Origin: a virus
IMG/VR virus record: IMGVR_UViG_3300031857_000458
Location: 1 to 40,722 of that record
Direction: 5' to 3' (one strand)
Length of the DNA stretch: 40,722 nt
Below the pieces are notes generated by a model, which made no database searches, had not been told where the DNA came from, and worked only from the letters and a program-made list of their open reading frames with translations. Below are positions 1-40,722 of this stretch, piece by piece. Numbering within the stretch: the stretch's first letter is position 1; each line of letters opens with the position of its first letter. Both the position numbers and the translations under genes were made by a program.

Positions 1-1
1 T

Positions 2-1357
2 GTAAGTGAATCTATTGATATCTATGAAGGTGTTTATCTTACAGACACATATGCCGTAGATTATGGCAATCCATTAATTTATAAGATTAACAACAAAACC
101 GTTGACATTTCCAGCGTTACTGTTACTATACTTGAAGACAATGGATCTACAACACTAGAATATTCACGTGCTACTTCGCTATTTGGTCATGATGAAAATG
201 CCAAAGTATTCTTTTTACAACCAGCAGTTGGTGATATATATGAAGTAGTATTTGGTGACGGTGTTGTTGGTCGCAAACCAAAGAATAACTCGATTGTAGT
301 AATCGAATACAGAACATCAAATGGTGAACTTCCAAATGGCGCATTTAGATTTATTAATGCTGCTCGTATTGATAATGAAGCCAATGTAGCTATTACAACA
401 TTATCAGCAGCCGCAGATGGAACCGTTGCAGAAGATCTGAACTCAATCAAGTTTAATGCACCAAGAGCTTTCACGACTCAAGAACGTGCTGTGACTGCTG
501 AAGATTATGAAAATCTATTGAAGGCCAACTATCCAGAGATTAATGCGGTGACTGCATACGGTGGCGAGGATGCAACACCTCCACAGTTTGGTCGTATCTT
601 TGTTTCAGTTGATCTGACAGATGTTGATGGTCTACCAAAGATTAAAGAAGACGAATACAGAAGATTCCTTCGTTCGCGTTCTTCTGTAGCAATGGAACCA
701 CTCTTTGTAACTCCTGATTATACATATCTTAAGATTGATAGTACTGTTCGATATAACATTAACAGAACTGGTCTAAATCCAGAAGATCTTCGTGCATATG
801 CAATTGATGCTATTCTAAACTATGCATCAACAAATCTAAATAGCTTTGCAAAAACATTCAGATACTCAAAAATGGTTCAAGCTATCGATGCTACAGATGC
901 TAGCGTTATTAGTAACGAAACAGAAGTGAATCTTGTGAAGTATCTAACTCCAGATCTTGGTGTTCCTTTGAATCTAACAATCGATTTCAAGTCTCCACTT
1001 ACTCAGGAAATTCCTTTGCTTGGTGATGAGCATCCAATCATCGACGTACATGGTATTACATCAACACCATTCACATATACCGGAATTCAGAACTGCATTC
1101 TAGAAGACAACGGTGATGGTGTTGTTCGTATTGTAACTCCGGTTGGTGCAAATCACAAGAAGATTGTCGATGTTGGTACAGTTGATTATGATACTGGTGT
1201 TGTAAGGCTGACAAACTTTACTGTTCAAAATTATATTGGTACATCTTTAAAGATCTATGCTGAGCCAAGATCACGTGATATTACTGCCATCCAGAATGTG
1301 ATATTAAATATCATTGAACCAGACGTGAACATCACAATCGAACAGATCAGAGAATAA
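2..1357 (+). CDS. 6: Baseplate wedge protein gp6, 5' end cut off
   Basis: The frame is open from base 2 and gives 451 visible residues up to a TAA; the N-terminus lies outside the window. T4 gp6 dimers tie the wedges into the ring around the baseplate hub. The visible part contains the gp6-like stretch ERAVTAEDYENLLKANYPEI followed by a GGED motif and PPQFGRIFVSV, which recalls the T4 gp6 core. A GTG at 491 could be mistaken for a start, but homology-like sequence continues well upstream (for example FGDGVVGRKPKNNS around residue 85), so the gene is longer. The stop overlaps the next start by one base (TAATG), implying translational coupling with the gp7-like gene. Wedge order 6-7-8 matches T4. 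Family assignment is from recalled motifs plus synteny. Confidence 0.87.
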   Translation, partial: VSESIDIYEGVYLTDTYAVDYGNPLIYKINNKTVDISSVTVTILEDNGSTTLEYSRATSLFGHDENAKVFFLQPAVGDIYEVVFGDGVVGRKPKNNSIVVIEYRTSNGELPNGAFRFINAARIDNEANVAITTLSAAADGTVAEDLNSIKFNAPRAFTTQERAVTAEDYENLLKANYPEINAVTAYGGEDATPPQFGRIFVSVDLTDVDGLPKIKEDEYRRFLRSRSSVAMEPLFVTPDYTYLKIDSTVRYNINRTGLNPEDLRAYAIDAILNYASTNLNSFAKTFRYSKMVQAIDATDASVISNETEVNLVKYLTPDLGVPLNLTIDFKSPLTQEIPLLGDEHPIIDVHGITSTPFTYTGIQNCILEDNGDGVVRIVTPVGANHKKIVDVGTVDYDTGVVRLTNFTVQNYIGTSLKIYAEPRSRDITAIQNVILNIIEPDVNITIEQIRE

Positions 1358-4300
1358 TGAAAAAAATAGAAGCAATCATTTCTCCATTTATTGAGAACCA
1401 GTTTCCTTCTTTCTATCAGGAAGAGGGACCACAGTTCATTGCTTTTGCCAAAGCATACTTTGAGTGGATGGAATCTGCTAATAACGTTCTTTATCAAGCA
1501 CGTAAACTTCCAGACTATCGTGACATTGATACGACTGTTGATGAATTTATTCTCCAGTTCAAAGAAAAATATCTGAAAAACATTCAATTCGATACTGCTA
1601 CAAACAAGCAATTACTAATCAAGAACTCGCTTGATCTGTATCGTTCAAAGGGTACCGAGCGTTCTATTGACTTGTTCTTCAAATTGGTGTATGGTACAGC
1701 TGCCGAAGTACGTTATCCTGCAGATAACATTCTTCGCGTTTCAGATGGTATCTGGGAAAGACCAGAATATCTAGAAGTTACACACAGCCGTTTTAATGTC
1801 GAGTATGTTGGTAAACAAATTGTTGGTGCACTTTCTGGTGCCAAGGCATTTGTCGAAAAGTTCATTCGTCGTCGTACATCTGTTGGATATGTAGATCTAC
1901 TTTACATCTCTGGTCGTCAAGGTGAGTTTAACAATGGCGAGGTTATTGGTTTAAATATCAACAATAGTCCAGTTTATGACAGAACAAAAAGAGCTAAGTT
2001 GATTGGTTCTGTTAAGCGTGTACTACTACAAGATCGCAGCCGTGAATTCCGTGTAGGTGATATTGTTACATTTGCTGGTACCACGAACGGACAAGGTGGA
2101 CTTGCTCGTGTTGAGTCTGTCAGTGAAGCAACTGGTATCGTTGACTTCATCTTTATTGATGGCGGTTATGGTTACACACTTGATACAGAATCTATTATCT
2201 CTGAAAAAGTAATTACACTTGATAATGTAGTAGCAAACACAAATAGTGATCAATATTTCCGCCTGTTCGAACAGGCCGTTGAACCAATTGTAAATGCTAC
2301 ATTTACCAGCGCAATTGCCAATCTTTCGATTGGTGATACAGTCTCACGTTATATTGGTGGTACTGTTGTCGGCACCGGTAAGATTATCGATCTAGATCAA
2401 ACAGGTGCAAATGGCACGGTGATGATCTCACACGTAAATGGTGTGTTTACAAATACCGCAACATACTATACATCTGGCAATGTCATCTCATTCTATGCCA
2501 ACACAATCGAAGACAGAACGATTGGCGGTAAAGTAATGGGTATTCCAGAAATTTACACTGTGACGGTTGAAAACCAAGTTGGAACACTTGCAGTTGGTCA
2601 GGATGTTCTATATAAAAATACTTCTGCTATTGTTGGCAGAGGTATAATCGATAGTATTACTCCGGCTGGTACCGGTAATACTCTTGTAATCAGTTCTGCT
2701 CGTGGTACGTTTCCAATTGGAGAAAGATTAGAAGTATCTACAAACTCTTCAGTATCTGCAAACGTAGCCGAAGTAAATCTTACTGTTGGTGTATATGAGA
2801 TTAAGAAGTTTATCAATACTTTAAAATACTCTTCTGCAAATAACGATAAGATTCTTGAGAGTAGCAGAATCTATCGTTATGATGCTGATAACAAGAAGGT
2901 CGCTGAGGGCCTTCTGTTAACTGTATCTCATGACTCTGGATCGAACACTGGTAACCTGACATTCATTCCATTGAAAGGTTACTTTACAGAAACTGATAGA
3001 TTCTATACTGATACAAATACATCAATTGCAACTACAGTTACATACACAGTATCAAATGCTGGTGGAGACTATGTCGCATCTGAACATGCAAGACTTCTGA
3101 CACAAACAACCAATACATCCGCAATTCCACTTTCAACAAGCTTTGGTTCTGGTGCGCAATTTAATGTTGGTACTCTTGGTGATACAGAAGACATCTTTAT
3201 TGGCACTGACATAATCTCTGCTAATGGTGTAGGAACACTTGATTACGATCGTGTAACTCTAACAGTCGGATCAAATGCTGGTTTTGTTGTGGGTGATAGA
3301 GTTTATCAAGAAATTAGCAAGATTGGCTTTAATGCTAACAGTTCAGTGAATGCCACATCTGGATTTATTGATCTGCCGACTGCAAATACTCGATTTACAA
3401 TTGGTGACATTGTCAAGTATCAAGTCGATGCTGGTAATACTGCACTCACTGGTCTTTATAATGGCGATTACTATTACATTGCTCTTGCAAATAGCACAGG
3501 TGTAATTCTTTCTTATCCGTATCGCAAGTCTGATCAAATCAATTCAACCAACTTCTCTACATTTGCTAATAATAAAGTAAATGAAGAAGGCCATTATCTG
3601 TATAAGCTTACGCATGGTACAGTTTTTGAAATTGGTTCTGGTGTACTTAGAACAAAAGATAATCATAATTACTTTAGTAATACCGGTGGTACTGCTAACA
3701 CAACTGCTTATGCTAACAGTAATGTAACAAAGCACAACGCTACAACAAACACTGCAATTAGTGCTGTTACAGTATACACTACACTTACACAAGCAAATCA
3801 AGCATATGCTGCTCTTCCTGTGGCTGCTGCAGCACTTGGCTTTCCAAAGAATCCACAGGGCGACTCAAAGAATACAATCTTCTCTTGCTTGTCATTTAAC
3901 AAGTTCACAATTGGCACAATTGGTTCTCTATCAGGCGTTGACCCCGGTTCTGGCTATAACGTCGATCCATACGTTCTGGCTCATCAACCATATATTTCAG
4001 CATTTGATCGCAAAGATTTTATTATCAATATTTCTGATGCAACAGGTGTATTTGCTGTTGGTGAAAAAGTAAATCAAACATTTGCCAACCTTGTTTACTA
4101 TGATTTAAAGGTCGATGATGGTGCTTATAGCAACACATTCGACGAGAAAGCTGTAACTATTAATGTAGACGATGAAATTCAAAGTGGAAATGATTTCATT
4201 CTGTACGTATCAAACAATACTACATTTAATACTACCGACCAAGTAAACTCAAATACTGACTTTATTTTAATTGCTGGTGCTGACGTAAGTTATCCTGCAA

Positions 4301-6036
4301 ACACTTACGTTCGTTATTATACCAACAACGGAAATACTGCACTTTCGGGTCTATCGAATAATGCATTCTACTTTGTAGCACTTGCAAACACTACTGGCGT
4401 AACGCTCTCGTCAACTGCCGGTGGTGCAAATATCAATATTACACAGGCCTCGAATGTTGCATCGTTCAACTCAAATACTGCAGTTGATGGCACCGCAAAC
4501 TTTATTAGTATTGCAACTGCAAATACTCTCTTTGCAAATGGTCAGCAAGTAAGATATCTTACTGCTGCTGGAAACACTGCCGTTACTGGACTTACAAATA
4601 ACGCTTTGTATTATGTAAGAAATGCCAACACCACTGGTCTTGCTCTGTCTGAAACAGTGAGTGGTGCTATCGTAGATATTACTGCTTTGAATCCTGGTGA
4701 TTCTGGCCACTTCCTTAGATATTATAATCCAGCCGCAAATGGCCACAATCTTGTCAGGTACGCAAACGAATTTGCTAACAACCAAAGAATCATCTATCGT
4801 ACGCCTGCGGCAAACACGGTTATCGATGGTCTGGCAAATAACACTGCATACTATATTGTTAGCTCGAACACTGTTGGCTTTAAGTTATCAGATACACGTG
4901 GCGGAACAGTCAAAACAATCAATGCTGCTTCTGCATCACTCGAATCACATACATTCTCGACCATTCCAGGATTCTTACCAGGTGATCGTTTATATGTAAA
5001 TAGTTCGCCAATTGTCAACTGCGTAGTTCAATCAATCTATACAGTTGGTGCAAATGGATTTGTTCGTGTGTCGGGTAATACTGGTGAGCTTACAACAAAC
5101 ACACTTCATTCATACTCTACACCATATGTCAGTGCAAACATATCAAACATTGCATCTGTCCAGATAACATCTACTGCCAAAGGTATTGTCAAGTCTGCTA
5201 ATACTTCTGTAGTTCGTGTAAAAAGACTTACATTTGAAAATACATTCAAAGCAGGTTCTATTCTAATTGGTGACGTTTCGGGTGCCTCGGCAAATGTAAC
5301 CGGCATTACTGAAGATTTAGATCTTCTATATCCAATCGGTCTTAATGCTGATATTGAAGCAAACGTTATTAGTGCAAATGGTCAGATTACATCGCTTCAG
5401 ATTGTCGACTCTGGTATTGGTTATTCTAACGGCGATGTTCTTCAATATACATCAGCTGATGGTGCAAGATCTGGTTCGGTTACAGTAGTAATTGATGGGC
5501 ACGGTATTGGTCAAGGTTACTATAGAAGTTCAAGGGGCTTCTTGTCTGAAGACATGTACATTCATGACGGCGATTATTACCAAGAATACTCGTATGAGAT
5601 TCTTTCAAAGATCTCTGTTGATCGTTATGCCGATATGTTTAAGAAGGTAATGCATACTGCTGGTACTAAATTCTTTGGCTCAGCACTGATCGTTGAAGAA
5701 GATTCAGTAACAGTAGAACTTTCAGAGATTGCAACAGGTCAAGAAGTACAGTTCAACTCTGCAGCCGATGTAAGTTCAGTAAATGAAACAATCGATACTG
5801 ATATTACACCAAATCCGTTTGCAAATGGTGATATTGTAAAATACACTACTACAACAGCGAATACGATTGTTCAAGGACTGGCAAATAATACCAACTATTA
5901 TGTTGTACAAACATCTGGTAGTACTGTGAAACTGTCAGCAACTGCCAATGGAACTCCGATAAATATAACAGCAAATACTACAGCTAGTGGTGACTCTACA
6001 TCAGGTCACTACTTGACAAAGACGATCGAGGAATAA
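1357..6036 (+). CDS. 7: Baseplate wedge protein, gp7-like, enlarged
   Basis: A 1559-residue structural protein between gp6 and gp8, the position of T4 gene 7 (1032 aa in T4). The N-terminal 150 residues are the most conserved-looking part: FIENQFPSFYQEEGPQFIAF and YFEWMES near residue 35, then a basic LYRSKGTERSIDLFFKLVYG segment. This N-terminus recurs in marine T4-like phage wedge proteins. The rest is beta-rich. It carries about five copies of a 50-60 residue module of the form GNTxxxGLxNNxxYYVxxANTTGxxLS (DNA near 3385-3540, 4280-4440, 4490-4680, 4750-4930 and 5810-5985) and GxGY turns (GGYGY near 2161, GIGY near 5413). Start ATG is coupled to gp6; the SD is weak (AGAGAA). In T4, gp7 with gp8, gp10, gp53, gp6 and gp25 builds the wedge. 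Calling it gp7 rests mainly on synteny. Confidence 0.68.
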   Translation: MKKIEAIISPFIENQFPSFYQEEGPQFIAFAKAYFEWMESANNVLYQARKLPDYRDIDTTVDEFILQFKEKYLKNIQFDTATNKQLLIKNSLDLYRSKGTERSIDLFFKLVYGTAAEVRYPADNILRVSDGIWERPEYLEVTHSRFNVEYVGKQIVGALSGAKAFVEKFIRRRTSVGYVDLLYISGRQGEFNNGEVIGLNINNSPVYDRTKRAKLIGSVKRVLLQDRSREFRVGDIVTFAGTTNGQGGLARVESVSEATGIVDFIFIDGGYGYTLDTESIISEKVITLDNVVANTNSDQYFRLFEQAVEPIVNATFTSAIANLSIGDTVSRYIGGTVVGTGKIIDLDQTGANGTVMISHVNGVFTNTATYYTSGNVISFYANTIEDRTIGGKVMGIPEIYTVTVENQVGTLAVGQDVLYKNTSAIVGRGIIDSITPAGTGNTLVISSARGTFPIGERLEVSTNSSVSANVAEVNLTVGVYEIKKFINTLKYSSANNDKILESSRIYRYDADNKKVAEGLLLTVSHDSGSNTGNLTFIPLKGYFTETDRFYTDTNTSIATTVTYTVSNAGGDYVASEHARLLTQTTNTSAIPLSTSFGSGAQFNVGTLGDTEDIFIGTDIISANGVGTLDYDRVTLTVGSNAGFVVGDRVYQEISKIGFNANSSVNATSGFIDLPTANTRFTIGDIVKYQVDAGNTALTGLYNGDYYYIALANSTGVILSYPYRKSDQINSTNFSTFANNKVNEEGHYLYKLTHGTVFEIGSGVLRTKDNHNYFSNTGGTANTTAYANSNVTKHNATTNTAISAVTVYTTLTQANQAYAALPVAAAALGFPKNPQGDSKNTIFSCLSFNKFTIGTIGSLSGVDPGSGYNVDPYVLAHQPYISAFDRKDFIINISDATGVFAVGEKVNQTFANLVYYDLKVDDGAYSNTFDEKAVTINVDDEIQSGNDFILYVSNNTTFNTTDQVNSNTDFILIAGADVSYPANTYVRYYTNNGNTALSGLSNNAFYFVALANTTGVTLSSTAGGANINITQASNVASFNSNTAVDGTANFISIATANTLFANGQQVRYLTAAGNTAVTGLTNNALYYVRNANTTGLALSETVSGAIVDITALNPGDSGHFLRYYNPAANGHNLVRYANEFANNQRIIYRTPAANTVIDGLANNTAYYIVSSNTVGFKLSDTRGGTVKTINAASASLESHTFSTIPGFLPGDRLYVNSSPIVNCVVQSIYTVGANGFVRVSGNTGELTTNTLHSYSTPYVSANISNIASVQITSTAKGIVKSANTSVVRVKRLTFENTFKAGSILIGDVSGASANVTGITEDLDLLYPIGLNADIEANVISANGQITSLQIVDSGIGYSNGDVLQYTSADGARSGSVTVVIDGHGIGQGYYRSSRGFLSEDMYIHDGDYYQEYSYEILSKISVDRYADMFKKVMHTAGTKFFGSALIVEEDSVTVELSEIATGQEVQFNSAADVSSVNETIDTDITPNPFANGDIVKYTTTTANTIVQGLANNTNYYVVQTSGSTVKLSATANGTPINITANTTASGDSTSGHYLTKTIEE

Positions 6037-8442
6037 ATGTCAGTTACTCAAAAACTTGTAACAACTAATTTTAATGTAGAAAGCGCTGCAAGTTTTGTGA
6101 GCTCTTTTGCTAATAACGACTACTTTGTCTTTGCTGGCAAGCATACTCCGTATCCTGGAAGTGATACAAATCTGACTACACCAAACAACAGTGTTAAGTC
6201 AACCAACCTTGATGTTTATGATAACATGATCTTTGCAAAAAGAATTGCAACAAGTGATGTTGTACATGTTGTAAACAAGTATCTCTGGTCTTCAAATACT
6301 TTCTATCATAAGTACGATCACCGCGATGGTGGTCTTTATGATAAGAGATTCTATACAGTTATAGATAATAGCACTGAATTTAATGTTTACAAGTGTTTAT
6401 TTAATGCTAGTAACACTACAGTGAACGTAAACTCTACTGTTGCTCCATCTACTAAAACACTTGATCCGATTGTAACCGGCGATGGTTATATCTGGAAGTA
6501 CATGTATAGTGTAACAAAAACACAATATGAAAAGTTTGCAACCACAAATTATATTCCTGTTGTTGCTAATACATCAGTTGAAACAAATGCTACACCTGGA
6601 ACAATTGAAGTCATTGATATTGTAACACGCGGCAAAGGTTATGATAACTATATTGCTAATGGTACATTTAGAACAACAGACTTGTCAGTAGGTGCTGATA
6701 CAATCTATGGTGCGCCGGATGATGCTGAAGCTGAGGATGATTACTATCGTGGTGGTGTAATCAAAATCACAACTTCTTCTGCTGGTGCTGCTGGCCAATA
6801 TCGTAGAATTGTTGATTATCGTGGTGTAGGCGGACAAAAGATCTTTACTTTGAATTCTGCTTTTACAACACCACCGGCCGCTGGCGATACTTACGAAGTC
6901 TATCCGTATGTTTATGTTTGGGGTGATGGAACAGAAACAACTGCCGCCGAAGGTAGAGCAATTATTGATTCAACAGCCAATTCAATTGTAGAAATTGAAA
7001 TGCTGAGTGTCGGTGCCGGTTATCGCTATGGCGAGTCTTATGCTGGCAAGACTTCTGACACAATTCCAATTACAATTAACAGTGCATTTATTGATATGCC
7101 AGCTTCTGTTGCAAACAGCGCTGGATTTACAGCCGCAACTCTTCAACCAATTGTTTCTCCTCCAGGTGGTCATGGTTCAGATCCACTTACAGAACTTGGA
7201 GCCAGAAGAGTTTGCATTAGCACTAAATTCACTAATAGTGAAGGTTCAACAATTCCAACTGAAAACGATTTCCGTCAGGTTGGAATTCTTAAGAATCCGC
7301 TTTACACAAATGTTGATTTAATTCTCCGCTCTGCTAATACTGTAGGTGGTAACTTTAATATTGGTGAAACTGTTTACCAGTTCAAGCAATATAAGCTTCA
7401 TGGAAACGTTTCTGTTACTGCTTCAAATACTACTATTAAGAAAACAAATCAAGGCCGTATCTCTTCAACTATTACAATTACAAACGGTGGAACGGCTTAT
7501 GATAATACCGATATTATTGTAGCAAATAACACCGGTACTGGTGGATCTGGATTTTCTGCAAATATTGCAACCAATGGATCTGGTGTAATTACATCTGTTG
7601 TAGTTTCGAACCAAGGTAACAACTATGTTACTCTTCCGACACTAACAGTTACAACATCAACAGGAACTAATGGCCAATTAGCTGCTGTCTTTGCTAATCC
7701 ACAGACACCTACATTTAAAGATAACTTTACTGCAGGTGATTATGTTCTAGTTACAAAAGGAAGTAATAACTATCTTACTGTTGTAAGTGGTGTTCCACAA
7801 GACTATCAAATCACTGCATCAACAAACTCTACGTTTACTGCAGACGATTGTGAAATCTCGGCTCTTGTTCTTCAGGCTTCTGGTAAAGTAACATCAGTTA
7901 GTGCTGGACAGGTCACTCTTTCAAATGTTGCTGGCGTATTCTCAGAAGAATCAAAGATTATTGGTCTTACTTCTGGCGTAACAAGTATTATTGAAGCAAC
8001 CGCTAACCTCACTCCTCCAGCTGTAGCTATTCAGGTAAATGATAAACCGGCCGGAGCATTTAATACAGCAGTTCAGCTTTCGAGACTAGTGGGCAACTTC
8101 CCATCTGGTGGTACAAGCTTTATTGCTGACGAAGTAATTGAGCAAGAGAGCCTTATCTCGTTTGCTATGCCACGTGGATCTTTCCACTCTATCACTCTTG
8201 GTGGTGGCGTAGATGACGATACTATGTTTATTAGTAATAAATTTGGTATCTATAACTTAGATGAAGCAGGCGTAAGAAATATCGTCGGAGTCACTTCTGG
8301 CGCTACACTTGAGAATTTGAGTAATAAATATCCTGGAGACTTTGTTGTTGGTAGCGGTCAAGTTCTATATATTGAAAATCTAGATCCGATTACTCGAAGC
8401 AACAATAAATCAGAAATAATTAAGATAATTTTGGAGTTCTAA
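6037..8442 (+). CDS. 8: Baseplate wedge protein gp8, enlarged
   Basis: 801 residues against 334 in T4. Both ends match T4 gp8 in pattern: an N-terminal TTNFNVESAASFVSSF segment, GDGYIWKYMYSV near residue 148 (T4 has GDGYVWEYLF), NDFRQVGILKNPL near residue 410 (T4 FRQISIITNPL), and a C-terminus with VLYIENLDPITR and a final ILEF (T4 MIYMENRPPI and ILFTF). Extra length comes from beta-rich insertions with GxGY or GGxxY turns (GKGY, GAGY, GGTAY, GNNY), so this looks like a gp8 core with added domains. gp8 forms dimers in the wedge. The start has a good SD (GAGGA at about 6028) and follows the gp7-like stop with no gap. A one-mismatch late box (GATAAATA, 5958-5965) lies 71 bases before the ATG. 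Confidence 0.85.
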   Translation: MSVTQKLVTTNFNVESAASFVSSFANNDYFVFAGKHTPYPGSDTNLTTPNNSVKSTNLDVYDNMIFAKRIATSDVVHVVNKYLWSSNTFYHKYDHRDGGLYDKRFYTVIDNSTEFNVYKCLFNASNTTVNVNSTVAPSTKTLDPIVTGDGYIWKYMYSVTKTQYEKFATTNYIPVVANTSVETNATPGTIEVIDIVTRGKGYDNYIANGTFRTTDLSVGADTIYGAPDDAEAEDDYYRGGVIKITTSSAGAAGQYRRIVDYRGVGGQKIFTLNSAFTTPPAAGDTYEVYPYVYVWGDGTETTAAEGRAIIDSTANSIVEIEMLSVGAGYRYGESYAGKTSDTIPITINSAFIDMPASVANSAGFTAATLQPIVSPPGGHGSDPLTELGARRVCISTKFTNSEGSTIPTENDFRQVGILKNPLYTNVDLILRSANTVGGNFNIGETVYQFKQYKLHGNVSVTASNTTIKKTNQGRISSTITITNGGTAYDNTDIIVANNTGTGGSGFSANIATNGSGVITSVVVSNQGNNYVTLPTLTVTTSTGTNGQLAAVFANPQTPTFKDNFTAGDYVLVTKGSNNYLTVVSGVPQDYQITASTNSTFTADDCEISALVLQASGKVTSVSAGQVTLSNVAGVFSEESKIIGLTSGVTSIIEATANLTPPAVAIQVNDKPAGAFNTAVQLSRLVGNFPSGGTSFIADEVIEQESLISFAMPRGSFHSITLGGGVDDDTMFISNKFGIYNLDEAGVRNIVGVTSGATLENLSNKYPGDFVVGSGQVLYIENLDPITRSNNKSEIIKIILEF

Positions 8443-8446
8443 ATAA

Positions 8447-11400
8447 ATGGCTCTGCAGACAGACCTAAATGTATTTCCGTACTACGACGACTATGATCCG
8501 GCGAAGAACTTTTATCGTGTTCTTTTCAAGCCAGGTGTAGCCGTTCAGGCACGTGAGCTTAATCAACTCCAGACCATTCTACAGAATCAAGTTGAGAAGT
8601 TTGGCGATAACATCTTTAAGCGTGGTACAATCATCGAAGGTTGTAACATTAGCCGCCACTCGGTTCTTCCTTATGTTAAGATTAAGGATACTGAAACAGA
8701 CGGTACTCAAATTGCTATTACTGCATTTGAAGGTATGTCTGTTCGTAACAGTTCAAATGTGGCAGGTCATATTGTTAAGACTGTTGCCGGTTTTGAATCG
8801 CGTTCACCAGATCTAAATACGCTCTATGTAAAGTATAACTCATCAGGCACAAATTCAAACACATCAACATTTGCTGCAGGTGATACACTCGAAGTCTTTA
8901 GTCCACTTTATCCAATTTTCAAGACACGAGTAAATAACGGTTCTTCTCTGTTTAGTAATACAGATTCGGTAGTAGTTGTTTCAGCTCTTGCTGTTCAAAA
9001 CTCTACTGGTGGTAATACTTTCCCAGCCGGTGCGTTTGCCAATGGACATACCATTCAAAATGGTGTAGCAAATCTTGTTATTGTAGAAGCAAATGCGACT
9101 GCAAATGCTGAAGTACTTATTCTCAAAGTAAGACCATATGCAAATAACCTTGCTGATGGTACTGCAAATACAACATTGTGGCGCTTTGGACCAGGTGAAA
9201 CAATTCGCAGTGCTAACACTGCAAACACTGCAAACGTTGTTGCTCTAATTGGTGCAAGCGCATCAGGATCTCTTGTTACAGATGCTCTTGGTAAAGTAAC
9301 ATCTATTTCTGTAATTGGCCAAGGATCTGGTTACTACGTTCCACCGCATGTAACAGTAATGAAGCAATCAACCACAGCTCTTTCGGCTACCGAAATCGGA
9401 GATCTGGATGTTTTTGCTCTTAACTATATGGCCGCTATCACTGTTGCAAACTCAGCAGTATCTCCAGTTGGCACTGGTTATGGTGTAACTGTTGATGAAG
9501 GTACTATCTATCAAAAGGGATTCTTCTCAAGAGTATCTCCACAACTTGTAGTTGTCAATAAGTACTCAAATACAGGTTTTAGCAAGTCAGTTGGTTTCTA
9601 TACCGCAGAAGATATCATTGATAGCAACGAAGATACATCACTTCTTGATAACGCTACTGGCACTTTCAACTACGCTGCTCCTGGTGCAGATCGTCTGAAG
9701 CTAACTCCAGAACTTACTGTTCTTACTAAGGAAGAAGCGGATGCAAATACTGACTTCCTTCCAATCATCGAGTTTGCTGACGGCCGCCCATACAAACAGA
9801 ACCAAAGCACAGTCTATAATGTTATTGGCGACGAGATTGCCAAGAGAACATACGAAGAATCTGGTAACTACGTTCTAGATCAATTTATCTTTGCAACTCG
9901 TGATTCGGCAACATTCTCTGAAACATCTTCTGTATTCAAGATGAATGTGGATCCAGGTAAAGCATATATCAACGGTTATCGTGTAGAGACCGAACACTAT
10001 AGAGCAAACGTTGCTAAAGGTGTTGCAACAGGAACAAACAATGCTGCCAAGCTTCGTCTTGGATACGGTAGTTATGTTCGTGTAAAGGAACTTGGTGGTA
10101 ACTTTGCTTTCAATATCGGCGCGCAAGTAGATTTACAAGATGCTACAGCAGCTTATGTTACAACATCAGCTGGCAATGTTATCTCGGCATCTGGTAACAA
10201 GATTGGTGAAGCACGTATTCGTTCAGTAACTCTTGAATCAGGACAAATCGGCGCAGCTGATGCTGTATATCGCCTGTATCTGTTTGATGTTGTTATGAAC
10301 GGTGGTAAGAACTTCGGTAACGTACGTTCAGTATACTACGGTGGAACAAACAAAGGTGTTGCAGACGTTATCATCGGTGCAAGCGGTCAGGCTCAACTGG
10401 AGGATGCAGGAAGCACATCGCTTCTTTACAACTCTGTTCCAGCAATGAAGACTGCTGCAAATATTTCTTACACATACCGCACTGTCAATGAGTCAGAGAC
10501 TGCAAATACATCTGGCTTTATCGAACTAAACCTTGGTGCTGGCGAAGCATTCCCTTATTCTGGTGCACTGAGCACATCTGCAAAGAATGAACTTCTTATC
10601 ATTCCAAAGGCCAATTATCAGGCACTGGCTGCAGCAACCGGAACAATTTCTATTGGTGCTGGTTCCACTGCCAATACTCTTGTTGCAGGTGCCGGCGGTA
10701 CAAACTTCCTGAACGTATTCAGTGCCGGGGACTTCATCAAGTTTGCAAATAGCACTGGCGGTACAACAGTTGTTGCTCAGGTATCTCAGGTAACTGGTGC
10801 GTCGTCAATGGTTCTAACTGCTGGTGCAGGTCAAACATATTCTGGTGGTACTGCAACTCTCTACTATCCAGCTAACGTTCCTGTCTCGCTGTCAAGCAAA
10901 GCTGCACGTTATGCAAACGTGAGCGTATCAAACAGCCAGGTCATGACGATCTTCCTTGCAAATAATATTGCAAACTCGACTGGCAGTTCTTCATCCGCTA
11001 ACGTAATGGTTGTCTATAACGCAACTCGTACAAGTGTAAGTTCTGCTGTCAAGTCTTCAAACCGCTCAGTACACACAAGAGTTGTTTGCTCGAATAACGC
11101 AGGTGGTGTGAATGGTCCATGGGCACTTGGTCTGTCAGATGCATACCGTCTGAGAAAAGTATTCCAAGCAAACGGCGCGTCAAGAGCTCTATCGTTTAAT
11201 GCAAACACTGGCGTTGAAAACTCTGGTACAGCAAATGCATTTGTTCTGATCTCAGATAACCCATTTGCAAACGGTGACTCGGTTGTTTATGCTGACAATA
11301 CTACAACAATTACCGGTCTATCAGATGCAGGAACATACTACGCTGTCTTTGCAAACAGCACTGGTATGGCTCTGGCTTCTACTCGTGGTGGCGCTAACCT

Positions 11401-13777
11401 GACTCTGACTGCAACTGCAACCTCAGAGAATCACACACTGACCGGCCAACCAATCTTCTTTACTGGCAATACATCAGGTACTCTTGATGTAACAAACGAT
11501 TTCTATGTCGACACCAACCAGAAGGAAGATTATCTAGATACTTCTTATCTGTACAGAAAGCCACGTGCAACTACACTCTCATCAAATGATGTTCTTCTGG
11601 TTCAGTACGACGTTTTTACTGGCGGCGATGCTGGTGTAAAAACAATCAGTTCGTATCCAATTGACGATACTCTCGGATTCGATGCACTAGTTACTTCTGC
11701 AAATGTGCACACCATGGAAATTCCAGAGGTTCTTGGAACAGGTGGAATATACTACGATCTTCGCGATCAATACGACTTCCGTCCACGTTCGGCAAACACA
11801 ATCAATCTGATTACTGACATCTCGTCGGTTGCTGCTGGTGCCAATGCTGCATCAATCATCAACCCAACCGAGCCAAGTTCATCTGCAAGATTTACTGCCT
11901 CCGAGAAGTTCTTCCCTGCACCAGACACAGATCTGACTGCAAACATTGAGTTCTATCTTGGACGTACAGATCGTGTTGTTGTTGATAGCAACGGCGATTT
12001 CGTGGTTCGTCCTGGTAAAAACGGATTCTTGAATGAAGTTCCACCTGAGCCACAGAACAGCATCACGCTTCAGGTTCTGACAATTCCACCGTATCCATCA
12101 CTGCCAGGATCGCTATCAGCTGATATGGCAAAGATTATTGACACGAAGGTTGCCAACGAATCATACGGAAGAAGAATAAAGAACTATACGGTTAAGTCTC
12201 TGATTAGTGCAACAGATCGTTCGCGTATCCAAGTCAAGGGATACAAAATGTCTGATATTGCTTCTCTTGAGAATCGTATCAAAACACTTGAATACTACGT
12301 ATCATTTACTCTTGCTGAAGCTCTGGCAAAAGCACGATTCATTCCGTCGTCACTCGATTCACTGAATGATCGCTTCCGCTTTGGTTTCTTTGTTGATCCG
12401 TTTACTGATTACAACTATTCGGATCTTGGCAATCCTGAGTACTATGCAACAATCAAGGAAGATCAACTTGGTCCTAAGCTGACTGAACTTAACCTTGAAT
12501 TCAAGCCAGAAGACGGTACAACGGGTATTGTAACTCTGCCATTCAATGAGTTTACTATTGTATCTCAGAATGATGCAACAGACGGTGCAGTTGAAGGTCC
12601 AGTTGAAGTCACTGTTGTTACACAGACAACGTCAGTTGCACTTCAGTCACAGCGTAGCACTTCGAATAGCAACAGTGGCAATGTCTTTGAAGAATTCTTC
12701 TATACATTCAGCACCCTTGCTGGACCGGTTGAGTTCTACATCAACGGCCGTGACAACAACATGGCCCTCGAAGTCTTCCAGTCACAAACTGCTGGCGGTA
12801 ACTATGTAACTACCTACACGTCTGCTGGTGCACAGGCGATTACAAATGCCGACATCACTGCAAAGGGTCTACGTGTCCTGAACGACGGCAGAAAGATCGA
12901 ACACTCAGGCTCACTCGAGCGTAAGTCGTTTGGTCCAGTGGGTGGATTCATCGAAGATCAGTTTAAGCTTCTATGGACACATAATCCGAATGACGGCATC
13001 TATTATAAGATCCGTGTTTACAAGGGCAAAAAGAGCGGTGGATTCCTACAGAGCTCGAAGTCTGGTACATTCGGATACAAACTATACTATCCATCAGACG
13101 TTGTAACCCGTGAAACTCGTGTTGTACCGAACCCAGCAAACTTTGGTTATAATGGTGTTGTTCATGGTGTATCTCCATCAGAGTTCACTATCACACTGTC
13201 AACACAATACATCTTTGGTGGTAATATTTTTCGTCCGCTTCCAATAGGCGACTTTATCTCTGACGCACAAAAGTTCACTATTGCTATTACTGGTCTGAAG
13301 CCAAATACATATCACAAGTTTATGTTTGATGGCGAAGATCAGACATCGAAGTGTGCGCAATCAAGAACATCAACAACAAATACAAGTGGTCTTTTGACAG
13401 ATACCAATGGTACTCTGAACTTTGACTTCTACTTTGATGCTGGTATTAATGAAGCAACTTCAGATCTTGAACAACAAAACAAATTGGCAGCAGCAAAAGC
13501 TGGTACCAAGGTGTTTATTGTTGAATCATATGACGGAAACTCAAAGACAACTGGTTCTATTGGAATGAAGTATTACACAAGTATTCCAGCAAATATTTCT
13601 GAACCAGTCGGTCTGAATACTTCACTTACGGGCACAATGGCTTCAACTTCTGACAGACCGGCCCCAGGAACGGTTGAAATTCCAAGTGGCTTTACTTCTC
13701 AGTATATTAATGATGCTATGGAAAGAAATAATATTAGGTTCGTTGACTGGGATAACCTAAATGAGCGCCTTCGCTGA
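8447..13777 (+). CDS. Giant baseplate or fibre-base structural protein, DUF4815-type
   Basis: 1776 residues. The N-terminus has NFYRVLFKPGVAVQARELNQ followed by LQTILQNQVEKFGDNIFKRG, the hallmark of DUF4815 structural proteins in large myophages. Conserved-looking landmarks further on are GRTDRVVVDSNGDFVVRPGK near residue 1170 and the helical LENRIKTLEYYVSF near residue 1272, also typical of the family. One GNT/GLxNN-type module shared with the gp7-like protein is at DNA 11240-11440, and a GSGYYVPP turn is near 9320. Its place directly after gp8, where T4 has genes 9 and 10, suggests it joins the fibres to the wedge; that role is inference. The start ATG has TTGGAG 10 bases upstream (8431-8436). 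No signal peptide or membrane segment is evident. Confidence 0.8.
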   Translation: MALQTDLNVFPYYDDYDPAKNFYRVLFKPGVAVQARELNQLQTILQNQVEKFGDNIFKRGTIIEGCNISRHSVLPYVKIKDTETDGTQIAITAFEGMSVRNSSNVAGHIVKTVAGFESRSPDLNTLYVKYNSSGTNSNTSTFAAGDTLEVFSPLYPIFKTRVNNGSSLFSNTDSVVVVSALAVQNSTGGNTFPAGAFANGHTIQNGVANLVIVEANATANAEVLILKVRPYANNLADGTANTTLWRFGPGETIRSANTANTANVVALIGASASGSLVTDALGKVTSISVIGQGSGYYVPPHVTVMKQSTTALSATEIGDLDVFALNYMAAITVANSAVSPVGTGYGVTVDEGTIYQKGFFSRVSPQLVVVNKYSNTGFSKSVGFYTAEDIIDSNEDTSLLDNATGTFNYAAPGADRLKLTPELTVLTKEEADANTDFLPIIEFADGRPYKQNQSTVYNVIGDEIAKRTYEESGNYVLDQFIFATRDSATFSETSSVFKMNVDPGKAYINGYRVETEHYRANVAKGVATGTNNAAKLRLGYGSYVRVKELGGNFAFNIGAQVDLQDATAAYVTTSAGNVISASGNKIGEARIRSVTLESGQIGAADAVYRLYLFDVVMNGGKNFGNVRSVYYGGTNKGVADVIIGASGQAQLEDAGSTSLLYNSVPAMKTAANISYTYRTVNESETANTSGFIELNLGAGEAFPYSGALSTSAKNELLIIPKANYQALAAATGTISIGAGSTANTLVAGAGGTNFLNVFSAGDFIKFANSTGGTTVVAQVSQVTGASSMVLTAGAGQTYSGGTATLYYPANVPVSLSSKAARYANVSVSNSQVMTIFLANNIANSTGSSSSANVMVVYNATRTSVSSAVKSSNRSVHTRVVCSNNAGGVNGPWALGLSDAYRLRKVFQANGASRALSFNANTGVENSGTANAFVLISDNPFANGDSVVYADNTTTITGLSDAGTYYAVFANSTGMALASTRGGANLTLTATATSENHTLTGQPIFFTGNTSGTLDVTNDFYVDTNQKEDYLDTSYLYRKPRATTLSSNDVLLVQYDVFTGGDAGVKTISSYPIDDTLGFDALVTSANVHTMEIPEVLGTGGIYYDLRDQYDFRPRSANTINLITDISSVAAGANAASIINPTEPSSSARFTASEKFFPAPDTDLTANIEFYLGRTDRVVVDSNGDFVVRPGKNGFLNEVPPEPQNSITLQVLTIPPYPSLPGSLSADMAKIIDTKVANESYGRRIKNYTVKSLISATDRSRIQVKGYKMSDIASLENRIKTLEYYVSFTLAEALAKARFIPSSLDSLNDRFRFGFFVDPFTDYNYSDLGNPEYYATIKEDQLGPKLTELNLEFKPEDGTTGIVTLPFNEFTIVSQNDATDGAVEGPVEVTVVTQTTSVALQSQRSTSNSNSGNVFEEFFYTFSTLAGPVEFYINGRDNNMALEVFQSQTAGGNYVTTYTSAGAQAITNADITAKGLRVLNDGRKIEHSGSLERKSFGPVGGFIEDQFKLLWTHNPNDGIYYKIRVYKGKKSGGFLQSSKSGTFGYKLYYPSDVVTRETRVVPNPANFGYNGVVHGVSPSEFTITLSTQYIFGGNIFRPLPIGDFISDAQKFTIAITGLKPNTYHKFMFDGEDQTSKCAQSRTSTTNTSGLLTDTNGTLNFDFYFDAGINEATSDLEQQNKLAAAKAGTKVFIVESYDGNSKTTGSIGMKYYTSIPANISEPVGLNTSLTGTMASTSDRPAPGTVEIPSGFTSQYINDAMERNNIRFVDWDNLNERLR

Positions 13778-13778
13778 G

Positions 13779-13786
13779 AATAAATA
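13779..13786 (+). promoter_or_regulatory. Candidate T4-type late promoter, one mismatch
   Basis: AATAAATA, one base off the T4 late consensus TATAAATA, lies in the 31-base gap between the DUF4815-type gene and the 691-aa gene. With T4 spacing the transcript would start near 13792, leaving room for the AGAGGA ribosome site (13799-13804) before ATG 13809. The first box base is wrong and TAA-rich junctions produce such strings by chance, so confidence is moderate. Confidence 0.4.
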
Positions 13787-13808
13787 AAGAAAAGATTAAG
13801 AGGAATTA

Positions 13809-15884
13809 ATGTCGACATTTGACTACATCCAAACATTCTATGTAAATCCTGATACAGTTGCAAGCGCGGCTGAAATCATGTTGACTTCCGTAGATCTATT
13901 CTTTAAGGCAAAGCCTGCAGAGAATGCAAACGTAAGTGGTGCATTTAAGCCTGGTATTAACGTCTGGATTTGTGAAGTCGAGAACGGCGATCCGAATCCA
14001 AATTCATCGATGGTGAATTCGGTAAAGGCAATTGACTACGATTCTGTGAACGTCAGCAATGATGCACAGACACCAACCGTAGTTGGCTTCTCAAACCCGG
14101 TTCTTGTAAAGACTGGTAAGTATTACGGTATTGTTGTCAAGTACAACGATCCTGCTTATGACATCTGGACAAACGTTCAAGGTGATAGACTTATTGGATC
14201 AGGCGGCGTCACAAACAATGCATCACCAGGATCTCAGTCTCGCTTTGACGGTTTCCTTTATAAGGCGACTAACTCAAACACTTATGATAAGTTTAGCAAC
14301 AAGGACCTGAAGTTCAGAGTAAAGGTTGCTCAGTTTGTTTCGAATAACGTAACAGTTCCACTTGTCAACAGAGATTACGAATTCTTTACAATTGATCCTT
14401 CGGTTTCAGGTGCACTACTTGGTGGTGAATGGTGTTTCCAAGACATTGCCAACGCAACTGGTACAATCACAGTATTGTCTTCATCAAACACTGTTATAGG
14501 TTCTGGTACGACATTCACCAACTTAGGTATTGAAGACAAAGTTGTAGTTTCAAACGGTTCTGTCAGAGATGTTCTGACAATCACAAACGTGATTAATACT
14601 ACTGCAATGACTGTTGATAAATTCCCAGGCTTCAGTGCAGCTGGTATCGGATTTAAAGTTCCGCCAGTTGGTGTTGTTTACTTTACTGATTACACAAAGA
14701 AGAAAGTCTATCTTGTTGACTCGAATGCAAACAGCACTGTAAAGTTTGTCACGGGTACACGTATCATTGGTACAAGATCAGGTGCTTCGGCTAACGTTGT
14801 TTCACTGGATCGTTTCCAAGTTGATAACTTCAAGCCAACATTCATGATCGGTAATCCGAGTACATCTGATTACTCGATGACATACAACATTGCCAACTCA
14901 TCAAACGCAATGCCGGCAACTGTTAACAATCTTGAACTGCTGAAGTTCAACAACGCGGTTCGTGAGTCATACATTCTTTCAAGATCACTTGAAGTTGATA
15001 ATATCAACCTCTATGGCACAGAAAGAAAGTCGGCTGTCGTTAACGTGGCATTCAATGTATCGGTTTCAGAAGCAAATCGATTCTCAGTTCCATATTTGAA
15101 GACAAACGAGCTTGACTTCTTCTTCTATCAGAACGATATCAATAATACTATTACTGCGACACTCGGTGGTATTGCCGACTATGACACAGAAGTTGACCGT
15201 AATGGTCTGGCTAAATCAAAGTATATCTCGAAGAAGATATCTTTTGGCGAAGGCAAGTACGCTGAAGACGTTGTTGTCTATCTGGCAGGATACCGTCCAG
15301 CTGGTACACAAATTAAAGTTTATGCAAAGCTTCACAATTCAGCTGACAAAGATGCCTTCGATGATAAGGCATGGACACCGCTTGAACTGAAGAACAATAC
15401 CGATCGTTTCAGCACAGAAGATCCAAAGGATCTGTGGGAATACACATATGGTCTTCCACAATTCCCTGAGATCTCGGCAGGTCTATCTGGTAACTTCCTA
15501 ACAACACTGAGCAGCAACTCGATTACTACCACAGCCGATCAATCGTCGACCCTATCGACTGGTGATCTGATTCGTGTGTACGACATTCTGTCTCCGGATA
15601 ATCATGAAGTCTTCCCAGTCTCAAGTGCCAACTCAACGGCGATTACACTCTTTAAGGGTGTTTCGAATACAAACATCATTGGTGATGTCGGAGTTGACAA
15701 GCTGAAGTATAAGAACGTTGCATGGAACAATATTGCTAATGATAACGTTGCTCGCTACGTAACTTCTTCTTATACCGAGTTTGATACATATAACACAATG
15801 CAGATTAAGGTAGTTCTTCTTTCAGAAAACACTCACGTTGTTCCGAAGGTAGAGCAAATCCAAGTGATTGGAGTCTCTGCATAA
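13809..15884 (+). CDS. Large virion structural protein
   Basis: 691 residues, mostly beta-rich. It starts MSTFDYIQTFYVNPDTV with a clear SD (AGAGGA) five bases upstream. A stretch near residue 490 (AEDVVVYLAGYRPAGTQIKV followed by YAKLHNSADKDAFDDKAW) is of a kind I recall from marine T4-like virion proteins placed next to DUF4815 proteins; it reads like a small jelly-roll or carbohydrate-module fold, which is inference. The C-terminus ends in an I-x-V-I-G-V strand. The gene is probably co-expressed with its left neighbour's product and may sit with it at the baseplate periphery, functionally where T4 has gp9-gp11. The stop overlaps the next start (TAATG). No enzyme motif was found. Confidence 0.7.
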   Translation: MSTFDYIQTFYVNPDTVASAAEIMLTSVDLFFKAKPAENANVSGAFKPGINVWICEVENGDPNPNSSMVNSVKAIDYDSVNVSNDAQTPTVVGFSNPVLVKTGKYYGIVVKYNDPAYDIWTNVQGDRLIGSGGVTNNASPGSQSRFDGFLYKATNSNTYDKFSNKDLKFRVKVAQFVSNNVTVPLVNRDYEFFTIDPSVSGALLGGEWCFQDIANATGTITVLSSSNTVIGSGTTFTNLGIEDKVVVSNGSVRDVLTITNVINTTAMTVDKFPGFSAAGIGFKVPPVGVVYFTDYTKKKVYLVDSNANSTVKFVTGTRIIGTRSGASANVVSLDRFQVDNFKPTFMIGNPSTSDYSMTYNIANSSNAMPATVNNLELLKFNNAVRESYILSRSLEVDNINLYGTERKSAVVNVAFNVSVSEANRFSVPYLKTNELDFFFYQNDINNTITATLGGIADYDTEVDRNGLAKSKYISKKISFGEGKYAEDVVVYLAGYRPAGTQIKVYAKLHNSADKDAFDDKAWTPLELKNNTDRFSTEDPKDLWEYTYGLPQFPEISAGLSGNFLTTLSSNSITTTADQSSTLSTGDLIRVYDILSPDNHEVFPVSSANSTAITLFKGVSNTNIIGDVGVDKLKYKNVAWNNIANDNVARYVTSSYTEFDTYNTMQIKVVLLSENTHVVPKVEQIQVIGVSA

Positions 15885-16093
15885 TGTTAGTTGATACAAA
15901 TCATCCAGGGTATGTAAAAGATACTGACTCTGGCGTTATCATAAATAACAATGAAGAAGAATATAAGAAGTTCTTAGCTGCAAGAGAAGCAAGCAAAAGA
16001 AACAACAGTTTGTGCAAGAGAATGAGTGAAGTAGAACATGATCTCCGTGATATCAAACATCTTTTGCAGCAGTTAATACACAGGAATAATTAA
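15884..16093 (+). CDS. Small coiled-coil protein of unknown role
   Basis: 69 residues, joined to both neighbours by one-base TAATG overlaps, which supports it being a real gene. The N-terminal half (HPGYVKDTDSGVIINNNEEE followed by YKKFLAARE) resembles short proteins found in tail clusters of marine T4-like phages. The C-terminal third (SEVEHDLRDIKHLLQQLI) has a heptad pattern expected to form a coiled coil. It is charged, with one Cys (near residue 44), and has no membrane segment or signal peptide. It could be a minor virion component or assembly factor. A second small coiled-coil protein with a similar position after a fibre gene is encoded at 23811-24020. Confidence 0.7.
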   Translation: MLVDTNHPGYVKDTDSGVIINNNEEEYKKFLAAREASKRNNSLCKRMSEVEHDLRDIKHLLQQLIHRNN

Positions 16094-18393
16094 TGGCAAG
16101 ATTAGTAGCTAACGTTGATATCATTACTGATAGCTTTGAAGTCTGGTTACTTCAGACTAACGAGCTGCTGAATGCCTTCTCGACCGAAATCATTACTGCA
16201 AATACAACCACTGCTAACACTGGTAACTCAACCATTAGCCGCACATCACAACTGTGGGGTACTTTTGGCGCAAATACTGTTGCTGTATCGACAGCTCTTC
16301 GCGGTGGTAACGTAGCAACTGGTAATTCTGCTAACCTAGTTATTACATCAAATGCTACAGCTTATGTTGCCGCGGACGCTGGTATTCGTGTTCTTGCTGG
16401 TAACAGCACTTCGAACAGCTACCTGAATCCAGTTGGTGTTTACCTTGGCTTAGGATCTGCTAATTCCTTTGTAAACAGTAGTCTGATTATAACACAATCT
16501 AGCAGTACTGTCAACACGAATATTTCACCTAGCCGCATTCAAATTGCAAATAGTACATCAACAGCTAACATTACACCAATTGCTTTCAATACTGGTTTGT
16601 TTGTTGGTAACACTACGGTTGTAGCTGTCGGTGCAAATGTTTATGCAAATGCCGATACTGTCTTTGTTGGTAACAGTTCATTCGACAGCAAGTTTGGAAA
16701 TGGTTCATGGACTGGTGTTGCTAATCTAGTAATTACACCAACCAACTACCTGACAATTTCTGGTGCTGCTAATGTAACATCAAATGCTAACTTTGCTAAC
16801 ACCATTGCTGTAACTGGTAACGCCACGTTTTCAAATACAATTGTTGTCACAGGTAATGCTACACTATCGAATACGTTGATCGTAACTGGTAATACAACAT
16901 TATCAAATACAGTTGATGTTACAGGCGCTGCAACACTTTCAAATACTCTAACTGTATCTGGTCTAACAAATGCTGCTGGTAACCTAAACACACCAACAGC
17001 AAATGCTTCAACCGCAGTCAATGTTGGTGCTAACGTTAACCTGACCGCTGCTAGAATCAATATCGGTAACTCATCTGTAAATACAGCGATTACTTCTACT
17101 GCGATTGATACAGACGGAACACTCGATGTTCTTGGTGCAACAACACTTTCAAATACTCTGACAGTCGTTGGTCTTGCAAATGCTTCTGGTGGATTAAATA
17201 CCACAACTGCCAATGCTTCTTCTGGCGTGAATGTAGGTGCCAATGTCAATCTAACAGCAACACGTATTAATGTTGGCAATAGCTCGGTTAATACCTTTAT
17301 TACATCGACTTCTATCGAAACAGATGGTACTCTAACAGTTCTCGGTGTAACATCTCTTGCCAATACGCTGGATGTTGCTGGTCTTGCATCGTTAAATGCA
17401 GCACTGAATACCACAACTGCGAATGCTTCGGTTGCTGTCAATGTTGGTGCTAACGTCAATCTGACAACAACGCGCTTTAATGTTGGTAACTCATCAGTCA
17501 ATACATTCATTACTTCCACTGCAATTGAGACAGATGGTACCCTGACAGTACTTGGTGCAACATCATTAGCAAATACCCTGGCAGTAACAGGCAATACAAC
17601 TCTTTCAAATACTCTTGCGGTGACCGGAGCAGCAAATCTTGCTAGCACACTCGGTGTAGTTGGTGCAGTTACTTTATCAAATACAATTACTGTAACTGGT
17701 AATGCTACATTCTCAAATACAATTAGTGTTACTGGTCTGGCAACACTTGGTGCTCTAAATGCTACAACTGCAAATGCCACTGCAATCAATGTTGGTGCTA
17801 ACGTCAATCTGACAACAACACGTTTCAATGTTGGTAACAGTTCAGTTAATACATTTATTACGTCAACAGCAATCGAAACAGATGGTACTCTGACAGTACT
17901 CGGTGCAACCTCGCTTGCTAATACCATTGCTGTTACAGGTAATGCTACATTCTCAAATACACTAAGCATAACAGGTGCTGCAAATGCACTTAGCACTCTT
18001 GGTGTAGCTGGACCAGCTACATTAGCAAGTTCTCTGTCTGTTGGTGGTGCAACAACATTCCAAACAGACTATGTAGTTGATGTGTCTGCAAACGCTGACA
18101 TTGGTTCAACTGTTGGTGCTGTTCTTGTTTACAGATTCCCGAAAGCAACTTACTCATCAGCTAAGTTTGAAGTTCAGGTAAAGAATGGTAATACACAACT
18201 TTCTGAATTGGTCCTTGCTCATGATGGTGGTTTGTCGGCATTCGTAACCACATATGGTACTGTTGCTTCGAATGGTGGAGCATCTCCACTCGGAACATTT
18301 ACTGCAAATGCTGATACTTCGAATGTGAATCTATATCTTGTACAAACAGTTGCAAACTCGGCTGTCAAAGTCGTAGCTCATCTAATTAAGTAA
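16093..18393 (+). CDS. Tandem-repeat tail fibre protein
   Basis: 766 residues of low-complexity Asn/Thr/Ser/Ala/Val sequence expected to fold as a trimeric or solenoid beta fibre. The N-terminus (about residues 1-90, with [20 protein letters not shown]) is non-repetitive and probably the virion attachment part. The middle is made of short [11 protein letters not shown]-type units and four longer units with the core [36 protein letters not shown]. The last 110 residues (from [13 protein letters not shown], with [18 protein letters not shown]) form a separate non-repetitive domain, probably the folding cap or tip. The start follows AGGA and overlaps the upstream stop (TAATG). It is a candidate receptor-binding or fibre-shaft protein. 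Confidence 0.75.
16998..17925 (+). repeat. Protein-level tandem repeats in fibre gene
   Basis: Four long repeat units with the core NVGANVNLT...[14 protein letters not shown]...[16 protein letters not shown] start near 16998, 17209, 17416 and 17767. Units three and four encode the same 46 residues (17440-17577 and 17788-17925) but differ at 17 codons, all synonymous by my alignment. Shorter VTGNxTxSNT units lie between and before them. Confidence 0.85.
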
Positions 18394-18400
18394 GGTTAAC

Positions 18401-19951
18401 ATGGCAAATACTAATTTTAAAATAGACAATGGTCTTTTAGTAAACGGTGATTCGCTGTTCACGGCAAACGTCACTGTCAATGCTCATGTGATTGTACGCC
18501 AGACTCTTGCAGTAAATGGTGATTTAACCGTTGCTGGCAACCTTACATTTAGTAACACATCGCTTAGCGGTGAGTTAATCCCGACTGCAAACGGTGTCCT
18601 ACTTGGTAATACAACAAGAACATTCACGGTATCTGCAGACAATCTAAGTCTTTCAAACTCTGTTGTGAATGCCAACGGAACACAAATCAATATTCGTGCT
18701 CTTTCAGGTGTTGTAGCAAATAGCTCTGGTCTAACAGTCAATGCATCTGCCATATCTAATGGTATTCTAAATATTGGCCAAGGTGGTACAAATGCAGCAA
18801 CTCGAGCTGCCGGTCTAAATAATCTTCTGCCAGCACAAAATGCTTCAGTCTCCGGATACTTTTTAAGAACCGGTGGTACTGATGCAGCTTGGGTTGATGG
18901 TATTGGATATACTGGATCGCGTGGTGCTACTGGATTTACTGGCTCTGTTGGTCCTCAAGGCGCACAGGGTCCAATCGGATTTACTGGTTCAGCTGGTACA
19001 AATGGTACAAATGGTCCGACAGGACCTACTGGTTTTACTGGTTCTCAAGGAGCCACTGGTCCACAGGGACCAATTGGATTTACCGGCTCTGCTGGTACAA
19101 ATGGCACAAATGGTTTTACCGGATCACAAGGCGCTCAAGGACCACAAGGTGCAACTGGCCCACAAGGGCCAATCGGATTTACTGGGTCGCGTGGTGCAAC
19201 AGGCTTTACCGGATCACAGGGTCCAATTGGATTCACTGGTAGCCAGGGCGCTCAAGGACCACAAGGTGCAACTGGACCACAAGGTCCTATTGGATTTACA
19301 GGTTCACAAGGTGCAACTGGCCCGCAAGGCCCAACTGGTCCACAAGGTGCAATTGGCTTTACTGGATCAACAGGTCCTCAAGGCCCACAAGGTGCAACCG
19401 GTCCAACAGGTCCAACAGGCCCACAAGGTGCGCAAGGACCAATTGGATATACTGGCTCTGGTGGTGCAACTGGTCCTCAAGGTCCTGCCGGTCCTACGGG
19501 ACCAACTGGTCCACAAGGCGCACAAGGTGCTCAAGGTGTTACAGGACCAACTGGTCCGACCGGACCAACAGGATTTACTGGGTCAAGTTCGGCTGACCAA
19601 GTTGCTACACTGAGATACGATTACTATTATGATTATGGTACGTATTATTCGCCAGGAGCTGGTTTTAGTTACAACACATATGGAGTTAAGAACGTTTCGT
19701 CTCTTACATGGAACAGTGATGGTGATATTACTGTTAACTTTAGTATTACTTTCAGTAACGCCAACTACAAAGCGTTCTTGCAAGCACCTGGAGGCACAAG
19801 CACCGCCGCACGATTAGTATATACTGGTATTGAAAATCAAACCACTACAACATGTCGTGTGCTTACAAAATATACATCAAATAGCTCTGGCGGTCAATTC
19901 ATGACAAACCCAGGTGGTATTCACAATTTCATGGCAATACAGTTTGCATAA
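18401..19951 (+). CDS. Collagen-like tail fibre protein 1
   Basis: 516 residues. Residues 1-168 form an N-terminal beta-rich segment with [20 protein letters not shown] and a Gly/Trp motif ([10 protein letters not shown]) just before the helix. Residues 169-396 are 76 uninterrupted G-X-Y triplets, mainly [12 protein letters not shown] and GST. Residues 397-516 are an aromatic-rich C-terminal domain ([11 protein letters not shown], then a beta domain ending FMAIQFA) that may act as trimer foldon and receptor tip. Collagen-like triple helices are known in phage fibres. It has no S74 chaperone domain, unlike the two larger collagen fibres downstream. The start has AAGG six bases upstream. It is followed at once by a chaperone-like gene. 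Confidence 0.85.
18905..19588 (+). repeat. Collagen-like G-X-Y repeat block (76 triplets)
   Basis: Continuous G-X-Y coding, with phrases such as [11 protein letters not shown] repeated many times using changing synonymous codons (GGA/GGT/GGC, ACT/ACC/ACA). It is similar enough to the blocks at 28175, 29576 and 34079 to be a possible recombination partner. Confidence 0.9.
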
Positions 19952-19960
19952 GGTATAAAG

Positions 19961-20437
19961 ATGTCAGAACAAGGAACACCTCTTTCAGATAATATCATCG
20001 TATGGACAACCGAAGACGGTTCGATTCGTATTACACAGATGATTGATGATACCATCGATGTAGATGCTGAAGCAGAAAGAATTGCGGTAAACCACCCAGA
20101 ACTTACTTTCCGTTTTGCCGGAAAAATGTCAGAAACTGGAATTGCCATCAACTACTTCTATGGTGCTCTTACACTAGATGAAGATAATAATTTTGCTTAT
20201 GACATGGTCAAAGCACGTGAAATCTGGAAGAACATGATGCGTCGTCTTCGTGAACCAAAACTACAAGAGCTTGATCTTCAGTATCAAATTGCTCTTGAAG
20301 CCGATGATGAAGAACTAAAAGCTGAGATTATTGCTAAGAAGAATATTCTTAGAAACTGCACAACGAATCCTGATATTCAAACAGCTACTTCTCTGAATGA
20401 TCTAAGAAGAACATTGCCTGAACTATTAGCGGATTAA
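19961..20437 (+). CDS. Tail assembly chaperone-like protein
   Basis: 158 residues, acidic. The C-terminal 80 residues (AREIWKNMMRRLREPKLQEL, then KAEIIAKKNILRNCTTNPDI and LNDLRRTLPELL) have the helical pattern seen at the end of many phage tail-fibre assembly or tail chaperone proteins: a basic AR-W segment, a long helix, then NPxI, a short helix and a P-[ED]-L ending. The N-terminal half (NIIVWTTEDGSIRITQMIDD) is a small beta domain. It sits directly after a collagen fibre gene, as fibre chaperones usually do, so it may help fold or trimerise that fibre. It is a cytoplasmic helper by analogy. The start has AAGG about eight bases upstream. Family level is uncertain. Confidence 0.5.
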   Translation: MSEQGTPLSDNIIVWTTEDGSIRITQMIDDTIDVDAEAERIAVNHPELTFRFAGKMSETGIAINYFYGALTLDEDNNFAYDMVKAREIWKNMMRRLREPKLQELDLQYQIALEADDEELKAEIIAKKNILRNCTTNPDIQTATSLNDLRRTLPELLAD

Positions 20438-20441
20438 TTAT

Positions 20442-21107
20442 ATGATTGTACGTGATGGTGAGAATGCTTATGCATTTGTGCACAATCCTCGAACCTCCGG
20501 AACGAGTATTACAGATTATCTTTTAAAAAATTGCGAAGGTAGAAGACTTTGTAATGTAGATGATTATGTACAAGAACATTCGATATATGCTGAAGAGATA
20601 AAGTACAGATCTTTTTCAAATCATTATATCTTTGGCTTTATTCGTAATCCATTCTCTCGCGAATCTACACTTCACAAGTTGTATTGCAGAGACACTGGAA
20701 CTGATGTAGAATTTAAAAAATGGTTATTTGACGAATCGATTCCATGGTATAGAAAACCGCAGTATGGATATTTCTGTGATTCAAATGGAAAGATCAAAGC
20801 AAACATCTTTAAATTTGAAGAAAGAACAAGTGCCATTGCTACTATTGCTGATGTAATTGGTACAGATGCAGAAGCATTTGAAAAACACAATGTACATAAT
20901 GGCTTCAATATTAATATGTCGTATATCAATGAATATGATAATGAAATGATAGATCTTGTATCAGAAAGATATAAAGTAGATCTTGAAGCCTTTGGTTATT
21001 ACTTTGATGGACACACACCTGTAATTCAGGAAGTTCCTTTTAGTTTTGATGAAGACACAATTCACTATAATATCAAACCACCAGAATATAGGTTTGTGAA
21101 TGTATGA
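20442..21107 (+). CDS. Sulfotransferase-like protein
   Basis: 221 residues. Residues 12-22 (FVHNPRTSGTS) match the 5'-phosphosulfate-binding loop of sulfotransferases (usual form HIPKTGGTS), and residues 66-76 (FIRNPFSREST) match the 3'-phosphate-binding strand-loop (usual form VRNPYDRxxS). These two motifs at this spacing support the sulfotransferase fold, with PAPS as the expected sulfate donor. The acceptor cannot be read from the sequence; family members act on sugars and other hydroxyl or amino groups. It starts four bases after the chaperone-like gene, with a weak ribosome site, and overlaps the next gene by four bases (ATGA). Codon use matches the neighbours. Alternative: a kinase-like P-loop protein of another family, less likely given both motifs. 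Confidence 0.72.
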   Translation: MIVRDGENAYAFVHNPRTSGTSITDYLLKNCEGRRLCNVDDYVQEHSIYAEEIKYRSFSNHYIFGFIRNPFSRESTLHKLYCRDTGTDVEFKKWLFDESIPWYRKPQYGYFCDSNGKIKANIFKFEERTSAIATIADVIGTDAEAFEKHNVHNGFNINMSYINEYDNEMIDLVSERYKVDLEAFGYYFDGHTPVIQEVPFSFDEDTIHYNIKPPEYRFVNV

Positions 21108-21793
21108 CAGAACTTAGTTATGATTTTATAGTCTCAGATTTTTTCTTAAAAGACTTTAAAGAAGAACTGTGGGTCGATCAAGAAATAGTTCGGACAGCAT
21201 GGTGCACAGAGTTACCTGAAGCTGATCCGATTATAGAAGATTTACTTAATGCGTTTCCTGATATTACACTTGATTATTTGAAATCAAATAAGTCTAATAT
21301 GATTGGATACGCATCAAACTATCGACCACCATATTCAAATGGATGTGTTAGTTGGTATGCTTGGGAGTACCCAAGCCAAGAAGATCATGAAGAGTATAAC
21401 ATATTCTTACCAGATGGATGCAAATTAAACAGATGGTTCGGCAAGAAATATGATCTTGTAACAAAAGAAGTCTGGCTAAAGTATGTGTTTGCTGGTAAGA
21501 CGATGAGAAGACCTGATCTTCCACCATGCAAAATTGAACCATTCTATGCTTTGATATCTGACCAGAATAAGAATGTTCTTCCACATGTGGATGTTTATTT
21601 TAATTCTACACACGAAGACGTGAAAAAGTATTGTGAGGAACAAGGACTTATCTATCCAGCTCCTCCTGAACTTGAAAGAGATGAAAGAAGACTTTGGGCT
21701 GTTGTTTATGATTATGACACATTGGAAATTTCTAAGGTAAAGGCTTATGATATCTTCAACTTTAAGAAGAGAAACCAAGTTTCTACAATTTGA
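21104..21793 (+). CDS. Unrecognised protein, possibly frameshifted at its 3' end
   Basis: 229 residues, rich in aromatic and acidic residues, coupled to the sulfotransferase-like gene by an ATGA overlap. I do not recognise a family with confidence. Visible features: a start FIVSDFFLKDFKEELW similar in style to phage proteins of the 2OG-oxygenase type, a Tyr/Trp-rich middle (SWYAWEYPSQED), and LPHVDVYFNSTHED near residue 163 with one H-x-D pair, which is too little to assign an oxygenase. The frame ends at TGA 21791, but the +1 frame continues without stop to 21905 with a sequence that reads like a natural continuation (FDEEFKKTLEDLDEKFWS). Either the gene is frameshifted or a short overlapping gene follows. 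Confidence 0.65.
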   Translation: MTELSYDFIVSDFFLKDFKEELWVDQEIVRTAWCTELPEADPIIEDLLNAFPDITLDYLKSNKSNMIGYASNYRPPYSNGCVSWYAWEYPSQEDHEEYNIFLPDGCKLNRWFGKKYDLVTKEVWLKYVFAGKTMRRPDLPPCKIEPFYALISDQNKNVLPHVDVYFNSTHEDVKKYCEEQGLIYPAPPELERDERRLWAVVYDYDTLEISKVKAYDIFNFKKRNQVSTI

Positions 21794-21905
21794 TGAAGAA
21801 TTCAAAAAAACACTTGAAGATCTAGACGAAAAATTCTGGTCAACAATTGAATATGAGAAAGATCTATACACTATAAATAGATATGTTAAGTTTGAGGAAG
21901 AATAA
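21747..21905 (+). CDS. Possible 52-aa overlapping gene or frameshifted tail
   Basis: An ATG at 21747 in the +1 frame of the preceding gene has AAGG nine bases upstream (21734-21737) and opens 52 codons to TAA 21903-21905, just before ATG 21906. The product (MISSTLRRETKFLQFDEEFK, then a Glu/Lys/Asp-rich helix and DLYTINRYVKFEEE) is highly charged. Without it, 21794-21905 would be the longest non-coding gap of the plus-strand cluster. It may be a separate small protein or the displaced C-terminus of the 229-aa protein. The 21872 late promoter box and the next gene's ribosome site are both inside it. Confidence 0.4.
   Translation: MISSTLRRETKFLQFDEEFKKTLEDLDEKFWSTIEYEKDLYTINRYVKFEEE
21872..21879 (+). 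promoter_or_regulatory. T4-type late promoter, exact consensus
   Basis: TATAAATA exactly matches the T4 late consensus, which is read by host RNA polymerase carrying gp55 and gp33 with the gp45 clamp. T4 spacing puts the transcript start near 21885, and the strong ribosome site GAGGAAG (21894-21900) and ATG 21906 follow at the expected distances. It would drive the 21906-23806 structural genes. Confidence 0.72.
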
Positions 21906-22235
21906 ATGGCAATTAAGGCAAATCTACAAATCGACCAAGGCGCTGATTTCAGCACAGACATCGATGTGCTCGATGATGCTGGCGATGTAGTAAACCTAAC
22001 TGGTTATACTGGTGCTGCACAGATGCGCAAGCACTACACTTCTTCTACATCAACTGCTTTTACTGTAGCCATTAATGCTGGTGACGGAACTGTAACACTG
22101 AGTATGAATGCTGCTACATCTGCAAATGTAACTGCTGGTAGATATGTTTATGACTGTGAACTGACAAGTTCAAGTAATACAGTCTCGCGTTTGGTTGAAG
22201 GTATTGTGACAGTCACTCCTCAAGTTACGAGGTAA
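21906..22235 (+). CDS. Small Ig-like or BppU-like virion protein
   Basis: 109 residues with a single beta-sandwich-like pattern: IDQGADFSTDIDVLDDAGDV, NLTGYTGAAQMRK, then TAGRYVYDCELTSS and a final VEGIVTVTPQVTR. The layout (G-x-D-F, a D-L/N-L-T-G-Y turn, a T-A-G-x-Y-x-Y-D strand) resembles the N-terminal domain of BppU-type baseplate proteins and short structural proteins of marine T4-like phages. It may be an adaptor on the baseplate or fibre. It has the best ribosome site in the area (GAGGAAG) and an exact late promoter 27 bases before the start. The next ATG follows two bases after its stop. Confidence 0.68.
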   Translation: MAIKANLQIDQGADFSTDIDVLDDAGDVVNLTGYTGAAQMRKHYTSSTSTAFTVAINAGDGTVTLSMNAATSANVTAGRYVYDCELTSSSNTVSRLVEGIVTVTPQVTR

Positions 22236-22237
22236 TC

Positions 22238-22498
22238 ATGGCTCTCAAAGCTAAAATTATACAGAATACAAATATGATTGCAAGAGTTACCACGTCTGGT
22301 GACTCTCTTGCCGCCTCTAAACCAGTAACTCTTAAGAATCAAATTAATGAAATTCGTAGCATTGAAGATTTTGGCGATGTTGATGAAGTGAATGTAACAT
22401 CAGGTGCTACTCTAGTGTATAATTCCGTAAGTGATAAATATGAAGTAAGACCGCTCGCAATCGAAGACCTCGGGAATATTGACGGGGGAACTTTTTAA
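22238..22498 (+). CDS. Small fibre-associated protein ending in DGGTF
   Basis: 86 residues, beginning MALKAKIIQNTNMIARVTTS, with GAG..VNVTSGATLVYNSVSD in the second half. It ends in NIDGGTF, nearly the same last residues as the 431-aa fibre immediately downstream (TLDGGTF), which suggests a shared C-terminal docking or capping signal. It has no enzyme motif, no membrane segment and no Cys. GAGG precedes the start. The 3' part carries a one-mismatch late box (GATAAATA, 22433-22440) upstream of the next gene. It is probably a structural accessory protein of a fibre; the exact role is unknown. Confidence 0.62.
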   Translation: MALKAKIIQNTNMIARVTTSGDSLAASKPVTLKNQINEIRSIEDFGDVDEVNVTSGATLVYNSVSDKYEVRPLAIEDLGNIDGGTF

Positions 22499-22510
22499 TA
22501 AGGAAGACTA

Positions 22511-23806
22511 ATGGCTAATTTAATTCAGATCAAAAGATCTTTAAATACAGCCACCGCTCCGTCATTAGCTAATGGTGAATTGGCCTTTACAGCAAACGGT
22601 GACCATCTGTTCATCGGTTCAAATGGTGCGTCATTCACCATTGCTGGTAAGTTCAATCCCGGTGTGCTCACCGCGAATCAGGCACTTGTTGCCAATGGTT
22701 CAAGTGCTATCAATAATATTATCGTAGCAAATCTAGTACCGACAGTTGTTTATGCAAATGGTAGTATTGGTACTGCTGGCCAGCGTCTGACTTCGAATGG
22801 TTCTACTATCTATTGGGAAACACCTCTTCCAGGTGTTGCCGGTGCAAATACTAGCATTCAGTTCAATGACAGTAGTTCACTTGCTGGTTCTGCTAACCTA
22901 ACATTTGACAAGATTACAAACCTTCTTTACGTTCCAAACGTAAATACTGCGTCGTTGAATGTAACCGGATTTACTGCTAACTCTACACGAGTATCAATTT
23001 CTACTGGCGCAGGTCTGGAAGCCAATGGTGGTATTGGTAATGCTGGTCAGGTACTTCACTCGAACGGCACAACTGCTTACTGGGCAAATACTACAGCTGA
23101 TATTACTGAGGTAATTGCCGGCGACGGTATAACCGGTGGTGGTACCGGTGGAGCTGTGACTCTCAATGTAGTTGGTTCGAATAGTATCAGCGTTGCAGCA
23201 GATTCAATTAGTGTCCCAACCGGTTCTACACTCACAGTCAACTCGACTGGTGTGCATGTCAATAATGCGCTATCGATTGGTGATCTTGTTCTTTCCGGTA
23301 ACCTGACCGTTTCTGGTACACTTACCACGATTGATACAAACAACCTTACAATCGAAGATCCTATGATTAAGGTTGCTAACGGCAACGGTACAGATACCGT
23401 CGACGTTGGTTTCTATGGTATGTTCACAAACGGTGGCACACGTTATACTGGTCTTGTTCGTGATGCATCAGATGGAGTCTATAAGCTCTTTACTGGTCTC
23501 GAAGTTGAGCCAACAACGACAGTCAATACTGCTGCTGTTGGTTTTGGTATTGCTTCTCTTGAAGCTTATCTGAACTCTGGTGCTTTAATTTCAAATAATA
23601 GCACTCTTAGCATTACAGCAAACAGTGAGATCGCTGTTTCGATTGCAGCAAATACTATCAAGTTATCAACACTCACGTCTGGTGGTATTCTAGTTGGTAA
23701 CTCAACAAATGGCATGACAAACTTGGCCGTCGGCACAGATGGTTATGTTCTACAGTCAAATGGCTCAACAGTAGTCTATGGCACACTTGACGGAGGCACG
23801 TTCTAA
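22511..23806 (+). CDS. Tail fibre protein with Mtd-like N-terminus
   Basis: 431 residues. The first 45 (MANLIQIKRSLNTATAPSLA, then NGELAFTANGDHLFIGSNG) fit the short N-terminal domain found in many phage fibres and in the major tropism determinant: a KR, a P-x-L-x-x-GE-L-A-F turn and a final xLFIG strand. Two GQxLxSNGxxxYW modules follow (22762-22820 and 23029-23086). A later segment (GFYGMF...YTGLVRDASDGVYKLF) is shared with the 1651-aa fibre. The C-terminus is DGGTF. This is a probable fibre or adhesin attached to the baseplate. AAGGA precedes the start. There is no collagen block and no S74 cap, so trimerisation must be handled differently. Confidence 0.75.
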   Translation: MANLIQIKRSLNTATAPSLANGELAFTANGDHLFIGSNGASFTIAGKFNPGVLTANQALVANGSSAINNIIVANLVPTVVYANGSIGTAGQRLTSNGSTIYWETPLPGVAGANTSIQFNDSSSLAGSANLTFDKITNLLYVPNVNTASLNVTGFTANSTRVSISTGAGLEANGGIGNAGQVLHSNGTTAYWANTTADITEVIAGDGITGGGTGGAVTLNVVGSNSISVAADSISVPTGSTLTVNSTGVHVNNALSIGDLVLSGNLTVSGTLTTIDTNNLTIEDPMIKVANGNGTDTVDVGFYGMFTNGGTRYTGLVRDASDGVYKLFTGLEVEPTTTVNTAAVGFGIASLEAYLNSGALISNNSTLSITANSEIAVSIAANTIKLSTLTSGGILVGNSTNGMTNLAVGTDGYVLQSNGSTVVYGTLDGGTF

Positions 23807-23810
23807 TATT

Positions 23811-24020
23811 ATGGAAGCTGAATTTGTTAATGAGTATATTAATCGATTGACGATGAATCTACATGAATCCGTAAGTAAAACCGTTCTACATGAAACAAGG
23901 CTGGCGATACTCGAAAAGAGTTACGCCAGCCTCCAAACTGAACACCAAAAAGTTTTACTAGAATTAGAGCGTCTTAAGAAGAAACCTTCAAAACAGAATT
24001 TAGATTCTACCGACGCCTAA
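23811..24020 (+). CDS. Small coiled-coil protein
   Basis: 69 residues from ATG 23811; an in-frame upstream ATG at 23778 lies inside the fibre gene and is less likely. The middle (ETRLAILEKSYASLQTEHQK, then VLLELERLKKK) has regular hydrophobic spacing typical of a coiled coil; the end is Lys-rich. It is the last gene of this plus-strand block, and its last 14 bases overlap the end of the convergent minus-strand gene (24007-24020). A strong hairpin (23899-23931) lies inside the coding sequence. By position and type it parallels the 69-aa gene at 15884. No clear SD is seen just before the ATG (TTCTAATATT), so translation may depend on coupling to the fibre gene stop. Confidence 0.6.
   Translation: MEAEFVNEYINRLTMNLHESVSKTVLHETRLAILEKSYASLQTEHQKVLLELERLKKKPSKQNLDSTDA
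23899..23931 (-). terminator. Strong hairpin, possible terminator of the minus-strand operon
   Basis: Arms GGCTGGCG (23899-23906) and CGCCAGCC (23924-23931) pair perfectly over eight bases; inside, ACTC/GAGT adds four pairs after a 2x2 mismatch, closing a GAAAA-type loop. Read on the minus strand, it lies 76-108 bases past the stop of the FkbM fusion gene and is followed by TTGTTTC, a weak T-run. On the plus strand no T-run follows. It may stop minus-strand transcripts from running against the fibre genes. Confidence 0.45.
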
Positions 24021-25254
24021 AGTGATAGTCACCATCCACGTTACCAATATGGATCTGACTCACTAGTTCAAATCCCATCTCGTCGAGATATTCGATCACT
24101 ACATCTTTTTGTGGTGCACCTAGGTTGTATTCCTGGTGTTGCATTTCAATAATGATGTCTTGACATTTTGATAGTGTCTCTTGCCCACCGACAAGAATTA
24201 GTAACTCTGCACCCTGCACATCAATCTTGACAAGGTCTGGCTTCGGCCAGCCTTTTTCTGATGCAATGTCGTCGAGCGATCTCATCTTCTTATCGACTGC
24301 GTGTTCCTCAGTAAAGAACTGAGTATCTTCCTTAAAGACTGAGTTGCCAGCAGGATCCATTGGATTCTCGTAGTACTTTACCCATCGAGTAAAGTCTCCG
24401 ACTGGACCATCACAGTAATAATCAAGACCGGATTCCTTGTAAAGAAACTCTGCATGATTCATTGCATCAAACATAACGATCTTTGAATCTGGCCAGATCT
24501 TCTTAGCTTCTTTGGTCCAGTGCATTACACAAGCCCCAATATCGTAGATCACCTTTGGCTCTACGCCTTCTAGCATCATGCCATTGAGATAATCAACATG
24601 ATCTTTTGGCTGGTCGTCTCGCAGTGACAACTCTCGAAGTCTTGCCTCTACTAGATTGACTTCTGGCAATTGTACGTGCATAGTCGTAGAACCGATGTGG
24701 CCACAACGAACTGACGGATCACACCAAAGTTTAAATCCTTTAGTGATTGCCTTCTTACAGAAATCTGTATCTTCGCTGATCGTATTACCGTGATCGAGAG
24801 CAGGATGATACTCGAACTGTGGATAACCTACACCGGCCAGAACTTCTTTCTTAACAAGCACACAGCCAAAGCCACAACCACCAATACCAACTAGATTCCA
24901 GTTCTTTGCATAGAGATCTTCGGTTGTCATACGTGTACCGAACGGCTCGTAGATCTCAAGCATCTGTGGTTCAAGTCTCTGACGATACACACCAGAAACC
25001 AGATCCTGATCATGAGCAAGGAGTTTTTTCAGCGTATCTGGTGGAAACGTAATGTCATGATCGACCGAGAACAAATAGTCGTAATCACGTACAACCCAGT
25101 CTGCAATCAAGTTACGAACCTGATCTACTCGGTATCCATAGAAGTATTGAAAGGTTGTTTCATATCCTTCAGGAACTTCCAAGTCATAGATCGACTTAAA
25201 GGTCTCTGCTTCGATATAACGAGCAGTAGGAATGGCAATTAAGATTTTTTTCAT
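24007..25254 (-). CDS. Fused GT2-type glycosyltransferase and FkbM methyltransferase
   Basis: 415 residues with two enzyme domains. Residues 1-195 are GT-A-like: RVDQVRNLIADW (42-53), the DxD metal/nucleotide-sugar site in SVDHDITFPPD (63-73), and SEDTDFCKKA (160-169), which fits the ED acid motif of GT2 enzymes. Residues 232-415 are an FkbM-type methyltransferase: VIYDIGA (235-241) as SAM motif I and the hallmark KIDVQGAELL (343-352). The likely job is adding a sugar from a nucleotide donor and O-methylating it or a neighbouring sugar. It is the second gene of a two-gene minus-strand operon, overlapping the GT4-GT2 gene by four bases, and it converges on a plus-strand gene with a 14-base overlap. 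The acceptor is unknown: fibre proteins or host surface glycan. Confidence 0.82.
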   Translation of the reverse strand: MKKILIAIPTARYIEAETFKSIYDLEVPEGYETTFQYFYGYRVDQVRNLIADWVVRDYDYLFSVDHDITFPPDTLKKLLAHDQDLVSGVYRQRLEPQMLEIYEPFGTRMTTEDLYAKNWNLVGIGGCGFGCVLVKKEVLAGVGYPQFEYHPALDHGNTISEDTDFCKKAITKGFKLWCDPSVRCGHIGSTTMHVQLPEVNLVEARLRELSLRDDQPKDHVDYLNGMMLEGVEPKVIYDIGACVMHWTKEAKKIWPDSKIVMFDAMNHAEFLYKESGLDYYCDGPVGDFTRWVKYYENPMDPAGNSVFKEDTQFFTEEHAVDKKMRSLDDIASEKGWPKPDLVKIDVQGAELLILVGGQETLSKCQDIIIEMQHQEYNLGAPQKDVVIEYLDEMGFELVSQIHIGNVDGDYHFRRR

Positions 25255-27290
25255 AGCGGTCTGAGATCAATCTGTCCTGGAAAGAATGGAGAATTATTCA
25301 ATATTTTTGCTGCAGTCTTATTTTGTTCTTCTGCATTTACTTTGTAGTCATTAAGTGGATTCAGATCGTTATAGTTAACTACAATATCTGTTACGCACAC
25401 AACTTTGTTCGGATCTGCTCGTTCAATTAAATAATAAAACAATGAAGTATCACCGCCTGCTCTTGGCCATTTTCCATCAATCTGCAAATCTTCTTTTGTC
25501 AAGTTTTTAACTAACGAAGATTTAAACGTACGCAGGTGCGTGTATGGCATGTTCCAATTGAACCTGTATGAACGATAGAATTTGTTTGCCTTAATTTCAG
25601 GCGGATATTCCTGAGCAATCAGCGGAATGTTGTCTGCCATAGACCAACACGATCCGTATGTAAACTCAGCATCTTCGTGATAAAGGTTGTTGTACATATG
25701 GAAGATAGTGGGATCGTTGACAAGTGAATCATCACCATCAAGAAGCATGATATACTGTTCTGTTATCAATTGCTTGATCGTATCATAGTGATTTGCAACA
25801 GCGCCAAGATTCTCTTCATTTTGTAAAACAGTAAAGTGCCAACGTTGCCATTGTGGAAGCGAGTTGATGGTTTCCCTGGCGACCTTTACTGTATTATCTG
25901 TTGAGTAATCATCAATAATATACATGTGATAGTCAGTATAGTCTTGCGCGGCTACAGATCGAATACACCTTTCAATGTATGCTTCAGCATTATATACAGG
26001 CGTAATAACTGCTATAGATTTTTCATCTGAGATCTTAACTGGTTGGAGTTCCTCTGCATTCAAGAACCGGCGGTTGAATACTTTGCGAACCTTATTGTTG
26101 ATCTTCGTAACCTTGCGATACTCATCAACAGGCAAGTATTCACCAAGTTTCTTATACAGATGTTGTTTCCACTGAAGAGCAACCGTATCCCAAGTACAAA
26201 TGTCTTTGACCTGATTGCAAGCGTACATCTTCTGTTGATGCAGATAAGGAGTATTATATGCTTCTACGACCTTGTCAACAAACAAATTCACCTGTTGTTC
26301 CTGGTTCAGCCATTGCATTGCCCAGTTCGGTTCAACAGGATACTTGATCTTCCATGATGCCAGATCAATTGCAGTCTCTTCAAGTGCACCGAACTGACAT
26401 GTGATGAGTGGTACATTATGAGCCAGAGCTTCAAGTGTTGAGATGCCAAACGTCTCTGGGAAACCTACAGGGTAAATCATGTAGGATGCTTTGCGTAGGA
26501 TATCTGAGATCTCTTGTTGAGTAATTACACCGGTGAATTCAATGTCTCCACCATAGTGCATCATAAGATCAGTCCAGTCTTTTTGTTGCTGGTCTGGACC
26601 TGCCGCTTCACGAAACTTATAATAGCCACCGACAATCTTGAGCTTTGCATCTGGAATACGGCGCTTAACTTCTGGCCAGATCTGTTTGACAAGAGGAATC
26701 ATTCCCTTGGTCACAGATGCATTGAAGACAAAAAGGTTCGGATCTTTCTCACGAATATCAATCCAACCTGGATTCATATTGCCAATACCGTTACGAGTCA
26801 GGAAGATGTGATTCTTTAGAACATCATAGTTACGACGGAATCCATGATCGCAGTGAGTTACGTATCCAGTGTGCCAGTCTGAGAGAGTAAAGATTTCATT
26901 CAGTTTGCCAATATTAATCAAATACTCGATCTGATCATCGCCCTCGCAGAACGTATCATGCATCCAAAGGCAAACGTGTTTAGAATTGGCTATAATTGGC
27001 CAGTCTTCTGCAATGGGTTTTACGGACCGAGATACGATACAGACATCATATGTTTTACGGTTTGACTTGGGTCCATCGCCAGCTACAGGGCGATAATTAA
27101 CACCATTATACAATCCCCCGCGCGAGTCATCCGAAACACAATCATTAAAGACTGTAACATCAAAGCCTATTTTGGCAAGTTCTTCTGACATGCGAATTAC
27201 GGCCGATTCGGATCCTCCAAGTCCTCTCTTTGAGAGAGTGGATCCGTCATAGGTTAGGCCGAGTGTATCTATAAAAGCAATCTTCATCAT
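25251..27290 (-). CDS. Fused GT4 and GT2 glycosyltransferase
   Basis: 679 residues, two complete-looking glycosyltransferases. Residues 1-380 are GT4 (GT-B fold): KRGLGGSESA at 21-30, and PETFGISTLEA at 278-288 holding the EX7E donor-binding motif (E279, E287). Residues 424-660 are GT2 (GT-A fold): IAVITPVYNAEAYIERCIRS, IIDDYSTDNT near 458, and LLDGDDS (516-522) as the metal-binding DxD-type site. Such bidomain enzymes make two successive linkages or polymerise short glycans. The chosen start is ATG 27290 (MMK); ATG 27287 is the alternative. There is no SD, and a consensus sigma70 promoter places the transcript start at about this ATG. It overlaps the downstream gene by four bases. Substrates cannot be read from the sequence. 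Confidence 0.85.
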   Translation of the reverse strand: MMKIAFIDTLGLTYDGSTLSKRGLGGSESAVIRMSEELAKIGFDVTVFNDCVSDDSRGGLYNGVNYRPVAGDGPKSNRKTYDVCIVSRSVKPIAEDWPIIANSKHVCLWMHDTFCEGDDQIEYLINIGKLNEIFTLSDWHTGYVTHCDHGFRRNYDVLKNHIFLTRNGIGNMNPGWIDIREKDPNLFVFNASVTKGMIPLVKQIWPEVKRRIPDAKLKIVGGYYKFREAAGPDQQQKDWTDLMMHYGGDIEFTGVITQQEISDILRKASYMIYPVGFPETFGISTLEALAHNVPLITCQFGALEETAIDLASWKIKYPVEPNWAMQWLNQEQQVNLFVDKVVEAYNTPYLHQQKMYACNQVKDICTWDTVALQWKQHLYKKLGEYLPVDEYRKVTKINNKVRKVFNRRFLNAEELQPVKISDEKSIAVITPVYNAEAYIERCIRSVAAQDYTDYHMYIIDDYSTDNTVKVARETINSLPQWQRWHFTVLQNEENLGAVANHYDTIKQLITEQYIMLLDGDDSLVNDPTIFHMYNNLYHEDAEFTYGSCWSMADNIPLIAQEYPPEIKANKFYRSYRFNWNMPYTHLRTFKSSLVKNLTKEDLQIDGKWPRAGGDTSLFYYLIERADPNKVVCVTDIVVNYNDLNPLNDYKVNAEEQNKTAAKILNNSPFFPGQIDLRPL

Positions 27291-27296
27291 AGTTCC

Positions 27297-27325
27297 ATTA
27301 TAAATAAAAACAATAATACTGTCAA
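27297..27325 (-). promoter_or_regulatory. Consensus sigma70 promoter for the glycosyltransferase operon
   Basis: On the minus strand, TTGACA (27325-27320), a 17-base spacer and TATAAT (27302-27297) form an exact host housekeeping promoter. The TATAAT ends six bases before the first ATG of the GT4-GT2 gene, so the transcript should begin at or beside that AUG. The -35 region overlaps a short inverted repeat (27321-27338, seven paired positions around AAAT) that could be an operator. This is typical of early phage genes read by unmodified host polymerase. Confidence 0.75.
27299..27306 (+). promoter_or_regulatory. T4-type late promoter, exact consensus
   Basis: TATAAATA on the plus strand, 72 bases before the ATG of the 1651-aa fibre gene; the predicted start is near 27312. 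Four bases of the box (27299-27302) are also part of the minus-strand sigma70 -10 element. The leader of about 59 bases contains the 27321-27338 inverted repeat and the GGGGAG ribosome site (27361-27366). Confidence 0.75.
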
Positions 27326-27370
27326 CTAAATAGTTGGCTTACAAGATATATATCTGCTTTGGGGAGCCAC

Positions 27371-30300
27371 ATGGCAAACAATAAGATTCAGTTTAAGCGC
27401 ACGACTATTTCTGGTCGTACACCGAACACTACAAACTCTGGCAATACTTCTTATATCGATGCCGGCGAATTTGCGGTTAATCTGACTGACCAAAAGGTCT
27501 ACTCCTCAAACGGATCTGTCGCATTCGAAGTCGGTGCGAATCTAGCTTCTCTCAATGTAGGTGGTAACGTCACTATTGGCGGTAACCTTCAAGTTACCGG
27601 CACTTCTATTAGTATCTCTGGTAATAACCTATCGATTACTGATAGTATGTTGTACCTGAACCAGGGTGTTCTTGCTACAATTACAAACGTTTCTGGTAAC
27701 GGTTCTGTTGTTACATTCACTGCCAATAATAACTATGCTTCCGGTTGGGATGTATATGTTACTGCGGTGGATCCAAGTTCTTATAATGGAACTTACACAA
27801 ATATTCTTACAGCAAATGCTACACACTTTACTGTGGCAAATACAAATACGGCGACTTATGTTTCCGGTGGTACTGCTCGTGGTAAGACAGATATCAATCC
27901 AGACATTGGTTTTGCTGCCGGATATAACGACGGTACGTATCATCACACCGGATTCTTCCGTGATGCAACCGATGGCCGATACAAAGTTTTTGATAGCTAT
28001 CTTCCAGAGCCAGACACTTCACCATTTATCGACACATCAAATGCCAGCTTTAAGATTGCCGACTTCCAGGCAAATACACTCTATGCAAATTCAATCTATG
28101 CAAATGGCAGCTTAGGTACTGCTGGCCAAGGTCTTGTATCAAACGGATCTGCAGTATATTGGTCAAACAATCCAGGTTATACCGGTTCGGCCGGCCCGCA
28201 AGGCACAACCGGCTTTACTGGGTCGATCGGTGCTCAGGGACCTCAAGGTGCAATTGGATTTACAGGATCACGAGGCACAACCGGCTTTACTGGTTCTGTA
28301 GGTGCACAAGGACCAATTGGTTTTACAGGATCTACTGGTGCACAAGGGCCAATCGGCTTTACTGGTTCTGTAGGTGCACAAGGACCACAGGGTGCGACCG
28401 GCCCGCAAGGTCCTATTGGCTTTACCGGTTCAACCGGCCCACAAGGTGCACAAGGTCCAATTGGCTTTACAGGTTCACAAGGAACTACAGGATTCACTGG
28501 TTCTGTAGGTGCGCAGGGTTCGCAGGGTAATATTGGTTTTACTGGTTCTGCTGGCGCAACTGGTGCTCAAGGACCGATTGGATTTACTGGTTCTACTGGC
28601 GCGCAAGGTGCTCAAGGTCCTATTGGATTTACAGGTTCATGGGGTGGAACAGCCTATGCTAACGTAGATATGAATACGTTTAGTATTACTAATGCTGGTA
28701 CTCTTAGCGCGGTTGATCTGACACTTAGCGGTAACTTAACTGTATCTGGCACAAGAACTTATGTCAACACGACGACTTTAGATGTCGGTGATAATATTGT
28801 AACCCTCAATGCTGATCTTGGAGCGGCTGCACCTACGCAAAACGCCGGTCTTGAGATCATGCGTGGTACATCTGCAAACGTACAATTCATTTGGGATGAA
28901 ACAAACGATCGCTGGACAACTAATGGACAACCATTATCTATCTCATCACTTGTAGCAGCTGGTGCAGCGTCTGGTATTACAACATTGGATGCTGGCAATA
29001 CTACAATCACTGGGTTTGTAAATGCTACATCTTCTGTCAATGCTGCATCTCACACAGTTGGCACTAGCTTCATTGCCAATGCAACAGGTACCACAACTAA
29101 TGTAGCTTCATGGGGTTCAACCTTTAGAGCATCTAATAGTACTAACTTTTCAGGTATTAAATGGGAGGATACCGGTGGTACTATTAGAGCAGGCTTGTAT
29201 AGATATGATAATAATAACTTAACCATATCGATATATGATAATACTGGTACATTCCAGGCGGCTCCTATTATTATTTCGGCAACCACCGGCACAGTTACAT
29301 TATCAAGGCTTGCAACCACCAACGGTACATTTTCTGGAGCAGTATCTGGAATTACTACACTCGCTGCTGGTAATACAACCATTACCGGCTTTGCTAACGT
29401 TTCTACTACTTTGCAGGTTGATGGTATTGCAACATTTAATGCTAATGTGAATCTTAATGCTGCTGACCATCTAATCTTAAGTTCGACATCAGGTATTTCG
29501 GCCAATGGAACGCTTGGTACTTCTGGTCAAGCCCTAATATCTAATGGTAGTGCTGTATTCTGGTCGAACAATCCTGGTTATACAGGATCTACAGGACCGC
29601 AGGGAACAACTGGCTTTACTGGTTCTGCTGGTGCAACTGGTCCGCAAGGACCTATTGGTTTTACAGGATCTGTTGGTGCTCAAGGTCCAACCGGTCCTCA
29701 AGGACCACAGGGAACAGCCGGCTTTACAGGATCTCAAGGTCAAATTGGTCCTCAGGGTGTTACAGGACCACAAGGCACACCAGGATTTACAGGATCAACT
29801 GGTCCAACAGGGCCACAAGGACCGATCGGATTTACAGGATCAACTGGTCCAACAGGGCCACAAGGTCCTATTGGATTCACTGGATCTGCCGGCGCAACGG
29901 GTCCTACAGGTCCTACAGGTCCACAGGGACCAATCGGCTTTACAGGATCTCAAGGTCCTATTGGCTTTACCGGTTCAACCGGCCCTCAAGGTGCACAAGG
30001 ACCAATTGGCTTCACTGGTTCACGTGGTGCAACCGGTTTCACTGGCTCAACTGGGCCGACAGGACCACAGGGACCAATCGGTTTCACTGGTTCAACTGGA
30101 CCTCAAGGTGCCCAAGGACCAATAGGATTTACTGGTTCTGTTGGTCCAACCGGCCCAACCGGTCCTACTGGACCGCAGGGACCAATTGGATTCACGGGTT
30201 CTGCTGGTGCGACCGGACCTACAGGTCCAACTGGGCCACAAGGTCCTATTGGATTTACTGGATCTACCGGGCCGACCGGTCCTCAGGGTCCAATCGGTTT

Positions 30301-32326
30301 CACGGGGTCAATTGGTCCAACCGGTCCTCAAGGTCCTATTGGATTTACTGGATCACGTGGTGCAACAGGTTTCACCGGTTCTGTTGGTCCAACCGGTCCT
30401 ACAGGCCCAACGGGTCCTCAAGGACCTATCGGATTTACTGGTAGCCAAGGTGCTCAAGGTGCACAGGGTGCAACTGGACCAACTGGTCCACAAGGACCAA
30501 TCGGTTTTACTGGTTCTGCTGGTGCAACTGGCCCGCAAGGTGCTCAGGGTGCCACCGGTCCGCAGGGACCAATTGGCTTCACTGGTTCACGTGGCGCAAC
30601 TGGTTTTACTGGTTCTGCTGGTGCAACTGGGCCGACTGGACCGCAGGGTGCTCAAGGACCAATCGGTTTTACTGGTTCCACAGGACTTACAAGCGGCACT
30701 CAAACTATTGATGGTCTAAAAACCTTTAGTAGTCGCGCTACATTTTCTGATGGTATGCGAATTGGTCCAACTCCCGGCGATCCAAATGCGTTTATAATAA
30801 CACGCACAATGCCGACCGGCGACCCTAACGTTGGCAACGAAGCTACCGAACTTTTACTATTCCATGCAAACGACCCTGCAAATGGATCTGGCCCAGACTT
30901 TATTACTCTTCGTGCCCCTGCCCTTCGTTTTCAAACTTATGATAACGCGGCTGTTGCTGATCCGGACTCAAGTGGTGGTTGGAATAATCGCCTTACTATT
31001 TCTCAGACAGGTGTTATTACATCCTCAGTTGATTTCCGTGCACCTATCTTCTATGATAGTGATAACACTGGTTATTACTTTAATGGTACTGGAGCGACTG
31101 CTTTAAGCTTAAATGGTAATATTACATTTGGCCCGTCAAACCCATATATTACTGCGTCAAGTTATATTCACTTTCCAGGAGGAGCGTATTTTAACTCCGG
31201 AACTGTATACATGGAGGCGAACCTAAAAGCAAGAGGCGGTGTGGGTAATGACACTGCAGCTGCATTAACTCTTACAGGTGGCACAGGTGGTTATACACAG
31301 ATTAACGGGTCAGCAAGATCGCCTATCTTCTACGACAGTGATAACACCGGTTACTACATGGATCCATTGGGAACAACTAACCTCCTTGGAAATCTATATG
31401 TAGCAAGAAATGGAGTATCTAACGACACATTTGGCGGCTTAGAACTTCGTGAATATTCTTATGCTGGTGCAGCAACCGGAGCAGCAAACGAAGCGCCGGG
31501 TGTTAACTTCCACTGGTCGGCGCGAGCAGCTGCAAGAATTTACATGAATTCGGGCGGTCACTTTGTATTTGGTGGCCAAAGCGATATTACAAATAATAGA
31601 AGAGATATTATCTTTGCTTCGGGATTCGCGGCAACACGTGTTGATGCTCCTATATTCTATGATAGTAATAACACTGCTTTTTATACAGACCCAAATAGTG
31701 CCTCTGTTATGTCTGGTTTGCGTTTAACTTCTAGCCTTGATCTTGTCACCAACGATGTTTATGGTTCATTCCGCGTATTTCGTAACGCAGCTACTTCTGG
31801 CGCTCTTGCAGATGGTATGTATATTGGTTATGGTAACGGAAACAGCGGCGTTACTAGAATTTATGGGGGTGGTTCTACAGGAACTCCCTTGATTAAGTAT
31901 TCCAACTACACATCAGAAGATAGCTCTTTCAGAGCACCTATCTTCTATGATCTTGACAACACCGCTTATTATGCCGACTTTAATACAACCGGCGACTCGA
32001 TCCGAGCAGCTGGTAATATTATCGCTTATTACTCTGATGATAGACTGAAGACAAAGTTTGGAAATATTACAAACGCCGTTGATAAAGTCCGCCAACTGAA
32101 CGGATTCTATTACGAGGCAAATGAGACTGCTCAGAAACTTGGATACAAGCCAAAGAGAGAAGTAGGTGTGTCTGCTCAGGAACTAGAAGCAGTATTGCCT
32201 GAGGTGGTCACAGACGCTCCAATCGGCCGCGGCTACTTGACTGTGGATTATGAGCGTATTGTTCCACTTCTAATCGAAGCTATCAAAGAGCTCAGTGCAG
32301 AAATTGAAGAGTTGAAAGCTAGATGA
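27371..32326 (+). CDS. Giant collagen-like fibre with S74 chaperone cap
   Basis: 1651 residues from ATG 27371, preceded by GGGGAG; a TTG at 27359 extends the frame but lies over the ribosome site. Order: Mtd-like N-terminus ([14 protein letters not shown], then [19 protein letters not shown]), a [14 protein letters not shown] domain shared with the 431-aa fibre, collagen block 1 (residues 269-424), a beta region, collagen block 2 (736-1107), four [13 protein letters not shown]-type repeats (DNA near 31037, 31316, 31645, 31931), and a C-terminal S74 intramolecular chaperone. S74 is marked by SDDRLK with Ser1555 and Lys1560, the expected self-cleavage dyad; cleavage would free about 97 residues. 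[14 protein letters not shown] and [19 protein letters not shown] complete the domain. It is a homotrimeric fibre, likely a host-recognition protein. Confidence 0.9.
28175..28642 (+). repeat. Collagen-like G-X-Y block 1 of the 1651-aa fibre (52 triplets)
   Basis: Uninterrupted G-X-Y coding of 156 residues, rich in GFTGS, GAQGPI and GPQ phrases. It is directly preceded by a [13 protein letters not shown] module. Confidence 0.9.
29576..30691 (+). repeat. Collagen-like G-X-Y block 2 of the 1651-aa fibre (124 triplets)
   Basis: 372 residues of uninterrupted G-X-Y, the longest collagen block in the window. The phrase [14 protein letters not shown] recurs many times with shuffled synonymous codons. 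Pro is almost always at X, Thr/Gln/Ser/Ile at Y; one GTP triplet near 29771 is an exception. [14 protein letters not shown] module precedes it. Confidence 0.9.
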
Positions 32327-33555
32327 CAACACTAGTATACACATCGACAAATACTTCTTCACAGACGATTGATACTTTCAATCTGCCGACCGAGAAGATT
32401 ATTCACTATGATATTCATGTATCATCTGGAAACACTACTCATTACTCGACACTTGATATCAGTCATGATGGAATCCAAACATCTGAAAACCAGTATTCAC
32501 TGGCCAAGGATGGAATCACTCCACTTGAGTATATTGTTTCAATTGCAAACAATGTTGGAATTGTCAGTGTTACACCAACCGTAATACCAACAACATTCAG
32601 TATCGAAAGAATACCGATTGCTTGTAATCTCTATTCTGAGAATACATTAAGTGGTAGAAACATCAAGACAGAAGAAGGACTTGGCATTTACTTCAATGGT
32701 GCCAATAACATTACGATTCGCCAATCAAACAATAATGTATTCACCTATGCAAATGCCTACGTGACTTCTGGTGTCATGGGTCCGATCAAGACAAAGACAA
32801 ATCTTTTGTCAACATGGATGCAGGCAAACGGCAACATTCAGACATCGGATGGCAATTACTTGGTTGCTGTGTCGTCTGGCCAAAAGGATAACTGCCTGTC
32901 ACAGACAATCTCTGTCTCGGTCGGCAAGAGATATATTCTGACTGGCAATGCTTATTATACAACTGATCAGAACTATTCTTCACAAAATCCAGATCGTGAC
33001 TCTGGCCCTTCAAGAATCGAAGTCGGTTCTTCTTTTGGTGATAACAGTCTTGGTGGTTACATTGGCACAACGTCAGAAGCTGCCTTCTCGATTATCTTTG
33101 AACCAACATCAGACACGATTTATGTCTCTGCCGGCTTTGGTGATATTAACAACCGACTTTATATTCAAAACTTTGACCTGAAAGAATACGTACCATTCCA
33201 TACGTATAACCAGGACGAAGGCTCGATCTATATTAAGTGGGATGCAGTTGCAGCTGGTAATACTGTTCTGAGTCTCAACTCAAATACTGCAAACAATCGA
33301 GTCTTTGTCGATGGCTCAAATAACGTCTTTGTAAATACTGTGAACTGTGGAGCTCAACAGGCAACAAACAAGATTGCGTTCAGTTATAATGCAAATGGAA
33401 TCATTGCAAGTCGTAATGGCAATGCAATCGTTACATCTACAGCTGTGCTAAATAAGTATATTGCAAACGCAGTCTTTGCTTCGGTTCCTTTTGAGTTTGC
33501 CTATATGTCAAGTACCATCTCTAACAATATGTTGGTAACCCTATCGAATGTCTAA
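32323..33555 (+). CDS. Structural protein with LamG-like C-terminus, unrecognised
   Basis: 410 residues, overlapping the giant fibre gene by four bases (ATGA) and the next fibre gene by eight. It is beta-rich and has no signal peptide. The first 110 residues ([36 protein letters not shown]) resemble small beta domains of phage virion proteins. The C-terminal 120 residues ([44 protein letters not shown]) have the strand order of a concanavalin/LamG jelly roll, a fold often used for carbohydrate binding. A middle segment with two Cys ([20 protein letters not shown]) also looks like a carbohydrate-module fold. It is probably an adhesin or fibre-linked protein; the fold call is inference from pattern only. 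Confidence 0.58.
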
Positions 33556-36500
33556 AGATACGATTCATCTCTTTAATAATCTGTCGATCAAAGGCCTCGT
33601 AGCTAACGGCTTCGTGGGATCATCTGGTCAGGCACTGCTATCAAATGGTACAGGAGTTTACTGGGGATCTGGTGCTGGATTCACAGGATCCAAAGGTGAC
33701 AAGGGCGAAGATGGTATCTTTGGTGGTGCTGCGTTCGATTATACTTTCTCAACAGCTACTACTCTATCAGATCCTGGTCCTGGCCAATTAAAGCTTAATA
33801 ACACTGCATTTAATAATGCTACAACTCTCATTATTCATGATGAAGATGATAATTTAGTTGCAATCACTAACTTCTTACAAACCATTGACGACTCGACATC
33901 TGCAATCAAAGGCCACTTTACAATAACAGAGAAGGCAAATACTGCCAACTTCTCTCAGTTTTCTATTACTGGTCTTCATGTTGATGGTATAGCCAGCTTT
34001 CAGGTTCCTGTAGCTTATCTTGCTGGAGCCACATCCTTTTCGAATGGTCTTGATATTATTATCACGTTTGCCAGAACTGGTGACCGTGGTGATACAGGTT
34101 ATACTGGAAGTCTTGGTTACACTGGATCAAAGGGTGATATTGGATTCACTGGTTCTCGCGGAGCAACAGGATTTACTGGTAGCCAAGGATTCACTGGTTC
34201 GCAAGGTGATATTGGATATACCGGATCAAAGGGTGATACTGGATTTACCGGCAGCCAAGGATTTACAGGGTCTGCTTCAACAGTTGCCGGTCCTCTTGGA
34301 TATACTGGCAGCCAAGGATTTACTGGATCACAAGGTGATACTGGACCAACAGGTCCTCAAGGTGCACAGGGCGTAACTGGATTTACTGGATCTCTTGGAT
34401 TCACTGGAAGTCAAGGTGCAGGATTTACTGGTTCAACTGGTCCTACAGGTCCGCAGGGTCCGCTTGGTTTTACTGGATCGACCGGTCCTCAGGGTGCTAC
34501 CGGTCCACAAGGCACGACTGGATTTACCGGATCAAAAGGCGACGGCGGTCCACAAGGGCCAATTGGCTTTACTGGATCTACTGGGCCAACTGGTCCACAA
34601 GGAGCTCAAGGACCTACTGGTGCACAGGGTCCAATTGGTTTTACTGGAAGTACTGGACCAACTGGACCTACCGGACCACAAGGCCCACAAGGAGCTACAG
34701 GTCCGACTGGACCACAGGGTGCAATTGGCTTTACTGGAAGTACCGGACCAACTGGTGCAACTGGACCTCAAGGTGTAACCGGACCACAGGGTCCGCAAGG
34801 ATTGCAAGGTGCTCAAGGACCACAGGGTGCTATTGGTTACACTGGAAGCTTAGGTGCTCAAGGACCTCAGGGAGCTCAAGGACCTCAGGGAGCTCAAGGT
34901 CCAATTGGATTTACTGGAAGCCAAGGTGCACAAGGAGCTCAGGGTGCGCAAGGTGCTATGGGTCCAACGGGACCACAAGGCGCTCAAGGACCTCAAGGCG
35001 CAATTGGATATACTGGATCTTTAGGACCGCAAGGTCCACAAGGGACAACTGGACCAACTGGATCCCAGGGTGCAACTGGTCCGCAAGGTGCTCAAGGACC
35101 AATTGGTTACACAGGGTCTGGATATAGATTTGCTACTGGGTATTTCAACAACGGTACTACAACAGCTAACTTTGTCGGTGATCTTGGTGATAATGGCCAT
35201 TTAGCTAGCGGATTTACTGCACACAAAGCTCCATGGGATTATGCTGGTAACTCAGATGTAGACACTGGTATTTTTAGTATCGAGATGGCGGGTACTGCTC
35301 TTGCCACGTGGCATGATGGCAGCTACTTCACAACAATGGTTATCAGACCAACTACCGGCGCCGGTGGTGGTTCTGTGTTTATCTATAACGATCAAGGCAG
35401 CGGATATTCACCAGGATGGAGACAAGTCTGGACATCTTCTGTATCTTGTTATAACTACGTTGATATTAGAGCTCCTATCTTCTATGACGTAGATAATACA
35501 GGTTATTACTGGAATCCAAATACTTCATCGGCTCATAGACTTCAAACGCCGTCTGGTTATCTTGATCTAGGTCCAATGAATGCCAGTTTCTGTCATTTCC
35601 AGACAGACAGACCCCAGTTTTACTTTGGACAAAACATCCATGCTGATGGTGTTTACTATGATTATGATAACACTGGGTATTATGTAGACCCGGCTTCAAC
35701 ATCTATAATGAATCAAATCTATTACGCAGGTCTGTATAACGCATCTGATACTAATTATGGTATTGTCGGAAACAATGGATTCTTTGATACTCTTAACTCT
35801 GGTGTTGCTGGAGATCAACTAGAGCTTTGCTACTCTCGAGGCACGTTTACATCCACTTCTGGGTCAATGCGCGCTCCAATATTCTATGACAGAGATGATA
35901 CTAGTGTTCGTTGGGACGGAGGAACACTTGTTCTTCGCAATGCATCACCAACAGTATACTTCCGTGATACAGATCATAACTCTGCTATGATCCACGTGAA
36001 TAGCAATATTTTCTATGTTCTACGTGGTGGTAATGATAGTGAAACATGGACTACTGTTGGTAGTGGCTCGTGGCCACTAGAAATCAATCTAACAAATAAT
36101 AATGCTCAATTTGGTGGTATTGTCACAGCTATCAGCGATATGCGCGCTCCAGTTTTCTATGATAGTAACGACACAGGTTATTATGCGGATCCAAATGGTA
36201 CGTATAGTCAATTTAGAGGAATCTTTGCCAATAACTGGTTTAGATCACAAGGCGATTCTGGTTGGTATAGTGAATCTTATGCTGGCGGGATCTGGATGAA
36301 TGATAGCACATACGTTAAAGTATATAATGGCAAAGCATTTTACGTAGGTAATAATATTGATGCAACCGGTAACATTACAGCTTACTATTCTGATGAACGA
36401 CTAAAGACAAGAATTGGTTCTATCACTCATGCCATTGAAAAAGTAAAATCTCTTGATGGTTTCTACTACGTCGAGAATGAAACTGCCAAGGAACTCGGAT

Positions 36501-36748
36501 ATAATAACGATGAACAACAAGTAGGTTTGTCAGCTCAGCAAGTACAAGCAATTCTACCAGAAGCTATTCACATGGCTCCTGTTGATATTGCGGTTGATGA
36601 AGACGGTAATAAGTATTCAAAGACTGGTGAAAACTATCTGACGGTTGACTATTCGAGACTTGTTCCTCTACTGATCGAGGCAATTAAGGAACAACAAACA
36701 CATATAAATAGACTAGAACAAAAAATCAACTCTTTGGAGAATAAATAA
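33548..36748 (+). CDS. Collagen-like fibre 3 with S74 chaperone cap
   Basis: 1066 residues. Order: a short N-terminus with [20 protein letters not shown] and a brief collagen start ([10 protein letters not shown]), a beta domain (residues 60-175), a collagen block (178-524) with two small breaks, a C-terminal receptor region with four FYDxxxTGYY-type repeats (DNA near 35468, 35648, 35872, 36143), and an S74 domain. The self-cleavage motif is SDERLK with Ser948 and Lys953; the freed part would be about 119 residues and ends in a coiled coil ([14 protein letters not shown]). The S74 domain is similar to that of the 1651-aa fibre but carries an insertion before [18 protein letters not shown]. 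No Mtd-like start is present, so it may attach through the 410-aa protein or another fibre. Confidence 0.88.
34079..35119 (+). repeat. Collagen-like block of fibre 3
   Basis: About 115 G-X-Y triplets with two short breaks (SASTVAGPL near 34270 and GAGFT near 34417). The first third is GSKGD/GFTGSQ-rich with charged Lys/Asp triplets, unlike the GPT/GPQ-rich rest. Confidence 0.85.
36703..36710 (+). promoter_or_regulatory. T4-type late promoter, exact consensus
   Basis: TATAAATA lies inside the 3' end of the fibre 3 gene. The predicted start is near 36716, followed by TTTGGAG (36732-36738) and ATG 36751. It would give the small structural genes from 36751 onward their own transcript, separate from the long fibre message. 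Confidence 0.68.
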
Positions 36749-36750
36749 AA

Positions 36751-37146
36751 ATGGCACTTACATATACATGGAAGATTAAGAGTCTGAAGAAGCAGGACGA
36801 TCCTTCTGCAGAACTTAATGACATCATCGTCCAAACATATTGGGAATGCACAGGAACTGACGAGGACGATAACTCGGGTACGTTCCACGGTGCTACTCCG
36901 TTTGAACCAGATCAGGTCGACCCTGCAAACTTTACATCCTACGAAGATCTGACAGAAACTCAGGTTCTAAGTTGGGTCCAGGCTGTCGTAAATGACAATC
37001 CTGGTTATAAAGCTCACATCGATGAGCAAATCCAAAAGCAGATTGATGCTATCGTTCGTCCGATGGTTGAAGTACAATCTGATGCACTACCTTGGGCTGA
37101 ATCTAATACAGCTTCATCTAACACAACCCCAACTGCCAATACATAA
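36751..37146 (+). CDS. DUF7936-type small phage protein
   Basis: 131 residues. The start MALTYTWKIKSLKKQDDPSA and IIVQTYWECTGTDEDDNSGT, then SYEDLTETQVLSWVQAVV and HIDEQIQKQIDAI, fit the DUF7936 pattern common near tail genes in marine T4-like phages. The acidic, small, soluble protein ends in a Thr/Asn/Ser-rich tail (SSNTTPTANT). Function is unknown; the position suggests a virion or assembly role. It has its own late promoter and a TTTGGAG ribosome site 12 bases before the ATG, so its expression may be set apart from the giant fibres. Confidence 0.72.
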   Translation: MALTYTWKIKSLKKQDDPSAELNDIIVQTYWECTGTDEDDNSGTFHGATPFEPDQVDPANFTSYEDLTETQVLSWVQAVVNDNPGYKAHIDEQIQKQIDAIVRPMVEVQSDALPWAESNTASSNTTPTANT

Positions 37147-37163
37147 TTCAAGGAGAATATATC

Positions 37164-37358
37164 ATGGCTACTAATCCAGAACTCGATCCGAAGCTTGTTG
37201 AAAATCAGCAAGCTCCTCAGGCTCCAACTGTGACACTGACAGTGGACGTCAATGAATTGAATGTCATCATGGGTGGACTACAAGAACTTCCACACCGTGT
37301 TGTAGACCCTATTCTGAAGAAGCTGTTTCAACAGGCTCAGGCACAACTGCAAGGATAA
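37164..37358 (+). CDS. Small helical protein of unknown function
   Basis: 64 residues with the best ribosome site in this stretch, AAGGAG (37150-37155), eight bases before ATG. The N-terminal 20 residues are Pro/Gln-rich (NQQAPQAPTV); a strand (TLTVDVNELNVIMGGL) and a helix (PHRVVDPILKKLFQQAQAQL) follow. Similar short strand-helix proteins accompany DUF7936-type genes in marine T4-like phages. Strong initiation signals suggest abundant product. It has no Cys, membrane segment or enzyme motif. Confidence 0.66.
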   Translation: MATNPELDPKLVENQQAPQAPTVTLTVDVNELNVIMGGLQELPHRVVDPILKKLFQQAQAQLQG

Positions 37359-37361
37359 CCA

Positions 37362-37907
37362 ATGCCAACCCCCTCATCTGGTGCCATCTCAATGAACGAT
37401 ATGAGATCGGAAATTACTCGGGCGACCGGTAGTGCTCTCGGCATGGACGAAATACGCACCAGATACGGGGGTTCTGGTGCTATTTCATTTAGCGATCTTT
37501 ACGACAGTGAAGGATTCACTATCACAACAGGTTCGTACCGATCTAAGTTTATTAACCAGGACGGATACAACTCGCTAGTCGCCTATATCGGTTCAGTAAG
37601 TCCTAGTGAGGGCACCTCAAGTGGTAATACTCGCCTCCAATTTGCAGCTGCTGCATGGCTTGCATCATTTTACACTCAATTTACAACTTCGAACGGATTT
37701 CTTCAAATAGTTTCAGCACAGACTGCGCCGACCGCCAACGGAACTGCAGTATCTACTGGATACAAACCGACCGACATTACTCGTATTGTAGCAGCAAACG
37801 TATCAAGAACTATTCAATCTTCAACAGTTAGTAATAATGCGTCCCAGGCAATATTTGATTATGTTGTTCCTGCGTCTGGTACAATTCACTGCCTAATCAA
37901 ATTCTAA
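37362..37907 (+). CDS. Small virion-type protein (GAISMNDMR family)
   Basis: 181 residues. The start MPTPSSGAISMNDMRSEITR, then IRTRYGGSGAISFSDLYDSE, is a pattern I recall from many marine and T4-like phage structural proteins: a short N-terminal anchor of the form SGxISxxDxRxE followed by a variable C-terminal domain. The rest (FINQDGYNSLVAYIGSVSPS, then a beta domain ending GTIHCLIKF) would be the variable part. It may decorate the virion or a fibre. It follows the 64-aa gene by three bases and precedes the desaturase gene. Codons such as CCC and CTC are somewhat more frequent from here on than in the fibre genes, by eye. Confidence 0.62.
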   Translation: MPTPSSGAISMNDMRSEITRATGSALGMDEIRTRYGGSGAISFSDLYDSEGFTITTGSYRSKFINQDGYNSLVAYIGSVSPSEGTSSGNTRLQFAAAAWLASFYTQFTTSNGFLQIVSAQTAPTANGTAVSTGYKPTDITRIVAANVSRTIQSSTVSNNASQAIFDYVVPASGTIHCLIKF

Positions 37908-37911
37908 TAAC

Positions 37912-38643
37912 ATGAGAGCTATTGATTTGATTGATAAAAGGTACATCCTCACATCTATGCAGTTAGTAGGGCCTCCAATTGCTCTATGGGCTATCTATAG
38001 TTATGCTACACTTCCATGGTTACTAGTTTCGTTAATAATGTTTTTGATTATCAAGACTATAGGAACAACTGTAACATATCACAGAATCCATGGCCATAAC
38101 ACGCATAAAATGAACCCCATCGTTGAATATGTGTGCACATTCCTAGGTCTCCATGGGACATATTCATCTCCTATCGACTACTGCGCTGCCCACGCTCTCC
38201 ACCACAAATACTCAGATACAGAGAAAGACCCTCATAGTGTCAAGCATATGGGGTGGAAAGTAATGTTTCCGATTCTATGGGATACAGGAGGTCCTACTGG
38301 AGGAGACCTGAGAACCGTTGTTAGGTTAATGAGAAAAGACACTACCAAATTTTTCCATCGTCACCACTTTCTTTTACTAGCGTTACCGTATCTGTTAATT
38401 TTTGTTTCGACTGAGCTTTTCTTTTTCGCTTACTTCATTCCCGCCGTGTCTTCTATTTGGGCCGGGGCATTGGGAACGCTTAACCACGATGACAACGGTC
38501 CGTACGATAGAGGTCTTCTATATAGTTTGTTGACTGGAGGCGAGCATAAGCACGTATGGCATCATAATAACCCAAATGATACCTCTGGTGAAGGATGGTT
38601 AGATATAGTCGCTAATCTTGTCGCTAAGAAAAGGATTACATAA
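37912..38643 (+). CDS. Fatty acid desaturase (membrane di-iron, delta-9 type)
   Basis: 243 residues with all three histidine boxes of membrane acyl desaturases: HRIHGH (57-62), HALHH (94-98) and HVWHH (214-218), plus the NH pair (191-192) seen before the third box in acyl-CoA/acyl-lipid delta-9 enzymes. Hydrophobic segments at about 14-50 and 152-187 would span the host inner membrane with the boxes in the cytoplasm. It would place a double bond in fatty acyl chains using O2 and a ferredoxin- or cytochrome-type electron donor from the host. It is shorter than bacterial delta-9 enzymes (about 300 aa or more) but no box is missing. It lies between structural genes, so it is an auxiliary metabolic gene, probably altering host membrane fluidity. 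Hydroxylase or ketolase relatives share the boxes. Confidence 0.85.
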   Translation: MRAIDLIDKRYILTSMQLVGPPIALWAIYSYATLPWLLVSLIMFLIIKTIGTTVTYHRIHGHNTHKMNPIVEYVCTFLGLHGTYSSPIDYCAAHALHHKYSDTEKDPHSVKHMGWKVMFPILWDTGGPTGGDLRTVVRLMRKDTTKFFHRHHFLLLALPYLLIFVSTELFFFAYFIPAVSSIWAGALGTLNHDDNGPYDRGLLYSLLTGGEHKHVWHHNNPNDTSGEGWLDIVANLVAKKRIT

Positions 38644-39191
38644 TGTCTGTAGTATTTGAGCGTATAAATTCGCTAGAAGAATTTCTTGAGTTTGATGATA
38701 TGTTTGCAGCTGCGGAATCACGACTTGATCTTAACTTCTTCAGTCAAGTTCCAACACCTTTGACCTACGAGGATAAGAAGCAATATTACAGATCACAGGT
38801 TGTATCCGCATTCAACAGAACGTGGCCTTTAATGACGGAGGACGAATCAGTATTCTTCTACAAAGGAATATACAATGGCACGCTGATGGAGTTTGCCGGT
38901 GGTTTTATTGAAGCCGATGGGATAACATTAAGAGGTCATTGGTATCTCACCGCACCCGATGATACCGATTCACGTAATCCCATCCACACAGTAGCAACTG
39001 CAGCTGTACGCAAGGCGTTTTACTCTAACTACGGAATCACGAGATATAAGGTTCTTACGTTTGTTGGATCAAGCATGTACCAATGGATGAAGCTGAGGAT
39101 ACGGGATGGTTCTATCATACTTGTTTCTGAAACAGAAACACCTGGTTTAACAGCGGATACAAATTTCGTTACATTTCACTTAGAGGTTTGA
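38643..39191 (+). CDS. Unrecognised protein, remotely acetyltransferase-like
   Basis: 182 residues, starting on the desaturase stop (TAATG), so translationally coupled. I cannot place it with confidence. The order of strand MEFAGGFIEADGITLRGHWY, then a helix HTVATAAVRKAFYSNYGITR, then strand-helix VLTFVGSSMYQWMKLR, loosely resembles the second half of a GNAT N-acetyltransferase as found in phage genomes, but the acetyl-CoA loop (Q/RxxGxG/A) is absent or unrecognisable. It is soluble and has no Cys. Coupling to the desaturase suggests that the two are expressed together; a functional link is only inference. Confidence 0.55.
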   Translation: MSVVFERINSLEEFLEFDDMFAAAESRLDLNFFSQVPTPLTYEDKKQYYRSQVVSAFNRTWPLMTEDESVFFYKGIYNGTLMEFAGGFIEADGITLRGHWYLTAPDDTDSRNPIHTVATAAVRKAFYSNYGITRYKVLTFVGSSMYQWMKLRIRDGSIILVSETETPGLTADTNFVTFHLEV

Positions 39192-39197
39192 TATATT

Positions 39198-39866
39198 ATG
39201 AAAACGTTTGATCTATTTCCTACACTTGTAGGAACTGAAGTTTATCCTGAACATGAGCAGTTTAAAAAGACGTTCTTTGATAACTTGCCAAAGTATACAA
39301 GAGAAGATGGTATTACTGGTGAAGAGTCTGGGCACGTAGATCTTCATCTCAATCCGGACTTTGAAGATCTTTTTCAGTTTATATCTACTATTGCCAATGA
39401 TTATATTGATGCGCTTGTCGGATCAAAAGACATCTGGGAAGCTTGGTTAGTCAAGACTTGGTTTAGTGACTTTAGTGTGCCTCCACATAACCATGCTGAT
39501 GCACATCTTTCATTTGTATACTATATAAATGTTCCTGACGATAAAGCAAGTCCATTGCATATGATTGCACCAGATGAACGGCTGAATGATTTAGTCGGCG
39601 GTATGTTTCTTCGAAATAAAAATATTGAAGCTGTCAAATACAACAATCAGTATAATTGTAACTCTGTTGAATTTCGTCCATATGAAGGTGCATTAATAAT
39701 CTTTCCGGCAAGGCTTAAACATTTCGTAGAATCCACACAGCCAAGTGATAATATTGAGAATCGTAGAATCTCACTGGCCGGAGATTTTATTCTGACTTTT
39801 AAAGAAACAACCGCCAGATCAATGGGACTTCAGCCAATCAGCAACTGGCGTTCTATGAATAAATAA
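39198..39866 (+). CDS. Putative 2OG-Fe(II) oxygenase
   Basis: 222 residues with the pattern of the putative 2OG-Fe(II) oxygenase family common in marine phages: FPTLVGTEVYPE start, an iron-site segment PPHNHADAHLSFVYYINVPD (96-115) with candidate ligands H97/H99 and D101/H103, a distal FPARLKHFVEST with H175, and RRISLAGDFIL with R189/R190 to bind 2-oxoglutarate. Members are cytoplasmic oxygenases; the substrate is unknown. Candidates would be a protein side chain, for example in the collagen-like fibres, or a small molecule. It starts six bases after the previous stop, with GAGG upstream. Two overlapping late-type boxes cover its stop codon and precede gp13. Confidence 0.7.
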   Translation: MKTFDLFPTLVGTEVYPEHEQFKKTFFDNLPKYTREDGITGEESGHVDLHLNPDFEDLFQFISTIANDYIDALVGSKDIWEAWLVKTWFSDFSVPPHNHADAHLSFVYYINVPDDKASPLHMIAPDERLNDLVGGMFLRNKNIEAVKYNNQYNCNSVEFRPYEGALIIFPARLKHFVESTQPSDNIENRRISLAGDFILTFKETTARSMGLQPISNWRSMNK

Positions 39867-39869
39867 ATA
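39862..39869 (+). promoter_or_regulatory. Candidate late promoter before gp13, one mismatch
   Basis: AATAAATA (39862-39869), and the overlapping copy at 39858-39865, each differ from TATAAATA at the first base. From the second box the start would be near 39875, followed by AGGA (39880-39883) and ATG 39891. The spacing is good, but TAA-rich stops make chance matches likely. Confidence 0.4.
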
Positions 39870-39890
39870 GAATCAAAACAGGATGTCGAG

Positions 39891-40634
39891 ATGGCTACAC
39901 CAACAACAAAAGCTGAGTTTAAAGAGTATTGCCTACGTAAACTAGGTAAGCCAGTGATTGAGATCAACGTTGATGATGATCAGGTAGATGATCGCATTGA
40001 CGAAGCAATCCGTTATTGGTACGACTATCACTTTGATGGTTCGGATAGAATCTATTACAAGCATCAAGTGACAGACACAGACAAAGCCAATAAGTACATC
40101 ACACTACCTGAAAATATCATTGGTGCAGTTCGTGTCTTCCAGATTGGCGATCCATCAATTCGTGCTGACGACCTTTTCAATATCCGTTATCAGATCGCTC
40201 TGAACGACCTCTATACATTGACAAACGTTTCTCTTGTTCCTTACTATATGGTAATGGAACATCTTGCGCTTGTGACAGAACTTCTTGTTGGTCAGCAACC
40301 GATTCGTTACCAACGCCATAAAGACAGACTGCATGTCGATATGGACTGGAATACAGTTCCAGTCGGTACATTCTTACTTGTCGAAGCATACGAAGTTGTG
40401 AATCCTGAAACATGGACAGATGCATGGAATGATCGTTGGCTTCAGAACTATGCAACTGCACAGATCAAGAGACAGTGGGGTTCAAACCTGACTAAGTTTA
40501 CTGGCATGCAGCTTCCAGGCGGTGTGCAGTTTAATGGCGAAAAGATCTATGACGACGCTACGGAAGAATTAAGAAGAATGGAAGACGAGATGATCTCATC
40601 GTATTCTCTTCCAGTTCTTGATATGATCGGATAA
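39891..40634 (+). CDS. 13: Neck protein gp13
   Basis: 247 residues (T4 gp13 is 309). The N-terminal segment CLRKLGKPVIEINVDDDQVD followed by DRIDEAIRYWYDYHFDGSDR and YYKH matches the T4 gp13 pattern LRRLGAPIINVELTPDQLDD...YHYDG...YYVH. Later, a Trp/Arg-rich segment (NPETWTDAWNDRWLQNYATA) and KRQWGSNLTKFTGMQLPGG fit the marine gp13 type. gp13 and gp14 form the neck that closes the filled head and gives the joining site for the tail. It is followed after four bases by the gp14 gene, in T4 order. AGGA lies seven bases before ATG. Confidence 0.9.
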   Translation: MATPTTKAEFKEYCLRKLGKPVIEINVDDDQVDDRIDEAIRYWYDYHFDGSDRIYYKHQVTDTDKANKYITLPENIIGAVRVFQIGDPSIRADDLFNIRYQIALNDLYTLTNVSLVPYYMVMEHLALVTELLVGQQPIRYQRHKDRLHVDMDWNTVPVGTFLLVEAYEVVNPETWTDAWNDRWLQNYATAQIKRQWGSNLTKFTGMQLPGGVQFNGEKIYDDATEELRRMEDEMISSYSLPVLDMIG

Positions 40635-40638
40635 GATC

Positions 40639-40722
40639 TTGACTACCAATTTCTATTTCAATAACTTTACAAATAGCCAAGAACAGGTTTTGATTGAAGA
40701 TCTCGTACTCGAGTCTATCAAA
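40639..40722 (+). CDS. 14: Neck protein gp14, 3' end cut off
   Basis: Only 28 codons are visible before the window ends. The frame opens after a TGA at 40624, and the only plausible initiation codon is TTG 40639, with no strong SD (GGATAAG upstream). The product LTTNFYFNNFTNSQEQVLIE, then DLVLESIK, fits the start of marine gp14 proteins (F...GS..EQ.LIQDLI.E.I). Position directly after gp13 supports the call. Confidence 0.72.
   Translation, partial: MTTNFYFNNFTNSQEQVLIEDLVLESIK

Follow-up and report, generated by a model that had tools for sequence, protein, structure and literature searches.

The window, by which we mean the whole stretch of DNA analysed here, is a 40.7-kb virus record (40,722 nt), a fragment of a phage represented by environmental DNA only. 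Gene annotation assigns it to a T4-like myovirus, of which it spans the baseplate and fibre region. Its gp6-like baseplate protein has its closest annotated relative in Caulobacter phage Cr30 (35% identity), and no close DNA match to the window was found among annotated phages. The junction studied here separates a minus-strand operon, encoding a glycosyltransferase (GT) and an FkbM-type methyltransferase, from a plus-strand gene for a 1651-aa collagen-like fibre, a layout that agrees with a preliminary description of this DNA. One small correction concerns the GT gene: its conserved start is the ATG at 27287, the codon after the ORF start at 27290. Rfam gave no match within the junction, whose features are the following.

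24007-25254, minus strand: second gene of the operon, with an FkbM-type methyltransferase domain
25251-27287, minus strand: GT gene (678 aa), with Glycos_transf_1-type and Glycos_transf_2 domains; start MKIAFID
27293-27296, minus strand: GGAA directly after the -10 hexamer, putatively a discriminator, or a Shine-Dalgarno sequence absent from the predicted transcript
27297-27302, minus strand: -10 hexamer TATAAT, exact; predicted transcript start ~27290
27299-27302, both strands: shared TATA core, self-complementary; an identical offset recurs at the gp43 junction in other phages
27299-27306, plus strand: T4-type late promoter box TATAAATA, exact; predicted transcript start ~27312
27320-27325, minus strand: -35 hexamer TTGACA of the GT operon, exact; TGTACA or TGTACT in several close relatives
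27321-27338, plus strand: stem-loop GTCAACT-AAAT-AGTTGGC in the fibre leader, with covariation; its 5' arm holds most of the -35 box
27344-27355, plus strand: palindrome AGATATATATCT in the fibre leader; GATATATATC is invariant in 18 aligned relatives
27361-27366, plus strand: Shine-Dalgarno sequence GGGGAG of the fibre gene, read from the sequence
27371-32326, plus strand: tail fibre gene (1651 aa), with collagen repeats and a Peptidase_S74 chaperone

Relatives of the GT (58-100% identity) are encoded by 80 IMG/VR contigs, so that the junction can be compared. We grouped these relatives, whose genes are simple ORF calls, into 38 distinct GT junctions (clusters), which are themselves interrelated, so that the counts given below overstate their independence.

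Predicted promoter elements at the junction

The late box lies on the plus strand at 27299-27306, where direct reading and a scan both recovered the exact TATAAATA of the preliminary description. In the window this octamer occurs three times against 2.3 expected, always on the plus strand and 34, 72 and 48 nt upstream of plus-strand starts; the copy at the junction stands 72 nt before the fibre gene, a virion gene, as a late promoter would. In T4 late promoters the box occupies positions -13 to -6 (PMC1524935), which places the predicted fibre transcript start at 27312. The placement of the box upstream of starts is specific across the related contigs: 44 of 65 distinct sites fall 12-130 nt upstream of a start on the same strand, against 5-18% for six control octamers, which were permuted versions of the box and not shifted copies. 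It is also the most conserved element of the junction, being exact in 34 of the 38 clusters. With the Cr30 protein as query, gp55 homologues were detected in G002 and G003, two long relatives with the GT junction; none was found among the annotated genes of the window, a 40.7-kb fragment. CTAAATA was considered as an alternative late box and dropped (seven in the window, 6.6 expected). An extended late-box consensus was no more informative, the box being preceded by AT at 8/28 divergent and 3/16 tandem sites, with no clear difference between the two.

On the opposite strand, TTGACA, 17 bases and TATAAT run from 27325 to 27297, again exactly as first described and by the same two means. With a sigma70 site taken as -35 and -10 hexamers 16-18 bp apart, this one scores 12/12 with a 17-bp spacer and is the sole 12/12 match that the scan found in the 20-40 kb part of the window. 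Exact matches with a 17-bp spacer number two in the whole window, against 0.02 expected per shuffled window. The other, at 16486-16514 on the minus strand, lies antisense inside a 766-aa plus-strand coding gene (16093-18393), and is kept at 12/12 in L027 (82% identity) and at 11/12 in L018. We considered it as a real antisense promoter; its position inside coding sequence counts against this. Because this second exact match sits inside a coding gene, an exact match by itself is suggestive and not proof.

In the relatives, using a generic sigma70 scoring matrix, the best score toward the GT exceeded that of dinucleotide shuffles (p<0.05) in 16 of the 38 clusters, and toward the fibre in none of the 38. 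The string TATTTATAAT is retained in 22/38 clusters. Throughout the window's clade the -10 hexamer overlies the late box with an offset of -4, and nine bases separate it from the GT start codon (eight bases in L028). Farther relatives have good sigma70 sites at offsets +3 (L072), +6 (L071), +8 (L076), +13 (L061) and +23 (L074), with longer leaders, and L044, L052 and L055 have a weaker site at offset -33, below significance. That such sites vary in their offset from the late box is an argument for selection on the presence of a GT-directed sigma70-type promoter as such.

The two hexamers are nevertheless not conserved together. At least 5/6 of the -35 is kept in only 9 of the 22 clusters with an overlapped -10, and six close-relative clusters have TGTACA or TGTACT in its place. 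Within the window's clade, altered and intact -35 boxes are intermingled on the GT tree, and the overlap stays in place. In the clusters with a degraded -35, the sigma70 promoter may have little or no activity. Alignment of the junction in related phages, proposed in the preliminary description as a check that both boxes are kept, thus bears out the late box and not the -35. Close relatives have lost the -35 again and again and still have the genes, which is half of the outcome that the preliminary description named as refuting its reading. Overall, the relatives speak for both boxes: the late box and the bias of sigma70 sites toward the GT are what real promoters would leave, though the -35 box is not independently kept. 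Strong sigma70 sites were also sought in other regions of the long relatives; the picture was mixed and we made no use of it.

The predicted GT transcript is almost leaderless (~3 nt). This is odd, as the possible Shine-Dalgarno sequence GGAA, whose GG is conserved through nearly the whole close clade, would fall upstream of the predicted start. The true start may therefore lie further upstream. A distance of just nine bases between -10 and start codon is found both here (27297-27287, minus strand) and in the L400-type gp43 arrangement, so that near-leaderless mRNAs are predicted for two unrelated genes.

A covarying stem-loop in the fibre leader

The stem-loop at 27321-27338 would begin ~9 nt from the 5' end of the predicted fibre mRNA. 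In 18 aligned junctions, 97.6% of the cells pair, and 17 are double-change cells; these cells are not independent of one another. With the arms shifted by -3 to +2 columns no double-change cell was left, and with +3 there was one. The hairpin forms in the minimum free energy fold, and the leader of the window has a modest energy z-score (-1.5) that is weaker in relatives, so that support for the structure rests on covariation. Read in the fibre sense, the cells include 12 G.U and 2 A.C pairs, a balance that speaks for RNA structure in the fibre mRNA rather than for an antisense structure or an operator in the DNA. Where the arm changes, the -35 turns into TGTACA or TGTACT; a stem-loop constraining this DNA would account for the drift of the -35. 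In farther relatives, other palindromes, such as GGAATTATATAATTCC and CTCTATATAGAG, stand in place of GATATATATC.

The shared core and its recurrence at other phage genes

Bases 27299-27302 belong to both boxes, as direct reading confirms, and the two -10 elements thus oppose each other on opposite strands as in a bidirectional promoter. The predicted starts are 22 bp apart (a prediction only), and published bidirectional promoters fall into classes with start sites about 18, 10 or 23 bp apart. At 22 bp the two polymerases would be unable to bind together, so that the mutual exclusion put forward in the preliminary description stands, but it does not depend on the shared bases: judging from footprint size, simultaneous binding would be excluded at most of the spacings found in relatives. 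Sharing is hence not what would make a switch. Several farther relatives retain both elements with no base in common, and sharing of the TATA core is, on the predicted sites, one layout among several. Moreover, the two sides of known promoters with a shared -10 do not compete while activity is basal, and repression appears only if one direction is strongly activated (PMC12825309). These points together weaken the case for the hard switch by occlusion that had been proposed for this locus.

Nor do the comparisons support the view that the layout is unusual. Viral contigs were scanned for the composite pattern, and among the matches listed the same layout is seen at unrelated gene pairs: the DNA polymerase gene gp43 facing either a secreted-type gene or a small gene of unknown function, a UvsW-like helicase gene, and an SbcD-like gene (gp47) facing a gp25-like baseplate gene. 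The control, in which TATAATAA replaced TATAAATA, did not prove to be rarer among the matches listed for the two patterns, and in T4-like loci it too was mostly noncoding. We therefore claim recurrence of the layout at unrelated junctions, as read from these sequences, and not enrichment of the composite.

The gp43 junctions of other T4-like phages were surveyed in 60 clusters, fetched with two gp43 proteins from the scan; as these queries came from contigs bearing the overlap, the sample is weighted toward their close kin. Of the 60, 24 have a late box (TATTTATN) together with a sigma70 site scoring 10/12 or more. The offset is -4, that of the window, in 10 of these 24, in two arrangements, with 9 nt or 22-23 nt separating the -10 from the start, and takes values of +13 to +16 in 9, +22 to +26 in 4 and -42 in 1. 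L400, L406, L408, L410, L480, L484 and L487 have an exact sigma70-type gp43 promoter whose -10 overlaps the divergent late box at the window's offset.

Interpretation

We consider it probable that two divergent promoters, each recognised by a different sigma, overlap within these 29 bp and are put in temporal order by sigma replacement, with occlusion secondary. A host sigma70-type promoter would serve the small reversed GT/methyltransferase operon and a T4-type (gp55-class) late promoter the fibre gene. TATAAT and TATAAATA would share the TATA core because both hold this self-complementary tetramer, and the overlap would pack both promoters into the ~80-bp gap at no cost. The timing would most likely come from the sigma factor in place, sigma70 early and gp55 with the sliding clamp after replication, which is a likelier cause than occlusion. 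Occlusion would be a by-product, and after strong activation of the late promoter it may reduce any early transcription that is left. In T4, both DNA strands are transcribed at different times at several sites.

The pair, if its elements are what they appear to be, is a dual-sigma variant of the known bidirectional-promoter layout. As in the bacterial bidirectional promoters described by Warman, Grainger and colleagues (PMC12825309), bases are common to the opposed -10 elements, the two orientations exclude each other and starts lie ~22-23 bp apart, here by prediction. In those promoters both directions are served by the host housekeeping polymerase, whereas here host sigma70 is predicted one way and a phage gp55-type sigma the other, and the two directions are predicted to be separated in time as well by the sigma factor present. 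Likewise, the exact TATAAATA, the A/T-rich downstream DNA and the downstream structural gene match T4 late promoters, which depend on gp55, gp33 and gp45 (PMC2988020, PMC1524935); unlike them, the box of the window is overlapped by a consensus sigma70 promoter on the other strand. The combined early and late promoters of RB49, S-PM2 and Syn9, T4-like phages without MotA, also have elements close together, but in the review that describes them (PMC2984593) these precede one and the same gene and are credited with middle expression, whereas here they are opposed and face different genes.

Only the late promoter might be functional, TATAAT on the minus strand being a by-product of an AT-preceded late box and TTGACA of the stem-loop arm. 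That the late box is the most conserved element, that TTGACA lies within the covarying arm and is repeatedly lost, and that ATTATAAATA also occurs at 3/16 late boxes without a divergent gene are all in keeping with this reading. We nonetheless find it somewhat unlikely: T4 late promoters lack any conserved upstream element, yet the AT before the box is fixed across the close clade; the far relatives L061, L071, L074 and L076 have sigma70-like promoters toward the GT that do not coincide with the late box; and the direction bias (16/38 against 0/38) points the same way.

It is very unlikely that the shared -10 was selected as a hard switch, with the order of sugar enzymes early and fibre late imposed by occlusion itself. 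Besides the shared bases, the recurrence of the exact offset at gp43 junctions in two arrangements would suit such a switch, as would the repression of one side of known bidirectional promoters when the other is strongly activated (PMC12825309). Yet shared bases are unnecessary for occlusion, and both elements are kept without them in other relatives and at gp43 offsets of +13 to +26; the -35 decays in close relatives; and T4-type late transcription already requires gp55, gp33 and the sliding clamp (PMC2988020). A highly improbable alternative, in which the dyad over the -35 is an operator where a phage or host repressor shuts the early promoter, draws on the near-perfect dyad beside or over the -35 in many relatives, usually with a second one 19-24 bp off, but the spacing between dyads varies, a binding protein of fixed specificity would not tolerate the compensatory arm changes, and the 12 G.U against 2 A.C cells favour RNA from the fibre strand.

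Under the preferred reading of two promoters ordered by sigma replacement, a perfect consensus promoter can be partly the by-product of another constraint, here apparently an RNA stem-loop. If both promoters are active, the junction offers a simple natural case of one polymerase core with two sigma factors competing in opposite directions for one TATA core, and, since the layout recurs at the replication polymerase gene in further T4-like phages, the idea is open to testing by reanalysis of promoter maps from cultured T4-like phages. A much broader proposition, which we regard as quite unlikely to hold in full, is that a dual-sigma bidirectional promoter has arisen repeatedly in T4-like phages at early/late gene boundaries, where sigma70 and gp55 polymerases compete for one TATA core and late activation silences the early gene, with the same bases here also encoding a structured fibre leader and the early mRNA nearly leaderless.

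Two further observations concern the flanking genes. The GT reading frame is ~1300-1580 aa long in L041, L050, L044, L052, L057, L060, L066 and L070, compared with 678 aa in the window, which suggests that those of these eight relatives are fusions. In many relatives, the fibre start codon lies inside a small palindrome, for example GCCATATGGC or AGCCATATGGCT; the corresponding bases of the window are 27366-27376 on the plus strand, and the palindrome is clearer in L006 and L029.
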